Positions 1-64,000 of a DNA stretch of 64,000 nt are shown in pieces; within the stretch, counting starts at the first letter, position 1; every line of letters starts with the position of its first letter. A program made the translations under genes and the position numbers. Origin of the DNA: Limibacillus sp. (GTDB lineage Bacteria; Pseudomonadota; Alphaproteobacteria; Kiloniellales; CECT-8803); contig JARRJC010000001.1 in the NCBI GenBank assembly GCA_037379885.1, forward strand, positions 62,001 to 126,000, written 5' to 3'. Below the pieces are notes generated by a model, which did not search any database, was not told the DNA's origin, and saw nothing but the letters and a program-made list of their open reading frames with translations.

Positions 1-1
1 T

Positions 2-748
2 CAAGGCTACATGGCCGAGCATTACCGCCCCGAGCGCATGGTGGTGAGCGCGGCGGGCCGGGTCGACCACGAGCGGCTGGTCGAACTGGTCTCGCGCGCT
101 TTCGAGGGGCTGGCCCCGAGAGAAGGCGGTCTTCCGCCCGAAGGCGCGCGCTACACCGGCGGCGAATACCGCGAGGACAAGACCCTGGAGCAGGCGCACC
201 TGCTGCTGGGGCTGCCCGGCGTGGCGCAGCTCGACGACGAGGTCTATGGCATTAACCTGCTGGCGACGCTGCTCGGCGGCGGCATGTCCTCCCGGCTGTT
301 CCAGGAGGTGCGCGAAAAGCGCGGCCTGGTCTATTCCATCTACGCCTTCCACTCCGCCTACGAGGACAGCGGGCTCTTCGGCATCTACGCGGGAACCGGC
401 GAGGCGGAGACCGGGGAGCTGATGCCGGTGATCTGCGATCAGTTGGCCGAGGTCGCCCGCACCGCCGATCAGGAGGAGCTGGAGCGGGCCCGCGCGCAGC
501 TGCGTTCCTCCCTGCTGATGGGGCTGGAGAGCTCCAGCCAGCGGTGCGAGTCCCTGGCCCGGCAACTGCTGACGCGCGGGCGGCCCGTCACGCCCGAGGA
601 GATGCTCGGCAAGCTCGAAGCCGTGACCCTGGAAGATGTGCGCGGACTGGCCCTGCGCCTCGCGAGCGCGGAACCCACCCTGGCGGGCATCGGCCCGCTC
701 GCCAATCTGGAGTCCTTCGACAGCCTGCGCGCCCGTCTGGTGGCGTGA
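2..748 (+). CDS. M16 family zinc peptidase, C-terminal part (5' end outside window)
   Basis: The frame is open from the window edge and ends at a TGA at 746-748, so about 248 C-terminal residues are visible. The stretch GGGMSSRLFQEVREKRGL, followed by a YSIYAF-type strand, is the signature of the C-terminal substrate-clamping half of M16 (pitrilysin / mitochondrial processing peptidase beta-like) proteases. The catalytic HxxEH zinc motif belongs to the N-terminal half and is not in the window. In alphaproteobacteria such proteins are cytoplasmic or periplasmic peptidases related to the processing peptidase; the substrate is unknown. An acetyltransferase gene follows after 25 nt on the same strand. 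Confidence 0.9.
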   Translation, partial: QGYMAEHYRPERMVVSAAGRVDHERLVELVSRAFEGLAPREGGLPPEGARYTGGEYREDKTLEQAHLLLGLPGVAQLDDEVYGINLLATLLGGGMSSRLFQEVREKRGLVYSIYAFHSAYEDSGLFGIYAGTGEAETGELMPVICDQLAEVARTADQEELERARAQLRSSLLMGLESSSQRCESLARQLLTRGRPVTPEEMLGKLEAVTLEDVRGLALRLASAEPTLAGIGPLANLESFDSLRARLVA

Positions 749-773
749 GCGCGGTCGAGGCAGGCTGCGTCCC

Positions 774-1376
774 ATGACCATGCTGCTGCCTTTCTTCACC
801 CGCCGCGAAGCCCAGTCCTTCCGGCAGCTGCGCGGGCGCATCTACCTCCGCCCGCCCCTCGGGCGGGACTACCGCGCCTGGGCCGCGGTGCGCGAGGAAA
901 GCCGGTCCTTCCTGATTCCCTGGGAGCCAACCTGGGCGCATGACGCGCTGAGCCGCAGCGCCTACCGCCGGCGCCTGCGCCACTACGTTCAGGAATGGCG
1001 GCAGGACAACGGCTACGCCTTTTTCGTGTTCACTCAAGAGGACGACCGGCTGGTCGGCGGCATTACCCTCTCCAACCTGCGCCGCAGCGTCGCCCAGACC
1101 GCCGCCGTCGGCTATTGGGTGGGCGAAAGCCATGCCCGCAAGGGCTACATGACCGAAGCCCTGCTGGCGCTCGCCGACTTCTCCTTCGGACGCATCGGGC
1201 TGCGCCGTCTGGAGGCAGCCTGCCTGCCGCAGAACGAGGCCAGCCGCAAGCTGCTGGAGAAGGTCGGCTTCCAGTACGAGGGCTATGCCCGCGAATACCT
1301 GCGCATCGATGGCGAGTGGCGCGACCACCTGCTCTACGCCCTCCTGCGGGAAGACCCGCGGGGCGAGGGCCAGTAG
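774..1376 (+). CDS. GNAT family N-acetyltransferase, RimJ/RimL-like
   Basis: A 200-residue protein of the RimJ/RimL branch of the GNAT fold, which transfers acetyl from acetyl-CoA to an amino group, often the N-terminus of a ribosomal protein. Visible family features are the beta4 strand with GYWVGESHARKGYMTEAL (acetyl-CoA pyrophosphate-binding region, about residues 116-133) and the later ARKLLEKVGF-like segment (ASRKLLEKVGFQYEG). The ATG at 774 follows the M16 stop by 25 nt, so the two are probably cotranscribed. Upstream in-frame starts would overlap the M16 gene without improving the fit to the family. The true substrate cannot be read from the sequence. Confidence 0.88.
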   Translation: MTMLLPFFTRREAQSFRQLRGRIYLRPPLGRDYRAWAAVREESRSFLIPWEPTWAHDALSRSAYRRRLRHYVQEWRQDNGYAFFVFTQEDDRLVGGITLSNLRRSVAQTAAVGYWVGESHARKGYMTEALLALADFSFGRIGLRRLEAACLPQNEASRKLLEKVGFQYEGYAREYLRIDGEWRDHLLYALLREDPRGEGQ

Positions 1377-1391
1377 CCGTTCGGGCTCCCT

Positions 1392-2132
1392 TCAGAGCCC
1401 TTCCAAGTGCGGCCGGAAGTGCGGCCAGTCGGCATGGAGCGATTCGCGGCCCATGGCCTCCAGCACGCGCTTGCGCGCCTCCCGGTCGCGCACGGTGGAA
1501 AGGATGCTCTGCTCCAGCGGAGAGCCGTCGCCGAAACGCCTGTGCACCTCGGCCAGCACCTCCTCCTGCGACAGCAGGGCGTGGGGCCGCCCTTCGCCGG
1601 TGACCGCAGCCAGCCCCACCGGCGCGCCCGCCACGGGCAGGCAGCCGTGGTCGCCCCGGTAGACGAAGGCCTCGACCGGCCCGGAGGGCCCGTCCTCCAC
1701 CAAGAGCTCCGCGCCGGTCAAACTGCCGTAGCTGTAGAAGCCCTCGGTCTTGTGCATGTAGGCGAGCTGGGCGGGGTCCAGCCAGGTGACCGCGACCCGC
1801 ACCCGGCATCCCGGCGCGTGCTGCAGGGTGGAGGCGATCGCCCCATAGCGGGTCACGTGGGCGGAATAGACGATGTCGTAGTCCGTGAGCCAGGCGAGGG
1901 TCACCGGGATTTCCGAGTCCCGGCCGCTCAAATGGCCGTACTTGCGATGGATCTGGGAGGGCGCCCGGTTCGACCCATGGCCTATGACGGGCGTACGGCC
2001 GGCGAAGTCAGCCGCCGAGATGTCCAACAGGCCGCCGTCGCGGTAGAGATAGGATTCCTCTGGCGATTCATAGGGATAGCCCTTGGCGAGGGCCAGGAGT
2101 CCGGCATCGTCTTCAGGGAGTTTCCAGACCAT
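1392..2132 (-). CDS. conserved protein with gamma-glutamylcyclotransferase-like features
   Basis: A 246-residue soluble protein. I chose the ATG at 2132 because it has GGAAAG five to six bases upstream; an in-frame TTG lies 45 nt further out. The segment GHGSNRAPSQIHRKYG near residue 50 recalls the YGSN glycine loop that starts the gamma-glutamylcyclotransferase (GGCT) fold, and the later YAHMH/EGFYSYG and EAFVYRG strands are compatible with it, but the usual catalytic glutamate cannot be assigned with confidence. It converges with the acetyltransferase gene, leaving 15 nt between stops. The function is unknown; a GGCT-like or AIG2-like enzyme is only the best guess. Confidence 0.7.
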   Translation of the reverse strand: MVWKLPEDDAGLLALAKGYPYESPEESYLYRDGGLLDISAADFAGRTPVIGHGSNRAPSQIHRKYGHLSGRDSEIPVTLAWLTDYDIVYSAHVTRYGAIASTLQHAPGCRVRVAVTWLDPAQLAYMHKTEGFYSYGSLTGAELLVEDGPSGPVEAFVYRGDHGCLPVAGAPVGLAAVTGEGRPHALLSQEEVLAEVHRRFGDGSPLEQSILSTVRDREARKRVLEAMGRESLHADWPHFRPHLEGL

Positions 2133-2245
2133 TTTCTTTCCAGGGATGAGGCGTACAGAGAGAGCCACTTCCGGCAACCAGCTGTCCCCGGCCGTCCCCT
2201 CGGTCTCGGTCTCATCCGCCCCGGCTGGGGCCGGCTATAGGCCGG

Positions 2246-2458
2246 TCAGTCGGTGCAGGCCGGCGGCTGGTCCGGGTCCGCCTGTTCGATGCGATAGCGG
2301 CGATGGCAATCGTCCACCGTCATCCACGCCAGCTTGGCCCATTCCTTCTCTGCCTCACTGTAGGTTTCGAAGGGTCCGACCCAATCTTCCTGGCCGCCGA
2401 TAATCGCCTCGAATTTGGTGTCCTGGTACTCACCACCAACAACCCAGTACTTTTGCAT
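2246..2458 (-). CDS. DUF4170 family small protein
   Basis: A 70-residue protein starting MQKYWVVGGEYQDTKF, the usual start of the DUF4170 family, which is almost confined to alphaproteobacteria. The central GPFETYSEAEKEWAKLAW segment is also typical. The ATG at 2458 is preceded by AAGAGG at good spacing; a longer reading to 2542 is possible but lacks a ribosome-binding site and is not conserved in the family. No enzymatic function is known. It is transcribed away from qmcA and towards the GGCT-like gene, from which it is separated by about 110 nt. Confidence 0.85.
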   Translation of the reverse strand: MQKYWVVGGEYQDTKFEAIIGGQEDWVGPFETYSEAEKEWAKLAWMTVDDCHRRYRIEQADPDQPPACTD

Positions 2459-2768
2459 CTGCCTCTTGCCTTTAGTGGCTCTAAGCTCTCGAGTTCCGGC
2501 TTGCAATGAAAGCGTAACCAATCCGTCGAATCGGCGCAACACAACAACTTAGCGAAGCAACCGGTTCTTAACCCTCAAAGTATCAAGGTAACCGCTCAGG
2601 GCCGGAGTCGGTCAGCCGTAAACCGCTTTTACATTGCAAATTCGTCATGCTCGGGAACTATTACAAGTTCAGAGGTGACGCAAGCAGCCAAATGACGCGG
2701 GCCACCCGCCTGACGCAGAGCTGATATTCGGACCCGGAAGAGGTCCTTCTTGAGAGGAGCAAGAAGCC
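2459..2768. promoter_or_regulatory. 310-nt divergent intergenic region
   Basis: No gene is visible here. The stretch separates the divergent DUF4170 and qmcA genes and must hold both promoters. On the minus strand, TTGCAA followed 17 nt later by TAGAGC, just upstream of the DUF4170 start, is a weak promoter candidate. Near qmcA there is a small GGACC/GGTCC hairpin (2731-2747), followed by the strong ribosome-binding sequence GAGAGGAGC. The middle of the region is less GC-rich than the neighbouring genes. No operator could be named. Confidence 0.5.
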
Positions 2769-3728
2769 ATGGAAGGCTTTGCCATCTTCGTCCTGGCCTT
2801 CGTCCTGCTGGCCATCATCATCGTCTTCATGGGGGTCAAGTCGATCCCTCAGGGCATGGAGTACACGGTGGAGCGCTTCGGGCGCTACACGCGTACGCTT
2901 TCCCCCGGCCTTTCAGTGATCGTGCCCTTCGTCGACAGGATCGGCGCCAGACTGAACATGCGCGAGACCGTGCTCGACGTTCCCTCCCAGGACGTGATTT
3001 CCCGCGACAACGCGGTGGTCAGCGTGGACGGCGTGGTCTTCTATCAGGTGATCGACGCGCCCAAGGCCGCATATGAGGTCAACGATCTGGAGCGCGCGAT
3101 CCTGAACCTTTCGACCACCAACCTGCGCACCGTGATGGGCTCCATGGACCTGGACGAGCTGTTGAGCGAACGCGATCAGATCAACGCGCGCCTGCTGACC
3201 ATCGTCGACGAGGCGACCGCGCCCTGGGGCGTCAAGGTCACCCGCATCGAGATCAAGGACATCTCCCCGCCCGACGACCTGGTGGCTGCCATGGCCCGGC
3301 AGATGAAAGCCGAGCGCGACAAGCGCGCGGAAATCCTGGAGGCCGAAGGCGCCAAGCAGTCCGCGATCCTGCGCGCCGAGGGCGAGAAGCAGGCCGCCGT
3401 GCTGGAGGCCGAGGGCCGCAAGGAGGCCGCCTTCCGCGACGCCGAGGCCCGCGAGCGCGAGGCGGAGGCCGAAGCCAAGGCGACCCAGAGCGTGTCGAAC
3501 GCCATCGCCGCCGGCAACGCCCAGGCGATCAACTACTTTCTGGGGCAGCGCTATCTGGAAGCGCTGGGCAAGTTCGCCGATTCGCCCAACCAGAAGGTCT
3601 TCATGCTGCCGGTCGAGGCGACCAACGTGCTGGGCGCGCTGGGCGGCATCGCCGAGATCGCCAAGGACGCCATGGCCGAGGGCCGGGGCGAGGATCCGGG
3701 CGGTCCCTGGGGCAAGGGCGGCCGGTAG
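2769..3728 (+). CDS. qmcA: SPFH/stomatin-like membrane protein QmcA (paraslipin type)
   Basis: A 319-residue protein with an N-terminal membrane anchor (residues 5-25, a run of L, I, V and F), then an SPFH/PHB domain (VKSIPQGMEYTVERFGRYTRTL to about residue 190). A long charged coiled coil rich in AEGAKQ/EAEGRKEA repeats follows (about 190-240). This order is that of QmcA/paraslipin proteins, which form large multimeric cages on the inner membrane and modulate FtsH-type proteolysis and membrane microdomains. The ATG has GAGAGGAGC upstream. An NfeD-like gene follows 45 nt downstream, the standard partner of this family. Confidence 0.93.
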   Translation: MEGFAIFVLAFVLLAIIIVFMGVKSIPQGMEYTVERFGRYTRTLSPGLSVIVPFVDRIGARLNMRETVLDVPSQDVISRDNAVVSVDGVVFYQVIDAPKAAYEVNDLERAILNLSTTNLRTVMGSMDLDELLSERDQINARLLTIVDEATAPWGVKVTRIEIKDISPPDDLVAAMARQMKAERDKRAEILEAEGAKQSAILRAEGEKQAAVLEAEGRKEAAFRDAEAREREAEAEAKATQSVSNAIAAGNAQAINYFLGQRYLEALGKFADSPNQKVFMLPVEATNVLGALGGIAEIAKDAMAEGRGEDPGGPWGKGGR

Positions 3729-3744
3729 CAAGGGCGGCCGGTAG
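3713..3744 (+). repeat. 16-bp perfect tandem duplication across the qmcA stop codon
   Basis: CAAGGGCGGCCGGTAG occurs twice back to back, at 3713-3728 and 3729-3744. The first copy encodes the last residues and the TAG stop of qmcA; the second is a non-coding copy in the qmcA-nfeD spacer. It looks like a recent slippage or short-repeat duplication and has no effect on the protein. Confidence 0.95.
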
Positions 3745-3773
3745 CTAGCACGAACAGTAGGAAGGGGCGGACC

Positions 3774-4217
3774 ATGATCGAGTTCAACGGGATCGAGTTC
3801 TGGTACTGGTGGGTCTTCGCGCTGGTTTTGGGCGCGATCGAAATTTTCGCGCCTTCCTTCTTCTTCCTCTGGCTGGGCTTCGCGGCGGCCGCCGTCGGTC
3901 TCGTCGTGCTGCTCTTCCCGGACATGGCCTGGGAGATGCAGCTGCTGTTCTTCGGCGTCTTCGCCGTGGTCTCGGTCCTGCTCTGGCTGCGCTTCGTGCG
4001 CCCGGCGCAGGTCGCGGGTTCCAGCGGGAAGCTGAACCGCCGCGCCGCTCAGTACGAGGGCCGCCTGACCACGCTGGATCAGGCGATCGAGAACGGAACC
4101 GGCTACGTGCGCCTGGACGACAGCCGCTGGAAAGTCACCGGCCCCGACCTGCCGCAGGGCACGAAGGTCAAGATAACCGGCGCCGACGGCGCGGTCCTGC
4201 AGGTCGAGGAAGCTTGA
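3774..4217 (+). CDS. NfeD-like membrane protein (YbbJ type)
   Basis: A 147-residue protein with three predicted hydrophobic helices in the first 80 residues ([20 protein letters not shown], then [19 protein letters not shown], then [16 protein letters not shown]). A C-terminal soluble OB-fold domain follows ([26 protein letters not shown] to [16 protein letters not shown]). This is the short, protease-less NfeD class that interacts with SPFH proteins. It sits directly downstream of qmcA, so the two probably work as the QmcA-NfeD membrane complex. The exact biochemical role of the family is unsettled; membrane organisation and protection of membrane proteins are the usual proposals. Confidence 0.92.
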
Positions 4218-4281
4218 CCTTCCGCGGAGTCCAGGTACCTCTAAGGGCCTGAGACGAAACCCGGAGGAACAAACCCCTTTC

Positions 4282-5790
4282 ATGCCCTACCAGTCGCTGC
4301 GTGATTTCATCGAAAAGCTCGAAGCCTCGGGCCGTCTGGTGCGCGTTTCGCATCCCGTGTCGCCGAAGCTGGAGATGACCGAGATACAGACGCGCCTGCT
4401 GGCCGAGGGCGGCCCCGCCGTCTTGTTCGAGAACGTGGTGGAGGACGGCAAGTCCTACGGCATGCCCATGCTGGTGAACCTCTTCGGCACGGTCGAGCGG
4501 GTCGCCTGGGGCATGGACCGCGAGCCCCATGAGCTGCGCGAGGTGGGCGAGACCCTGGCCTTCCTGCGCCAGCCGGAGCCGCCGGGCGGCTTCCGCGAGG
4601 CGCTCGACATGCTGCCCCTGGCCAAGACCGTCATGTCGATGAAGCCCAAGACCGTCAGCCGTGCGCCGGTCCAGGAAGTGGTGCTGAAGGGCGAGGAGAT
4701 CGACCTTTCCGAGATCCCCGTCCAGACCTGCTGGCCGGGCGAGCCCGCGCCGCTCATCACCTGGCCGCTGATCGTCACCAAGGGCCCGGGCAAGGGGCGT
4801 GAGGACAACTTCAACCTCGGCATCTACCGCATGCAGGTTCTGGGCCGCGACAAGACCCTGATGCGCTGGCTGAAGCATCGCGGCGGGGCGCAGCATCATC
4901 AGCGCTGGAAGTCCTCCGGCAAGACCGAGCCCCTGCCCGCCGCCGCCGTTCTGGGCGCGGACCCGGGCACCATCCTGGCGGCGGTGACGCCGGTGCCCGA
5001 CACCCTCTCCGAGTACCAGTTCGCCGGGCTGCTGCGCGGCAAGAAGGTGGAGCTGGTGGACTGCAAGACCGTGCCGCTCAAGGTCCCGGCAGAGGCGGAG
5101 ATCGTGCTGGAGGGCTACGTCAGCCTCGAGGACTACGGGGACGAGGGACCCTACGGCGACCATACGGGCTACTACAACTCGGTCGAGCGCTTCCCGGTCT
5201 TCCAGATCACCGCGATCACGCGGCGCAAGAAGCCCATCTACCTCTCGACCTTCACCGGCCGCCCGCCCGACGAACCCTCGGTCCTGGGCGAGGCGCTGAA
5301 CGAGGTCTTCATCCCCCTGCTTCAGCAGCAGTTCCCGGAGATCACCGATTTCTGGCTGCCGCCGGAAGGCTGCTCCTACCGGATCGCCGTCATCTCCATG
5401 AAGAAGGCCTATCCGGGCCACGCCAAGCGCGTGATGCTGGGCGCCTGGTCCTATCTGCGCCAGTTCATGTACACCAAGTGGGTGATCGTGGTGGACGATG
5501 ACGTGGACGCGCGCGACTGGAAGGAGGTCTGGTGGGCGGTCTCCACAAAAATGGACCCGGCGCGCGACATCACGCTTTTGGAGAACACGCCCATCGACTA
5601 CCTGGATTTCGCCTCGCCGGACAGCGGCCTCGGCTCCAAGATCGGCCTGGACGCGACCGACAAGATCGAACCTGAGACCAAGCGGGAATGGGGCAAGGTC
5701 CTGCGCATGGATCAGGAGGTGGTGGAGCGGGTGACGGACATCTGGGACGAACTGGGCCTGCCCGGCAGCGGCAAGCCGATCTGGCGCTAG
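4282..5790 (+). CDS. ubiD: UbiD family decarboxylase (3-polyprenyl-4-hydroxybenzoate decarboxylase)
   Basis: A 502-residue protein, full length for UbiD, which decarboxylates polyprenyl-hydroxybenzoate in ubiquinone synthesis using prenylated FMN made by UbiX. Typical segments include the N-terminal [20 protein letters not shown], the central [21 protein letters not shown] (about 180-200, cofactor and substrate region), [12 protein letters not shown] (about 290-305, catalytic-acid region) and the C-terminal [25 protein letters not shown] lies upstream of the ATG. No ubiX is visible nearby. Its placement after nfeD with a 64-nt spacer suggests an independent or weakly coupled transcript. Confidence 0.95.
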
Positions 5791-5869
5791 GGGCTTTCAC
5801 CGCCCGCCTCCCGCCTCTATATCAACAGTCCCGGACAGCTAAGACCGCGACCCCGAATAAGGAGCCTTC

Positions 5870-7222
5870 ATGGCCATCTCCCAGGAAGACGCGCTGAGCC
5901 TGCTCGACAGCGTCATCGAAAAAGCCAAGCAAGCCGGAGCCGATCAGGCCGACGCGCTCATCGCCCATTCCATCTCCATCTCCCACGCCCAGCGCCTGGG
6001 CGCGGTGGAGACGCTGGAGCGCTCGGAAGAGCAGGACCTGGGCCTGCGCGTGATCGTGGGAAAACGCCAGGCCTGCGTCTCCTCCAGCGACTTCAAGGCG
6101 GACGCCATCGAGGAGACCGTGGCCCGCGCGGTCGCCATGGCCAAGGCCGTACCGGAAGACCCCTATTGCGGCCTCGCGGAGGCGGAGCAGCTGGTCCGCG
6201 ACTACCCGGATATCGATTCGGTCGACCCGGAGGAGCCTTCGGCCGAACGCCTGATGGAGATCGCCAAGGTCTGCGAGGAGGCCGCGCGCGCCGTCCCCGG
6301 CGTCACCAACTCCGAAGGGGCGGAAGCCGGCTGGGCCTTCGGGCGCGTCGCGCTCGCCGCCAGCAACGGTTTCAGGGGCTCCTACGAGCGTTCCTCCCAC
6401 TCCTTCGGCGTGTCCGTGCTGTCCGGCGAGGGTCTGGGCATGGAGCGCGACTACGACTTCAGCCAGGCGGTCTACGGCAGCGACCTGCGCGACCCCGTGG
6501 AGGTCGGGCGCAACGCGGGGGAGAAGGCCGTGCGGCGCCTGGGCGCGCGGCGGCCCAAGACGGGGCGTTATCCCGTCCTGTTCGACCCGCGCATCTCCAA
6601 CTCCCTGGTGCGCACGCTGGCGGGCGCGATCAACGGCGCGGCCATCGCCCGCGGCACCTCCTTCCTGAAGGACAAGCTGGGCGAGCTGGTCTTCGCGCCG
6701 GACATCGACATCATAGACGATCCGCACCGCCCGCGCGGCCTCTCCTCCAAGCCCTTCGACGCCGAAGGTCTCGCCAACGAGAAGCGCGCGCTGATCGAGA
6801 AGGGACGCTTGACCACCTGGGTCCTGGATCTGGCGACGGCCCGCCAACTCGGGCTCGAATCGACAGGGCATGCCGCACGCGGTTCGGGCGGCCCGCCAAG
6901 CCCCTCCACCACCAACCTCTATCTGGCTCCGGGAAAACAGAGCCGGGACGAGCTGATCGGCGGCATCGACCAGGGCTTCCTGGTCACCGAGATGATGGGC
7001 ATGGGCACCAACATGGTGACCGGCGACTACTCGCGCGGCGCGTCCGGCTACTGGATCGAGAAGGGCGAGATCGCCTATCCGGTCAACGAGGTGACCGTGG
7101 CCGGAAACCTGAAGGAGATGTTCGCGCAGATGACGGCCGCCGACGACCTGGTCTTCCGCTACGGCGTCAACGCCCCGACCCTGCTGGTCGAGGGCATGAC
7201 CGTGGCCGGCGGCAAGGACTGA
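5870..7222 (+). CDS. pmbA: TldD/PmbA family protein, PmbA-type
   Basis: A 450-residue protein with the layout of PmbA (TldE), the non-catalytic partner in the TldD/TldE heterodimeric protease, which matures antibiotic peptides and degrades unfolded peptides in E. coli. Visible family marks are GLRVIVGKRQACVSSSDF near residue 60, the glycine/proline-rich GSGGPPSPSTTNLYLAPG around 343-361 and the C-terminal GASGYWIEKGEIAYPVNEVTVAGNLKEM. It has no HExxH motif, as expected for the PmbA rather than the TldD subunit. AAGGAG precedes the ATG. It ends 7 nt from the convergent lipid kinase gene. TldD is not in the window. Confidence 0.93.
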   Translation: MAISQEDALSLLDSVIEKAKQAGADQADALIAHSISISHAQRLGAVETLERSEEQDLGLRVIVGKRQACVSSSDFKADAIEETVARAVAMAKAVPEDPYCGLAEAEQLVRDYPDIDSVDPEEPSAERLMEIAKVCEEAARAVPGVTNSEGAEAGWAFGRVALAASNGFRGSYERSSHSFGVSVLSGEGLGMERDYDFSQAVYGSDLRDPVEVGRNAGEKAVRRLGARRPKTGRYPVLFDPRISNSLVRTLAGAINGAAIARGTSFLKDKLGELVFAPDIDIIDDPHRPRGLSSKPFDAEGLANEKRALIEKGRLTTWVLDLATARQLGLESTGHAARGSGGPPSPSTTNLYLAPGKQSRDELIGGIDQGFLVTEMMGMGTNMVTGDYSRGASGYWIEKGEIAYPVNEVTVAGNLKEMFAQMTAADDLVFRYGVNAPTLLVEGMTVAGGKD

Positions 7223-7229
7223 GGCGCCT

Positions 7230-8141
7230 TCAAGGCACCAGCAGACGAAGCCGCCGGTCGCTGAGGCCGATCTCGACCGGCGTGACCCCGACGGAATCCC
7301 CGTCGGCCTGAAGCGGCAGGCCCGCGGGACCTAGGATGCGCAAGGACGTGACCGGCAGGCAGCGCACGCCGCGCGCCCGCTCCAGACGGCCCAGCATCAG
7401 CGCGAGGCTGTAGCGCAGCACGGAGAGCGGCCCCGCCTCCCCGAACAGGAAAGCCTGAAGACCATCGGTCTCCAGCCCCGCCGAGCGGCTCAGGACGAAG
7501 CCGCCGCCGTAGTGCCGTGCGCGGGCCACGATCAGCGAGCGTGCCGTCGCGGGCTCCCCGTCCAGCTCCAGCTCCAGCTCTGGAAAGCCGTAGCAAAAGC
7601 CCTGACGCAGACTCTCCCAGACATAGGCGCCCTTGCCGAAACGGCGCTTCAGCGAGGGGGAGACGGCGGCCACCACCTCGGCGTCGAAGCCCGCCCCGGC
7701 CATCAGCAGGAAATAGCGCTCCCCAAGGCGTCCGAGCCGGACATCGAGCTGGCTGCGCCCGGTCAGGCAGTCGGCCACGGCGCGCGGGCGCAGCGGCAAG
7801 CCGATCTCCTGCGCCAGCACGTTGGCGGTGCCCAGCGGAATGATGCCCAGCAGCGGTCCCGTCTGCTCCCCATGCCTCGGGACGGAAGCCAGGCCGTTGA
7901 CGGCCTCGTGGATCGTCCCGTCGCCCCCGGCGACGGCGATGCGCTGACGGCCTTCGCGCGCCGCAGCGGCGGCCATGGCGGTGGCGTCGCCGGGCCCGGC
8001 CGTCGTCCGCAGCTCCGCGCGCCAGCCCTTTTCCTCCAGGGCCGCCAGAACGCGCGTGAAAAAAGCGCCGCGCCGCTGTCCCGCCGCCGGATTGTAGATC
8101 ACGGTCAGCGAGCGGACCCGAGAAGTCAGGCTATCCGGCAA
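7230..8141 (-). CDS. diacylglycerol/lipid kinase family protein (YegS-like)
   Basis: A 303-residue protein of the DAGK catalytic family (COG1597). The N-terminal YNPAAGQRRG (about 15-24), the nucleotide-binding GGDGTIHEAVNGL (about 73-85) and PLGTANVLAQE (about 102-112) are diagnostic. The start is a TTG at 8141 with AGGGGA eight bases upstream; no in-frame ATG fits. It would phosphorylate a lipid such as diacylglycerol or a sphingoid-like base at the inner membrane; the substrate is not readable. It is divergent from the LpxH-like/glycosyltransferase pair, a plausible lipid-metabolism neighbourhood. Confidence 0.9.
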   Translation of the reverse strand: MPDSLTSRVRSLTVIYNPAAGQRRGAFFTRVLAALEEKGWRAELRTTAGPGDATAMAAAAAREGRQRIAVAGGDGTIHEAVNGLASVPRHGEQTGPLLGIIPLGTANVLAQEIGLPLRPRAVADCLTGRSQLDVRLGRLGERYFLLMAGAGFDAEVVAAVSPSLKRRFGKGAYVWESLRQGFCYGFPELELELDGEPATARSLIVARARHYGGGFVLSRSAGLETDGLQAFLFGEAGPLSVLRYSLALMLGRLERARGVRCLPVTSLRILGPAGLPLQADGDSVGVTPVEIGLSDRRLRLLVP

Positions 8142-8212
8142 GAAAACATCCCCTGAGCGAAGAAAACAGCCGCGTGAAGGCTTAATAAAAACACTGTTTC
8201 GGTCCTGTTACC

Positions 8213-8235
8213 ACTTCGCGTCGTTTACGTGAAGT
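8213..8235. promoter_or_regulatory. imperfect dyad in the lipid-kinase/LpxH-like divergent region
   Basis: ACTTCGCGT (8213-8221) faces ACGTGAAGT (8227-8235): nine-base arms with one non-complementary pair, separated by five bases. It lies in the 204-nt region between the divergent lipid kinase and phosphoesterase genes, about 110 nt before the latter. It could be an operator or part of a leader hairpin. No matching regulator family could be named. Confidence 0.4.
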
Positions 8236-8345
8236 TTGGCGCATTTTGATGCAATTCCATTGAACTGACACAAGACCTGGATAACAGAAGGTCAGGAGCG
8301 GCCCGGGGGACGAGTCGTTCGTCAGGACAAGAAGAGGTAAGGCTC

Positions 8346-9200
8346 ATGGCAGGCGCTGAACGGCAACGGAAGCCGGAACCGGAAACCCGCCGCTACCGGG
8401 CGGTCTTTCTCTCCGACATCCACCTCGGGACCCGCGGCTGCAAGGCCGAGTTCCTGCTCGACTTCCTGCGCTACAACGAGGCGGACAAGATCTACCTGGT
8501 CGGCGATATCGTGGATGGCTGGCGGCTGAAGAAGAGCTGGTACTGGCCCCAGGCCCACAACGATGTGGTCCAGAAGCTGCTGCGCAAGGCGCGCAAGGGC
8601 ACGGAGATCATCTATGTCCCGGGCAACCACGACGAGGCCCTGCGCAACTACACCGGCGTGCACTTCGGCGGCGTCGTGGTGGCCAGCGACACGGTTCACG
8701 AAACGGCGGACGGCAGGCGTCTTCTGGTGCTGCACGGCGACGCCTTCGACGGCGTGGTCAAGTACGCCAAGTGGCTGGCTCTGCTGGGCGACGGCGCCTA
8801 CAACCTGATGCTCCAGGTGAACACCTGGTACAATGTGACGCGCCGCATGCTGGGTTTCGGTTACTGGTCGCTTTCGGCCTATCTGAAGAACAAGGTGAAG
8901 AACGCGGTGAAGTTCGTCGACGACTTCGAGCGCGCCGTGGCCGAGGAGGCGCGGCGGCGCAACCTCGACGGCGTGATCTGCGGGCATATCCACAAGGCAG
9001 AGATGCGCGAGATCGAGGGCATTCTCTACATCAACGACGGCGACTGGGTGGAGAGCTGCACCGCCCTGGTCGAGCATCAGGACGGACGGCTGGAGATCAT
9101 CCATTGGGCCGAGGAGCGGAACTTCTCCATGCTGGCCCTGCCCCGGAGCGAGAGCGACGCACAGCCGGAACCGGCGCGAAAGAAGGAGTACGCCGCCTGA
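8346..9200 (+). CDS. LpxH-like metallophosphoesterase (UDP-2,3-diacylglucosamine diphosphatase family)
   Basis: A 284-residue calcineurin-type metallophosphoesterase with all metal-binding blocks in order: SDIHLG (about 21-26), VGDIVDGW (about 52-59), PGNHDE (about 93-98), HGDAFD (about 131-136) and CGHIHKAE (about 213-220). The closest named relatives are annotated as UDP-2,3-diacylglucosamine diphosphatase, the LpxH step of lipid A synthesis. Many such alphaproteobacterial proteins are paralogues of uncertain substrate, and the bulk LpxH role may be filled by LpxI elsewhere. Its TGA overlaps the ATG of the glycosyltransferase by one base, so the two are translationally coupled. Confidence 0.85.
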   Translation: MAGAERQRKPEPETRRYRAVFLSDIHLGTRGCKAEFLLDFLRYNEADKIYLVGDIVDGWRLKKSWYWPQAHNDVVQKLLRKARKGTEIIYVPGNHDEALRNYTGVHFGGVVVASDTVHETADGRRLLVLHGDAFDGVVKYAKWLALLGDGAYNLMLQVNTWYNVTRRMLGFGYWSLSAYLKNKVKNAVKFVDDFERAVAEEARRRNLDGVICGHIHKAEMREIEGILYINDGDWVESCTALVEHQDGRLEIIHWAEERNFSMLALPRSESDAQPEPARKKEYAA

Positions 9201-10204
9201 TGCGTATCGCCATCGTGAGCGACGCCTGGTTTCCGCAGATCAACGGCGTGGTGCGCACCCTGAAGCGGGTCTGCGACGAACTGGGGGCTGAAGGGCACGA
9301 GATCCTGGTCATCCATCCCGGCCTGTTCAGAACCCTGCCCTGTCCCACCTACCCCGAGATCCGGCTGGCGATCCTGCCGGGCGCGCGCCTGCGCGGACTG
9401 CTGGAGGATTTCGCGCCCGAGGCGATCCACGTCGCGACCGAGGGCCCCCTGGGTCTTTCGGCGCGTGGCTACTGCCTAAAGCGCAACCTGCCCTTCACGA
9501 CCTCCTACCACACGCGCTTTCCCGAATACGTGGCCGCGCGCTTCCCGCTCAAGCTCTCCTGGCTCTATGCCTTCATGCGGCGCTTCCACAACTCCGGGGC
9601 GGGCACGATGGTGGCGACGGAGTCCCTGCGCCGCGAACTGGCCGCGCGGGGCTTTCAGAAGATCAAGGTCTGGTCGCGCGGCGTCGACACCAAGATCTTC
9701 AAGCCCTTGGCGCCGCCTGACCTGGGTCTGGAGCATCCGGTCTTCATCAATGTCGGCCGCGTGGCCGTGGAGAAGAATCTGGAGGCCTTCCTGTCGCTGA
9801 AACTGCCGGGCAGCAAGGTGATCGTCGGCGGCGGCCCGCAGCTTGAAGAGCTGAGGCAGCGTTACCCCGAGGTTCACTTTCTTGGCCCGAAGGAAGGCGA
9901 GGAACTGGTGCGCCACTACGCGCTCGGCGATGTCTTCGTCTTTCCGAGCCGCACGGACACTTTCGGGCTCGTTTTGCTGGAAGCGCTCGCCTGTGGATTG
10001 CCGGTCGCGGCTTATCCGGTGCCGGGCCCGCTCGACGTGATCGGCAACAGCGGCGTGGGACGGCTTGACGAAGACCTCGAAAGCGCTTGCAAGGCGGCGC
10101 TGGAGATACCACGTGACCGCTGCCGGCCTTACGCCGAGCGCTTCTCCTGGCACGCCTGCGCCCAACAGTTCCTGAACAACTTGGAACCCGAGGTGCTGGG
10201 CTAG
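9200..10204 (+). CDS. glycosyltransferase family 4 (GDP-mannose-dependent mannosyltransferase-like)
   Basis: A 334-residue GT-B fold glycosyltransferase. The N-terminus MRIAIVSDAWFPQINGVVRTL is typical of the MgtA/PimB-like group, and the donor-site EX7E-type motif is seen in FPSRTDTFGLVLLEALACGLPV (about 249-270). It starts on the last base of the phosphoesterase stop codon. This phosphoesterase-GT4 pairing recurs in proteobacteria and suggests a membrane glycolipid pathway; donor and acceptor are not known. The next gene, an ABC exporter, begins 68 nt later and may be on the same transcript. Confidence 0.88.
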   Translation: MRIAIVSDAWFPQINGVVRTLKRVCDELGAEGHEILVIHPGLFRTLPCPTYPEIRLAILPGARLRGLLEDFAPEAIHVATEGPLGLSARGYCLKRNLPFTTSYHTRFPEYVAARFPLKLSWLYAFMRRFHNSGAGTMVATESLRRELAARGFQKIKVWSRGVDTKIFKPLAPPDLGLEHPVFINVGRVAVEKNLEAFLSLKLPGSKVIVGGGPQLEELRQRYPEVHFLGPKEGEELVRHYALGDVFVFPSRTDTFGLVLLEALACGLPVAAYPVPGPLDVIGNSGVGRLDEDLESACKAALEIPRDRCRPYAERFSWHACAQQFLNNLEPEVLG

Positions 10205-10272
10205 GGTTTCAACGCGCCTTCGTGCTATTGTCCGCCGGAATTTTGAGAAGCCGCGCGGAGTAACCTTCAATC

Positions 10273-12084
10273 GTGTCGACCAGTAAGCCCGCCCCCCTGT
10301 TGGCGAACCGGGAGCAGACGCTCTACCTGATGAAGCGACTGGTCCGCGGTTACATGAGCGACCAGATGCGCCGTCTGGCGCTCGCCGTGCTTTGCATGAT
10401 CCTGGCGGCCGTCACCACGGCGGGCTTCACCCAGTTGGTGAAGCCGATCATCGACGACATCTTCGTCATGCAGAAGGGCGAGCTGCTGATCCCGGTCGCC
10501 GGGTTCACGCTGCTGATCTTCGTGACGCGCGGCATCGCCAGTTATGGCGAGGGCGTGCTGATGAGCCGCATCGGCCTGACCATCGTCTCGCGCCTGCAAA
10601 GCCAGCTCTATCACCGGCTGATCAAGCAGGACATGGCCTTCTTCAACGTGACCTCCCCCGGCACGCTGGTGTCCCGCTTCATCAGCGATGCCTTCATGCT
10701 CCGGAACTCCGTGGCCAATACCCTCACCAGCCTGGGCAAGGACACGCTGACGGCGACCGCGCTCGGCGCGGTCATGTTCTACGAGGATTGGCTGCTGGCC
10801 TGCTTTGCGATCTTCATCTTCCCCGCCGCGGTCTTCCCGATCGTTAGGATCGGACGGCGCATGCGCAAGGTCTCGCGCAATCAGCAGGTTCAGACAGGCG
10901 CCCTGGCCACGGTGCTGGACGAGTCTTTCCAGGGCATCCGCTATGTGAAGGCCTACTCCATGGAGGAGCACGAGGCCAAGCGCGCGGACCGCACCATCAA
11001 CAAGCTGCTGGAGATCGCCCTGAAGGGCGCGCGCACGCGCAACGCCCTGCACCCGATCATGGAGGGCCTGGGCGGCATCGCGGTCGTTACCATCGTGCTC
11101 TATGGTGGCCAGATGGTGATCTCGGAAGCCAAGACGCCGGGCAGCTTCTTTGCTTTCATCTTCGCCCTGCTGCTGGCCTACGAACCGGTGAAGCGTCTGG
11201 CCCGCTTGAACACGGTGCTGCAGGAGGGCCTGGCGGCCGCCTCGCGTATCTTCGAGCTGCTGGACATGACGCCGGAACTCCAGGACAAGCCGGACGCAAA
11301 GCCACTCAAGGTCGGCGAAGGCCGCATCCAACTGCAGGACGTGGTCTTCTCCTACGACGGAGAGGGAAAGGCGCTGGACAAGGTCTCCATCGAGGTGGAG
11401 TCCGGTAAACGCGTGGCCCTCGTCGGCGCGTCGGGTTCGGGCAAGACCACCATCCTAAACTTGGTGCCGCGCTTCTATGACGTGGATGAAGGCCGGATCC
11501 TGATCGACGGGCAGGACGTGCGCGACGTGACCATGGAGTCCCTGCGCCGCAGCATGGCCCTGGTGAGCCAGGAGACGCTGCTGTTCGATGAGACCATCCG
11601 GGCGAACATCGCCTATGGAAACCCCGAGGCGAGCGACGAGGAGATCGAAAGCGCGGCCCGCAACGCCGGCGCGCACGACTTCATCAAGCAACTGCCGCAA
11701 GGCTACGACACGCTGGTCGGCCCGCGCGGCACCAAGCTGTCCGGCGGCCAGCGTCAGCGCATCTCCATCGCAAGGGCGATGATCCGCAACGCGCCCATCC
11801 TGCTGCTGGACGAAGCCACGTCCGCGCTCGACACAGAGTCCGAACGCCATGTCCAGAAGGCGCTCGACGAACTGATGGTGGGACGCAGTTCCATCGTGAT
11901 CGCCCACCGCCTCTCCACCATCGTGGACGCCGACCGCATTTATGTCCTGGACAATGGCCGGATCGTGGAGAGCGGGACCCATGCCGAACTGTTGGCCAAG
12001 GGTGGAAACTACGCGAAGCTGCACAGCCTTCAGTACAGTGACGAGTCGGACGGCGGCTCGCAGAAGCGCGTGGCCCAGGAGTAG
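10273..12084 (+). CDS. MsbA-like ABC transporter, fused permease-ATPase (lipid exporter type)
   Basis: A 603-residue half-transporter: a six-helix type IV exporter domain (residues about 35-335) followed by a nucleotide-binding domain. Walker A GASGSGKTT (about 384-392), signature LSGGQRQR (about 490-497) and Walker B ILLLDEATSALD (about 510-521) are all intact. The start is GTG at 10273, with GGAG rather far (12 nt) upstream. Homologues flip lipid A core or other lipids across the inner membrane as homodimers. Its place in front of DUF374, waaA, lpxK and lpxL-like genes supports a lipopolysaccharide-lipid role. Confidence 0.9.
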   Translation: MSTSKPAPLLANREQTLYLMKRLVRGYMSDQMRRLALAVLCMILAAVTTAGFTQLVKPIIDDIFVMQKGELLIPVAGFTLLIFVTRGIASYGEGVLMSRIGLTIVSRLQSQLYHRLIKQDMAFFNVTSPGTLVSRFISDAFMLRNSVANTLTSLGKDTLTATALGAVMFYEDWLLACFAIFIFPAAVFPIVRIGRRMRKVSRNQQVQTGALATVLDESFQGIRYVKAYSMEEHEAKRADRTINKLLEIALKGARTRNALHPIMEGLGGIAVVTIVLYGGQMVISEAKTPGSFFAFIFALLLAYEPVKRLARLNTVLQEGLAAASRIFELLDMTPELQDKPDAKPLKVGEGRIQLQDVVFSYDGEGKALDKVSIEVESGKRVALVGASGSGKTTILNLVPRFYDVDEGRILIDGQDVRDVTMESLRRSMALVSQETLLFDETIRANIAYGNPEASDEEIESAARNAGAHDFIKQLPQGYDTLVGPRGTKLSGGQRQRISIARAMIRNAPILLLDEATSALDTESERHVQKALDELMVGRSSIVIAHRLSTIVDADRIYVLDNGRIVESGTHAELLAKGGNYAKLHSLQYSDESDGGSQKRVAQE

Positions 12085-12088
12085 CTTC

Positions 12089-12805
12089 ATGGCGAAGTCG
12101 TCGCTGGGAAAAAAGATCCTGAAGTCCCCGGCCTTCATGAGCTTCGTGTTCTCCTTCATCGCCGTTTATCTGCGGGTGATTGAGCGCAGCGTCCGGTGGC
12201 GCCGGGACTACCATCCCGAGGCTGAAGAACTGATCGAGGGAAACAAGGCCTTCATCGCCTGTTTCTGGCATGGCCGGATGGTGATGATGAGCTCGGCCTG
12301 GACGGCACCCCCTGAACGCATGCACCTGCTGATCTCCACCCACCGGGACGGTCAGCTTATCTCTCAGCCGATCCTGAAGCTGGGCTACAAGCAGATCGAG
12401 GGCTCCAGCGGACACGGCGGCGTCCAGGCGATCAGGGAGATGACCCGCGTCCTGAAGCAGGATCATGTCGTGGCGATCACGCCCGACGGTCCCCGTGGGC
12501 CGCGCATGAGGGTCAAGCCGGGTGTCCTGAAGATCGCGCAGTTGACCGGGGCGCCCATCGTGCCGCTGGCCGGTGCGGCGAAAAGCTGTTGGATGCTGAA
12601 GAGCTGGGACCGCTTTCTCATTCCCAAACCCTTCACCAAGGGTCTCCTGTCAGCGGGCAAACCCATCGTGATCGGCAGGGACCTGGACGAGGCCGCCCTG
12701 GAAGCAGTCAGGCTTGAGCTGGAAGAAGAACTCTTGAGGCTGGCCGCGGAGGCCGATAGGGCCATGGGCCGGGAGGTCATTGCACCCGGCCCGGTCGAGC
12801 AGTGA
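12089..12805 (+). CDS. DUF374 lysophospholipid acyltransferase family protein
   Basis: A 238-residue protein with the DUF374 pattern: CFWHGRMVMM (about 55-64), STHRDGQLISQPI (about 78-90, an HxxD-type block), then VAITPDGPRGPR and a basic C-terminal part. The family is distantly related to PlsC/LpxL acyltransferases and is regularly found beside waaA in alphaproteobacteria. It probably acylates a lipid A or phospholipid precursor at the inner membrane, though direct proof for the family is thin. It begins 4 nt after the ABC transporter stop, and its last codons overlap the waaA GTG by 4 nt. Confidence 0.88.
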   Translation: MAKSSLGKKILKSPAFMSFVFSFIAVYLRVIERSVRWRRDYHPEAEELIEGNKAFIACFWHGRMVMMSSAWTAPPERMHLLISTHRDGQLISQPILKLGYKQIEGSSGHGGVQAIREMTRVLKQDHVVAITPDGPRGPRMRVKPGVLKIAQLTGAPIVPLAGAAKSCWMLKSWDRFLIPKPFTKGLLSAGKPIVIGRDLDEAALEAVRLELEEELLRLAAEADRAMGREVIAPGPVEQ

Positions 12806-14133
12806 GGCCGCCGATGTTCTGGCTGCCTCTCTATCGCTTGACGACCGAACTCGGCACGCCGCTGATCCGCGGTGTGCTGAGAAAGCGCCTGCAACGGGGG
12901 CGCGAGGACCCTGAGCGTGTCACCGAGCGATACGGCGAAGCATCGCGGGCCCGCCCCGCCGGCAAGCTACTTTGGCTGCACGGCGCCAGCGTCGGGGAAG
13001 CCGTTTCGGTACTGCCGCTGATCGCCGCCTTGAGAGAGCGCAGGCCGGAGGTCAGCATTCTCATGACGACCGGCACGGTAACCTCGGCCAAGCTCATGTC
13101 GCAGCGCCTGCCCGAAGGCGTCATTCACCAGTTCGTGCCCCTCGACCATCTCTCCTGGGTTCGCCGTTTCCTGGACCATTGGCGGCCCGACGCGGCGCTC
13201 TGGGTGGAATCGGAGCTTTGGCCCAACCTGCTTTCAGAGGCTCAGGAACGGCAAATTCCCCTGGCCTTGGTGAACGCGCGCATGTCACCCGGCTCCTTCA
13301 AGAACTGGCGGCGTCTGCCGGGCGGGCTGAAGAGCCTGCTCTCCGCCTTCGAGCTCTGCCTTGCGCAAGACGATGCTCAGGCCGAGCGGCTTCGCACTCT
13401 GGGCGCGCCAAAGGTCCTTTCCGTTGGAAACCTCAAGTACGCAGCGGAAGCCTTGCCCTGTGACCAAAAAGAGCTTTCCGGGCTCTGGGAGAAGATTGGC
13501 CGCCGCCCCCTCTGGCTCGCCGCCTCGACCCATCCCGGAGAAGAAGAACAGCTCGCCGAGGCCCACGGCCAGCTGCGCGAGGAACACCCCGGTCTCCTCA
13601 CCCTCCTGGTGCCCCGCCATGCGGAACGCGGCGACGCCATCGCCAAGCTGCTGGGCGACCGGGGTCTCTATGTCGCGCAGCGCTCGCGCGGCGAGGAACC
13701 GGATGGCGAGACCGATGTCTTTCTGGCCGATACCATGGGGGAACTGGGCCTCTTCTACCGCTTGAGCGAGATCGCCTTCGTGGGCGGCAGCCTCGTGCCG
13801 CATGGGGGTCAGAATCCGCTGGAGCCGGCCCGGCTCGAGGCCGCCATCCTTCATGGCCCTCATATGCAGAACTTCGCCCCCATCGTCGAGGCGCTGGACC
13901 GAGCCGGCGGCGCAAAGCAGGTCGCCGACGCAAGCGAATTGGCCGAGGCCCTGCACCAACTGCTGAACGATTCCGGGCAGCGCCGTCGCATGGCCGAGGC
14001 CGCACGCGCCGTCGCGAGCGCCCAGGAAGATGTTCTGGAGCGCGTGCTGGACGCGCTATCGCCGCTTCTGGACAGAGCCCTGGGACCGGCGCCGGAGGGC
14101 AGGGCGCCTCTAAAGACGGCGGCGGAACCATGA
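12802..14133 (+). CDS. waaA: 3-deoxy-D-manno-octulosonic acid (Kdo) transferase
   Basis: A 443-residue GT30 enzyme that adds Kdo residues from CMP-Kdo to the lipid A precursor. Diagnostic segments are LWLHGASVGEAVSVLPLI (about 54-71), LWVESELWPNLL (about 133-144), LVNARMSPGSFKNW and FVGGSLVPHGGQNPLEPARL (about 330-349). The GTG start at 12802 overlaps the previous stop (GTGA), and its own TGA overlaps the lpxK ATG (ATGA), so translation of the series is probably coupled. Whether it adds one or two Kdo units cannot be read from the sequence. Confidence 0.95.
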   Translation: MRPPMFWLPLYRLTTELGTPLIRGVLRKRLQRGREDPERVTERYGEASRARPAGKLLWLHGASVGEAVSVLPLIAALRERRPEVSILMTTGTVTSAKLMSQRLPEGVIHQFVPLDHLSWVRRFLDHWRPDAALWVESELWPNLLSEAQERQIPLALVNARMSPGSFKNWRRLPGGLKSLLSAFELCLAQDDAQAERLRTLGAPKVLSVGNLKYAAEALPCDQKELSGLWEKIGRRPLWLAASTHPGEEEQLAEAHGQLREEHPGLLTLLVPRHAERGDAIAKLLGDRGLYVAQRSRGEEPDGETDVFLADTMGELGLFYRLSEIAFVGGSLVPHGGQNPLEPARLEAAILHGPHMQNFAPIVEALDRAGGAKQVADASELAEALHQLLNDSGQRRRMAEAARAVASAQEDVLERVLDALSPLLDRALGPAPEGRAPLKTAAEP

Positions 14134-15110
14134 CCTGGCGCCGCGCCCCCCGCTTTTGGGCCGAACGCGGCTTGCCCGCGCGCCTGCTGGCCCCGGTATC
14201 CTGGCTGGTGGCGGAGGCGGCGCGACTGCGCCAACGGGGCGTTGAACCACACCGCGCCGGCGTGCCGGTTATCTGCGTTGGCAATCTCGTGGCGGGGGGT
14301 GCGGGCAAGACCCCCGTGGCCCTCGACCTTCTCAAGCGCCTGTCGGCGGGGGGAAAGAAGGTCTTCGCTCTGACCCGAGGCTACGGTGGACGGGAGTCGG
14401 GTCCTCTGCTGGTCGATCCTGAGCGGCACGACTGGCGCGCGGTCGGCGATGAGGCGCTTTTGCTGGCGCGGGTCGCCCCGACCGTGGTGTCGCGCGACCG
14501 CATTGAAGGCGCTGCCCTGGCGGAGGCGGAGGGCGCGGAGGCCATCGTGATGGACGACGGCTTCCAGAACCCGCTTCTGCACAAGGACCTCAATCTGCTG
14601 GTGGTCGATGGCGGCGCCGGACTGGGCAACGGCATGGTGATGCCCTCGGGCCCCTTGCGCGAGCGCCCAGACGCTGCTTTCAAGAGAGCCGACGCCGTGA
14701 TCATTCTGGGCGAGGACAAGACACGGCTTTCGGGCAAGCTGCCGCGTGGCCTGCCGCTGCTTCAGGCGGACCTGACACCGCTGCCGGAGGCCGCCAGCCA
14801 AGCCGGCCGCCGCCTGTTGGCCTTCGCTGGAATCGGACGCCCAGCGAAGTTCTTCGACAGCCTGCGGGCCACGGGTGCGGAGGTCGTGGCGGCGGTGGGA
14901 TTTCCCGACCACCATCCCTATCGCGAGAGCGAATTATCTCTATTGATCAAAAAGGGATACGAGCTTGACGCACAGCCCATCACGACAGAGAAAGACCTGG
15001 TGCGCATTCCTGCGGGCTACGCCGACGAAATCGAGTGCTTTCCCATAACCCTGCGCTGGCGCGACAGCGACCGCCTTTGGACACTGCTCGAGAACATACT
15101 CGAAAAATGA
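14130..15110 (+). CDS. lpxK: tetraacyldisaccharide 4'-kinase
   Basis: A 326-residue inner-membrane-associated kinase that adds the 4'-phosphate in lipid A synthesis. The P-loop VAGGAGKTPVALDLL (about 54-68), GYGG (about 87-90), VMDDGFQNPLLHKDLNLLVV (about 141-160) and the C-terminal TTEKDLVRIP are all characteristic. The N-terminal amphipathic or hydrophobic segment LPARLLAPVSWLVAEAARLR fits membrane attachment. It overlaps waaA by 4 nt upstream and the lpxL-like gene by 4 nt downstream. Confidence 0.95.
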   Translation: MTWRRAPRFWAERGLPARLLAPVSWLVAEAARLRQRGVEPHRAGVPVICVGNLVAGGAGKTPVALDLLKRLSAGGKKVFALTRGYGGRESGPLLVDPERHDWRAVGDEALLLARVAPTVVSRDRIEGAALAEAEGAEAIVMDDGFQNPLLHKDLNLLVVDGGAGLGNGMVMPSGPLRERPDAAFKRADAVIILGEDKTRLSGKLPRGLPLLQADLTPLPEAASQAGRRLLAFAGIGRPAKFFDSLRATGAEVVAAVGFPDHHPYRESELSLLIKKGYELDAQPITTEKDLVRIPAGYADEIECFPITLRWRDSDRLWTLLENILEK

Positions 15111-16120
15111 CCGACCAGAAGACAGCCATCACCCAGGGAATCGACCAAACGGCGACCGAGGCCGCCGACTCGGTGCTTGAGACGAAGAAGCGCCAAAGGC
15201 CCCGCGGGCGGCGCCACAGGTGGTTCGCCCGGCGGATCAAGTATCCCCTGGAAGCTCTGGCGTTCTTCCTGCTGCTCCGCTTCTTCGGACTGCTGCCGCT
15301 GGACTGGGCTTCGCGGTTCGGCGGCTGGGCGGGTGGAATCCTGATGCCGCATTTCGGGGCGTCGAAACGGGCGCTGCGCAATCTGCGGCTCATCTACCCC
15401 TCCATGCCCGAGGCGCTGCGCCGTCAGATCGTGAAAGACATGTGGCGCGACTTCGGCGCGGTCGCCGCCGAGTATGCCCATCTCGATGAGATCACCGACC
15501 TGAAGAACGGCCGCGTGACCCTCGTGGGCACGGAAGCGATGCGGCGGTCGATTGAAGCGGGCCACCCCGCGATCCTCGCCTCCGGTCACTTCTCCAACTT
15601 CGAGGTCATGCACATCGTCATGGCGCGGGTCTTCAAGAAAGTCTCGACCGTGGTGCGCCAACCCAACAACAAGCTCATCGAAGACGAGCTCGAGCGCATC
15701 CGCTCCTGCGGTGGCGGACGCCGTCTCGCCAAGGGCCGGGTCAGCGCGCGCAGCCTGCTCATGGCCCTGGAGGAAGGCGACACCCTCGGAATCCTGGTCG
15801 ATCAGAAGCTGACCAGGGGTGTGGAATCCAAGTTTCTCGGACATCCGGCCATGACGCCGACCGCCGCCGCAGCCATGGCGATCCGGTTGAACCGCCCTAT
15901 CTACATCGCGCACATCAAGCGAAAGGGGCCGGGGCGCTTCGAGTTGGCCGTGGAAGGACCCCTCGTCCCCGATTGCAACGCCCCCAGGAACGAGGAGATC
16001 AAACGCCTGACGCAGGCCCTGAACGACAAGCTCGGCGAATACATCCTGGAGCATCCGCCCGGCTGGCTTTGGCTGCACCGGCGCTGGCCCGAAGAGGTCT
16101 ACCAGAAGGCGGGGGTCTAG
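15107..16120 (+). CDS. lysophospholipid/lipid A acyltransferase, LpxL/HtrB family
   Basis: A 337-residue late acyltransferase of lipid A assembly. After a basic N-terminal region and one membrane helix (LEALAFFLLLRFFGLLPLDW, about 45-65) comes the catalytic HxxxxE block SGHFSNFEVMH (about 162-172) and the GILVDQKLTRGVESKFLG segment (about 227-244). It starts inside the lpxK stop (ATGA), so it is the last member of the coupled acyltransferase-waaA-lpxK-lpxL chain. It transfers a secondary acyl chain to Kdo-lipid A; chain-length specificity is unknown. Confidence 0.9.
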   Translation: MTDQKTAITQGIDQTATEAADSVLETKKRQRPRGRRHRWFARRIKYPLEALAFFLLLRFFGLLPLDWASRFGGWAGGILMPHFGASKRALRNLRLIYPSMPEALRRQIVKDMWRDFGAVAAEYAHLDEITDLKNGRVTLVGTEAMRRSIEAGHPAILASGHFSNFEVMHIVMARVFKKVSTVVRQPNNKLIEDELERIRSCGGGRRLAKGRVSARSLLMALEEGDTLGILVDQKLTRGVESKFLGHPAMTPTAAAAMAIRLNRPIYIAHIKRKGPGRFELAVEGPLVPDCNAPRNEEIKRLTQALNDKLGEYILEHPPGWLWLHRRWPEEVYQKAGV

Positions 16121-16228
16121 GCGCCGGGCCGAAAACGGCGCGGCTTGGCAGGGCCGGGCGCATTGCCTAGGCTCGCTGGGTTCGACAAGTCGTGGAACGG
16201 CAGCAACCGGGAAGGACGCGATACGGCC

Positions 16229-18181
<1,953 letters not shown>

Positions 18182-18203
18182 GGGGCTTGGAGGCCGAAAG
18201 CCC

Positions 18204-19115
18204 TCAACGCATCGCCGCGCTGACCGTGGGAGGCGCGCTCGCGTTGGAACTGACCGTCACGTCGGCGGTCATCTCGATGAAGTCGTCCCGCGCGCCGTAA
18301 TAGGTTCCGGACATGGGCATGGCCTGTTCCGGATCGCGCGCCACGCCAACCCGGATCAGGTTGTCGCCGCCGATGATGCCGTTGGTGGGATCGCACTCGA
18401 TCCAGCCGGGACCGGGCAGATAGACCTGGACCCAGGCATGGGTCGCGCCCGCGCCCACCATTCCGCTGTCGAAGCCTTCGAGCGCCGGGTCGTAGAGGTA
18501 GCCGCTGACGAAGCGTGCCGCCAGGCCCAGGCTGCGCGCCGCCTCCATCATGAAGAGCGCGTAGTCCCGGCAGGTGCCGGTTTGACTGTCCAAGGTGTCG
18601 AGCGGCGTCTGCACGCCCTCGGTTTCCCGCGGGATGTAGGTGAACTCTTCCTTGATGGTCCTGGTCATGGTCTCCAGGAGCGGCATGATTTCGGTCTGGT
18701 CGCGCTCCAGCAGGAAACGTCGCGCCCAGGCGTCGATGCGCTTTTCCGGATCGGGAAAATGCCGCTCGATGGCGCGCGCCAGATCGGGGTACTCCTGACT
18801 GGAATAGGACACCGGCAGGATCCGCGCCGTGGGGTCGACCGGAAAGGTGCTGTCGTTGATACCGTAGTGCTCGACCACGATGGTCGAATCGACAACGAGC
18901 TCCTCCGCCATCTCGCTAAAGGTGGCGAGCGCGACGGAATTTCCGAACACGTCATGAAACCACCGCAGCTCGTGCGCCGGGGTGATGGTCAGGCCGGAGG
19001 AGACGACGCGGATATCGTGGCTGTCGCGCGGCCGGAACATGAAACGGTGCGGCCCGAAACGGACCGGCTGGCGGTAGCGATAGCGCGTCGTGTGACGAAT
19101 GGTCAGCAGGCGCAT
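18204..19115 (-). CDS. transglutaminase-like domain protein
   Basis: A 303-residue protein with an N-terminal bacterial transglutaminase-like beta domain (RLLTIRHTTRYRYRQPVRFG, start of the family) and a papain-like core. The catalytic triad is visible as Cys in GTCRDYALFMMEAAR (about 183), His in GATHAWVQVYLP (about 228) and Asp in WIECDPTNG (about 243). It is the last gene of a three-gene minus-strand operon behind the alpha-E and ATP-grasp genes (62-nt spacer). Such clusters have been predicted to make and cleave a peptide tag or small peptide amide; no substrate is known. Confidence 0.9.
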   Translation of the reverse strand: MRLLTIRHTTRYRYRQPVRFGPHRFMFRPRDSHDIRVVSSGLTITPAHELRWFHDVFGNSVALATFSEMAEELVVDSTIVVEHYGINDSTFPVDPTARILPVSYSSQEYPDLARAIERHFPDPEKRIDAWARRFLLERDQTEIMPLLETMTRTIKEEFTYIPRETEGVQTPLDTLDSQTGTCRDYALFMMEAARSLGLAARFVSGYLYDPALEGFDSGMVGAGATHAWVQVYLPGPGWIECDPTNGIIGGDNLIRVGVARDPEQAMPMSGTYYGARDDFIEMTADVTVSSNASAPPTVSAAMR

Positions 19116-19177
19116 GACGCAGAACTAGGCTCCAATGATGAAAGCTGGACTCTTCTAATCCTCTTGGGCGAGTCCCC

Positions 19178-20137
19178 TCAAGCGTCCTGGCCGAAGAAGC
19201 GCCTCGCAATCGCGTTGGAAAGCTTGCCGGTCAGAAGCTGGATATGATCCATGCGCCAGTGCAGGGATTCGTCCCAGTAGGTTTCGCGGGCCATGGCGCT
19301 CATGGCCTCGTGAATCTCTCCCATTACCTGGGCGACTTCGCCTCCGCGTTCAAGCTGGTACTCCTCGTTCAACTGGGTGAAGACCCCGTCAAGCTCAGCC
19401 AGGGAGGTCGTCATGGACCGCGGGAAAGCGTGATCGAAGAGGAAGAAACCGGCCACGTCCGGCGCCTTCATGCCGCGTGGCTGGACCCGACGGAATGCGT
19501 GGTAGCCGGCGCCCGAACGCAGCAGCGTGTTCCAGAGCGAGGCGTCGGAGGTCGGGTCGATGGTGCCGTCGTTGCCCTCATAGCCCGGGTGACGGTACTT
19601 GATGTCGAGCAGCCGAGAGGTCTGGTCGACCCGCTCCAACTGCCGCCCGAGGCTATAGAAGCACCAGCTTTCGTCGCGGTAGAAGGTGCCTTCGGTGATA
19701 CCGGCGTGGGTCTGGCAGTTCTCCTTGATCGCGCTGCAGAGGGTCGAGAGCTCGGCCAGCGCCAGATCCTTCTTCTTGAGACTGAGAAGCCAGGAATGGA
19801 AGACGTTCAATTGCGACCACATCTCCGTCGAGATGAGATGGCGCAGGGCCCGCGCGTTCTCCCGCGCGGCACGGACCGAGAAGATGATGGAGGTCGGGTT
19901 CTCCCGATCCAGCACGTAGAAGTGCAGCACATCCTTGGCCGTGACCTTCTCATGGCTCTCCAGGAAGCGCTCGAGGTCGCTGTTGAGCTCCAGCACTGGG
20001 CGCCAGTCGGAAGCGCCGCTGCGGTCCCGGGCGAAGGTCTCGTTGACCTGCAGGATGCGGGCCAGGTTCTCGGAGCGCTCCATGTAGCGCGCCAGCCAGA
20101 AGAGGCTCTCGGCGAAACGGGACAGCAACTGGCTCAT
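19178..20137 (-). CDS. alpha-E domain protein (DUF403)
   Basis: A 319-residue all-helical protein starting MSQLLSRFAESLFWLARYMERSENLARIL, the conserved start of the alpha-E (DUF403) family, rich in conserved Glu and Arg. It overlaps the ATP-grasp gene by 4 nt and precedes the transglutaminase gene. Known comparative genomics links alpha-E proteins to circularly permuted ATP-grasp ligases, transglutaminase-like peptidases and often an Anbu-type proteasome relative. Its biochemical role is undefined; a scaffold or ligase accessory role is the usual proposal. Confidence 0.92.
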   Translation of the reverse strand: MSQLLSRFAESLFWLARYMERSENLARILQVNETFARDRSGASDWRPVLELNSDLERFLESHEKVTAKDVLHFYVLDRENPTSIIFSVRAARENARALRHLISTEMWSQLNVFHSWLLSLKKKDLALAELSTLCSAIKENCQTHAGITEGTFYRDESWCFYSLGRQLERVDQTSRLLDIKYRHPGYEGNDGTIDPTSDASLWNTLLRSGAGYHAFRRVQPRGMKAPDVAGFFLFDHAFPRSMTTSLAELDGVFTQLNEEYQLERGGEVAQVMGEIHEAMSAMARETYWDESLHWRMDHIQLLTGKLSNAIARRFFGQDA

Positions 20138-21594
20138 GCGCCACCTCCCGGCTCCAGGACCCAGGTGTCCTTGGAGCCGCCGCCCTGGGATGAGTTCACC
20201 ACGAGGGACCCGCGCTTCAGCGCCACGCGCGACAGGCCGCCCGGCAGCACCCAGGTGGACTTGCCCGTGACCGCGAAGGGCCGCAGGTCGACGTGGCGCG
20301 GCTCGACCTTGCCGTCGATCAGCGTGGGGGAAACGGAAAGACGGATCATGGGCTGGCTGATGTAGCCCGCCGGGTCCGCCTTGACCTGCTTGCGCAGGCT
20401 GTCCAACTCCGCCTTGGTCGCGCGCGGCCCCACGACGACGCCGTAGCCGCCCGCCTCGCCGACCGGCTTGGTCACCAGCTTGTCGAGGTTGTCGAGCGTG
20501 TACTTCAGCGCCTCCTTCTCCCCGCAGATGTTGGTCGGCACGTTCTGCAGGATCGGCTCTTCATCCAGGTAGTACTTGATGAGCCGGGGCATGTAGGCAT
20601 AGACCGCCTTGTCGTCGGCGACGCCGGTGCCGACCGCGTTGGCGAGGTTCACCCTACCCTTGGCGTAGCTGCGCATCAGACCCGGCACGCCCAGCATGGA
20701 ACTGGGCTCGAAGACTTCGGGGTCCAGGAAATCGTCGTTGATCCGCCGGTAAATCACGTCGACGCGCTTGGGCCCGCCGACGGTCTTCATGTAGACGCAG
20801 TCGTCGTCATCGACATAGAGGTCGCGCCCTTCGACCAGCGGCACGCCCATCTCGCGCGCCAGGAAGACATGCTCGAAGTAGGCCGAATTGAAGAAGCCCG
20901 GCGAGAGCAGCACGATCTGAGGGTCCATGACCCCGGCGGGCGCCACCTCGGCCAGGGCGTTGAGCAGGTTCACGCCGTACTCGGACACCGGCCGGATGCC
21001 GATGTTGTCCATCAGGTCCGGGAAGGTGCGGAGCATCAGGTGGCGGTTCTCCACCACGTAGGAAACACCGGAGGGACAGCGCCCGTTGTCCTCCAGCACC
21101 TGGAAGGTGCCGCTGTCGTCGCGCACCACGTCGATGCCGCAGATGTGGACGTAAGAGTCTTGCGGCAGCGTCAGGCCTTCCATGATCTTCTTGTAGTTCT
21201 CGTTCTTGAGGACGAGCTTCTTGGGCACGATGCCGTCCTTCAGCGCCTGCTGTTTGCCATAGACGTCCTTCAGGAAGAGGTTGATGGCCGCGACCCGCTG
21301 CTTGACGCCGGTTTCGATGGTGTTCCAGTCGTCCGCCGTCAGCACGCGCGGAATCACGTCGAAGGGCAGGATCCGGTCGATCGCCTCGGCTTCGGTGTAG
21401 ACCGTGAAGGTGATGCCGAGGTTGTAGAGTTCGTCCTCGGCCGCCGCCGCCCGGCGTTTGAGGCTCGGCAGGCCGATTTCCTCTAGATGGGCTTGCAGCG
21501 GCAACGTGTCGGTCAGCGGATGCTCTGGGTTGCCCAGCATCTCGCAGTAGAAGCCGCCGGAATCGTATTCCTTGAGAACGCTTTTTCTGGTCAC
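20134..21594 (-). CDS. circularly permuted type 2 ATP-grasp protein (DUF404/DUF407)
   Basis: A 486-residue predicted amide or peptide ligase whose ATP-grasp core is circularly permuted. The family is recognised by YDSGGFYCEMLGN at the N-terminus, ICGIDVVRDDSGTFQVLEDNGRCPSGVSYV in the middle (positions 21055-21150) and TKPVGEAGGYGVVVGPRATK near residue 390. The start is GTG at 21594. It is the first gene of the operon that continues into alpha-E and transglutaminase, so its product probably supplies the bond the transglutaminase-like hydrolase acts on (inference). The promoter should lie in 21595-21680. Confidence 0.92.
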   Translation of the reverse strand: MTRKSVLKEYDSGGFYCEMLGNPEHPLTDTLPLQAHLEEIGLPSLKRRAAAAEDELYNLGITFTVYTEAEAIDRILPFDVIPRVLTADDWNTIETGVKQRVAAINLFLKDVYGKQQALKDGIVPKKLVLKNENYKKIMEGLTLPQDSYVHICGIDVVRDDSGTFQVLEDNGRCPSGVSYVVENRHLMLRTFPDLMDNIGIRPVSEYGVNLLNALAEVAPAGVMDPQIVLLSPGFFNSAYFEHVFLAREMGVPLVEGRDLYVDDDDCVYMKTVGGPKRVDVIYRRINDDFLDPEVFEPSSMLGVPGLMRSYAKGRVNLANAVGTGVADDKAVYAYMPRLIKYYLDEEPILQNVPTNICGEKEALKYTLDNLDKLVTKPVGEAGGYGVVVGPRATKAELDSLRKQVKADPAGYISQPMIRLSVSPTLIDGKVEPRHVDLRPFAVTGKSTWVLPGGLSRVALKRGSLVVNSSQGGGSKDTWVLEPGGGA

Positions 21595-21829
21595 GACCGG
21601 CTCCCCGGCCTCGGCGCGGCGATGATCACCCGAACATGTCTCCCTGCCTGCCTATGGTTATTCTAAAACTGCAGCGCTTACTTTGACGATAGGATGCTGC
21701 AATGCAAAAGACAACAGCAGCGCACGCCGTTCCCGACACCGTGACGGTCGAAGACGCTTGTCTGCTGCTGCCAGAGGGCTACTCTCTAGACCAAAGAATA
21801 AAAGTACAGCGGGTCGGGAGAAAAATCCG

Positions 21830-22732
21830 ATGGACGGGAAGGAAAGCGGCAGCCCCCTGCCGACGTCCCTGGCGCGTTGCTGGCTGTTCGTGCCGGCGGG
21901 CGAGGCCAAGCAATCTCTGAAGGTCTCAATCGAGTCCGGCGCGGACGTGCTGATCGCCGAGCTGGAGGATTTCACCGCGCCTGAGCGCCGCGCCGGCGCG
22001 CGCGCCGACCTCGCGGAGGTCCTGGCCGCCTGGAAACAGGCGGGGCTGCGCGCCGCCGTGCGGATCAACCCGCTGGAGACGGAAGACGGCCCGCACGACC
22101 TGGCGGCGGCCATGGCGGCGGGCGCGGAAGTGATCGCCCTGCCCAAGTGCGACACGCCCCAGAAGGTCCGCGCGCTGGGCGAGGCGGTGGGAGCGCATGA
22201 GGGCGGCCTCGGGATTGAGATCGGCTCGACCGAACTGCTACCCAACATCGAGAGCGCCGCGGGTCTGATCCGCACCTTCGAGATCGCGCAGGCTTCGCCG
22301 CGCGTGCGCGCCTGTCTGGTCGCCTCGGAGGACATGGCCGCCGACCTGCAAAGCGAGCGGGGCCGCGACGGCCTGGAGCTCAGCTACGTGCGCCAGCGCT
22401 TCCTGGTGGAGTGCCGGGCCGCCGGGGTTGAGCCGGTCGACTGTCCCTTCACCTGGACCAACCTGAAGGGCGTGGAGGCGGATGCGCTCTTCGCCCGGCG
22501 GCTCGGCTACAACGCCAAGAGCGCGGTCGCACCTGAGCACGCCCATGTCATCCGGGACGTCATGACGCCCAGCAACGACGGGGTCGAGCGCGCCCGGCGC
22601 ATCGTCGCGGCCTTTGACGAGGCGCGCGCGAAGGGCGAAGGCCGGGTCGAACTGGATGGATCGCTGGTGGAGTTGCCGATCTACAGTGAAGCCAGGCGCC
22701 TGCTCGAGCGGGCGGCCCTCTTCGGACTCTAA
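21830..22732 (+). CDS. HpcH/HpaI aldolase / citrate lyase beta-like family protein
   Basis: A 300-residue TIM-barrel lyase. RCWLFVPAGEAKQSLKVSIESG (about 12-33), DVLIAELEDFTAPERR (about 35-50) and LGIEIGSTELLPNIESAAGLI match the CitE/malyl-CoA-lyase fold: magnesium-binding glutamates and a barrel that cleaves C-C bonds of hydroxyacyl-CoA or hydroxyacid substrates. The usual LEDAV is LEDFT here. The ATG at 21830 follows GGGAG; longer in-frame readings lack a ribosome-binding site. It is convergent with the TetR gene and divergent from the ATP-grasp operon. The substrate is unknown. Confidence 0.85.
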   Translation: MDGKESGSPLPTSLARCWLFVPAGEAKQSLKVSIESGADVLIAELEDFTAPERRAGARADLAEVLAAWKQAGLRAAVRINPLETEDGPHDLAAAMAAGAEVIALPKCDTPQKVRALGEAVGAHEGGLGIEIGSTELLPNIESAAGLIRTFEIAQASPRVRACLVASEDMAADLQSERGRDGLELSYVRQRFLVECRAAGVEPVDCPFTWTNLKGVEADALFARRLGYNAKSAVAPEHAHVIRDVMTPSNDGVERARRIVAAFDEARAKGEGRVELDGSLVELPIYSEARRLLERAALFGL

Positions 22733-22743
22733 CCTGGAGCGGA

Positions 22744-23340
22744 CTAGGCTGCGTCGGCCTTCCGGAACAGAAGGTCCAGGCCGGAGATGGCGTCGCGCAT
22801 CCAGCCCTCTTCGGGCTTAACCCGGGACATGACCCGCATGCCGTTGATCATGGTCAGAAGGAAGCGTGCGGAGGCGCGCGGGTCGCGGCCGGGATCGATC
22901 TCCCCAACCGCCTGTCCGCGTTCGATCAGTTTGGTCAGGGCCTCCTCGACCTCATCGAAGAGACCGTAGACGCGCTGGCCGATCCGGTCGCCGCGTTCGC
23001 CGAACTCGACGGCTGAGTTGGTGAGCATGCAGCCCAGACGGCGGCCGTCCCCGATCGCGAATTCGACCAGATCGTCGAAGTAGCCCTGGATCGCCGCGCG
23101 CGGCGAAGGGTTGCCCTGAAGCTTGGCGATCCGCACGCGGTTGATTTCGGCCAGATAGCGCTCCACGGCGGCAAGGAAGAGCGCTTCCTTGCCGCCGAAG
23201 GTCGCATAGAGCGAGGCGCGGTTGATCCCCGTCGCCTCGACCAGGTCCTGGATCGAGGTGGCGTGATAGCCCTGGCGCCAGAAAAGCCGCATGGCCTTGT
23301 CCAACGCCAGATCGGGATCGAAGTCCTTATGCCGCGCCAT
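22744..23340 (-). CDS. TetR/AcrR family transcriptional regulator
   Basis: A 198-residue regulator. The N-terminal helix-turn-helix TSIQDLVEATGINRASLYATFGGKEALF (positions 23188-23271) is a standard TetR DNA-binding domain of the subgroup with a YxTFGGKE turn; the C-terminal ligand domain carries one Cys in GCMLTNSAVEFGERGD. It is 20 nt downstream of the peroxiredoxin-like gene on the same strand and probably cotranscribed with it. The palindrome at 23932-23955, upstream of the pair, is its likely operator. The single cysteine might sense electrophiles, as in NemR/AcuR-like proteins (inference). Confidence 0.9.
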   Translation of the reverse strand: MARHKDFDPDLALDKAMRLFWRQGYHATSIQDLVEATGINRASLYATFGGKEALFLAAVERYLAEINRVRIAKLQGNPSPRAAIQGYFDDLVEFAIGDGRRLGCMLTNSAVEFGERGDRIGQRVYGLFDEVEEALTKLIERGQAVGEIDPGRDPRASARFLLTMINGMRVMSRVKPEEGWMRDAISGLDLLFRKADAA

Positions 23341-23360
23341 TCAATCGCCTTTCAGCAGTG

Positions 23361-23915
23361 TCAGGCCGCGATGGATTCGACCTCGCCGCGGGCCGGATAG
23401 CCCTTGGCGATCACGAAATCCAGGGCCTTCAGGATATCGCCGAAGGCAGGACGCGCAAACGGCATGGTCTGCACGCTCGCGAAGTAGAGGGTCTGGTCCG
23501 GGCGGATGAAGAAGAGCCCCGGCTCCAAGAACTGCGCCGGCTCTTCGAAGCCAGAGGAGGTCTTGCCGATCCCCGAGGAGACGTAGAGGCCCCAGTTGCG
23601 CCCCTCCTCCAGGGTCATCCCATAGGCGATGTCGAGCTTGTCGAGGCCCCACTTCTCCTTGGCCTCGGCGGCGCGCTCCTCGCCGTCGCTGGAGGCCACG
23701 ATCACCTTGACGCCCTTGTCCTGGAACTGACCGATCTTGTTGTTGAGGTCGGCCAGATACATCGAGCAGATCGGGCAGTGCAGACCGCGGTAGACCACCA
23801 GCATGGTGAAGTTCTCGGGCGCGTCGTCGCCCAGGCTGACCGTGCCGCCGCCGACCAGGGGCAGCTCCAGATCGGGAACCTTCTGGCGCGGCATGAGGGG
23901 ATGGATCTCGGACAT
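23361..23915 (-). CDS. peroxiredoxin-like AhpC/TSA family protein
   Basis: A 184-residue thioredoxin-fold protein. YRGLHCPICSMYLADLN (about 46-62) holds the peroxidatic-type cysteine in a CPIC motif, giving a CxxC arrangement as in the AhpC/TSA relatives sometimes called Prx-like or AhpC-TSA 2. It would reduce peroxides or act as a thiol oxidoreductase in the cytoplasm. It is the first gene of a two-gene unit with TetR, preceded by a perfect-arm palindrome 17-40 nt before its ATG, so expression is probably TetR-controlled. Confidence 0.88.
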   Translation of the reverse strand: MSEIHPLMPRQKVPDLELPLVGGGTVSLGDDAPENFTMLVVYRGLHCPICSMYLADLNNKIGQFQDKGVKVIVASSDGEERAAEAKEKWGLDKLDIAYGMTLEEGRNWGLYVSSGIGKTSSGFEEPAQFLEPGLFFIRPDQTLYFASVQTMPFARPAFGDILKALDFVIAKGYPARGEVESIAA

Positions 23916-23931
23916 GGGTATTGTTTCCTCT

Positions 23932-23955
23932 TTTCTGGAATGAACGTTCCAGAAA
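23932..23955. promoter_or_regulatory. palindromic operator of the peroxiredoxin-tetR unit
   Basis: TTTCTGGAA (23932-23940) and TTCCAGAAA (23947-23955) are perfect inverted arms around the six bases TGAACG. The core TGGAA-N6-TTCCA is the size and type of dyad bound by TetR-family dimers. It lies 17-40 nt upstream of the peroxiredoxin ATG, where a bound repressor would block transcription of the gene pair. Confidence 0.75.
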
Positions 23956-24017
23956 TATGCCGATGCCGGGCCGCGCCTGCAAGACCCACGTCATCACGAG
24001 GCCGTGAGAGGCCCCGG

Positions 24018-24467
24018 TCAGCCGGATTTCTTGATGGATTCCAGTGCCTTGCGGATGCCCTCGGGCATGGCGGTCGGGCGCATGGTCTCGCGCTCGACGA
24101 AGACATGGACGAACCAGCCGGTGGCCGCCGGGGTCTCCTTGCCCTGCTTGAAGAGGCCGATCTCGTACTTGACCGAGCGGCTGCCCAGGTGGGCCACGCG
24201 CAGGCCCGCTTCGATCACCTCCGGGAAGGTCAGGGAGTCATGGAAGTTGCAGTGCGTCTCCGGCGTGATGCCGATGACATCGCCGCCCGCGATATCCAGC
24301 CCGCCCTCGCGGATCAGGTACTCGTTGATGACCGTGTCGAAGTAGGAGTAGTAGACGACGTTGTTGACGTGCCCGTAGATGTCGTTGTCCATCCAGCGGG
24401 TCGGGATTTCCAGGACATGCGGAAAGTCCGCGCGCGTGGCGTCTTTCAGGTCGGCGGCTTCGGTCAT
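24018..24467 (-). CDS. acyl-CoA thioesterase, 4HBT hotdog family
   Basis: A 149-residue hotdog-fold protein. [28 protein letters not shown] (positions 24325-24408) contains the D-x-(Y/F)-GH-x-N motif of the YbgC/4-hydroxybenzoyl-CoA thioesterase class, with Asp as probable catalytic residue. It hydrolyses an acyl-CoA thioester; the natural substrate is unknown. It ends about 100 nt before the peroxiredoxin gene on the same strand, with the TetR palindrome in between, so it is probably a separate transcript. A link to betainyl-CoA hydrolysis is conceivable but unsupported by position. Confidence 0.88.
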
Positions 24468-24594
24468 GGGCGGGGTCGCTCTTGTGTTTCAGGGCTCGTC
24501 ATCCGGGCGCGAGATTAGACCGCGCGGGCGGCGAGCGCAGCCCCAAAAACAGCCCTATGGACGAGGTCGCAGAAGCCGCTTAGGCTCGCCCGCC

Positions 24595-26004
24595 ATGACA
24601 GAGCGCCTTTCCCAACTCTCCGCCGAGGAGATGCTGCGCCGCTTCGCCGCGCGGCAGCTTTCGCCCGTCGAGGTGACGCAGGACCTCTTTGCGGCCATCG
24701 ACGAGATCAACCCCAAGATCAACGCCTTTTGCGTGCTGGACCCGGAAGCGGCGATCAAGAGCGCCCGCGCCTCCGAGGAGCGCTGGCAGAAGGGCGCGCC
24801 CCAGGGCCTGCTGGACGGCGTGCCGGTCTCCATCAAGGACGTGGTGATCACCAAGGGCTGGCCGACCCTGCGCGGCTCCAAGACCGTTGATCCCGACCAG
24901 CCCTGGGAGGAGGACGCGCCCGCCGTCGCATGGCTGCGCGAGGCCGGGGCGGTGGTCTTCGGCAAGACCAACACCTCGGAGTTCGGCTGGAAGGCCACCG
25001 GCGACTGCCCGCTCACCGGGATCACCCGCAATCCCTGGAACCTGGAGAAGACGCCCGGCGCCTCTTCGGCGGGGGCGGCAGCGCAGCTCGCCGCCGGCCT
25101 CGGCCCGCTCGCAATCGGTACGGACGGCGGCGGGTCGATCCGCATCCCGGCGAGCTTTTCCGGCCTCGTCGGCATCAAGCAGACCTTCGGGCGGGTGGCG
25201 GCCTGGCCGATCTCGCCTTTCGGGACGGTGGCGCACGTCGGCCCCATGGCGCGCAGCGTCAACGACCTCTCGCTCTTCTACCGCGTGATCGCCCAGCCGG
25301 ACCCGCGCGACTGGTACTCCCTGCCGCTCTCCACCGAGCCGCTGGACCCGGAGCCGGCGGAGACCCTGAAGGGCATGAAGATTGCCTTCAGCCCCGACCT
25401 CGGCTATGCGCAGGTCGACCCGGAGGTCGCCGCGGCGGTCGAGCGGGCCGTCGGCCTGCTGGAAGACCTGGGCGCCCGGGTCGAGCGGCGCGATCCCGGC
25501 TTCTCCTCGCCCCATGATATCTTCCAGGTGCTCTGGTATTCCAGCGCGCGGCAGATGGTCACCAAGTCCATTCCCAAGGAGAAATGGCCGCTGATGGACC
25601 CCGGCCTGGTCCGGGTGGTCGAGCAGGCGGCGCGCTACAGCCTTTCCGACTTCCTCTCCGCCACGGCGGCGCGCGAGCAGCTCGGCAGCCGGATGCAGCT
25701 CTTCCATGAGGACTACGACCTGCTGGTGACGCCCTCGGTCGCGGTCCCGGCGTTTGGCGTCGGCCGCGACCTGCCGGAGGGCATGGAGAGCGAGGACTGG
25801 TGCGACTGGACGCCCTTCTCCTACCCCTTCAACATGACCCAGCAGCCGGCGCTCTCCCTACCCTGCGGTTTGACCGGGGAGGGACTGCCCGTCGGCCTCC
25901 AGATCGTCGGCGCGCGGTTCGACGAGGCGCGGGTGCTGCGCGCGGCCCAGGCGCTGGAGGCGCAGCTCGCTTTTCCCAGTCTCGGCGCCCTCACCACGCT
26001 TTAG
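24595..26004 (+). CDS. amidase signature family protein
   Basis: A 469-residue amidase. The Ser-cisSer-Lys triad is readable: Lys in VPVSIKDVVITKGWPTLRG (about residue 80), cis-Ser in TPGASSAGAAAQLAAG (about 155) and nucleophilic Ser in GTDGGGSIRIPASFSGLVG (about 180). The usual GGSSGGSA glycines are replaced by GASSAGAA, a less common variant. The ATG at 24595 was taken because the family starts just before ERLSQLSAEEMLRRFAARQLSPVEV; longer readings run into intergenic-looking sequence. Bacterial members hydrolyse amides such as aryl-amides or ureides; substrate not known. It stands alone between divergent and downstream units. Confidence 0.9.
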   Translation: MTERLSQLSAEEMLRRFAARQLSPVEVTQDLFAAIDEINPKINAFCVLDPEAAIKSARASEERWQKGAPQGLLDGVPVSIKDVVITKGWPTLRGSKTVDPDQPWEEDAPAVAWLREAGAVVFGKTNTSEFGWKATGDCPLTGITRNPWNLEKTPGASSAGAAAQLAAGLGPLAIGTDGGGSIRIPASFSGLVGIKQTFGRVAAWPISPFGTVAHVGPMARSVNDLSLFYRVIAQPDPRDWYSLPLSTEPLDPEPAETLKGMKIAFSPDLGYAQVDPEVAAAVERAVGLLEDLGARVERRDPGFSSPHDIFQVLWYSSARQMVTKSIPKEKWPLMDPGLVRVVEQAARYSLSDFLSATAAREQLGSRMQLFHEDYDLLVTPSVAVPAFGVGRDLPEGMESEDWCDWTPFSYPFNMTQQPALSLPCGLTGEGLPVGLQIVGARFDEARVLRAAQALEAQLAFPSLGALTTL

Positions 26005-26117
26005 GGCCGGGAGTCGCCGGCCCGTGCTTTACCCGGCGGGAAGCCCCCTCGCCCAGCGTCACCTTGGGCTCCACCCTGGGCTCTGTGCTGAGTGCGGACC
26101 AGATATGCGAATCCCGC

Positions 26118-26145
26118 TTGACGCTGGCCGCCAAGCCGCTCTAAC
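26118..26145 (+). promoter_or_regulatory. candidate sigma70 promoter of metY
   Basis: TTGACG (26118-26123) and TCTAAC (26140-26145) are separated by 16 bp, a good match to the housekeeping promoter. Transcription would begin near 26152, giving a leader of about 150 nt before the metY ATG. The sequence between the amidase stop (26004) and this promoter shows nothing else recognisable. Confidence 0.5.
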
Positions 26146-26194
26146 GTTCGTCCCCATACCGGCAAGTGAGCAGGTAGAGGCTTCGAAAAAATGA

Positions 26195-26236
26195 TGGAGG
26201 GCCACGGTCTCGGAACAGGGATCGTCAGGCCCTCCA
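26195..26236 (+). other. long hairpin in the metY leader
   Basis: TGGAGGGCC (26195-26203) pairs perfectly with GGCCCTCCA (26228-26236). Inside, ACGGTC can pair with GATCGT (one G-U pair), giving a stem of about 15 bp with a two-base bulge and a ten-base loop. CGCTTTTC follows. A second pairing, GGGCT with AAGCCC, is possible closer to the gene. The shape suggests an attenuator or riboswitch expression platform, but I do not recognise a known SAM riboswitch in it. Confidence 0.5.
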
Positions 26237-26301
26237 CGCTTTTCAGGGCTACGGCGCGGAGGCATCTCCCGGCGTGATGAAAGCCCGCCCCGGAGGACCC
26301 C

Positions 26302-27600
26302 ATGGCCGATCCCAAGTTCCTGAAACTCGACACGCTGGCGCTGCACGCCGGCCAGCAGCCCGACCCGGTGACCGGCGCCAGGGCCGTGCCGATCTACCAG
26401 ACGACCTCCTATTGCTTTAAGAGCGGCGACCATGCGGCCGCGCTCTTCAACCTGGAGCAGGCGGGCCACATCTATTCGCGCATCTCCAACCCCACCGTTG
26501 CGGTGCTGGAGGAGCGCATCGCCGCCCTCGACCTGGGCGTGGGCGCGGTCGCCACGGCGTCGGGCCACGGCTCGCTCTTCCTGGCGATCGCGACGCTGAT
26601 GGGCCAGGGCGGCCACATTGTCGCCTCGCGCTCGCTCTACGGCGGCTCCATCAACCTCTTCTGCCACACCCTGCCCCGCTTTGGGATCACGACAACGCTG
26701 GTCGACCCGCGCAAGCCGGAGGCGTTCCGCGCGGCGATCCGCCCGGAGACGCGGCTGCTCTTCGGCGAGGTGGTCGGCAATCCCGGGCTGGAGGTGCTGG
26801 ACGTCCCGGCGGTCGCCGAGGTCGCGGCGGAGGCCGGACTGCCGCTGATGATCGACAACACCTTTTTGACCCCGGCGCTCTGCCGGCCGGTCGAGTTGGG
26901 CGCCACGCTGATCATGCACTCGGCTACCAAGTGGCTGGGCGGTCACGGTCTGGCGGTCGCGGGACTGCTGGTCGATTCCGGCCGCTTCGACTGGGAAGCC
27001 TCGGACAAGTTCCCGACCATCACCGAGCCCTACGAGGGGTATCACGGCATCGACTTCTCCGAAGAGTTCGGCCCCCAGGCCTTTCTGATGCGCGCGCGCT
27101 CGGAGGGGCTGCGGGACTTCGGCGCGACCTTGAGCCCGCAGAACGCCTTCTACATCCTCCAGGGCATCGAGACCCTGTCGCTGCGCATGGAGAAGCACCT
27201 CTCCAACACCGAGAAGGTGCTGGAGTTCCTGGAGGGGAACGAGGCGGTTTCCTGGGTGCTGCACCCCAGCCTGCCCAGCCACCCCGACCATAAGCTGGCT
27301 CAGCGCCTTCTGCCCAAGGGCGCGGGCTCCATTATCTCCTTCGGCGTCAAGGGCGGGCGCAAGGAGGGCGCGCGCTTCATCGAGTCCTGCGGTCTTGCCT
27401 CTCACCTCGCCAACGTCGGCGACGCCAAGACCCTGGTGCTGCATCCCGCCAGCACGACCCACTCCCAGCTCTCCAAGCAGCAGCTCGAAGAAGGCGGGAT
27501 CGGCGAGGACATGATCCGCCTTTCGGTCGGCCTGGAAGACCCGCAGGACATCATCGACGACCTGCGTCAGGCCCTCAAAGCCTCGCAGCGCGACAGCTAA
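26302..27600 (+). CDS. metY: O-acetylhomoserine sulfhydrylase (aminocarboxypropyltransferase)
   Basis: A 432-residue PLP enzyme of the Cys/Met metabolism family, the length of MetY. LDTLALHAGQQPDPVTGARAVPIYQTTSYCF at the N-terminus (positions 26326-26418) and the PLP-lysine motif HSATKWLGGHG (about 206-216) are diagnostic. It makes homocysteine directly from O-acetylhomoserine and sulfide in methionine synthesis. CGGAGG precedes the ATG. A structured leader lies upstream, and an alpha/beta hydrolase gene follows after 21 nt, probably on the same transcript. Confidence 0.94.
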   Translation: MADPKFLKLDTLALHAGQQPDPVTGARAVPIYQTTSYCFKSGDHAAALFNLEQAGHIYSRISNPTVAVLEERIAALDLGVGAVATASGHGSLFLAIATLMGQGGHIVASRSLYGGSINLFCHTLPRFGITTTLVDPRKPEAFRAAIRPETRLLFGEVVGNPGLEVLDVPAVAEVAAEAGLPLMIDNTFLTPALCRPVELGATLIMHSATKWLGGHGLAVAGLLVDSGRFDWEASDKFPTITEPYEGYHGIDFSEEFGPQAFLMRARSEGLRDFGATLSPQNAFYILQGIETLSLRMEKHLSNTEKVLEFLEGNEAVSWVLHPSLPSHPDHKLAQRLLPKGAGSIISFGVKGGRKEGARFIESCGLASHLANVGDAKTLVLHPASTTHSQLSKQQLEEGGIGEDMIRLSVGLEDPQDIIDDLRQALKASQRDS

Positions 27601-27621
27601 GTCCGAAGGGGAAACGAAAAG

Positions 27622-28410
27622 ATGGACATCACCCTCGACGGCCTGCGGCTGCACGCGAGCACCGGCGGCCAGACCTTCGACCCGGAAAAGCCCGCCATCG
27701 TCTTCTTGCACGGCGCGGGCATGGATCACACGGTCTGGGCGCTTCAGAGCCGCTATTTCGCCCACCGGGGATACGGCGTGCTGGCGCTGGACCTGCCGGG
27801 GCACGGCCGCTCGGAGGGAACGGCGCTCGCCACCATCGAGGACTGGGCGGACTGGACGGCCCGCTTCATCGAAGCGGCGGGCCTGAAGCAGGCGGCGCTG
27901 GTCGGCCATTCCATGGGCTCCCTGATCGCCCTCGCCACCGCCGCCCGGCATCCGGAGCGGGTGCGCGCCCTGGCGCTGCTCGGCGTCGCCGCGCGCATGC
28001 CGGTTCACCCCGACCTGCTGGAAGCCGCCGAGAACAACGACCGCAAGGCCGCCGAGCTGATTTCCTCCTGGGGTTTCGGGCCGACCGGCCACATCGGCGG
28101 CACGCGCCTGCCGGGGCTCTATCTGCTCTGGGGCGGCGAGCGCCTGCTGGAAAAAGCCAAGCCCGGCAGCCTCTTTGCCGATCTTTCCGCCTGCAACGAC
28201 TTCGCCTCTGCCGAGGCGATGGCCGCCACGGTGTCCTGCCCCACGACGCTGGTGCTGGGCGCGCTCGACAAGATGACCCCGGCGCGCGCCGGGCAGAAAC
28301 TCGCCGCCCTGATCCCCGGCGCCGAGGCGACCGTCATCCCCGCGGCAGGCCACATGATGATGCTGGAAAAGCCGGACGAAACGCTGGAGGCGCTGAAGGG
28401 CCGGGTTTGA
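27622..28410 (+). CDS. alpha/beta hydrolase
   Basis: A 262-residue alpha/beta hydrolase. The oxyanion HGAGMDHTVW (about 31-40), nucleophile elbow GHSMGS (about 95-100), the acid in LVLGALDKMTPA (about 210-221) and the late His in PAAGHMMMLEKPDE (about 240-253) form a complete triad. It follows metY by 21 nt with GAAGGGGAAACG upstream, so it is the second gene of that operon. It does not resemble MetX closely enough to be the homoserine acetyltransferase; the substrate is unknown. Confidence 0.87.
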   Translation: MDITLDGLRLHASTGGQTFDPEKPAIVFLHGAGMDHTVWALQSRYFAHRGYGVLALDLPGHGRSEGTALATIEDWADWTARFIEAAGLKQAALVGHSMGSLIALATAARHPERVRALALLGVAARMPVHPDLLEAAENNDRKAAELISSWGFGPTGHIGGTRLPGLYLLWGGERLLEKAKPGSLFADLSACNDFASAEAMAATVSCPTTLVLGALDKMTPARAGQKLAALIPGAEATVIPAAGHMMMLEKPDETLEALKGRV

Positions 28411-28417
28411 CCCTCTC

Positions 28418-28455
28418 GCTGTCAACGAGACAGCGGTGGTGACCTAACCTATACT
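28418..28455 (+). promoter_or_regulatory. vtlR/lsrB-like promoter with overlapping dyad
   Basis: GAGACA (28427-28432) and TATACT (28450-28455), 17 bp apart, form a good sigma70 promoter for the LysR gene. The -35 element sits inside the perfect dyad CGCTGTCAACGAGACAGCG (28418-28436), whose core TGTCAACGAGACA has the T-N11-A form of a LysR-type site. Autoregulation by the gene product is the simple reading; a terminator role for the metY-hydrolase transcript is less likely, as no T-run follows. Confidence 0.55.
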
Positions 28456-28515
28456 GTTCGGCGCGGGGTCGAGTCGGGAAAGCAGGGACCCTGGATAGGT
28501 CAGGGGAAGAACCCA

Positions 28516-29406
28516 ATGGATTGGGACAAGTTACGCATCTTTCACGCCGTTGCGGAGGCCGGCAGCTTCACCCACGCGGGCGAGCAGCTGAACCTCAGCC
28601 AGTCGGCGGTCAGCCGTCAGATTTCCGCCCTGGAAGAGAGCCTGAAGGTCATGCTCTTCCACCGCCATGCGCGCGGCCTGATCCTGACCGAGCAGGGCGA
28701 GCTGCTCTACCGCACGGCCCACGAGATCTTCGGCAAGCTCTCCATGGTCGAAGCGCAGCTGGCCGAGAGCAAGGACCGCCCGCGCGGCCTGCTCAAGGTC
28801 ACCACGACGGTTGCCTTCGGCTCCACCTGGCTCAGCCCGCGCATGCGCGACTTCATGGAGCTCTACCCGGATATCGAGGTGCACCTGATCCTGGCCGACC
28901 GGGAACTGGACCTTTCCATGCGCGAGGCCGATATCGGCATCCGCCTCTCCCCGCCGCGTCAGGCCGACCTGATCCAACGCCACCTGCTGACCGTGCACAT
29001 GGCGATCTTCGCCTCCACTCATTACCTCAAGAAACACGGCTCGCCGAGCAGCCCGGAGGACTTGAACAATCACCGCATCGTGGTCTACGGCGACGATGCC
29101 CGGCCGCCGGTCCCGGACGTCAACTGGCTCTTGCGGATCGGCAACGAGTCAGGCGAGATGCGCCGGGCGAACCTCACCGTCAACAACGTCTATGGCGTCA
29201 TGCGGGCGGTACAGGCCGGAGCTGGCATCGGCGCGCTGCCGGAGTTCATGGTCCAGGGTCAGAGCGATCTGGTGCAAGTCCTGCCGGAGCTCACGGGACC
29301 CACGATCGACGCCTATTTCGTCTACCCGGAGGAGCTTCGCGCCTCAAAACGAATCCAGGTGTTTCGCGATTTTCTCCTGCGCCACGTCGCCGCCCAGCGC
29401 TTCTAG
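28516..29406 (+). CDS. lsrB: LysR-type transcriptional regulator of the VtlR/LsrB group
   Basis: A 296-residue LysR regulator whose N-terminus MDWDKLRIFHAVAEAGSFTH and following SQSAVSRQISALE/LFHRHARGLILTEQGE segments are those of the highly conserved alphaproteobacterial VtlR (Brucella) / LsrB (Sinorhizobium, Agrobacterium) proteins. The helix-turn-helix spans about residues 17-45; a LysR substrate-binding domain follows (about 90-290). In Brucella VtlR activates the sRNA abcR2 and small-protein genes; LsrB is tied to oxidative stress and symbiosis. Here a structured RNA region and two small genes lie directly downstream, a matching context. No effector-specific residue can be named. Confidence 0.82.
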   Translation: MDWDKLRIFHAVAEAGSFTHAGEQLNLSQSAVSRQISALEESLKVMLFHRHARGLILTEQGELLYRTAHEIFGKLSMVEAQLAESKDRPRGLLKVTTTVAFGSTWLSPRMRDFMELYPDIEVHLILADRELDLSMREADIGIRLSPPRQADLIQRHLLTVHMAIFASTHYLKKHGSPSSPEDLNNHRIVVYGDDARPPVPDVNWLLRIGNESGEMRRANLTVNNVYGVMRAVQAGAGIGALPEFMVQGQSDLVQVLPELTGPTIDAYFVYPEELRASKRIQVFRDFLLRHVAAQRF

Positions 29407-29444
29407 GTTGTCAAAGCCGCCTTCCAGCCACCCTTCTGGCTCGA

Positions 29445-29491
29445 ATTTTCGGCGAAAATCTGCGGTGTTCAGAGCCATGCAAGCAACGCAT
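29445..29491 (+). promoter_or_regulatory. two T-N11-A LysR-type dyads upstream of the putative sRNA
   Basis: ATTTTCGGCGAAAAT (29445-29459) and ATGCAAGCAACGCAT (29477-29491) are both 15-bp dyads with the T-N11-A spacing of LysR-family sites. Their centres are 32 bp apart, about three helical turns, as for a LysR recognition site plus activation site. A -10-like TATTTT (29503-29508) follows, which would place the two dyads near -65 and -33. They lie just after the lsrB-like stop codon. Confidence 0.55.
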
Positions 29492-29514
29492 GCCAACTTT
29501 GCTATTTTTGGTAT

Positions 29515-29733
29515 GGTCTGAGCGCTCCCGCTCCTTATCTTGTCTCTTGTGAATGTTGCATTGCAGCATCCTTCGAGTTTCCGGCGGGCCTGTCTCGGCC
29601 CGCCGGTTCGAGTGTTCCAGGCGCCAGCCTGGACCAAGGGGCCCGGTTCTTGACCGGGGTCCTACGTCTCCCAGACGTGAAGCCTCCCTGTTCAACTTGC
29701 CGGGAAACGAATAGTTTCCCGGCTCTCTTTTTT
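29515..29733 (+). ncRNA. putative structured sRNA next to the VtlR/LsrB gene (AbcR-like candidate)
   Basis: This gene-free stretch is packed with perfect hairpins: CCGGCGGGCC/GGCCCGCCGG (29581-29606, 10 bp), CCAGGC/GCCTGG (29617-29632), CCCGGT/ACCGGG (29642-29658), ACGTCT/AGACGT (29663-29677, loop CCC), then an unpaired GAAGCCTCCCTG and a 10-bp terminator stem with a T-run. The two CUCCC stretches, one in a loop and one single-stranded, resemble the anti-Shine-Dalgarno seeds of alphaproteobacterial AbcR (alpha-r15) sRNAs. In Sinorhizobium, as I recall it, those sRNAs lie beside lsrB. The 5' end is only estimated from a TATTTT box at 29503. 6S RNA is the main alternative but its usual zapA/ygfA context is absent. 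Confidence 0.6.
29699..29733 (+). terminator. intrinsic terminator of the putative sRNA
   Basis: GCCGGGAAAC (29699-29708) and GTTTCCCGGC (29714-29723) form a perfect 10-bp stem with loop GAATA, followed by TCTCTTTTTT. A competing hairpin, GGCTCTC (29721-29727) with GAGAGCC (29736-29742), overlaps its 3' arm and T-run, so read-through into the downstream small gene could be tuned. Confidence 0.85.
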
Positions 29734-29856
29734 GAGAGAGCCGCACTGCTTTGCGGAAGTGAAACGGGGAATAGCGCCGGATTTCGGCCCCTGTTTTGAA
29801 GGTTCCGCCGTGGGAAGCACAGATAGGCCGCCCGCGGAGCAGCAACGAGGATGAGC

Positions 29857-30174
29857 ATGAGCCGTTTCGATCCCGATGGTCTCAAGGACCTGGAAACCAT
29901 GACCCCGGAAAAGCGCCTTTGGTGCGCCGTTCTTTTCCGCATTTTCCAGGACGCCTGCCGGACCCTGCCCCCCAAGGCCGACAACGCGCAGAAAGTTGAG
30001 CGCGATCAGGCCCGGTCCTGGCTACTCGGCGGCACCGATATGCGGATCGTCTGCGAGTTGGCCGGCTTCGATCCCGACGCCATCCGCGAGGCCGCAGAAC
30101 GCCTGAAGCGCAACGACTGGCCGCCGATCAAGGTGGACCTTTCGGAGCCCGCCCCGCTCCAGGCCGCCGCCTGA
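29857..30174 (+). CDS. small protein of unknown function, first of a tandem paralogous pair
   Basis: A 105-residue soluble, mostly helical protein. The ATG at 29857 is preferred over the one at 29851 because GAGG lies six bases upstream and because the paralogue also begins MSR(F/Y)DPD. Conserved between the two copies are EKRLWCAVLFRI, QDACR.LPPKADNAQKVERD, QARSWLL and DMRIVCELAGFDPDA.REAA. The last part resembles short helix-turn-helix-like modules seen in phage and plasmid proteins, but I do not recognise a named family. It lies immediately downstream of the putative sRNA terminator; a hairpin terminator follows at 30210. Confidence 0.8.
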   Translation: MSRFDPDGLKDLETMTPEKRLWCAVLFRIFQDACRTLPPKADNAQKVERDQARSWLLGGTDMRIVCELAGFDPDAIREAAERLKRNDWPPIKVDLSEPAPLQAAA

Positions 30175-30209
30175 TTCCCGCCCAAAATAGCGCCCTCCGC
30201 GTCCATCTG

Positions 30210-30242
30210 TCGCCCACCCGGCACGCCCCTGGTGGGCGATTT
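30210..30242 (+). terminator. intrinsic terminator after the first paralogue
   Basis: TCGCCCACC (30210-30218) pairs with GGTGGGCGA (30231-30239), a perfect 9-bp stem with a 12-base loop, followed by TTTGCTGTT. It lies 36 nt after the stop codon of the first small gene and separates it from its paralogue. Confidence 0.7.
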
Positions 30243-30327
30243 GCTGTTGCAAGTAGGTGTCAACCCTCTATATCCCTAAAGGAACACAAAAAAGCGTAAA
30301 CTTACGCCGACAGGGAATTCTTCTGGA

Positions 30328-30648
30328 ATGAGCCGATATGATCCCGACGCGATTGGGGGCGATACGCCTTTGACGCCTGAAAAGCGCCTTTGGTGCGCTG
30401 TGCTGTTCCGCATTCTGCAGGACGCCTGCCGTCCGCTGCCGCCCAAGGCGGACAACGCGCAGAAAGTAGAGCGCGATCAGGCGCGCTCCTGGCTGCTCAA
30501 TAGCCAGGACATGCGGATCGTCTGCGAACTCGCGGGTTTCGATCCCGACGCCATGCGCGAAGCGGCGCTGAAGCTCGAGACGCAAGACTGGCCCGCTCTG
30601 AAGCTCGACAGTCTGGTGCCAAAGGGCGACGACAAGATCGCCGCCTGA
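30328..30648 (+). CDS. small protein of unknown function, second of the tandem pair
   Basis: A 106-residue paralogue of the preceding gene, about two-thirds identical over the central 75 residues (EKRLWCAVLFRILQDACR and following), and divergent at both ends, which argues that both copies are under protein-level selection. The ATG has only a weak AGGGA at a long distance. A terminator lies between the two genes, so this one probably has its own promoter in 30243-30327, an A/T-richer stretch. It converges with the lipoprotein gene, leaving 12 nt. Function unknown. Confidence 0.8.
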   Translation: MSRYDPDAIGGDTPLTPEKRLWCAVLFRILQDACRPLPPKADNAQKVERDQARSWLLNSQDMRIVCELAGFDPDAMREAALKLETQDWPALKLDSLVPKGDDKIAA

Positions 30649-30660
30649 TTCGCCGAAGCG

Positions 30661-31203
30661 TCAGTTCGCTGGCGGCTGCGGCCTCCGGATGGCCGGACCG
30701 AGCGCCTTCAACACCTGATCCACATCGTGATATCCCGCCACGTCAGGCGGCGGCGATCCCTCAAAGGGGATCACGATGGCGCTCGCGCTGTAGACCTGAG
30801 AGCGGTAGGCGGGCGAACTCCCCAGCGGGAACCCGATGGAGATGGAAGCCCCGCTGCCATAACCGCGATGGCCGTAGCCGTAGCGGCCATAGGGCCCCCA
30901 GTAGGGATCGTAGTAGCTGTCCCGCACGACCTTCTCCACCAGCTTGTCCTTCAGCGCGAAACGCGAATAGCCGAGTTCCGCCGAGCGTTCGGCCGCCCGG
31001 TAGAGGAGATAATCCTCAACGGTCTTGCGGTCCGTGTGGCTGTTGCCCGCGAAGACCAGCTTGAAGGCCGGCGCGATCAACTCCTGCTCGGAATAGCCGA
31101 AAGCACTGTCGCCCGCAGGCTTATAAGGCGTCGGCTGAGGGGTCGAGCAGCCCGCCGCCAGGACAAGCAGCAACAACGCACAGATAGATCGAACACTAAG
31201 CAA
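30661..31203 (-). CDS. lipoprotein of the CC0125/CC1285 type
   Basis: A 180-residue protein with a signal peptide ending in the lipobox LAAGC (Cys at about residue 19). After it come FGYSEQELIAPAFKLVFAGNSHTDRKTVEDYLLYRAAE and a Tyr/Gly-rich stretch (YYDPYWGPYGRYGYGHRGYG), the pattern of the Caulobacter-type CC0125/CC1285 lipoproteins. It should be anchored in the outer membrane or at the inner-membrane periplasmic face; no function is known. The start is a TTG at 31203 with GAAGGG nine bases upstream. It is divergent from the small membrane protein gene. Confidence 0.82.
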   Translation of the reverse strand: MLSVRSICALLLLVLAAGCSTPQPTPYKPAGDSAFGYSEQELIAPAFKLVFAGNSHTDRKTVEDYLLYRAAERSAELGYSRFALKDKLVEKVVRDSYYDPYWGPYGRYGYGHRGYGSGASISIGFPLGSSPAYRSQVYSASAIVIPFEGSPPPDVAGYHDVDQVLKALGPAIRRPQPPAN

Positions 31204-31277
31204 ATAATTTACCCTTCGTTAAGAAAGCTTAGGTATCTCTAAAGAAGCTCAACATCCTTCCAGCGGGACCTTCGAAC

Positions 31278-31460
31278 ATGCCATCGCTCAAAAATGCCTA
31301 CCGCGTTCTTTTTTCCGGCGCGCTGTCGGTCCTCGTTTCGGTTCTGCTGGTAAAGGCGCATGTGATGCTGTTTTTCGTCGTGCTCGGCGGCATCGGCGCG
31401 GCCGCTGTCGCCCTGCCGCTCTTCGAGCTGCTGGTCCGCGACCGGATCGACTGGGTTTGA
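31278..31460 (+). CDS. small two-helix membrane protein
   Basis: A 60-residue protein with two hydrophobic segments (LFSGALSVLVSVLLVKAH and VMLFFVVLGGIGAAAVALPLF) and a short charged tail ending LLVRDRIDWV. The ATG is preceded by an AGCGGGACC-like sequence, not a strong ribosome-binding site. It has no recognisable family. Its divergent position to the lipoprotein gene, normal codon use and clean hydrophobic pattern favour a real gene, but it could be spurious. Confidence 0.55.
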   Translation: MPSLKNAYRVLFSGALSVLVSVLLVKAHVMLFFVVLGGIGAAAVALPLFELLVRDRIDWV

Positions 31461-31495
31461 CGGGGCCCCAAGGACCCGGCCCTCAAGATCGCGGC

Positions 31496-32200
31496 CTATT
31501 CGTCCGAGGGGCAGGGCCAGCTTGCCGGGGCTCTAAGCGTTTCAGGTAAGGTGGTCTGCGCATCCCCACAGGCATTGGTCAACTGATCCTGGGTCAGGCC
31601 GATCGACGCCGAGAGGTCCGCCCCTTCGAGGTGCGTGCGGATCAGGATGGCGGAGGAGAAGTCCGCGCCCTCCAGCGCCGCCCCCTTGAAGATCGTGCGC
31701 AGCAGGACGGCACCGGTTAAATTCGCTCCGCTCAAGTCCGCGCCTGAGAAGTCCGTGCGGCTCATCTCGGCCTTGGTGAGGTCGGCGCCGCTCAGGTCCG
31801 CGCCGCTGAAATCGCTGCGCGGCAACTCGGCCTTGAACAGCGACGCCCCGGCCAGCTTCGCCTCCCGGAAATTCGTGCGCCCGGCGTAAACCCGGATCAT
31901 GGAGGCGCCTGTCAGGTCGGCCTCCTCCAGCCGCGCGCGGGAAAGGTCGGCGCTTTCGAGGTCGGCCTTGCTGAGGTTCGAGCCTTTCAGGTCAGATCCG
32001 CCCAGGTCCGTGCGCTGGAATGTACCCCCACTGAGGTCGTTCCCCGCAAGGCGCAAGCGCGCCTTCATGCAGCTGGACCAGTTCACGCCGGCCTGCGGAC
32101 GGTCGCCGCAATCGGCGGCGGAGGCCGGACTGGACTCTGTGCTCAGCGCTGTAGTCAGCAAAAGAATGAACAGGGCCGCTAGGGCACCGCTTCGCAACAT
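31496..32200 (-). CDS. secreted pentapeptide-repeat protein
   Basis: A 234-residue protein with an N-terminal signal peptide (LAALFILLLTTALSTESSPASA, positions 32117-32182). From about residue 60 a long series of A(D/N)Lxx pentapeptides follows (for example SDLKGSNLSKADLESADLSR and GADLSGADLTKAEMSRTDFS), predicting a right-handed quadrilateral beta-helix. The ATG at 32200 is supported by AAGGAGGAG; the reading can be extended upstream but only without a ribosome-binding site. It starts 16 nt after msrP on the same strand, so it is probably cotranscribed and, like MsrP, exported. Function unknown; a structural or interaction role is likely. Confidence 0.88.
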   Translation of the reverse strand: MLRSGALAALFILLLTTALSTESSPASAADCGDRPQAGVNWSSCMKARLRLAGNDLSGGTFQRTDLGGSDLKGSNLSKADLESADLSRARLEEADLTGASMIRVYAGRTNFREAKLAGASLFKAELPRSDFSGADLSGADLTKAEMSRTDFSGADLSGANLTGAVLLRTIFKGAALEGADFSSAILIRTHLEGADLSASIGLTQDQLTNACGDAQTTLPETLRAPASWPCPSDE

Positions 32201-32216
32201 GGCTCCTCCTTCTCCC

Positions 32217-33206
32217 TTACATGAAGAGCCGTTCGCCCTCCATTCCCTCGTAGAGACCTGCCACGTACTCACCATACCCGTTGTAGAGCTGTGTGGGAAC
32301 GCGCTCGTCACCGCCGAGAACACGCTCGGTGGCCTGGCTCCAGCGCGGGTGCGGCACCTCCGGATTGACGTTCGCCCAGAAGCCGTACTCAGAGGCCTGA
32401 ATCTCCTCCCAGAAGGAAACCGGACGCTGATCCGTGAACTCGAAGCGCACGATGCCCTTGGTCGACTTGAAGCCGTACTTCCAGGGAACCGCCAGACGCA
32501 GCGGCGCGCCGTTCTGCTTGGGCAACGCCTTGCCGTAGAGCCCCGTGACCATGAAGGCCAGCTCGTTGGTCGCCTCTTCGATCGTCAAGCCCTCGATATA
32601 GGGCCAGGGGTACCAGCCCGCCTTCTGGCCGCGCGCCACTTCCGGGTCCTTGAAGGAAACCATGCGGACGTACTTGGCCGAGGAGAGAGGCTTGGCCAAC
32701 TCGACGAGGCGGGCCATGGCGAAGCCGCTCCAAGGCACGGCCATGGACCAAGCCTCCACGCAGCGGTGGCGGTAGAGGCGCTCTTCCAGGGGCATCTTCG
32801 CCAGCAGATCGTCGATGCCGATCTCGAAGGGCTTCTCGACCTGCCCGGCGATCGAAATCGTCCAGGGGCGGATCGGCAGGTCCTGCGCATAGCGCCAGAT
32901 GTTCTTGGAGGAGCCGAACTCATAGTAGTTGTTGTAGGTGGTCGCCAACTCCGCGTCGGTGATCTCCCGGTCGAGCCGGTAGGCCATGTTGCGCTTGACC
33001 GGATAGAGCCCGGCGCTGGGGTCCTCCTCGACCGCGGCCATGGCCTGCATGCCCTCGTCCTTGCAGGCGGAGAGAAGACCCGCGCCCGCGAGCAGCACGG
33101 GACCGGCCGCCATCGCCTTGATCAACTGACGGCGTTTCAAAAACACCGCTTCGGGTGTCGCCTGACTTTCCGGGATTTCCCAACCGCGCTTCTTCTTGAT
33201 GAACAT
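32217..33206 (-). CDS. msrP: protein-methionine-sulfoxide reductase catalytic subunit MsrP (YedY)
   Basis: A 329-residue periplasmic molybdenum-cofactor enzyme that repairs oxidised methionine in envelope proteins. A twin-arginine signal (KRRQLIKAMAAGPVLLAGAG, about 24-43) is followed by the oxidoreductase molybdopterin domain. The Mo-ligating Cys lies in YRHRCVEAWSMAVPW (about 145-159) and the C-terminal GGDERVPTQLYNGYGEYVAGLYEGM is typical. The heme partner MsrQ, normally the next gene, is absent; instead the pentapeptide-repeat gene follows at 16 nt. The electron donor must then be encoded elsewhere. Confidence 0.94.
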   Translation of the reverse strand: MFIKKKRGWEIPESQATPEAVFLKRRQLIKAMAAGPVLLAGAGLLSACKDEGMQAMAAVEEDPSAGLYPVKRNMAYRLDREITDAELATTYNNYYEFGSSKNIWRYAQDLPIRPWTISIAGQVEKPFEIGIDDLLAKMPLEERLYRHRCVEAWSMAVPWSGFAMARLVELAKPLSSAKYVRMVSFKDPEVARGQKAGWYPWPYIEGLTIEEATNELAFMVTGLYGKALPKQNGAPLRLAVPWKYGFKSTKGIVRFEFTDQRPVSFWEEIQASEYGFWANVNPEVPHPRWSQATERVLGGDERVPTQLYNGYGEYVAGLYEGMEGERLFM

Positions 33207-33362
33207 GTCGCTCGACGCTCCTCGATGAAACTTCTATCTGCTGACAAAGTATCTTCGCGCGCCCGCCGTCATAATCAACGGGCGTGAAGAAGGCGAAAAA
33301 AAGAAAGGCGCAAGTTCAATGACTTACGCCCTTCATATCTTCGTGAGAGCGCCGCGAGCGGC

Positions 33363-35387
33363 CTATTGCGCGGCTTGGCGGGCCTGCACCACCTGATCGG
33401 CGAGCCGTCCCTGCAGCTCTTGCAGGTGATCGAAGACCGCCGTGAAGCTGGCCGTTCCCTGGGTCAGGCTGCGCAGTTCGATGATCAGGTCCTGTATCTC
33501 CGCTTCGGGCATGTAGGCCTGCATCTCGTCCCAGCCGTCCCAGCCATCCTTGGCGTCGAAGCCCAGGATCTGCCCGCGCCGCCCGCTGATCAGCCCGTGG
33601 ATGCGGTTGGTGAAGCTCTGCGGCACGGAGATGGTGACCAACTGCACCGGCTCCAGCAGCACCGGATCACACTCCGGCAAGGCGTCGCTCATGGCCTGAC
33701 GTCCGCAGGTCCGGAAGGCCTGGTCGGAGGAGTCCACCGAGTGGTGCTGCCCGTCGAGCAGCGTTACCTTGGCGTCCACCACCGGAAAGCCGAGCGGGCC
33801 CTTGGCCAGCCCTTCGCGCACCCCGGCCTCGACCGCGGGGATAAAGTTGCGCGGCACCGAGCCGCCGACCACCTTCTCCTCGAACAGCAGGCCTTCGCCC
33901 CGGCCCAGCGGGGCGATCTCGACCTTGATGTCGGCGAACTGGCCGTGGCCGCCGGACTGCCGCTTGAAGCGGGCGTGGTGCTGAACGGAGCGGCGAATGG
34001 ATTCCCGGTATCCGGTCAGCGGCCGCTCGGTCCGGACGCCGACGTTGAACTTGCTCTTGAGCCGTTCCACGGCGAGCTTCAAGTGCATCTCGCCCTGGCC
34101 CAGGAGCACCAACTGCCCGGTTTCCTCACGCATCTCGAAACCGAGGGAGGGATCCTCCTCGGAAAGCTTGGCGAGCGCCGCCGTCAGCTTCACTTCGTCC
34201 TGCCGGTTCTCCGGCTCGACCGCCAGGGCGTAGACCGGGGCGCCAGGTTTGGGCGCCAGGCTCTCCTGCGGCGCCACCCCGCCATCGGTGATGCGGTCGC
34301 CGATCTTGAGGTTCTCCAGGCGGCCCAGAGCCACGACTTCGCCGGCGGCGGCCTTGGAGAGCTTGTCGGTGTTCCCGCCCTTCATGCGGTAGAGGCTGGA
34401 GAGCCGCTCGCCATTGATGGAGGCGCCTTCGGCCAAGCTGCCGTCCCAGAGCCGGGCGATGGAAAGCTTGCCGGCATGGGGCTGATACTGGTTGGAGAAG
34501 ACCGTCGCGGTGAACGCGCCCTCCGGCTTGATTTCCAGCCGCGCCGCCGTGACCTCCGGGTCGGGCGTTTCATGGCGCAGCGCCTTCCAAAGCCGCTGCA
34601 CGCCGTTCTCGTGCTCCGCGGAGCCGAGGAAGACAGGAACGATCAAGTCGTCCTTCAGGTCCTTGGCGAGCTGGTCGTAGATTTCGTCGCTGGCCGGTAT
34701 CTTGTCTTCCAGCAGCTGTTCGAGCAGCGCGTCGTCGAAATCGGCCAGCGATTCCAGAAGTTCCTGGCGCGCCTCGCTCTCGCGGTCCTTCAGTTCACCG
34801 GGCATTTCGATCAGGTCGCTGGGCGTACCCTCCTTCCAGCGGTAGGCGCGCTCGGAGACGAGATCGACATAACCGCTAACGCTCTCGCCCTCGCGGATCG
34901 GAACCTGCCGCAGCAGCAGCGGACGGCTGGAAACGGACTGCAGCCCCTCCAGCAGGGCGCGCGCGGTCAGTTCCGTCTTGTCCATCTTGTTGACGAAGAC
35001 CATGTGCGGGATCTTGCGGTCGTCCAGATACTTGAAGAGCGGCGCCAGGATCGGCAGCCGCTCCAAATCGGGTTCCGCTACAACCACCGCAACGTCCGCG
35101 GCGGCCAGCGCCTGATGAGCCATCTCGGTCAGCTCCACCGAGCCGGGCGCATCGATCAGGGTCCAGTCATCGTCCATGAACCGGCAGGAAGCGATGTTGA
35201 GCTCCGTCGTCATGCTGTGGGCCCGCGCCTCCGGCGAGGCGTCGCCGAGGCTGTTGCCCTGCGAGACGGACCCGCGACGCTCCAGCGCGCCCGAGGCGTG
35301 GAGAAGGCTTTCGAGCAGCGTGGTCTTGCCGCTGCCATAGGATCCGATGAGAGCGGCGCAGCGCGCCGCGGATGAGCTGCTGGTCAT
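33363..35387 (-). CDS. EF-G-like translational GTPase (elongation factor G paralogue)
   Basis: A 674-residue protein with EF-G domains I-V: P-loop GSYGSGKTTL (15-24), switch II region DAPGS (79-83), NKMD (133-136) and the C-terminal domain IV/V segments GGHGQFADIKVEIAPL and HGLISGRRGQILGFDAKDGW. Canonical EF-G has DTPGH at switch II; here the catalytic His position is Ser and the Thr is Ala. That is unlike housekeeping EF-G and like the EF-G-like (FusA2-type) paralogues. The protein may act slowly or in ribosome recycling or stress; role uncertain. It stands alone on the minus strand. Confidence 0.88.
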   Translation of the reverse strand: MTSSSSAARCAALIGSYGSGKTTLLESLLHASGALERRGSVSQGNSLGDASPEARAHSMTTELNIASCRFMDDDWTLIDAPGSVELTEMAHQALAAADVAVVVAEPDLERLPILAPLFKYLDDRKIPHMVFVNKMDKTELTARALLEGLQSVSSRPLLLRQVPIREGESVSGYVDLVSERAYRWKEGTPSDLIEMPGELKDRESEARQELLESLADFDDALLEQLLEDKIPASDEIYDQLAKDLKDDLIVPVFLGSAEHENGVQRLWKALRHETPDPEVTAARLEIKPEGAFTATVFSNQYQPHAGKLSIARLWDGSLAEGASINGERLSSLYRMKGGNTDKLSKAAAGEVVALGRLENLKIGDRITDGGVAPQESLAPKPGAPVYALAVEPENRQDEVKLTAALAKLSEEDPSLGFEMREETGQLVLLGQGEMHLKLAVERLKSKFNVGVRTERPLTGYRESIRRSVQHHARFKRQSGGHGQFADIKVEIAPLGRGEGLLFEEKVVGGSVPRNFIPAVEAGVREGLAKGPLGFPVVDAKVTLLDGQHHSVDSSDQAFRTCGRQAMSDALPECDPVLLEPVQLVTISVPQSFTNRIHGLISGRRGQILGFDAKDGWDGWDEMQAYMPEAEIQDLIIELRSLTQGTASFTAVFDHLQELQGRLADQVVQARQAAQ

Positions 35388-35577
35388 GACGTCCTCCCTG
35401 GTTCGCGAGCCTTATGTCAGCGAACCGGCGCCAGCCGAACGGCGTTGAGAACGTCGTCGTATTGAGAGGCTGAGCGCCCCCGCTTGACTCACGTTTTGGT
35501 CTTTTTTCTGTTCCAGACAGTCTGACTGCAAGCGGCCCCTGCGCGCAAGCCCGCAGAGTATCGGAGAGCCGCGCAAG

Positions 35578-36381
35578 CTACTGCGGCATGGGGCCCATGA
35601 GTAGCCCCGGGTCGACCCGCCGGTCGAACCAGTTCATGCGCCAGTCCAGGTGCGGGCCGGTGGCGCGCCCGGTCGCTCCGATGGTGCCGAGCGGATCGCC
35701 GGCCTCCACCATCTGGCCCTTTTCGACGGTCACGCTCGCCATGTGCATCAGGGTGGAGGTCACGCCCTGCCCGTGGTCGATGATGATCGTGCCGCCGGTG
35801 TAGTAGTGATCGGTGACCGCCATGGTCACCAGCCCGGCGGCGGGCGCGATGACCGGCGTACCCTCGGGCGCCGCCACGTCGATGCCGTAGTGCGGCTGAC
35901 GCGGCTCGCCGTTCAGAATGCGCTGGGAGCCGTAGACGCCGCTGATCACCCCCTTGGCGGGCCAGATATAGGGGCCGAAGGCGTAGTCGAAATCGTAATC
36001 GCCGCTGCGCGCCTCGGCCACTTCCGCGCGCTCTCGCGCCAGGCGGTCCAGAAACTCCTGCGGCGGCGTCACCATGGTGTCCGGCAGACCGTCGATGCGC
36101 TGGATCTCGTAGTCGCGCGTGGCGATCTCCAAGGTCCGGGTTTGAAGACTGCCGTCGGGGCGGCGCACGATCAGCTCGGCTTCGGGGGCGGCGTCCCGGT
36201 GAAAGCCGAAGAGAAAGCGCCCCTCCGGCGTCACCTTCAGGCCGCGCCCGTCGAGCTGCACGCGCGAACCCGGCTCCACCTTGCCGAAGATCAGCCCGCC
36301 CTGGGTCAGCTCCCCCTCCAGCTCCAGCGCGAGGACCGGCAGCGTCCAAAGAACGGCGATCAGGAAGACCAGCGCCCTCAT
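35578..36381 (-). CDS. M23 family metallopeptidase, secreted (LytM-type domain)
   Basis: A 267-residue protein with a signal peptide ([17 protein letters not shown], about 4-20), a beta-rich N-terminal domain and a C-terminal LytM/M23 domain (about 145-265). The metal motifs are HYGID (164-168) and GPHLDW (242-247); the usual HxH is HxD here, a form I recall from other alphaproteobacterial M23 proteins. It should cut or bind peptidoglycan in the periplasm, or act as an activator of amidases if inactive. Its ATG overlaps the xseA stop by 4 nt. Confidence 0.88.
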
Positions 36382-37898
36382 AGCAGGCTCCCCTGCTCGG
36401 GCCCGCCGTCCTTCTTCGGTTTCGGCTTGGCTTTCGGCTTGGCGGCAGCTCCCCTGGCAGCACCCCCGCCAGCAGCAACCGCGGCCACCCGCTCCTCGCC
36501 CGCGAACTCGATATCCAGCGCCTCGCCGCTCGCGACCTGGGAGGCTCGGGTCACGATCTTCTCGCCGGACCAGACCACGGCGAAACCACGCTCCAATGTC
36601 CGCTCGTAGGAGTAACCGTCGAGAAGGCGCGAGAGAGCCGCCAGCTCCTGCTGCGATTCCCGCAGGCGTTGGGCCAGGGCGCGCTCAAGCCTGCGACCCG
36701 GCTCCAACCTCTCCAGCGTGCGCGACGCTTCCCGCGTCACTCTCGGGCGCAGGTTCCCCAGCCGGGCGCCCAGGTCGCCCACCTGACGGCGGGTCTCGCT
36801 CAGGCGCTGGCGCGGATGGACCAGACGCGCGCCCAGCTCGCTCACCTCGCCCAGCCTGCGCCGCAGGAGATTGCGCGCGGCCAGCAGCTGGCGTCCGGCC
36901 AGGTCGTCCAGGCGCTGGGTCTTCTCCTCCAGCAGGCGGCCCGGATGGATCAAGCCCCGGCCCAGGCCCTCCAGCAGTTCCTGCCGCTGGGTCAGGCTGC
37001 GCCGCCCGGCTTGAAGCAGACGGACTCCGAAGTTCGAGACCTGCTCCAGAAGTTCGCCGCGCACCGGCACGGCGATCTCAGCCGCCGCCGTGGGCGTCGG
37101 TGCGCGCCGGTCGGATGCGAAGTCGATCAGGGTGGTGTCGGTTTCGTGCCCCACGGCCGATATCAGCGGTATCTCAGAGGCGGCGGCCGCGCGCACCACG
37201 ATTTCCTCATTGAAGGCCCAGAGGTCCTCCAGCGATCCGCCGCCGCGCGCAACGATCAGCAGGTCCGGCCGGGGGACGACGCCGCCCTCGGCGGGCAGGG
37301 CGTTGAAGCCCTCGATGGCCGCGGCGATCTCGGGCGCCGCCTTTTCGCCCTGAACCGGGACCGGCCAGACCAGGACATGGCGCGGGAAGCGGTCCCGCAA
37401 GCGGTGCAGGATGTCCCGGATCACGGCGCCCGAGGGCGAGGTGATGACGCCGATCACGGTGGGCAGGCGCGGCAGCGGGCGCTTGCGCTCCTCGGCGAAG
37501 AGGCCCTCGGCGGCCAGCTTGCGCTTGCGCTCTTCCAGCAGCTTCAGGAGCGCGCCCTCGCCCGCCACCTCGATCTGCTCGACCACGATCTGATAGCTCG
37601 ACTTGCCGGCGAAGGTGGTCATGCGCCCGGTCGCGATCACCTCCAGCCCGTCCTCCGGCTTCACCGCAAGGCGGCTGACCGTGCCCCGCCAGCAGACCGA
37701 ATCGATGACGGCGTTCTCGTCCTTCAGGCGGAAGTAGCAGTGACCCGAGGCCGGGAAGCTGGGCCGGGATATCTCGCCGCGCACCCGCACGCGCTCGAAG
37801 CTGCCCTCTATGGTCCGCTTGACCGCCGAGGAGAGCTCGGAGACGGTGAATTCCTGGAGATTCGTGGGGCCGGGCGCATCCGCTGTCATGCCGGTCAT
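36378..37898 (-). CDS. xseA: exodeoxyribonuclease VII large subunit
   Basis: A 506-residue protein that with XseB degrades single-stranded DNA. The N-terminal OB fold ([28 protein letters not shown], positions 37770-37853) and the catalytic core [36 protein letters not shown] and [17 protein letters not shown] are diagnostic. A long coiled-coil part rich in R, L and Q follows. The C-terminal tail is Lys/Pro/Ala-rich ([17 protein letters not shown]). Start ATG at 37898; another in-frame ATG is 9 nt inside. It is divergent from purD and leads into the M23 gene. xseB is not in the window. Confidence 0.94.
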
Positions 37899-38020
37899 GC
37901 TAGCCGGGCCGGACCGCGCCGCGCAACCGAAGGCAGGAAGACAAACCGGTGCTGCCTTTGCTAAAGAAGGCGCCTGGAACAGCGGCTTGATCGAACAGGA
38001 TTGGGGAGCGGCGGAGAGCA

Positions 38021-39289
38021 ATGAAGGTTTTGGTGGTCGGCGGCGGCGGACGGGAACATGCGCTCTGTTGGGCTTTGAGCGCTTCACCCCTGGTGGACCG
38101 CCTTTTCTGCGCGCCGGGCAACGCCGGCATCGCCGGGGTGGCCGAGTGTCTGGCCGTGGGCGCGGAGGACATAGAAGGCCTGCTCGGGCTGGTGCAGGAA
38201 CTGGGCATCGACTACGTGGTCGTCGGTCCCGAGGCGGCCCTGGTCAAGGGGCTGGTCGACCGCCTTTCCGAGCGTGGCGTCAAGGCTTTTGGACCGAGCG
38301 CGGCCGCCGCCGAACTGGAAGGCTCCAAGGGCTTCATGAAGGACCTCTGCCAGGCCGAGGGCATCCCCACCGCCGCCTATGGCCGCTTCAGCGATCTTGA
38401 AGCCGCGAAGGACTTCTTGAAGCAACAGCAAGCGCCGATCGTGGTGAAGGCGGACGGATTGGCTGCCGGCAAGGGCGTGGTGATCGCCGAAAGCCTGGAG
38501 GAGGCGCAAGCGACTGTGGAGGACTTCCTCTCCGGCAACGCCTTCGGCGAGGCGGGGCACGAGGTGGTGATCGAGGAGTTCCTGGAGGGCGAGGAGGCAA
38601 GCTTCTTCGTGCTGGTGGATGGGGAGACGGCCCTGCCGCTGGCCTCCGCCCAGGACCACAAGCGCGCCTACGAGGGCGACGAAGGTCCCAACACCGGCGG
38701 CATGGGCGCCTATTCACCCGCCCCCATCGTCACGCCGGAAATGACCGGCAGCATCATGGCGGAAATCATCGAACCGACGGTCCGGGCCATGGCGGCGCGC
38801 GGCGCGCCCTATAAGGGCGTGCTCTATGCGGGCCTCATGATCCGGGACGGCAAGGCCAAGCTGCTGGAATACAACGTGCGTTTCGGCGACCCCGAGTGCC
38901 AGGTCCTGATGATGCGCCTGAAAAGCGACCTCCTGCCCGCCCTTCAGGCCTCCACGGAGGGGACGCTGAAGTCCCTCGACCTCCAGTGGCGCGACGAAGC
39001 CGCCATGACGGTGGTGATGGCCGCCAGAGGCTATCCGGGAGCTTACGAGAAAGGCAGCGAGATCAGGGGACTGGAGGCGCTGACCGACGACCCCGACCTG
39101 GTGGTCTTCCACGCCGGGACCAAGGCGGGCGAAGACGGGAAGATCCTGGCCAACGGCGGACGGGTGCTGAACGTAACGGCCCTGGGCCGCGACCTCGGCG
39201 AGGCGAAGTCGCGCGCCTATGCCGCCATAGACCGGATCGAGTGGCCGGAGGGCTTCTGCCGCCGCGACATCGGCTGGCGGGCGCTCTAG
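38021..39289 (+). CDS. purD: phosphoribosylamine-glycine ligase
   Basis: A 422-residue ATP-grasp enzyme (GARS), second step of de novo purine synthesis. [19 protein letters not shown] at the N-terminus, [18 protein letters not shown] (about 104-121), [15 protein letters not shown] (about 142-156), [20 protein letters not shown] (about 211-230) and [10 protein letters not shown] (about 287-296) are all canonical. CGGAGAG precedes the ATG. It is divergent from xseA across 122 nt, a common arrangement in alphaproteobacteria. Confidence 0.97.
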
Positions 39290-39300
39290 CCGAGGGGCGA

Positions 39301-40158
39301 TCAGTCGGGCGGACGGCTGTAGAGCCGCTCGGCAAGGGCCGCGACCTCCGGGTCGCTCTTGTCGAGCGCGCCGTGGCGCAGGAAGAAGTCCATCAGCACC
39401 AGGTTGACGTTGAACTTGAAGTCGTCGCTGTCGCGGACCCGTTCGACGACTTCCGCCAGCGGCCATAGCTCGAAGGCCTCCACCTCGTCGTCCTGGGGTT
39501 CTGGCGTAACCTCCTCGGGCAGTTCCAAGTCGTAGCAGAAGAGCACATCGTCGCGGACGTGCTCGCCCAGAAGGCAGCGGTAGGCGATCTCTCCGACCGG
39601 CTTGGCGCGCCGGGCCACCGCCTCTTCCAGCGAGGCCTCCTCCCAGGACTCCTTGACCAGATTCTCCTCCAGCGTCAGGCCATAAGGCTGACCGCCCGCG
39701 ACCATGTGATCCAGCTTGCCCGGCGCCACCGGCTTGTCGGCGCTGCGGCGAGCGACCCAGAGGTGGATGCCGTCCTTGCGGCGCTGGTAGCCGTTGACGT
39801 GAACGCCGTAGGACCGAGTCCCGAAATAGGGCACGGCGCCCCGGTCGAGGAGCAGGACCGGCGGCTCCCCCCAGGCGCGGTTCACCGGGTAGACCTCATG
39901 CCGGCGTCTCGGCCCGAGCCCGCGCGCGGCAATGTCATCCAGAAGCGCATCCAGCGCCGCCGTGCGGACCGCCGGCCCCGCCAGGACGGGGGAGAGGGTG
40001 ACGGCGCTCTCCTCCACCAGAAAGACCTTCGGGTAGGCCTCCAGAGCCTCCGCGAAGGCATGGGTCATCCAGCCCTGGAGCCTGCCGTCGATCATGAAGC
40101 GGCGGAAGCGCTCCTCCGGCCAGTGGTGGCAGCGGGTGATCTTGTTCACAAAGCTCAT
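39301..40158 (-). CDS. DUF4743/NUDIX hydrolase family protein
   Basis: A 285-residue protein: an N-terminal DUF4743 domain (FVNKITRCHHWPEERFRRFM onwards, about 1-120) and a C-terminal NUDIX domain. The Nudix box is visible but degenerate: G..PYGLTLEENLVKESWEEASL (about 157-177), keeping the metal-binding E-x-x-E-E-type core (KESWEEASL for RExxEExGx). Relatives include the yeast YJR142W and plant NUDT20/24 group, some acting on damaged thiamine diphosphate forms. It overlaps the transporter gene by 4 nt, so the two are cotranscribed. Confidence 0.88.
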   Translation of the reverse strand: MSFVNKITRCHHWPEERFRRFMIDGRLQGWMTHAFAEALEAYPKVFLVEESAVTLSPVLAGPAVRTAALDALLDDIAARGLGPRRRHEVYPVNRAWGEPPVLLLDRGAVPYFGTRSYGVHVNGYQRRKDGIHLWVARRSADKPVAPGKLDHMVAGGQPYGLTLEENLVKESWEEASLEEAVARRAKPVGEIAYRCLLGEHVRDDVLFCYDLELPEEVTPEPQDDEVEAFELWPLAEVVERVRDSDDFKFNVNLVLMDFFLRHGALDKSDPEVAALAERLYSRPPD

Positions 40159-41108
40159 TCGCCGGCCCCCAGCAGAACCAGCAGCAGCGTCACGGTGATC
40201 ATGGCCAGACCGGAGGTGATCAGCACCGCGCTGCCCGCGCGCCGCTGATAGATGCCGTAGCGTTCCGAGAAGAGGTACACGTTCACGCCCACGGGCATGG
40301 CCGCCGTCATGGTGCCGACCGCGACCCAGAGCGGCGGCAGGTCGAAAAGGAAGGTCATGGCGAGCCAGACGATCAAGGGATGCAGCACCAGCTTGCCGAG
40401 CGAAACGCCCGTCGCCTCCAAGAGATCGCCGCCCAGGCGATACTGGCAGAGCGCAGCACCGGTGCCGAAGAGGGCGCAGGGCGTGACGGCCAGCGCCAGC
40501 AGCTCCAAGAAGCGGTCGAGCGGTGCGGCGAGGCCCCAGCCGGTCTGCCCATAGGCCACACCCAGGATCAGCGACAGCACGATGGGATTCGCAAAGAGCG
40601 ACTTGCCGATGCGCCCGAACTGGGCGGCAAGGCTGACCCGCTCCGCGCCCTCCCGCGCCTTTACGGCCTCCAGCCAGAGGGTGGTGAAGGCGAAGAGCAG
40701 CAGGGAATGAAAGGCCAGAAGCAGGAAGAAGGGCTGGCTCGCCTCCGTCCCGAAGGCCGTCAACACCACCGGCATGGCGAACATCACCACATTGGCGTAG
40801 GAAGTCGCCATGCCCGCGATCACGCCCTCCATGGCGCTGCGCTTGAAGAAATGGCGGGCGGTCAGGGCAGCCGCGATATAGAGCGCGAAGGTCGGAAGGT
40901 AGTAGGAGGCCAGAAACTGCAGCGGCAGATCGGAGGGCAGCGGCTCGCGCGCCGTCGAGCGGAACAGCAGCGCCGGGACCGCGAAGTTGAAGACGAAGGC
41001 CGCCAGGGTCTGGCTCGCGCCCTCCTGAAGCCAGCCCACGCGCTGGGCGATGTAGCCCAGCAGCGCGATACCGAAAACCGGGCCAGCAATGGTGAGAACG
41101 ACCTCCAT
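40155..41108 (-). CDS. AEC family transporter (auxin efflux carrier type)
   Basis: A 317-residue membrane protein with about ten hydrophobic helices arranged in two repeats, from VLTIAGPVFGIALLGYIAQRVGWL at the N-terminus (positions 41034-41102) to MITVTLLLVLLGAGE at the end. The family (membrane transport protein PF03547) exports organic acids or amino-acid-like compounds in bacteria; substrate unknown. I prefer ATG at 41108 over the GTG 12 nt upstream. It overlaps the NUDIX gene (ATGA). Confidence 0.85.
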   Translation of the reverse strand: MEVVLTIAGPVFGIALLGYIAQRVGWLQEGASQTLAAFVFNFAVPALLFRSTAREPLPSDLPLQFLASYYLPTFALYIAAALTARHFFKRSAMEGVIAGMATSYANVVMFAMPVVLTAFGTEASQPFFLLLAFHSLLLFAFTTLWLEAVKAREGAERVSLAAQFGRIGKSLFANPIVLSLILGVAYGQTGWGLAAPLDRFLELLALAVTPCALFGTGAALCQYRLGGDLLEATGVSLGKLVLHPLIVWLAMTFLFDLPPLWVAVGTMTAAMPVGVNVYLFSERYGIYQRRAGSAVLITSGLAMITVTLLLVLLGAGE

Positions 41109-41171
41109 GACGGCGGCCACGCTAGCGGCTTTTCCGGGAAGAGCCTAGAGCCCTCGCGCTCGCCGCGCCGG

Positions 41172-41495
41172 TCAGCCCTTGGTCGCGCGCAGCACGGACT
41201 CGACGCCCCAGATCTGCCTGAGGCAGCGGGCGATATGCTCGGCCTCCCGCTCTTCCAGGCCTTTGACCTGCAGGTCCACGGTCAAGTGGCCACCGCCCGG
41301 CATGCGGTCGGACACCCAGCGCTCAGGCACCAGGTTGCGCTTGGCGAAGAGTTCCAGGACGCGGGGCAGGATGCCGGGATGGGCTTCGGCCATCAGCGAA
41401 AAACAATGGGTCGGCGCTTGGGGCGCCGGCGCGTCGGCGGGTACGTGCAGGGGCGCGTCCGCGTGGCGCGTGTTCAAAGGGGACATCGATGTCAT
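41172..41495 (-). CDS. free-standing ACT domain protein (IlvN/IlvH-like)
   Basis: A 107-residue protein. After a 30-residue flexible, Pro/Ala/His-rich tail comes one ACT domain (HCFSLMAEAHPGILPRVLELFAKRNLVPERW to LRQIWGVESVLRATK), closest by pattern to the regulatory small subunit of acetolactate synthase, but without the C-terminal half of IlvH/IlvN. GAGGAG stands about 11 nt before the ATG. It could bind an amino acid and regulate a partner enzyme encoded elsewhere. No biosynthetic gene is adjacent, so the partner is unknown. Confidence 0.75.
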   Translation of the reverse strand: MTSMSPLNTRHADAPLHVPADAPAPQAPTHCFSLMAEAHPGILPRVLELFAKRNLVPERWVSDRMPGGGHLTVDLQVKGLEEREAEHIARCLRQIWGVESVLRATKG

Positions 41496-41550
41496 GGGAG
41501 ACGAAGCTCCTCTTCAAGATCGGATCAATTGCAGGCGAACAGCAGGCTTT

Positions 41551-41574
41551 CCCGGTTACCCTAGGGGTACCGGG
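41551..41574. promoter_or_regulatory. 24-bp imperfect palindrome between the ACT and ArsR genes
   Basis: CCCGGT (41551-41556) with ACCGGG (41569-41574) and an inner CCCTAGGG (41559-41566) make a 24-bp dyad with two mismatched pairs. It lies 56 nt upstream of the ACT-protein start in the 286-nt divergent region 41496-41781. The remainder of that region is A/T-richer and holds no gene. It is a candidate operator. Confidence 0.4.
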
Positions 41575-41741
41575 CCGCTAATTCGTGCAATGTTCAGACC
41601 TTGAAAGCTTGTCATGGCGGCAAGCCTATGCCCGGCACCTGAGCGGGTCAAGGCGATGTTTACTGGCCATTTATCAATTATTTGCGGGGAATTTTGGCAA
41701 CTCCGGCTGCGAGTTCTTGTGTTCCGGGCCCGCCGTCTTAG

Positions 41742-41767
41742 TTATAAGGTTCCTACTACAGGTCCTT
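41742..41767 (+). promoter_or_regulatory. arsR-like gene promoter with overlapping dyad
   Basis: TTATAA (41742-41747) is a -10-like box 35 nt before the ATG of the ArsR gene, with TTGTGT at 41717-41722 as a poor -35. Overlapping it, AAGGTTCCT (41746-41754) faces AGGTCCTT (41760-41767), a near-palindrome. The position fits autorepression by the ArsR protein. Confidence 0.4.
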
Positions 41768-41781
41768 AGAAGGCCGAAAAA

Positions 41782-42117
41782 ATGAGTGACACCGCCGAAA
41801 GCAATCCTGCCGATCTCTTGGGGGAGATGCGCGAGAGCGCCACGCGGGCCAGCGGCCTTTTAAAGGCGCTTAGCCACGAGAACCGCTTGCTCATTCTCTG
41901 CATGCTGGCCGAGGGGGAGAAGGCCGTGACGGAGCTGGAGCGGGAGCTCGGCATGCGCCAGCCCGCCGTCTCCCAGCAACTGGCGCGCCTGCGCGGCGAC
42001 AAGCTGGTTCAGGCGCGGCGCGACGGCAAGACGATCTACTACTCCATCGCCAGCCCTGAGGCGAAGGAGGTCATAGAGTTGCTCTATAAGCTTTACTGCG
42101 CACCCGCGAAGAGTTGA
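41782..42117 (+). CDS. ArsR family repressor with the SqrR/BigR cysteine pair
   Basis: A 111-residue winged-helix repressor. RASGLLKALSHENRLLILCMLAEGEKAV leads into the recognition helix RQPAVSQQLARLRGDKLVQARRDGKTIYYS. Cys40 (LLILC) and Cys106 (LYKLYC) are at the positions, and at the 66-residue separation, of the redox pair in SqrR (Rhodobacter) and BigR, which sense persulfide/reactive sulfur by forming a polysulfide bridge. Metal-site motifs of ArsR (ELCVCD) are absent. So this is probably a reactive-sulfur sensor. The multicopper oxidase gene begins 32 nt after its stop and may be in its regulon. Confidence 0.85.
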   Translation: MSDTAESNPADLLGEMRESATRASGLLKALSHENRLLILCMLAEGEKAVTELERELGMRQPAVSQQLARLRGDKLVQARRDGKTIYYSIASPEAKEVIELLYKLYCAPAKS

Positions 42118-42149
42118 CCCGGCGCAGAGCTGCGCCACAAATAGCAATC

Positions 42150-43601
42150 ATGACCGCTTTCGAGTCCCGCCCCGCCCGGATCGCCCTCACCCGCCGCTCG
42201 CTGCTTGCGGGGGGCGCCGCCTTGACGGCGGCCCAGACGCTTCCTGGCGCCCTCGCCTTTGCCGCTGCGCCGCCCGCCGCCGGGCTGGAAGCGACGCCGC
42301 TGACCGCCGGGAGGGCGCGCGCACACCTGTTGGAGCCCGGCGCGCCGGAGACCGAACTCTGGGGCTTCGGCGGCAGCGTGCCGGGCCCCGTACTGCGGGT
42401 TCGGCAAGGCGAAGAGCTGGCGATCCTGCTTCAGAACGACCTGGAGCAGCCCACCGCGGTGCATTGGCACGGCATACGGATCGACAATGCGATGGACGGC
42501 GTGGTCGGCCTGACGCAGGAGGCCATTGCCCCGGGGACAAGCTTTGAATACCGCTTCACGCCGCCCGACGCCGGCACCTTCTGGTATCACAGCCATAACC
42601 GGTCCTGGGAGCAGATGGCGCGCGGGCTCTATGGCCTCCTGATCGTGGAGGAACCCGATGCGCCGGAGGTGGACCGGGAACTCCTGCTGGTCGCAGACGA
42701 TTGGCGCCTGGACGAGATCGGCGCCATCCACGAGGAGTCGCTGGGCAGCCTGCGCGACGCCTCCCACGCCGGGCGGCTCGGCAATGTGCTGACGCTCAAC
42801 TCGAAGGACTTTCTGGAGGAAAGCATCGCGCCGGGCGAGCGCCTGCGCCTGCGGCTCTGCAACACGGCCAACGCGCGCATCCTGGCGCTGGAGTTCACGG
42901 GCCACCGCCCCTGGACGATCGCCGTCGATGGACAGCCGGTGACCCCGCGCCCGCTGGACGGGCCGCTGACGCTTGCCCCCGGGCAACGCGCGGACCTGAT
43001 CCTGGACGGCACGGGCGAGCCCGGCAGCCGCCATGCGATCCTGGCCCACACCGGCGGTCAGACCCTGGAAATCGGCGCGCTCAACTACGCCCAGGAGCCG
43101 CGGCGCGATGCCGCCGATCTGGGGCCCGTTCCGGCGCTGCCGCCCAGCAAGATTCCCACGCCCCGCCTGGAGGGCGCGCGCGAGATACGCCTGGTGATGG
43201 AGGGCGGCGCCATGGGGCGCATGCAGTCCGCGCGCCTGGGCGAGGAGGAACTGGCGATCCGCGATCTGGTCGAGCGCGGCTATGCCTGGAGCTTCAACGG
43301 CATCGCGGGACGGCCGACAGACCCTTGGGTCTCAGCGCGGCAGGGCGAGACGCTGGTGGCCGAGATCGTCAACGAGACGGCCTGGCCCCATGTCATCCAC
43401 ACCCACGGCCACCACTTCCTGACCCTGGAAGCGGACGGCAGCCTGCCCGCCGACCCGGTCTGGCGGGACGGTGTGCTGCTGGAACGAGAAGAGACGAAAA
43501 AGATCGCCTTCGTGGCCGACAATCCGGGGCGCTGGCTGATCCACTGTCATATGCTGGAGCATCAGGCCGCCGGGATGGTGACCTGGTTCGAGGTGACCTG
43601 A
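42150..43601 (+). CDS. multicopper oxidase, periplasmic
   Basis: A 483-residue three-cupredoxin-domain oxidase. An N-terminal twin-arginine-like signal (LTRRSLLAGGAALTAAQTL, about 13-31) precedes the copper motifs HWHGIRID (about 105-112), FWYHSHNRS (about 143-151), HVIHTHGHHFL (about 414-424) and HCHMLEHQAAGM (about 465-476). The last includes the type 1 HCHxxxHxxxxM with Met as axial ligand. It probably oxidises Cu(I) or organic substrates in the periplasm. The ATG at 42150 is taken over an upstream TTG inside the arsR-like stop. It may be cotranscribed with the regulator. Confidence 0.92.
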   Translation: MTAFESRPARIALTRRSLLAGGAALTAAQTLPGALAFAAAPPAAGLEATPLTAGRARAHLLEPGAPETELWGFGGSVPGPVLRVRQGEELAILLQNDLEQPTAVHWHGIRIDNAMDGVVGLTQEAIAPGTSFEYRFTPPDAGTFWYHSHNRSWEQMARGLYGLLIVEEPDAPEVDRELLLVADDWRLDEIGAIHEESLGSLRDASHAGRLGNVLTLNSKDFLEESIAPGERLRLRLCNTANARILALEFTGHRPWTIAVDGQPVTPRPLDGPLTLAPGQRADLILDGTGEPGSRHAILAHTGGQTLEIGALNYAQEPRRDAADLGPVPALPPSKIPTPRLEGAREIRLVMEGGAMGRMQSARLGEEELAIRDLVERGYAWSFNGIAGRPTDPWVSARQGETLVAEIVNETAWPHVIHTHGHHFLTLEADGSLPADPVWRDGVLLEREETKKIAFVADNPGRWLIHCHMLEHQAAGMVTWFEVT

Positions 43602-43650
43602 GGCGGGGGAGCCGCCAAGAACAAACGCTGCAATCGGGGGGAATGACACC

Positions 43651-44961
43651 ATGGCGGGGAACAACGACAGCCTGACACTTGGGGTAAGCGAGCGTCCTTC
43701 GGCGGGGCTTTGGGCGCTTTTGAGTCTGCAGCACCTCTTCGCCATGTTCGGCGCGACGGTGCTGGTGCCTCTGCTCGTCGGGCTTCCACCCGAAGTCGCG
43801 CTGGTGACCAGCGGCGTGGGCACGCTGATCTACATCTTCTGCACCGGGGCGCAGGTGCCGGCCTATCTCGGTTCCTCCTTCGCCTTCATCGGGCCGATCC
43901 TGGCCGGGGCCGCGGCGGCGGGCATGGAAGGCGCGCTGCTGGGCGCCTTCGGTGCGGGCTGCATCTATCTGGTGGTGGCGGCGCTGGTCCGCGCCTTCGG
44001 CGTCGGCTGGCTCCTGCGGCTGCTGCCGCCCGTGGTGGTCGGGCCGGTCATCATCGTCATCGGCCTCTCGCTGGCCTCGGTCGCCGTGCAGATGGCCGAG
44101 GGCACCGTGGCGGGCGGGGACTACGATCTGGTGCAGCTTCTGGTGGCGCTCGCCACGCTGGGCTCGATCATCTTCTTCTCGCTGGTGCTGAAAGGCTTCT
44201 TCACCGTCGTGCCGATCCTGCTCGGCATCCTCGTGGGCTATCTGATCGCGGCGGTCGCGGGTCTGGTCGATTTCGCGCCGCTGGCCGAGGCCTCGCTCTT
44301 CCGGATTCCAGATTTCGTCTCCTTCCTCGGGGTCTTCTCAAGCGAGGGCGGCGTGCCCTGGGGTGCCCTCACCATCATCGCGCCGGTCGCCATCGTCACC
44401 ATGGCCGAGCACATCGGCGACACCGTGGTGCTGAGCCGCGTGGTGGGGCGCAACTTCATCGCCAAGCCCGGCCTGCACCGCACCCTGCTGGGCGACGGCC
44501 TTGCGACCATGGTGGCGGCCCTGATCGGCGGCCCGCCCAACACCACCTATGGCGAGAACGTGGGCGTGCTGGCGATCACGCGCATCTATTCCATCTACGT
44601 GATCGCGGGCGCCGCCGTCATGGCGATCCTGCTGGGCTTCGTCGGCATCGTGGCGGCCTTCCTCTCGACCATCCCGACGGCCGTCATGGGCGGCGTTTCC
44701 ATCGCGCTCTTCGGGGTCATCGCCTCCTCGGGCATCCGGACCCTGATCGAGGGCAAAGTGGACTTCGGCGAACGGCGCAACCTTTTGGTGGCCTCGATCA
44801 TCCTGGTGATCGGCATCGGCGGCGCGACCCTGCAGGTGAGCGAGCAGTTCACCGTCTCCTCCATGGCGCTGGCGGCGATCATCGGCGTCTTCCTCCACGC
44901 GGTCCTGCCCAACAAGCACCTGGGCGGCGACAGCGAGACGGTCCTGGGCAGCCACGGCTAG
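43651..44961 (+). CDS. NCS2 nucleobase permease (uracil/xanthine type)
   Basis: A 436-residue transporter with about 14 hydrophobic segments. LLSLQHLFAMFGATVLVPLLVGLPPEVAL at the N-terminus, GSSFAFIGPI (about 71-80), the transport motif AEHIGDTVVLS (about 252-262) and GGPPNTTYGENVGVLAITR (about 290-308) identify the UraA branch of NCS2. It would import uracil or a similar base by proton symport. GGGGGAATG stands upstream of the ATG. It follows the multicopper oxidase by 49 nt with no obvious functional tie. Confidence 0.93.
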   Translation: MAGNNDSLTLGVSERPSAGLWALLSLQHLFAMFGATVLVPLLVGLPPEVALVTSGVGTLIYIFCTGAQVPAYLGSSFAFIGPILAGAAAAGMEGALLGAFGAGCIYLVVAALVRAFGVGWLLRLLPPVVVGPVIIVIGLSLASVAVQMAEGTVAGGDYDLVQLLVALATLGSIIFFSLVLKGFFTVVPILLGILVGYLIAAVAGLVDFAPLAEASLFRIPDFVSFLGVFSSEGGVPWGALTIIAPVAIVTMAEHIGDTVVLSRVVGRNFIAKPGLHRTLLGDGLATMVAALIGGPPNTTYGENVGVLAITRIYSIYVIAGAAVMAILLGFVGIVAAFLSTIPTAVMGGVSIALFGVIASSGIRTLIEGKVDFGERRNLLVASIILVIGIGGATLQVSEQFTVSSMALAAIIGVFLHAVLPNKHLGGDSETVLGSHG

Positions 44962-45017
44962 GGGCTGTTGGGAAGGGCTTTAGGAATAGGACCCTGGGGC
45001 GGCATCCGGGCGGGCCT

Positions 45018-45914
45018 TCAGCGCTCGCCTGACGCCTCCTCTTCGATCGGGCCCAAGAGACCCTGCACCAGCGGGTTGGGATACTTACGCTGCTTGGTCA
45101 CGGCGTAGAAGGTCTCCGAGATTCCCGGCAGCGTGTCGGCATTCACCAGACGCCCGCTCGCCAGCTCGTCCTTGACGACGATCGGGGGAATCACGGCAAG
45201 GCCCACGCCGTCGCGGGCCAGCAAGCGCGCCATCGCCATATCGTCAACCTCCGCCGCCACCTTCGGCGTCACGTTGAGACGGCTGACCAGCGCGTCAAAG
45301 TCGGCGCGCGGGCCGCTCATGGCCGCCGGCAGCACCAGGGGAGCCGAGGCGAGACGCTCAGCCAGCGAAAGGCCGGGCGGAGAGAGCGAGGGGATGCCGA
45401 TCAAACCCACGGGCTGCTCGGCGAGGCGGTGAACGATGAAGGGCGAGAGAGCGTTTCGGTCGGGCGGATGATTGGTCAGGACAAGGTCAAGCTGAAGCAT
45501 CGTCAGGGCCTCGAAAAGCTCGGTTCGGCTGCCCGAGCGCAGGATCACCTCCACGTCGTCGCGCCCCAGAACCGGTTTCAGGAAGGCCAGCTGAAGGTTC
45601 CGCGAGAGGGTGGCGATGGCCCCGATCTTGAGCGGCCGCCGCGCCTGCGGGCCGAGCGTCAAGGTCGAGACGAGCTCCTTGCCCGCCGCGAAGATCGTGT
45701 CGGCATGCTCCAAGGCTATCCGCCCGGCCTCCGTCAGGTGGAGGGCGCGGCCCCGCCGCTCGAAAAGCGCCTGGCCAAGCCGCTCTTCCAGTTGGCGGAT
45801 CTGGGACGAGAGAGCCGACTGCGCGACATTGAGCTGCTCGGCTGCGCGGGTGAGGTTCCCCTCGTGAGCAACGGCCTGGAAGTAGCGTAGGTGATGGTAG
45901 TTGAGCTCTTGCAT
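45018..45914 (-). CDS. LysR family regulator adjacent to the dab genes
   Basis: A 298-residue LysR regulator with the helix-turn-helix LTRAAEQLNVAQSALSSQIRQLEERLGQALFERRGRAL (positions 45723-45833) and a co-inducer domain. The ATG at 45914 gives the normal start MQELNYHHLRYFQAVAHEGN; the frame runs 36 nt further without support. It is divergent from dabB, the usual position of the LysR regulator of DAB inorganic-carbon operons, so it probably controls dabB-dabA-cysD and itself through the box at 45918-45934. Confidence 0.88.
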   Translation of the reverse strand: MQELNYHHLRYFQAVAHEGNLTRAAEQLNVAQSALSSQIRQLEERLGQALFERRGRALHLTEAGRIALEHADTIFAAGKELVSTLTLGPQARRPLKIGAIATLSRNLQLAFLKPVLGRDDVEVILRSGSRTELFEALTMLQLDLVLTNHPPDRNALSPFIVHRLAEQPVGLIGIPSLSPPGLSLAERLASAPLVLPAAMSGPRADFDALVSRLNVTPKVAAEVDDMAMARLLARDGVGLAVIPPIVVKDELASGRLVNADTLPGISETFYAVTKQRKYPNPLVQGLLGPIEEEASGER

Positions 45915-45917
45915 ATC

Positions 45918-45934
45918 GTTCTTATAAATCGAAC
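45918..45934. promoter_or_regulatory. LysR-type box in the lysR-dabB divergent promoter
   Basis: GTTC (45918-45921) and GAAC (45931-45934) flank nine bases, and the core TCTTATAAATCGA has the T-N11-A form. It is 4-20 nt upstream of the LysR start codon, so bound protein would repress its own gene. The surrounding 45918-45970 is strikingly A/T-rich compared with the neighbouring genes, as expected for the promoters of both directions. Confidence 0.5.
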
Positions 45935-46019
45935 ATATTAAGCAAAACAATCTATTTTTCTTTAGTTAGAAGAGCGACTACCTTCCGGCCAAGTTTTTTG
46001 GAAGCCGGAGTCTGTCGCC

Positions 46020-47579
46020 ATGTCGTTCTACCTGCTGCCCGTGATCGCTCCGCTCGCGCTTCTGGCGGGCGCCGCCTTTGCTTTTTCCAGGCCCGGCGTG
46101 CGGCCACCCCTGGTTTCAACTCTGCTGCAGGTCAGCGCCCTGGTTGGGCTTTGCGCCGCCGCCGCCTCGGCCATTTGGCTTTTGCTAGCCGATGCGCACA
46201 GCGCGCGGATCCTGGGGCCGGAGGGTTTCGCCCTGTCGCTGCGCCTCGATGTTGTCAGCGCGACGATGCTGCTGTTGGTTGCCTTCATCGGTGCGATCGT
46301 CCTGCGCTTTTCCGCAACCTATCTGGACGGGGAAGAACGGCAGGGCGTCTTCATGGGCTGGCTTGTCGCCACGCTCGCCGCCGTCGAACTGCTGGTGATC
46401 GCCGGTGATCTCGTGACCCTCGCGCTGGGCTGGATCCTGACCAGCCTCTGCCTCCATCGCCTCTTGCTCTTTTACCCGGCCCGCGTCAGCGCGCGGCGCG
46501 CGGCGCGCAAGAAGTTCATCGTGGCCCGCGCCGGCGACGCGCTGCTCATATCGGCATTCGGCTTGATGGCCTATGGCTACGGCACGACGGATATCGCCTC
46601 GATCCTCCAGCGCGCGTCGGAGGGGCAAGCGCAGACCATCGGCGCTGCCGCCGCCGCCCTGCTCGCACTGGCCGCCCTCCTGAAGTCGGCGCAGTTTCCG
46701 ACCCACGGCTGGCTCACCGAGGTCATGGAAACGCCAACGCCGGTCTCTGCGGTGCTGCATGCGGGCGTCATCAACGCCGGCGGCTTTCTGCTGATCCGCT
46801 TTGCCGACGTGATGTTGCTTTCGCCGGGCGTGCTCGCCCTGCTGGTCATGATCGGCGGCTTCACCGCGCTTCTCGGCGGTCTCGCCATGCTCGCCCAGCC
46901 GGCGGTCAAGACCTCTCTGGCCTGGTCGACCATCGCCCAGATGGGCTTCATGATCATGCAGTGCGGCCTCGCGCTCTTTCCGCTGGCGCTGCTCCACATC
47001 GTTGCGCACTCGCTCTACAAGGCCCACGCCTTCCTATCGTCCGGCGCAACCGTCGAGACCGTGGCCGCCATCTCGCGCCCGGGGCCGGTAGCGATCCCAG
47101 GGGCCAAAGCGGTGCTGCGCGCCTTCGCCCTGGCGCTCCTGATCTACGCGGCGATCGCTCTCGCCTTCGGCATCGACCAGAAGTCCCCGCAGGCGCTGGC
47201 CCTCGGCGCGATCCTGATCTTCGGCGTCGCATACCTCTTCGCCCAAGGCTTCGCCGACGCAGCGCCCCGCGCGCTGACCCGGCGCACAGTGCTCTACGCC
47301 GTCAGCGCCTCGGTCAGCTACTTCGCGCTCCAAACCGGGGCGGAGTGGCTGACTGAGGGAACGCTGCCCGCCGCCCCGCCGCCCGGTCCCCTGGAGTGGG
47401 CGCTCCTGAGCCTCGCCATCTTCAGTTTCGGCCTCGTCGCCGTGGCGCAGGCCACTTTTCCTAATTGGGCACTCCACCCGGCCGCCGCGGGCTTGCGCGT
47501 GCATCTGGGCAATGGGCTCTACGCCACCGCCGTGTTCGACCGCCTGATCGGCAACTGGTCCACGGCCCGCTCGAAATGA
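46020..47579 (+). CDS. dabB: DabB, NuoL/MrpA-like proton-channel subunit of an inorganic carbon transporter
   Basis: A 519-residue membrane protein of the proton-conducting antiporter family, with about 13-14 hydrophobic helices. [35 protein letters not shown] (about 222-256) is the conserved core that, in complex I NuoL and Mrp subunits, carries the channel glutamate and lysine. In DAB systems DabB couples proton (or sodium) flow to CO2 hydration by DabA. Its stop lies 23 nt before the chosen dabA start. CCGGAG precedes the ATG. No other complex I genes are nearby, which favours DabB over a respiratory subunit. Confidence 0.9.
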
Positions 47580-47602
47580 TCGCCGTGAAGGAGACAGAAG
47601 CC

Positions 47603-50026
47603 ATGCGCAACGAGGCAACCGCACTCGACACTCCTCCATTGGCCCTCGCCGCGGAGCGCGCGGCGCGGCGCATTCCGCCGCTCTGGCCGCTGGACAGCCA
47701 TGTCGCCGTCAATCCCTACCTCGGAGAGAGCGCTCTGCGCCTCGCCGAGGCCGGCGCCGTGCTGTCCCGGAGCGGTGGCGGCCCCATCACTATGCCAAGG
47801 AGCTGGTACCTTGAGAGGATCGCCGATGGCCGGATAGCGGAGAGCGACCTCGAAGCAGCGCTCGACGCCTCCCCCTACGCGGAGAAGCCGAAGAGCCTGG
47901 AGGCCCTCCTGCATGCGGCCGGCGAGCCGCGTCCGGAGCCCGCCGCACTCCCGACGGTCGCCGACCTGGCCGCCAAGGTCAGCGGCACCGACTGGCCGGG
48001 CCTCGCCGCCGACAGGATCGGGGTCTGGGCCGCCAGCCACTTCGACGCCGGGCAGGCGCTTTGGGTCGCGTTGCGGGGCAAGACCGCCTGGGCCGCCTAC
48101 AGGAGCTTTGCGAGCCACGACATCACACCGGAGATCATGGGGCTCGCGGGCTTCGCCGCCTTCGTGGCCGACGCGCCGGAGAGCGCGCCGGAGGCGATCT
48201 CCCGCGCGGCCCACCGTCTCGGTCTCGATGAAACCGCTTTGGAGTCCTACGCCCACCAGCTGTTCCTTTCGCTGGGCGGTTGGGCGCAGCTCGCCCGCTA
48301 CCGGCTCTGGCGCGCCGAACTGGCGGGCGAGAGCGATGGCATCCTGCTCGATCTCCTGGCTGTCCGCCTGCTCTGGGAGGAGGTGCTCTACGAGCGTTAC
48401 GAGACCGCCCTGCAGGACGACTGGGAGAAGGTTCGCGCCACGCACGCCCAGCCGGCATCGCCCTCTGCGGCGGCGATCCTGGACGAGATCCTGCAGGAGG
48501 CGTGGGAGCGGTCCGGCCAGCGTCACTTGAGCGAGCGCCTTTGTGAAACCTCGGAACTTTCCCCGGAAGACACCCGGCCCGCTCTGCAGGCCGCCTTTTG
48601 CATCGACGTGCGGTCCGAGGTCTTCCGCAGGGCGCTCGAATCGCTGGACGGGGGGATCCGCACGCTCGGCTTCGCGGGCTTCTTCGGCGTCGCCGCTGAG
48701 CACCGGCGCTTCGCCTCGGACGTCGCGGAGCGGCGGCTGCCGGTCCTTTTGAACCCGGGCGTCCACAGCAGCGCGACCGCCGATGCAGACCGCCAGGCTG
48801 ATCTCGCCGCCCGCTTCAAGGCGCGGGCGCGCCGCGCCTGGGGCCGCTTCAAACTGGCCGCCGTCTCCTCCTTCGCCTTCGTCGAGGCCATGGGGCCCGT
48901 CTACGGGATCAAGCTGCTGCGCGACACCTTCAAGCTGAACCCGGAGTCCGGAAAGACCGACCCGGCACCGCAGTTCGAGCCACCGCTCGATCTGTCCGCG
49001 CGGGTCAAGTCGGCGGAGACGGTGCTGCGGGCCATGTCCTTGACCAGCGGCTTCGCGCCGATCGTGCTCCTCGCCGGGCATGGCGCGCGGGTGGTCAACA
49101 ACCCGCATGCCAGCGGGCTGCAATGCGGCGCCTGCGGCGGCTATTCGGGCGAGGTGAACGCCAGACTTCTGGCTGGCCTGCTGAACGATCCGGAGGTTCG
49201 CGCCGGTCTCGCCGGGCGCGGCATCGTCGTCCCGGAGGACACGCTCTTCATCGCCGCCCTCCATGACACGACCAGCGACGCCATGACCCTCTATACGCAG
49301 GACGCGCCGGCCAGTGGCCGGGAGGAGGAACTGCGCCAAGTCCGGAGCTGGCTCAAGACGGCAGGCGGACTCGCCCGCAGCGAAAGGGCCTTGCGGCTGC
49401 CCCGGGCGGAGAGCGAAGGGGATCTGCCGTCCCGCGCGCGCGACTGGGCCGAGGTTCGGCCGGAATGGGGCCTGGCCGGTTGCAGGGCCTTCATCGCCGC
49501 GCCGCGCAGGCGCACCGCCGGCAAGGCCTTGAGCGGCCAAACCTTCCTTCACGACTACGACTGGAAGCAGGACAGCGCCAACGGCTTCGCAGTGCTGGAG
49601 CTGATCATGACGGCGCCGGTCGTGGTCGCCAGCTGGATCAACCTGCAGTACTACGGCTCCACCGTCGCGCCGGAGGTCTTCGGCGCGGGCAACAAGCTGC
49701 TCCACAACGTGGTCGGCGGCATCGGCGTTCTGGAGGGGAACAGCGGGCCCATGCGATCGGGTCTGCCCTGGCAGTCCGTGCACGACGGCGAAAAGTACAT
49801 CCATGAGCCCCTGCGTCTTTCCGTCTGCGTGGAAGCGCCACGCGAGGCCATGAGCGCGGTTCTTGGCCGGCACGAGGAGGTGCGCAAGCTGTTCGATAAC
49901 CGCTGGCTCCATCTCTTCGCGCTGGACGAGGACGGCCGGATGGCCTGGCGCTACGCCGGCGATCTAAGCTGGGAGGCCTGCCCTGACGCGGCCCAACCCG
50001 CCCGGAAGTTGAACCAGGCTTCATGA
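47603..50026 (+). CDS. dabA: DabA (DUF2309/UPF0753), carbonic-anhydrase-like subunit of the inorganic carbon transporter
   Basis: An 807-residue protein, normal for DabA. The zinc site is intact: Cys333 and Asp335 in [13 protein letters not shown], His493 in [10 protein letters not shown] and Cys508 in [20 protein letters not shown]. The spacings (2 between Cys and Asp, 15 between His and Cys) equal those of Halothiobacillus DabA. DabA-DabB converts CO2 to bicarbonate inside the cell, driven by the membrane potential. The ATG at 47603 has AAGGAG at nine bases; an ATG at 47576, overlapping the dabB stop, would add nine residues. It overlaps the cysD-like gene by 4 nt. Confidence 0.93.
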
Positions 50027-50916
50027 CCTCGCTGGCGCACCTGGATCGCCTTGAGAGCGAGGCCATGGAGATCCTGAGAGACGGCTTCGCCGAGGCTGAT
50101 CGGCCAGTCATGCTGTTTTCCGGCGGCAAGGACTCGACCGTGCTGGCGCATCTGGCGAGGAAGGCCTTCTTCCCGGCGCCTCCGCCCCTGCCCCTGCTCC
50201 ATGTCGATTCAACTTGGGAGTTCCGCGAGGTCTTGGAGTTTCGCTCTGAATTCGCGGCCAGGAACGGCTTTGAGCTTCTGGTCCACAGCAACGACGAAGG
50301 ACGGCGCCTGGGGCTCAATCCAGTCGAGCATGGTACACGCTACACCACCATCATGCGCACCGAGGCGCTCAAGCAGGCTCTAGACGCCGGCCGCTACGAC
50401 GTGATCTTCGGCGGCGCGCGGCGCGACGAAGAGGCGACACGCGCCAAGGAGCGCGTGGTCTCGGTGCGGAGCCGCTCCCACGGATGGGACCCCAAGCAGC
50501 AGCGTCCTGAGCTCTGGTCCCTCTACAACTGGCGCCGAACCCCGGGCCAGACGCTGCGGGTCTTCCCCCTTTCGAACTGGACCGAGCGGGACCTCTGGAC
50601 CTACATCGCGCGCGAGCGGCTGGAACTCTGCCCGCTTTATTTCGCCGCCGAACGGCCCGTGGTGGAGGCGCAAGGCAAACTGATCGCGATCGATGACCCC
50701 ATCCGCGCCAAGCGGCTCGGATTCGGCCCCTCAATACTTGAACTCGTTCGCTTCCGGTCCCTTGGCTGCTGGCCTGTCACCGCGGCCTCCCGTTCCACCG
50801 CCAGCGACCTGCCCTCCGTTGTCCAGGAGACTCTTTTCGCAAGGACCTCCGAACGCAACGGGCGCGTCAGCGACGAGGGATCGCTCGAAGAGCAGAAGCG
50901 CGAGGGGTACTTCTAA
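50023..50916 (+). CDS. cysD: CysD-like sulfate adenylyltransferase small subunit, without cysN
   Basis: A 297-residue PP-loop ATPase of the CysD family. SGGKDS is at 33-38; [53 protein letters not shown] and the C-terminal [11 protein letters not shown] all match CysD, which with the GTPase CysN makes adenylyl sulfate. The ATG overlaps the dabA stop (ATGA), so it is the third gene of the dab operon. No cysN or cysC follows, the usual arrangement. It may work with a CysN encoded elsewhere, or serve a new role in this operon. Confidence 0.9.
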
Positions 50917-51128
50917 CAGCGTCGCGTTGGTCCCGAAGCGCCCTCGCGCAGATCTCCAGCCTCCGCGCACCCTGTGGGCTCTGCGGCGCCCGCACGCGGG
51001 ATCACGATGCCCGCTTGTGGCTCGTGTCGGGTCAAAGATCGTTGATCGATTGCAGCGAACGCCATTTCTCTTGCCATCTCCTTGAACCGATTGCCTAATT
51101 AGCAAAGAGGCTTCAAGGAGAGGGCAAG

Positions 51129-51581
51129 ATGTTCAAAGAATTCAAAGAGTTCGCAATGCGCGGCAACGTCGTCGACATGGCCGTCGGCATCATTATCGGC
51201 GCAGCCTTCGGCTCGATAGTGAAATCGCTGGTCGCCGACGTCATCATGCCGCCGATCGGCCTGCTTCTAGGTGGCGTCGATTTTTCCAACATCTTCATCA
51301 CGCTGTCGGGCGGCGACTACGAGTCCTTGGCCGAAGCGCAGGAGGCGGGCGCCGCGACCATCAACATCGGCGTCTTCTTCAATCAAGTCATCAGCTTCCT
51401 GATCGTCGCCTTCGCCGTCTTCCTGCTCATCAAGGGCATCAACAAGCTGAAGCGCGAAGAAGAGGCGCCGCCTGCCGAGCCCACCACCAAGGAATGCCCC
51501 CACTGCCTGAGCAGCATTCCCATTAAGGCGACGCGCTGCGCACACTGCACCTCCGAACTTGGAAGTGTCAGTGAGGCGTAG
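51129..51581 (+). CDS. mscL: large-conductance mechanosensitive channel with C-terminal zinc ribbon
   Basis: A 150-residue channel protein. [48 protein letters not shown] is the standard N-terminal amphipathic helix plus TM1, and [24 protein letters not shown] (about 80-103) is TM2. Instead of the usual helical bundle only, the C-terminus carries two CxxC pairs (ECPHCLSS and RCAHCTSEL, about 122-143), a zinc-ribbon-like addition seen in some MscL proteins. AAGGAGAGGGC precedes the ATG. It opens under hypo-osmotic shock. The 212 nt upstream of it, after cysD, hold no gene. Confidence 0.95.
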
Positions 51582-51609
51582 AAGGCACAGATCCTAGATC
51601 TTCTCTTGC

Positions 51610-51641
51610 GTGGCCGGTCGCCGCCGTTTGCGGCCGGCCAC
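51610..51641 (+). terminator. hairpin downstream of mscL
   Basis: GTGGCCGG (51610-51617) pairs with CCGGCCAC (51634-51641), and GCCGC/GCGGC can extend the stem internally around the loop CGTTT. It is 29 nt after the mscL stop. Only TTCATC follows, so termination would be moderate. Confidence 0.55.
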
Positions 51642-51796
51642 TTCATCGCGAAAACCATCGATTCTCCGAGCCTCCCGCCTCTTTACCTTTTCTCCAGGAA
51701 TGGGATGCAAGCATCGCGACATGGAAGAGCGAGTGGCGCGCGAATCGCGCGTGCCCCCGCTGGAACGACGGGACAGGCAGTCAAAGGAGATGATCC

Positions 51797-52384
51797 ATGA
51801 GGTTTGCGGTCTTGGCGGGCATTCTTTCCCTTGCCCTTGCCGCGTGTGGCGGCGGCGGCGACCCGGCGGCAAGCCCGACCTTTGCTGAGCTCCGGGCGGC
51901 CTATGATGCTCTTGAGGACCGGATATTCCCTGGCTCCAGAACCCGTCTTGAAGAAAACCTCTCTCTGATCGATGCGGACTACGAAGGGACCGCAGTTCTC
52001 GCCTACTATCAAGACGGCGAAGACTTCACCGAGGCCGGAGCCGCGCGAGTATCGCTTTCCTTCGGCAACGTCGGCCTTGCGCTCGGCGTTGTCGGATTGG
52101 TCACCGATATCAGGCTTGAAAGCGCGCGGCCCGTAGCCGGGCGGCTCGGCATCGGGGCCAATCCCCTCTCCGGCCATGACTTCGACGCTCGCATCTCCGG
52201 CGATCTGGTGATCGCTGGCGAGACCGTCGAGGTCGAGGGCCGGATCGACGGCTCTTTCTACACGCCAAGCGGCGCGAGCGAAGAAGGCGGGTTCGCCTAT
52301 GGAAACATCAGTTTTTCAGCCGGACCGGGATCGCATCGCTTCGCCGGCACCTTCGCAGTGGAACGCGTAAGACCCGGCAGCTAG
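51797..52384 (+). CDS. lipoprotein with a transferrin-binding-protein-like beta-barrel domain
   Basis: A 195-residue protein with a lipoprotein signal ending LALAAC (Cys at about residue 17, followed by GGGGD). The C-terminal half has the strand pattern DFDARISGDLVIAGETVEVEGRIDGSFYTPSG ... GNISFSAGPGSHRFAGTFAVERV, reminiscent of the TbpB/Slam-dependent eight-stranded beta-barrel. AAAGGAGATGATCC gives a strong ribosome-binding site. It should be outer-membrane anchored; binding partner unknown. It follows mscL by 215 nt and is probably transcribed alone. Confidence 0.75.
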   Translation: MRFAVLAGILSLALAACGGGGDPAASPTFAELRAAYDALEDRIFPGSRTRLEENLSLIDADYEGTAVLAYYQDGEDFTEAGAARVSLSFGNVGLALGVVGLVTDIRLESARPVAGRLGIGANPLSGHDFDARISGDLVIAGETVEVEGRIDGSFYTPSGASEEGGFAYGNISFSAGPGSHRFAGTFAVERVRPGS

Positions 52385-52766
52385 CGCGGGCAATGCCTTC
52401 GGGCGCTGGTTGCTGCTCGGCAGGGGCGCGACCGTTCTGTCGGCAGAAGGCACGCTCGTCGATAGGGATCGCTCGACAGGTCTGGCGCCGATCCGGGACG
52501 AAAGAGGCGTTTATGCAGGCGGCGCCTGCTCGATAGGCGCTTGGAGATCGCGAACAGGGCTTCACCTGCCGGGCGCGCGAACGCACCTAGGTCTGGCCGA
52601 CAGAGGAGCTCTTCAACGGCGTCGCGGGTCGCTGCCGCCCGACCCTGATGAGCGACTTCGGGAACGACCCGGTCTGGCGAGAGACTGTCCGGGTTGGGAA
52701 CACACAAGAAAAGGGAGCGCAAAAGCGCTCCCTTTTCCTTGTTTAGTTTGAACCAGATTGGCTCGA
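52385..52766. other. 382-nt gene-free region with a bidirectional terminator
   Basis: Short open frames exist on both strands, but none has a ribosome-binding site, a family signature or a consistent coding pattern. The right end holds the strong hairpin at 52709-52736. Nothing else was recognised; it could contain remnants of a decayed gene, since the base composition is like coding DNA. Confidence 0.5.
52709..52736. terminator. strong bidirectional intrinsic terminator
   Basis: AAAAGGGAGCGC (52709-52720) and GCGCTCCCTTTT (52725-52736) form a perfect 12-bp stem around AAAA. Read on the plus strand it is followed by CCTTGTTTAGTTT; on the minus strand the GC stem is followed directly by TTTTCTTG. 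It lies 31 nt downstream of the small secreted-protein gene on the minus strand and should end that transcript. Confidence 0.88.
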
Positions 52767-53099
52767 TTACATTTCCGCTTCCTCAAGCTGGGTCTTCAGA
52801 TACTCCCAGCTCTCCACGAACTCGCCCTTGGCGTCTTCCCATTCGTCTTGGGTCGCCAGCTGGAGACGGCCCCAGTCGCCTGCGACCTCGTCCCAGGCCT
52901 GCTGAAGCGCGCTATCGCCTTCGACGGCGGCCACCCGCTCGCGGACTTCGGCGAGTTCGGCCTTCATCGACATGCTGTAGCTCTCTTGGTCTTCAGCGCT
53001 GGACTGGGAGGCAGCCAGGGCGCCACTCAAGGGCGCAGCCGCGAGGAAAGCGGCGCTGACGGCGGCCATTGTCTTTCTGCTGAGGGACTTGCGATTCAT
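52767..53099 (-). CDS. small secreted acidic protein of unknown function
   Basis: A 110-residue protein with a signal peptide (MNRKSLSRKTMAAVSAAFLA to about residue 30, cleavage after ALA) and an acidic helical mature part (YSMSMKAELAEVRERVAAVEG, then WDEVAGDWGRLQLATQDEWE). The ATG at 53099 has AAAGGAGG in the ideal position; an upstream extension lacks this. It is 77 nt downstream of the coiled-coil gene, whose ribosome-binding region shares TCGAAAGGAG, so the two may form a stress-related pair. Function unknown. Confidence 0.78.
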   Translation of the reverse strand: MNRKSLSRKTMAAVSAAFLAAAPLSGALAASQSSAEDQESYSMSMKAELAEVRERVAAVEGDSALQQAWDEVAGDWGRLQLATQDEWEDAKGEFVESWEYLKTQLEEAEM

Positions 53100-53150
53100 G
53101 AAGTTCCTCCTTTCGAGGTTGAAGATTCGCTTATCTGCCAGAGGGGGAAC

Positions 53151-53169
53151 GGCACCGGCGGACGGTGCC
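53151..53169 (-). other. hairpin between the two small minus-strand genes
   Basis: GGCACCG (53151-53157) pairs perfectly with CGGTGCC (53163-53169) around five bases. It lies in the 77-nt spacer between the coiled-coil gene and the secreted-protein gene. No T-run follows on the minus strand, so it may be an RNA-processing or stabilising hairpin, not a full terminator. Confidence 0.5.
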
Positions 53170-53176
53170 TCAGGGG

Positions 53177-53479
53177 CTAGGAAGAAAGACGCTTGCGCGC
53201 CTCTCCAACACCCTTGGAAACCTCTTGCCATGCGGATTCGAAGCCATCGCGAAGATGGGTCCAGGCGTCGTCGCCGGCCTTGCTCATCTTCTCCAGGTAA
53301 TTCGATGCTTCGTCCTGTTTGTCCTGAAGCCTTTGCATCTGCTCAAGGACCTTGACGCGTGCATCGGCGCGGCTCGCTTCGGCCTCCGCTCGAAGCTTCT
53401 CCACATCGGCCTGGAGTTCATCCAGACGTGCTTTCATCTTTTCCTGATAGGCTTCCTTTTTGGTTCGGACGGCTTCCAT
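53177..53479 (-). CDS. coiled-coil stress protein (sll1863-like)
   Basis: A 100-residue, highly charged, all-helical protein without cysteine or membrane segment: KKEAYQEKMKARLDELQADVEKLRAEAEASRADAR onwards to a WTHLRDGFESAWQEVSKGVGEARKRL end. This matches the pattern of the sll1863-type stress response family, short coiled-coil proteins with a conserved Trp near the end. The ATG at 53479 has AAAGGAG eight to nine bases upstream. The dyad at 53544-53570 lies about 65-90 nt upstream and might regulate it. Biochemical role unknown. Confidence 0.8.
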   Translation of the reverse strand: MEAVRTKKEAYQEKMKARLDELQADVEKLRAEAEASRADARVKVLEQMQRLQDKQDEASNYLEKMSKAGDDAWTHLRDGFESAWQEVSKGVGEARKRLSS

Positions 53480-53543
53480 GCGGTTACCACTCCTTTCGAA
53501 CGTCGGCAAAAAGCCTTTTAAAAAGAGAGCCGTGGCTTTCTTG

Positions 53544-53570
53544 GCCGTCACCCTGCCACATGGTGACGGC
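53544..53570. promoter_or_regulatory. perfect nine-base-arm dyad upstream of the coiled-coil gene
   Basis: GCCGTCACC (53544-53552) and GGTGACGGC (53562-53570) are perfect inverted arms with a nine-base loop. It is upstream of the minus-strand coiled-coil gene, in its leader or promoter. On the plus strand TAAGCGTTTTT follows, so the same sequence could act as a plus-strand terminator, although no plus-strand gene ends here. Confidence 0.45.
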
Positions 53571-53709
53571 TAAGCGTTTTTGAACTCACGATTTTTTGAA
53601 ATTCCACCCCTTTAAGCCCACGCAGCAGCGCCGCGCCGCCAAGCCTGCCGGCCTATGACGGGGTCAAGGATGAGCCGTGATGAGCCTCCGGCCCCAAAAC
53701 GGCGAACCC

Positions 53710-54258
53710 TCAGCCGCCTTGCCGCATCTCGCCTGAGAAGCGGTCGATGGACAGCGTCTGCACCAGCGAGCCTTCCTGCGTCACCACGGTCGCGCGGAAG
53801 CTCTCGTCGTCAGCCTGCTCGACGAGCCCGAGCTTGATGTTGGGGTTGTTGGTCTGCCTGAGAAGACGCTCCAAGGCCTCTTGCACCTCTTCAAGCGTGA
53901 GCGCCCTCGGCACGGCCAAAGGCCATCCCAAACGCGGGGCCATCATGCCGGGCTGCATCATGGTGCCGGGGTGCATCATCATCCCCTGGTGCATCATGCC
54001 GGGATCCATCATTTGCATGTGAGCGCCTGCGCCATAGGAATGGTCGCCATGGTGGTGTCCGTACCAGGTGCCATCGTGATGCTGGCCATCGTGATACTTC
54101 CCGTCGTTACGCGGACCATCCTGCATCATCGGCATTTGCCCCGTCGGGGGCATGTGACCCTCACCCTGCTGCATCATCCCTTGCTGGGCCGCCGTTGGGG
54201 CCGCGAGGAACAGGATCATGGCTCCGACCGCGAAGGCCGGCTTGAGCTGGTCGAACAT
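53710..54258 (-). CDS. secreted Met/His-rich protein with a PepSY-like C-terminal domain
   Basis: A 182-residue protein with a signal peptide (AFAVGAMILFLAAPTAAQQ, about 8-26). The mature N-terminal part is dominated by Met, His, Gly and Pro (GHMPPTGQMPMMQDG, YGHHHGDHSYGAGAHMQMMD, MMHQGMMMHPGTMMQPGMM). The C-terminal 70 residues (LTLEEVQEALERLLRQTNNP to LSIDRFSGEMRQGG) have a PepSY-like look. Met/His-rich periplasmic proteins typically bind copper or silver ions; that is inference here. No metal resistance genes adjoin it; the multicopper oxidase is about 10 kb away. Confidence 0.8.
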   Translation of the reverse strand: MFDQLKPAFAVGAMILFLAAPTAAQQGMMQQGEGHMPPTGQMPMMQDGPRNDGKYHDGQHHDGTWYGHHHGDHSYGAGAHMQMMDPGMMHQGMMMHPGTMMQPGMMAPRLGWPLAVPRALTLEEVQEALERLLRQTNNPNIKLGLVEQADDESFRATVVTQEGSLVQTLSIDRFSGEMRQGG

Positions 54259-54503
54259 TTGTTCTCTCCCTAATCCCTTTGTCAGGGAGGGACCCTACGA
54301 AACCATGGCGGCTCGTTCCTTGATGGAGATCAAACCTCAGGCGGCAAGGCCCGGCTCCAGAGCAAAGAGCGATGGGAAAGGCTCTGAGGGCGACTCTCCT
54401 TGGAGACGCCTGCTGCGCAGTCAGGCTTTCCTTTGGTGTCGCAGATGCGCTGTGTTATTCCTTCAAAGTGACAAGTTTGCAGACTTTGCAGGGGAGAATC
54501 TCA

Positions 54504-55091
54504 ATGCGCTTTGTCGGTTTCATGCTATTCGCGGCCGTGGCGCTCGGCCTTACGGCAGGCGGCCTTCCGTCCGGGGCCAAGGCGGCTGAGGGCGTGACGC
54601 AGAAGTGCGGCGCTTCCGGCGACTGCTCCGCGCAGTGCAATGTCGGCACCGCGGTCTTCGGGGAAGTCTCGCCAGCGGCATCTTTCTCCCTCACTAAGAT
54701 CAAATCCAAGAACAACGAAGAAACCACGGTGATCGCGGGCATCCGCGAAGCCGATGGGGATGCCGTGGTGGTGCTGGGCGGTTCGACGGTTTCCTGCTGG
54801 ACCCGCGGAATGCAGACCTCCGAGACGGCGGAAGACCCGGTACGCCAGTCCTTCATTCCCAGCTCGACCATCGAATGCCGCGGGGAAAGCTGCAGCGTCT
54901 CCTGCTATAGCAACGGCGGGCTGATGCGCGAGATCAACGGCGTGACGGCGGTTTCCGTCACCAACTTCTTCGCCGTGACCGGCGCGCCGATCAACCCGGC
55001 GGAGCGGCGCGTCTATGTCGAGACCGAGGAGGGCGGCCCCTATCGCCTCCACGGCGGCCCGCAGATGGCCTGCGCGCTGGTGGGCTTCTGA
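54504..55091 (+). CDS. secreted cysteine-rich protein of unknown function
   Basis: A 195-residue protein with a clear signal peptide (MRFVGFMLFAAVALGLTAGG, cleavage near AKA-AEG at about 27). The mature part has eight cysteines, an even number compatible with four disulfides: three near the start (KCGASGDCSAQCNVG), one in SCWTR, three in IECRGESCSVSCYS and one in MACALV near the end. GGGGAG precedes the ATG at 54504. The family is not recognised. It is divergent from the Met/His-rich gene across 245 nt and convergent with the quinone oxidoreductase gene. Confidence 0.75.
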   Translation: MRFVGFMLFAAVALGLTAGGLPSGAKAAEGVTQKCGASGDCSAQCNVGTAVFGEVSPAASFSLTKIKSKNNEETTVIAGIREADGDAVVVLGGSTVSCWTRGMQTSETAEDPVRQSFIPSSTIECRGESCSVSCYSNGGLMREINGVTAVSVTNFFAVTGAPINPAERRVYVETEEGGPYRLHGGPQMACALVGF

Positions 55092-55122
55092 TCTTCCGGC
55101 AGACCGGGAAAGACGGGCAGCC

Positions 55123-56118
55123 CTAGGGCGACACGATTACGCTGCCCATCTTCTCCGCGCTCTCGACCAGTTCGTGAGCGGCCGCGGCATCCTTCAAGGG
55201 AAAGCTGGCGGCGATGGAGTGCTTCAACTCGCCCAGCGCCAGCCAATGATGCAGCTTTTCGATGGCCGCCGTCCGCTGGCGTTCGTCCAGCAGATAGACG
55301 ATCAGGGTGTGCAGCGTCAGGTTCTTGAACAGGAACTGGTTGAAGGGAAAGACCGGCTCCAGGTTCTGGGCCGACCCGTAGGCGGCGATGACGCCGCCCG
55401 GCGCGATGGCCTTCAGGTTGGCCTCCAGGTTCTGGCCGAACTCCACCTCGATGATGCGGTCGACGCCCTTGCCGCCGGTCTTGTCCAGGACGACCGCGGC
55501 CACGTCCTCTTCCCGGTAATTGATGCAGTGATCGGCCCCGGCATGCTCGGCGTAGGCCGCCTTCTGCGGGCCTGAGATGGTCGTGAAGACCTCCGCGCCC
55601 GATAGCTTGGCCATCTGGATGGCGTAGCGCCCGACGGTCCCGGCGCCGCCGGCGACCAGCACCCGCTTGCCTTCCAGTCCGCCCTGGGTCGGCTCGTCGC
55701 AGGTAACGGCATGGGCCGCCGTCAGTGCCGGAATCCCAAAACAGGCGGCCTCCTCAAAGCCGACGCCCTGGGGCAGCGCCACGGCCTGGGCGGCGGGCAG
55801 CGCGATGTATTCCGCGCAGGTGCCGAAGGGCCGCTGCCACTGACCGTTCCAGATCCATACCTTCTGGCCGACCCGCGCCTTGTCCACACCTTCGCCCACG
55901 GCTTCGATCTCGCCCGCGCCGTCGCTCTGCGGGATGATGCGGGGAAAGGGCATGCCGCCGGGGCGTGCGCCCGAACGCAGCTTCACGTCCGAGGGATTGA
56001 CGCCCGAAGCCCTGAGTCGCACCAGCACCTCGCCCTCCTTGGGGCTCGGCGTCTCCATATCTCCGAAGGTCAAAACCTCCTTTGCGGGTCCTTGCTTTTC
56101 GTACCAGACGGCTTTCAT
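55123..56118 (-). CDS. NADPH:quinone oxidoreductase, zinc-type MDR family (zeta-crystallin-like)
   Basis: A 331-residue medium-chain reductase lacking catalytic-zinc ligands, with MKAVWYEKQGPAKEVLTFGDMETPSP at the N-terminus, GVNPSDVKLRSG (about 35-46) and the NADPH Rossmann loop VLVAGGAGTVGRYAIQMAKLSGA (about 149-171). It would reduce quinones or enoyl-type compounds with NADPH. It is the last gene of the carnitine operon and overlaps caiD by one base (TAATG). Its role there is unclear; it might reduce a crotonobetaine-like intermediate or a toxic side product (speculation). Confidence 0.88.
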   Translation of the reverse strand: MKAVWYEKQGPAKEVLTFGDMETPSPKEGEVLVRLRASGVNPSDVKLRSGARPGGMPFPRIIPQSDGAGEIEAVGEGVDKARVGQKVWIWNGQWQRPFGTCAEYIALPAAQAVALPQGVGFEEAACFGIPALTAAHAVTCDEPTQGGLEGKRVLVAGGAGTVGRYAIQMAKLSGAEVFTTISGPQKAAYAEHAGADHCINYREEDVAAVVLDKTGGKGVDRIIEVEFGQNLEANLKAIAPGGVIAAYGSAQNLEPVFPFNQFLFKNLTLHTLIVYLLDERQRTAAIEKLHHWLALGELKHSIAASFPLKDAAAAHELVESAEKMGSVIVSP

Positions 56119-56903
56119 TACTTCCCTTTCCAGACGGGATCGCGGTTCTCCGCGAAGGCGCGCGCGCCCTCCAACTGATCCTCGCTGGAATAGAGCCTGT
56201 CGACGGTCTCCAGGCGGCGCGAGGTGATCAGCTCAAGCGCCTCATGGAACCTTAGACCCTCGGTCTCACGCAAGACCTCCTTGATCGCGGCGAAAACCAG
56301 CGGCGGGCCATCCGCGAGCAGGCTCGCCAGTTCGCGGGCGCGGGGCAGCAACTGATCGGGCGGCAGAACCTCGTTCACCAGGCCCCAGCGATGCGCCTCC
56401 TCCGCCTCCATCCAGCGTCCGGTGAAGAGCAGGTCCATGGCTATGTGATAGGGCAACCTGCGCGGCAGCTTGACCGTCGCGGCGTCAGCGAGCACGCCGG
56501 CCTTGATCTCCGGCAGGCAGAAGCGCGCCTGGTCGGAGGCCAGGATCAGGTCGCAGCAGAGCGCCATCTCGAAGCCGCCGCCCACAGCCATGCCGCCCAC
56601 CGCGGCGATGACCGGCTTGTTCGCGCCCGGCAATTCCTGCAGCCCGCCGAAGCCGCCGACGCCGTAGTCCGCGTCGGGCCGCACACCCTCGGCGGCCTCC
56701 TTCAGGTCCCAGCCCGCGGAGAAGAAGCGGTCGAGTCCGCTGGTCAGGATTCCGACCCGCAGCTCCGGATCGTCGCGGAACTCGGACCAGACCTCGCCCA
56801 AGGCCTGACTGGTCGCCAGGTCGATGGCGTTGGCCTTGGCCCGCTTCATCGTCACTTCCAGAACGCCGCCCCGGCGCTCAACCTCGATGTCGTCACGGCT
56901 CAT
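56118..56903 (-). CDS. caiD: carnitinyl-CoA dehydratase / crotonobetainyl-CoA hydratase
   Basis: A 261-residue enoyl-CoA hydratase-fold enzyme. FFSAGWDLKEAAEGVRPDADYGVGGFGGL (positions 56643-56729), NKPVIAAVGGMAVGGGFEMAL and the later GRWMEAEEAHRWGLVN follow E. coli CaiD closely, above a generic crotonase. It interconverts carnitinyl-CoA and crotonobetainyl-CoA. It sits between the CoA ligase and the quinone oxidoreductase in the operon. The usual oxyanion-hole glycines are present; catalytic glutamates need structural alignment to assign. Confidence 0.85.
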   Translation of the reverse strand: MSRDDIEVERRGGVLEVTMKRAKANAIDLATSQALGEVWSEFRDDPELRVGILTSGLDRFFSAGWDLKEAAEGVRPDADYGVGGFGGLQELPGANKPVIAAVGGMAVGGGFEMALCCDLILASDQARFCLPEIKAGVLADAATVKLPRRLPYHIAMDLLFTGRWMEAEEAHRWGLVNEVLPPDQLLPRARELASLLADGPPLVFAAIKEVLRETEGLRFHEALELITSRRLETVDRLYSSEDQLEGARAFAENRDPVWKGK

Positions 56904-56926
56904 GTCGCAAGCCTCCTTCCCTATGA

Positions 56927-58987
56927 TCAGACGATGCGCCTCACCAGCGCGTCCACCGCCACCACGCCCTTTCCCTCCGGGCGCAGGATGATGGGATTGA
57001 TGTCCAGTTCCAGCAAGCTCTCCGCCTCGGACAGGGCGAAACGCTGGAGGCTCTCTAGAGCGTCCAGCAGCGCCTCCCGGTCGGCGGGCGGCTTGCCCCG
57101 GAAGCCTTTCAAGAGCGGCGCCAGCTTCAAGCTATCCAGGGCCTGCGCCATGTCCTCGCGGCTCGCGGGCATCATCAGAAGCTGGCTGTCGGCCAGCAGT
57201 TCGACCAGGACGCCCCCGGAACCAACCAGAAGGCAGAGCCCCAGCACCTCGTCCCGCTGAACGCCCGCGATCACCTCGCAGAGCCCGTCGGTGACCATGC
57301 GCTCGACCAGGAGCGCCCGGCCCAGCGGCGCCAGCGCCTCGGCGGCCTCGGCAACCTGATCCGCGTTGGCGAGGCCCAGGCGCACCGCGCCCTGTTCGCT
57401 CTTGTGCGCAAGGTCCGGACCGGTCGCCTTGACCACGACGGGGTAGCCCAGGCCTTCGGCGATGGCCACGGCCTCACCGGGCGTCGCCGCCAACCCGCCT
57501 TCGGGAAGCGGCAGGCCGTGAAGGCCGAGAAGACGTTTGGCCTCCCACTCGTCCAGGGCGCGGGCGCTTCCGGGCCGCAGGGTAACAGGGGCGCCAATCT
57601 CCGGCGCGGGCCGCCGCCAAGCATCGGCGATGTCAGCGGCGGCTTCGGCGGCCAGCAGCGCCTCGGAGATGCCGAGAAGACCGGCCACGCCCTCCTCCGC
57701 CAGCGCCTCGATCTCGGCCTCCGGCAGGCATTCCGGCAGGCTCGCCACCACCGCCGCGCGTGCGGTCTCCTCCCGCGCTGCGGTGCTGAAGGCCAGCCGG
57801 GTCCGCCGCCAGGCGGAAGAATCGCAGCGATCCTCTCTCGGATAGTCCAGGACCAGCAGGTTCAGATCGAAGCCGCCGGACATCATGGCCCGGAAGGTGG
57901 CGGTCATCCTCGGAACGTCGTCCCAGATGAAGGTGTGGTAGTCCAGCGGGTTGCCGAGCGCCACCAGTTCGCCCAGCTCCGCGCCCAGGCGTTCGCGCTG
58001 CGGCTCTGCGAGCGGCGGGTAGGTCAGGCGCCGCCCCTCCAGGCTATCGGCCATGAGGGAGGCCTCACCGCCCGAACAACTGAGCGCGGAAAGCGCCCGG
58101 CCCGGAAGCGGGCCGTGCAGATGCAGCAGCTTCAAGCATTCCAGAAAGGCCGGGATCGTCGGCAGTTGAGGGACGCCCAGGCGCGTCAGGAAGGCGTCCA
58201 TGGCCGCCGCCCCGCCGGCCAAAGAGGCCGTGTGGCTGAAGGCGAGCCGGGAACCCGCTTCGCTGCGCCCGGTCTTGAGCGCCACCACCGGCACGCCGCG
58301 TTTGCGCGCCGCCGCCACGGCCCTGGCAAAACGCTCAGGGTTGCCGATGCCTTCGATGTGCAGGCCGATCGCCGTGATGCGCGGGTCCGCCGCCAGTGCC
58401 GCGGTCATGGCGGAAAGGCCGATCTGCGCCTGATTCCCGAGCGCGGCCACGAAGGCGAGCGGCAGGCCCCGGCGGTTCATGGTGAAGTTGATCCCCATGT
58501 TGCCGGACTGGGAGAGGATGGCGACGCCGCGCTCCACCGGCTTGCCGCCGTGCTGGTCGGGCCAGAGCGCCGCCCCCTCCATGTAGTTCACCAGGCCATA
58601 GCAGTTGGGCCCGAGGATCGGCATGTCGCCCGCCGCCGCCAGCAGGTCGCGGTTGAGCCCCTCGCCCGCTCCGCCGCTCTCCATGAAGCCGGAAGCGTAG
58701 CAGACCGCGCCCCCGGCACCGCGCGCCTTCAGGGCGGCGACCACCTCGACCGTGCGGTGGCGGTTGACGGCGACGAAAGCCGCGTCCGGCGCCTCGGGCA
58801 GGTCCTCCACGGAACGGTAACAGGCCAGGCCCTCGATCTCCGCGCGCAGCGGATTGACGGCGTAGAGCTGGCCGCCATAGCCCATGCGGCGGCTTTGGCG
58901 AATCACCTCGGCCGCCTCGTTGCCGCCGATGACCGCAAGGGAACGGGGTCTTAGAAGCCGGTCGAGATCGGGCGGGGAGCCCTCCAT
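56927..58987 (-). CDS. ADP-forming acyl-CoA ligase family protein (acetate-CoA ligase type)
   Basis: A 686-residue fused alpha-beta protein: CoA-binding domain (LLRPRSLAVIGGNEAAEVIRQ, from residue 11), succinyl-CoA-ligase-like domains with the phospho-histidine His252 in AFSHTASLAGG, and a C-terminal ATP-grasp domain (KRLLGLHGLPLPEGGLAATPGEAV to the end). Such enzymes make an acyl-CoA from acid, CoA and ATP with ADP as product. In this operon it most simply activates gamma-butyrobetaine or crotonobetaine, a job done by AMP-forming CaiC in enterobacteria. The ATG at 58987 has GGGGGAAGG upstream. It starts 16 nt after the dehydrogenase gene. Confidence 0.88.
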   Translation of the reverse strand: MEGSPPDLDRLLRPRSLAVIGGNEAAEVIRQSRRMGYGGQLYAVNPLRAEIEGLACYRSVEDLPEAPDAAFVAVNRHRTVEVVAALKARGAGGAVCYASGFMESGGAGEGLNRDLLAAAGDMPILGPNCYGLVNYMEGAALWPDQHGGKPVERGVAILSQSGNMGINFTMNRRGLPLAFVAALGNQAQIGLSAMTAALAADPRITAIGLHIEGIGNPERFARAVAAARKRGVPVVALKTGRSEAGSRLAFSHTASLAGGAAAMDAFLTRLGVPQLPTIPAFLECLKLLHLHGPLPGRALSALSCSGGEASLMADSLEGRRLTYPPLAEPQRERLGAELGELVALGNPLDYHTFIWDDVPRMTATFRAMMSGGFDLNLLVLDYPREDRCDSSAWRRTRLAFSTAAREETARAAVVASLPECLPEAEIEALAEEGVAGLLGISEALLAAEAAADIADAWRRPAPEIGAPVTLRPGSARALDEWEAKRLLGLHGLPLPEGGLAATPGEAVAIAEGLGYPVVVKATGPDLAHKSEQGAVRLGLANADQVAEAAEALAPLGRALLVERMVTDGLCEVIAGVQRDEVLGLCLLVGSGGVLVELLADSQLLMMPASREDMAQALDSLKLAPLLKGFRGKPPADREALLDALESLQRFALSEAESLLELDINPIILRPEGKGVVAVDALVRRIV

Positions 58988-59003
58988 GGCCTTCCCCCGT
59001 CCC

Positions 59004-60164
59004 TCAGGCGCCGCGCGGACGCAGCAGGTCGCGACCGATGATGTGGCGTTGGATTTCGCTGGTACCGTCCCAGATGCGCTCGACCCGCGCGTCGCGCCAG
59101 AAGCGCTCGATGGGCAGCTCGTCCATGAGGCCCATGCCACCGTAGATCTGCAACGTCTCATCGGTCACGCGGGCCAGCATCTCGCTGGCGTAGAGCTTCG
59201 CCTGGGCGATCTGCCGATCGGCCTCCAGGCCCTGATCGAGACGCCAGGCGGCCGAGAGCATCAGCCAGTCCGCCGCGTCGATCTCCGTCGCCATGTCGGC
59301 GAGCTTGAAGGACACGCCCTGGAACTTCCCGATCGGCTGGCCGAACTGCTTGCGCTCGGCGGCCCAGTCGACCGCCAGATCGAAGCAGCGCCGGGCCCGC
59401 CCGACGCACATGGCCGCGACCGTGATGCGCGTGGCGAAGAGCCAGGTGTTCATGACCTCGAAGCCGCCGTGCAGCTCCCCCAGGATCTGATCCTTGGAGA
59501 GACGGCAGTCGTCGAAGTTCAGGATCGAGTTGTGGTAGCCCCTGTGGGAGACGGAGTTGTAGCCCGGCCTGATCTCGAAACCCGGCGTGTCCCGGTCCAC
59601 CAGGAAGCAGGTGATCTTCTTCTTTGGACCGCGCGCCGTCTCTTCCTCGCCGGTCGCCAGGAAGACGATCACGAAGTCCGCCAAATCCGCATGACTGATG
59701 AAGTGCTTGGTGCCGTTGACGACGAAGTCATCGCCATCGGCCTTGGCGAAACACTTCATGCCCCGAACGTCCGATCCGGCCGCCGGTTCGGTCATGGCCA
59801 GCGCGTCCATCTTCTCGCCCCGCACGGCGGGCAGCAGGTAGCGCTCGACTTGATCGCCCTCGCAGGCGCAAAGGATGTTGGAGGGGCGGCCCCACCAGAC
59901 CGAGAGCGCCATGGAGGTGCGCCCCAGCTCGCGCTCCAGAAGCGCGAAGGTCAGGTGGTCGAGCCCGCCGCCGCCGTGTTCCTCGGGGATGTTGGGCGCG
60001 TAAAAGCCGATCTCCTGGACCTTGCGCTTGATCTCCTCGCCCAGCTCGCGCGGGCAGGCGCCCAGCCGCTCGACCTCCGCCTCGCGGGGATAGAGTTCCT
60101 TTTCGCAGAAGCCGCGGACGGTATCGACCACCATCTGCTGTTCTTCGCTGAGCCCGAAATCCAT
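59004..60164 (-). CDS. acyl-CoA dehydrogenase (probable gamma-butyrobetainyl-/crotonobetainyl-CoA oxidoreductase)
   Basis: A 386-residue FAD enzyme. MDFGLSEEQQMVVDTVRGFCEKELYPREAEVERL begins it, AMTEPAAGSDV (about 122-132) is the flavin-site signature, RKQFGQPIGKFQGVSFKLADM (about 275-295) follows, and WDGTSEIQRHIIGRDLL (about 366-382) carries the catalytic glutamate. It probably oxidises gamma-butyrobetainyl-CoA to crotonobetainyl-CoA, as CaiA does in reverse. It is third in the operon, 5 nt after the carnitine dehydrogenase gene. The electron acceptor is probably ETF, not encoded in the window. Confidence 0.87.
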   Translation of the reverse strand: MDFGLSEEQQMVVDTVRGFCEKELYPREAEVERLGACPRELGEEIKRKVQEIGFYAPNIPEEHGGGGLDHLTFALLERELGRTSMALSVWWGRPSNILCACEGDQVERYLLPAVRGEKMDALAMTEPAAGSDVRGMKCFAKADGDDFVVNGTKHFISHADLADFVIVFLATGEEETARGPKKKITCFLVDRDTPGFEIRPGYNSVSHRGYHNSILNFDDCRLSKDQILGELHGGFEVMNTWLFATRITVAAMCVGRARRCFDLAVDWAAERKQFGQPIGKFQGVSFKLADMATEIDAADWLMLSAAWRLDQGLEADRQIAQAKLYASEMLARVTDETLQIYGGMGLMDELPIERFWRDARVERIWDGTSEIQRHIIGRDLLRPRGA

Positions 60165-60169
60165 CGCTC

Positions 60170-61150
60170 CTATTCCTTTCCGGCGGACCGGTAGGCCTTG
60201 ACCAGCGCGCCAGCGCCCCAGTCGTTGGCCTCCAGCGCCTTCATGATGTCGACGAGGTTGTTGTCCCGGATCTGCTCCAGCTCCCGGAAGGACTTGCCCC
60301 CGGCCTGCGCCTCGCTCTGCGTGGCGATGGTCTCGACCAGCTCATCGGTCATCTCCGGGACGTCCATCAGCTTCGTCCAGGGCCACTTCAGGCAGGGACC
60401 GAACTGGGCCATGAAGTGGCGCATCCCGGCCTCGCCGCCCGCGATGTTGAAGACCTGGAAGGTGCCCATCTGCGCCCAGCGCAGACCGCAGCCGTAGCGG
60501 ATCGCGTCATCCACCTCCTCGGTGGTGGCGACGCCGTCCTTGACCAGCCAGAGCGCCTCGCGCCAGAGCGCCTCCATCAGGCGGTCGGCGATGAAGGCCT
60601 CGATCTCCTTCCTGACCACCAGCGGCTTCATGCCGAGGGAGGCGTAGAGAGCGGCCGCGCGCTCAATGGCCGCCGCCGCCGTCTTCTCCCCACCCACCAG
60701 CTCGACCAGCGGCAGCAGATAAACCGGGTTGAAGGGATGACCGACCAGAAGACGCTCGGGCGTTTTCATCTCCGCCTGAAGGTCGCTGGGCTTGATGCCG
60801 GAGGTGGAGGAGGCGATGGGCACGTCCGCCGCCAGGCTCTCCTCAAGTTCGGCGTAGACCTTCTGCTTCATGTCCAGCCGCTCGGGCACCGATTCCTGCA
60901 CGAAGCCCGCGCCTTCAGCCGCCGCGCCCAGCGACTTGGTAAGCGTGAGCGTGCCCTCTTCGGGACGCCCTTCGGGAAAGAGGCGGTCCAGCGCGCGGCG
61001 GGCGTTGGTCAGGATCTCCGAGATCTTCCGCTCGGCCTCGGGGTCCGGGTCGAAGAGCGCCACGTCATGGCCGCTCAGCAGGAAACGCGCGGCCCAGCCG
61101 CCGCCGATGACCCCGCCGCCGACAAGGGCGGCCTTCATGGGCTTGGTCAT
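60170..61150 (-). CDS. lcdH: L-carnitine dehydrogenase
   Basis: A 326-residue NAD-dependent dehydrogenase of the 3-hydroxyacyl-CoA dehydrogenase family. The Rossmann glycine motif GGGVIGGGWA is at 11-20, SSTSGIKPSDLQ (about 113-124) and LVGHPFNPVYLLPLVELVGGE (about 135-155) follow, and the long C-terminal half (GLRWAQMGTFQVFNIAGGEAGM) is typical of carnitine dehydrogenases. It oxidises carnitine to 3-dehydrocarnitine. It is 15 nt after the BKACE gene, which takes its product. Confidence 0.85.
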   Translation of the reverse strand: MTKPMKAALVGGGVIGGGWAARFLLSGHDVALFDPDPEAERKISEILTNARRALDRLFPEGRPEEGTLTLTKSLGAAAEGAGFVQESVPERLDMKQKVYAELEESLAADVPIASSTSGIKPSDLQAEMKTPERLLVGHPFNPVYLLPLVELVGGEKTAAAAIERAAALYASLGMKPLVVRKEIEAFIADRLMEALWREALWLVKDGVATTEEVDDAIRYGCGLRWAQMGTFQVFNIAGGEAGMRHFMAQFGPCLKWPWTKLMDVPEMTDELVETIATQSEAQAGGKSFRELEQIRDNNLVDIMKALEANDWGAGALVKAYRSAGKE

Positions 61151-61165
61151 GGCTTTCCTCTCCCC

Positions 61166-62062
61166 TTAGCCCTGTTTCTTCAGTTTCAGCTTGGCGCGCA
61201 CCTCTTCGGGGCTCAGCAGCTTGACGTTCATGGCCTCCAGGATGGTCCGCGCACGCTCCACCAGTTGACCGTTGGTGGCCAACACGCCGCGCTCCAGGTA
61301 GATGTTGTCCTCCAGTCCGACGCGCACGTTGCCGCCCGCCGCCGCCATCAGCCCGACGTAGGGAAGCTGGCTGCGCCCGATGGAAAAACCGGAGAAGACC
61401 GCGCCCTTGGGCACGCGGTTCACCAGCGCCATCAGGGTGTTGGGATCGTCCGGCGCGCCATAGGGGATGCCCATGCAGAGCTGGATCAGGACGGGATCGT
61501 CGAGCACGCCCTCTTTGATCATGTCCTCGACCATGACCATGTGGCCGAAATCGAAGACCTCCAGTTCGGGCCGCACGCCCAGTTCCTGGACCCGTTTGGC
61601 CATGGTCATGAGCTGGGCCGGGGTGTTGCACATGACGTAGTCGCCGCCCGCCGCGAAGTTCATGGAGCCGCAGTCCAGCGTGCAGATCTCCGGCAGGCAT
61701 TGCTCGACATGGGCCAGACGCTCCAGCGGGCCCGCGATGTCGGTTCCCGCCTCGTCCAGCGGCAGGGGCTTCTCACCCTTGCCGAAGACCAGATCGCCGC
61801 CCATGCCGGAAGTCAGGTTCACGACCACGTCGGTGTCGCTGTCGCGCACCCGGTCCACCACCTCCTTGAACAGCTTGGGATCGCGGCTGCCCTTGCCGGT
61901 CTCGGGATCGCGCACATGGATATGGGCGACAGCCGCGCCCGCCTGGGCCGCCTCGATCGCCGCGGCGGCGATCTCCTTGGGCGTGACCGGGACCTTGTCG
62001 CTCTTGCCGGTGGTGTCGCCCGCGCCGGTCACGGCGCAGGTGATGAAAACCTCTTGGTTCAT
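61166..62062 (-). CDS. BKACE enzyme, probable dehydrocarnitine:acetyl-CoA acetoacetate-forming lyase (CdhC-like)
   Basis: A 298-residue TIM-barrel protein of the beta-keto acid cleavage (formerly DUF849) family. [22 protein letters not shown] (about 7-28), [19 protein letters not shown] (about 43-61) and the metal/substrate loop [15 protein letters not shown] (about 124-138) are characteristic. Beside carnitine dehydrogenase, the expected reaction is dehydrocarnitine plus acetyl-CoA giving betainyl-CoA plus acetoacetate. It is first in the operon with its promoter in 62063-62144; GGGAGG precedes the ATG. The specificity is inferred from the neighbour. Confidence 0.87.
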
Positions 62063-62144
62063 GGGGCATCGCCTCCCTGTTGATAACGCGCTCTAAGCGA
62101 AGCATTAACTGGATTGGCGCCGCTTGATATTGCAATAATGGACG
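62063..62144. promoter_or_regulatory. divergent promoter region of the carnitine operon and its regulator
   Basis: Only 82 nt separate the BKACE gene from the GlxA-type regulator, so both promoters and operators must be here. An A/T-rich dyad-like stretch, ATATTGCAATAAT (62128-62140), built round the palindrome ATTGCAAT, lies just before the regulator start and is the best operator candidate. The 62080-62115 part holds GATAACGCG and TTAACTGG but no clear sigma70 promoter. Confidence 0.45.
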
Positions 62145-63134
62145 ATGATGTTGCGGAATCGGCTAACCCATTTCCATCAGGCGCTGCCGCGCGAGGGCAG
62201 CGTACAGGCGGCCATCCTGCTGGCGCCGGGCTTTTCGAACCTGACTCTGGCCTCGATCATGGAGCCCTTGCGCGCGGCGGGCCGGCTGGCGGGCCGCAGG
62301 CTCTACGAGCTTCTCCTGGTGTCTGAAGACGGCGGGCCGGTGACCAGCAGCAGCGGCCTGGAGATCGCCGTGGGCGCGGGCCTTTCGGAACTAAAGGCCC
62401 CACCGTTTCTCTTCCTGGTCTCCTCCTTCCAGGCCGAGGATTTCTGCAGGCCGGAGCCGCTGCGCCAACTTCGCCGTCTCGCCGCTGAGGGCAGCCTCAT
62501 GGCCGGGCTGGAGTCCGGCGCCTACATCCTGGCGCGCGCTGGTCTGCTCGAAGGCTACCGCGCGACCTTTCATTGGGAGGACTACGAAAGTCTGAGGGCG
62601 CGCTTTCCGGCCGTGGAACTGGTCGAGGACCGCTATGTCGTGGACCGTGACCGGGCGACCACGGGCGGGGCCATCCCGACCCTCGACTTCGCCATCAGCC
62701 TGCTGCGCCGTCAGCAGGGATTCGGCTTGGCGCTGGAGGTCGCCTCGACCCTGATCTACGAGCAGGAGTCCTCCCCGCGCGACGCCCAGCGCGCAATCTC
62801 GCTCGGGCGGCTCAAGTGGGCGGAGCCGAAGATCGCCGCCGCCGTCGATCTGATGGAGGGCCACCTTGAGGAAGTCCTGGCGATCAAGGAGATCGCGCAG
62901 CGCGTGGGATTGAGCGAACGGGCCCTGCACCGGGACTTCACGCGGGTCCTAGGCTCCTCTCCCAGCCGCTTCTATCAGTGGGCGCGGCTGAACGCGGCGC
63001 GCCGCCTCTTGCTTCAGACCGATCTGCCGATTCCGGAGGTGGCCTTGGCCTGCGGGTTTCAGGATCGCAGCGCCTTCTCCCGCGCTTTCAAGAGCCGCTT
63101 TGGGGAAGCACCGGGCGTGCTCCGACGCCTCTAG
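62145..63134 (+). CDS. GlxA-type (DJ-1/PfpI plus AraC) regulator, CdhR-like
   Basis: A 329-residue regulator: an N-terminal DJ-1/PfpI-like amidotransferase domain (QAAILLAPGFSNLTLASIMEPLRAAG, about 21-46; nucleophile-elbow area LESGAYILARAGLLEGYRATFHW, with Ser where DJ-1 enzymes have Cys) and a C-terminal AraC DNA-binding domain (about 235-329, IKEIAQRVGLSERALHRDF and IPEVALACGFQDRSAFSRAFK). CdhR, the carnitine regulator of Pseudomonas, belongs to this type. Divergent position to the operon makes it its likely activator, with carnitine or a related betaine as ligand. Confidence 0.88.
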   Translation: MMLRNRLTHFHQALPREGSVQAAILLAPGFSNLTLASIMEPLRAAGRLAGRRLYELLLVSEDGGPVTSSSGLEIAVGAGLSELKAPPFLFLVSSFQAEDFCRPEPLRQLRRLAAEGSLMAGLESGAYILARAGLLEGYRATFHWEDYESLRARFPAVELVEDRYVVDRDRATTGGAIPTLDFAISLLRRQQGFGLALEVASTLIYEQESSPRDAQRAISLGRLKWAEPKIAAAVDLMEGHLEEVLAIKEIAQRVGLSERALHRDFTRVLGSSPSRFYQWARLNAARRLLLQTDLPIPEVALACGFQDRSAFSRAFKSRFGEAPGVLRRL

Positions 63135-63137
63135 ACT

Positions 63138-63734
63138 CTAAGAAGGTCTGTCCACGGCGATCTCAAGGTTCCGCAAGAGACCGTCGCGCAGCCCATAGAT
63201 CAGCCCATGAATCACGACATTCTTACCCGATTCCCAGGCCTTCAGAACGATGGGCGAATGGGCGAGGTTGTGGACCTGCCGTTGCACGTTCAGTTCGCAA
63301 AGCCGGTCGAGGCGCGCCTGTTCGCTCTCAATGCCGTCGAGCTCTTCGTGGTGATCGGCGATTGTGTCCTGAAGCGGGCCCAGCCAGTGCTCCGATATAC
63401 CGGTCGCCGAGTGGGTCATGGCGGCGCGCACGCCTGAGCAGCCATAGTGGCCGCACAGCACGACCTTCGAGATGTTCAGCTCGTTGATCGCGAAGTGCAG
63501 CACCGCCGAGCAGTTCAGATCGACCGTATGGACGAGGTTGGCGATGTTGCGATGAACGAAGACCTCGCCGGGGTCGAGCCCGACAATCTCGTTGGCTGGA
63601 ACGCGGCTGTCGGAACAGCCGATCCAGAGGTATTCCGGGTGCTGCTGATGGCTCAAACGCTCAAAGAACGTCGGGTCCCGTTCGGAAACGCGGGACGACC
63701 ATATCTTATTGTTTTCCAGTAGCTTTTTTACCAT
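63138..63734 (-). CDS. beta-class carbonic anhydrase
   Basis: A 198-residue beta-carbonic anhydrase. Zinc ligands are Cys40 and Asp42-Arg44 in GCSDSRVPAN, His96 and Cys99 in CGHYGCSG, so the active site is intact and of the clade with a CSDSR loop. It interconverts CO2 and bicarbonate in the cytoplasm. It is 13 kb from the dabB-dabA genes; together they suggest bicarbonate supply to carboxylases. It converges with the GlxA-type gene, with stops 3 nt apart. Confidence 0.94.
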   Translation of the reverse strand: MVKKLLENNKIWSSRVSERDPTFFERLSHQQHPEYLWIGCSDSRVPANEIVGLDPGEVFVHRNIANLVHTVDLNCSAVLHFAINELNISKVVLCGHYGCSGVRAAMTHSATGISEHWLGPLQDTIADHHEELDGIESEQARLDRLCELNVQRQVHNLAHSPIVLKAWESGKNVVIHGLIYGLRDGLLRNLEIAVDRPS

Positions 63735-63905
63735 CGCGCCGCGCTTGCCCCCTATTCAGTTACCCGGTCGAGGTTTCCGAAAGCTAAGGCAAGCCGGCGT
63801 TCAGAGCAATATTGCCGGGCGTAAAGGCTTCTTTAGGAGCTTCTGGCTATTCTCCCTTGAAACAAGGGCAATCAAACGCAGCACGTGGGTTGAGAGAAGA
63901 GCAGC

Positions 63906-64000
63906 ATGAGCCTTAAGCGCAATCCCTTTGCCTTGATCATGGGCGCCGCCGTCAGCGCCTGCGGCGGTATCGTCGTCCATTCCCTGGCCGGTCTCGCCAT
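63906..64000 (+). CDS. membrane protein N-terminus, probable DMT/EamA transporter (cut by window end)
   Basis: The ATG at 63906, with AGAAGAGC upstream, opens a frame that runs to the window edge: 31 residues, starting MSLKRNPFALIMGAAVSACG and continuing as a hydrophobic helix (GIVVHSLAGLA). A short basic start followed by this glycine-containing helix is like the first helix of EamA (drug/metabolite) transporters, but too little is visible for a firm call. It is divergent from the carbonic anhydrase gene across 171 nt. Confidence 0.45.
   Translation, partial: MSLKRNPFALIMGAAVSACGGIVVHSLAGLA

Follow-up and report, generated by a model that had tools for sequence, protein, structure and literature searches.

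An AbcR-like small RNA candidate behind an LsrB/VtlR-type regulator gene, with a core spread over a large part of the Alphaproteobacteria

In rhizobia, Agrobacterium and Brucella, small RNAs of the AbcR type turn down transporters for nutrient uptake. We asked whether an RNA of this kind is encoded in a 64,000-nt stretch of Limibacillus sp. DNA (the window), where a sequence-only reading had proposed an AbcR-family sRNA in a gene-free interval directly after an lsrB/vtlR-like gene. The flanking reading frames bear out the position, as the gene-free interval (29407-29856) is bounded by a LysR gene (28516-29406) and a 107-aa ORF (29851-30174). The features of the locus are listed below.

28516-29406 (+): LysR-type regulator, LsrB/VtlR-like, 296 aa, assigned by phmmer, Pfam and the orthologues upstream of the RNA
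29477-29491 (+): predicted LsrB/VtlR box, ATGC-N7-GCAT (contains the LTTR pattern T-N11-A), centred at about -64 from the predicted start
29514-29519 (+): predicted -35 element TGGTCT; the 112 aligned promoters conserve T-n-G at +37/+39 from the box
29536-29541 (+): predicted -10 element TATCTT; TATnnT-like pattern at +59 to +64 from the box
29548-29732 (+): predicted sRNA of about 185 nt, from the fold (z -7.0) and the promoter and terminator bounds, with the 5' end estimated from the -10 element
29553-29569 (+): SL1, 5' hairpin UGYUGC...GCARCA, from the fold and a cross-locus stem
29572-29612, 29613-29636 and 29637-29663 (+): SL2, SL3 and SL4, variable hairpins, from the fold
29664-29678 (+): SL5, ACGUC-UCCCA-GACGU, with CUCCCA at the loop; near-invariant stem and loop
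29679-29698 (+): single-stranded linker GAAGCCUCCCUGUUCAACUU, from the fold, with the near-invariant part GAAGCCUCCCUGUU
29684-29692 (+): predicted seed CUCCCUGUU in the linker, its complement ACAGGGA being enriched at the ribosome-binding sites of solute-binding protein (SBP) genes
29699-29733 (+): intrinsic terminator, 10-bp stem (29699-29723) and T run, from the inverted repeat and covariation

The LysR protein matched the structure of A. tumefaciens LsrB (9hh1; PMC11975290) with a phmmer E value of 1.2e-98, the next structure following at 2.4e-36, and carries the Pfam domains HTH_1 and LysR_substrate. Its similarity to LsrB is far above that to other LysR proteins, which marks it as closely related to the Agrobacterium protein. 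LsrB-like matches at E 1e-70 numbered one in most genomes. The protein has zero cysteines and hence lacks the redox cysteines C144/C273 that are a feature of Agrobacterium LsrB (PMC11975290). Cysteines are also absent from 75 of the 105 orthologues accompanied by the window-type RNA, so the redox cysteines cannot be general: most regulators paired with this RNA lack the residues through which LsrB has been proposed to sense, at odds with the redox-cysteine model from rhizobia. On the 3' side of the RNA, two similar small proteins are encoded in tandem on the forward strand (29851-30174, 107 aa; 30328-30648, 106 aa); the first had no Pfam match, and among the loci examined a match was confined to the nearest relative. 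Elsewhere in the window, ARAGORN predicted a tRNA-SeC at 44988-45066 (+).

Folding of 29548-29732 gave -96.1 kcal/mol against -64.6 in shuffled sequences (z -7.0), and none of 200 shuffles was as stable. In the predicted structure, five hairpins precede a single-stranded linker of 20 nt, which the terminator follows. The earlier reading had described four perfect hairpins, of which the inverted repeats at 29581-29606 (a perfect 10-bp repeat) are present, while the count changes to five hairpins plus the terminator; its strong intrinsic terminator was found at 29699-29723 with a T run. The promoter-based estimate puts the 5' end at ~29548, some 38 nt downstream of the start of the transcript it had guessed (29510-29735). 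An SL1 stem of at least 7 pairs stood at the equivalent place in 81 of 112 loci, compared with 15% of shuffles, with C-G/U-G/U-A exchanges inside the stem, and SL2-SL4 vary in sequence, length and number among relatives. A second perfect hairpin, CGGCTCTCT/AGAGAGCCG at 29720-29743 (+), shares sequence with the terminator's 3' arm.

When the region was compared by BLASTN with 58 genomes of its order (Kiloniellales), 54 of these yielded one conserved piece of ~45-75 nt, lying around 29657-29730. The 3' core made up of SL5 and the linker, ACGUCUCCCAGACGUGAAGCCUCCCUGUUCAACUU, was near-invariant in 54/58 order-level and 106/289 class-level genomes, which goes beyond the extension to another order that had been envisaged. 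Covariance model matches were obtained in 147 of the 289 class genomes, some of the weaker ones probably being mmgR. In the aligned sequences, SL5 with CUCCCA at the loop and the linker part GAAGCCUCCCUGUU showed scarcely any variation; this invariance is partly due to selection, because these sequences were picked for an exact CTCCCAGACGTG, a selection of which the order-level BLASTN and class-level core counts are free. In the terminator stem, all 7 pairs that were counted showed compensatory changes, a level reached by none of 500 shuffles, and sliding the partners destroyed the signal. A fixed pairing region followed by a freely changing terminator is, as judged from these alignments, the pattern of an sRNA. 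Rfam release 15 gave zero matches at gathering thresholds within the window, and likewise in 20 relatives; the plasmid collection held no match to the RNA, and the literature searched contained no relevant mention of the core sequence. The RNA is thus absent from Rfam and, by its sequence matches, spread over a large part of the Alphaproteobacteria rather than being an oddity of one lineage.

The RNA is linked to the regulator gene. The intergenic sequence after lsrB, whose comparison in related genomes had been proposed, held the RNA directly behind a LysR orthologue (71-87% identical) in 18 of 19 diverse order-level relatives, and the other neighbours of the RNA were kept in the nearest relative alone. 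In the class sample, a LysR orthologue was detected in 166/289 genomes; both LysR and RNA were present in 96, and in 85 of these the RNA lay downstream of LysR within 5.7 kb. All 87 downstream matches in these 85 genomes were on the same strand as LysR, with a median spacing of ~215 nt (mostly 150-350 nt). Among GenBank loci, LysR was within 1 kb of the RNA in 71/118, most of the others having no LysR match in the DNA examined, and the linkage recurred in named GenBank genomes, e.g. Pelagibius, Kiloniella and Tistlia. A few LysR-bearing lineages (L193, L194 and L195) had no recognisable RNA behind LysR.

Other arrangements were also seen. The small genomes G290, G300 and G234 carry multiple copies of the core RNA, with as many as 7 model matches, and gave no LysR match at E 1e-70 or a weak one; a Caedimonas MAG (L080) had the core with LysR absent from the DNA examined. 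Window-type RNAs stood in tandem arrays of two or three behind LysR at G223:C1:3175633-3176246, G319:C3:270657-270937 and L202, which resemble tandem AbcR1/AbcR2.

Between LysR and the RNA, an exact ATGC-N7-GCAT palindrome was found in 112 of 151 distinct loci, against 0.65 in shuffles and 1 in LysR coding regions. The flanks of this box were conserved in the 112 aligned promoters, including a T at +23, and the -35 and -10 patterns stand at a fixed distance from it. In S. meliloti, LsrB acts on PabcR1 via GCAT-N3-TG-N3-T at -61 to -49 (PMC8844928). Locus L265, a strong ar15/AbcR match, has GCAT at -61 within TATGC-N7-GCATA, and the GCAT half in the window lies at about -60 from the predicted start; relative to the rhizobial consensus, GCAT and the final T are conserved at equal distance, whereas the internal TG is not. 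Some rhizobial ar15 loci carry the box at the same distance as window-type loci. L265 has another ar15 copy in tandem, which lacks the box, in agreement with the report of abcR2 without it (PMC8844928).

Candidate targets were sought in the same genome. The sequence complementary to the right part of the linker, ACAGGGAG, was searched as ACAGGGAG-N2-13-ATG and occurred 20 times, versus 4 for the reversed pattern. Fourteen distinct ORFs follow these matches, five of them Pfam-confirmed solute-binding proteins (three SBP_bac_8, one SBP_bac_5, one Peripla_BP_6); a sixth, with no Pfam match, looks like a family-3 SBP. A generic Shine-Dalgarno control pattern gave zero SBPs among the proteins scanned. 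For 1396 genes called in 1.62 Mb of one genome, ACAGGGA stood at the ribosome-binding site of 6/39 ABC binding-protein (SBP) genes and 4/1357 others (p 6e-8), an effect of six genes obtained after several k-mers were examined, with SBP labels from heuristics and phmmer on de novo gene calls. AACAGGGA was near the start of 4/39 SBP genes versus 1/1357 others, and the plain anti-SD part (CAGGGAGG, AGGGAGGC) in 0/39 SBP genes. When labels were taken from ABC neighbourhood and signal peptide alone, 8-nt matches were found in 4/23 versus 25/1373 (p 0.001). Linkers with shuffled flanks reached the observed count in 4 of 300 cases. Overall duplex energy separated SBPs weakly (p 0.02-0.04), whereas the exact seed separated them clearly; the SL5 loop as a second seed gave no target enrichment.

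A sibling sRNA-like element of the same genome, at G000:C11 ~9104 (L341:9104, +), has a GAAGCCUCCCUGUUC linker and a terminator and no ATGC-N7-GCAT box. As this linker is also that of the window RNA, some of the seed matches may belong to the sibling, whereas mmgR in this genome is without the UGUU half of the seed. A 13-nt perfect complement at G000:C11:9100 was rejected as a target, being the opposite strand of the sibling. A BKACE (beta-keto acid cleavage enzyme) gene with ACAGGGAGG before its start (62060-62080, -) is a possible further target.

The seed sequence and the 3' part of the RNA also recall other sRNA families. At relaxed Rfam thresholds the 3' part matched SorX (21.6 bits, E 0.009), suhB/mmgR (17.2 bits) and SorY (12.3 bits), all far below cut-off. 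The alpha-r8 family (mmgR/SisA-D; suhB RF00519, of the ar15 clan) shares the succession of hairpin, anti-SD CCUCCCU linker and terminator, and some mmgR loci score 12-19 bits with model R1. Membership of the window RNA in this family is nevertheless improbable: the suhB/mmgR score compares with a cut-off of 41 bits, and a genuine mmgR stands elsewhere in the same genome (G000:C1:2229-2304, 54.5 bits), at another locus that is not behind this LysR and with another right half of the linker (CCUCCCUAAAC where the window RNA has CCUCCCUGUUC). We give equally little credence to a SorX-type RNA. SorX (RF02784) of Rhodobacter sphaeroides is the best Rfam similarity and has the same CUCCCUGUU linker before the terminator, and it represses the polyamine ABC transporter gene potA (PMC9438474), several predicted targets of the window RNA being SBP_bac_8 proteins. 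The score, however, is far below the cut-off of 46.6 bits, and SorX is a 75-nt RNA from the 3' UTR of an OmpR-type gene (PMC9438474), whereas the window RNA follows a LysR gene, from which it is separated by the box and the -35/-10 elements at fixed spacing. A housekeeping RNA such as 6S, or mere terminator or 3' UTR structure of LysR, would account for the high structure and the terminator at its end but is very improbable, since a near-invariant unpaired linker and seed enrichment are unexpected for a terminator, and 6S (RF00013) is ruled out at the Rfam level, with no match at the gathering threshold in the window or in 20 relatives.

Does the AbcR reading, then, hold? The Rfam check suggested by the sequence-only reading was run with the 6S and ar15/AbcR (RF02345) models, and neither matched at E 10 in 29300-29900; a whole-genome search gave no ar15 match at the locus either (family cut-off 40 bits). 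The window RNA was therefore filed as an AbcR-like variant and not as an ar15 member. The position given there for AbcR sRNAs, next to lsrB in Sinorhizobium, proved correct, as abcR1/abcR2 lie directly downstream of vtlR/lsrB in A. tumefaciens and S. meliloti (PMC7486931; for the slot also PMC3712013). The window RNA occupies this place, following the same type of LysR gene immediately and in the same orientation. It likewise resembles AbcR in a predicted LTTR box at equal distance that shares GCAT and the final T, a CUCCC hairpin loop (AbcR motif M1 is CUCCCA, PMC5461406, present here in SL5), a further unpaired C-rich motif ahead of the terminator, and predicted targets that are ABC solute-binding proteins, e.g. 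LivK-type, the class of an S. meliloti AbcR1 target. Unlike AbcR, which has GUUCCCCUC in the linker, the window RNA has CCUCCCUGUU and not GUUCCC (M2, situated between hairpins in AbcR), together with extra 5' hairpins, a single copy here and a core nearly invariant across orders. Of the AbcR-family proposal, what stands is the LysR slot, the predicted LsrB-type box, the CUCCC motifs and the seed at SBP ribosome-binding sites; what lacks support is literal membership in ar15.

Of 81 genomes from a rhizobial order, 10 contained ar15, and in five of the loci examined it followed the same LysR in the same orientation. The window-type RNA was essentially missing from the rhizobial-order genomes searched. 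A model R1 match in G366 (66.5 bits) was set aside as evidence for the RNA in Rhizobiales, this genome having 6% contamination and a partial LysR adjoining the match. On rhizobial AbcR loci, model R1 gave 7.8-11.8 bits at the right places, scores that are suggestive although a weak sequence test. Rhizobial AbcR loci cross-match SorX, SorY and suhB much like the window RNA, and Rfam joins ar15 and suhB in one clan; on these grounds a distant homology of the window RNA with AbcR is plausible.

The RNA gene, its conservation and covariation, the LysR linkage, the box and the seed enrichment are computed results, and from these and published AbcR work we infer activation, repression and Hfq dependence. 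The locus would form a two-gene module of an LsrB/VtlR-type LysR activator with its own sRNA gene behind it. LysR would activate the sRNA by binding the ATGC-N7-GCAT box, which lies ~64 nt before the predicted start. The linker CUCCCUGUU, and perhaps the SL5 loop, would then pair with ribosome-binding sites, chiefly on mRNAs for periplasmic binding proteins of ABC transporters, and the pairing would block translation as AbcR does in rhizobia. Taking the locus features together with the AbcR literature, we consider it likely that LysR activates the RNA and that the RNA represses SBP mRNAs at their ribosome-binding sites. That the window RNA works like AbcR is largely supported, as far as computation tells.

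On the origin of the system our judgement is evenly balanced: the window RNA may represent an ancestral, class-wide LsrB/VtlR-sRNA module of which rhizobial AbcR would be a diverged or replaced local version, all of them controlling ABC nutrient uptake. AbcR has been described as belonging to rhizobia, Agrobacterium and Brucella, and these results suggest that the pairing of this regulator with an sRNA is far older and is spread over much of the class. Its core can be found by a simple search and yet is absent from Rfam. From the seed, a testable regulon can be predicted for many organisms with unstudied sRNAs, namely ABC solute-binding proteins whose ribosome-binding site carries AACAGGGAG.
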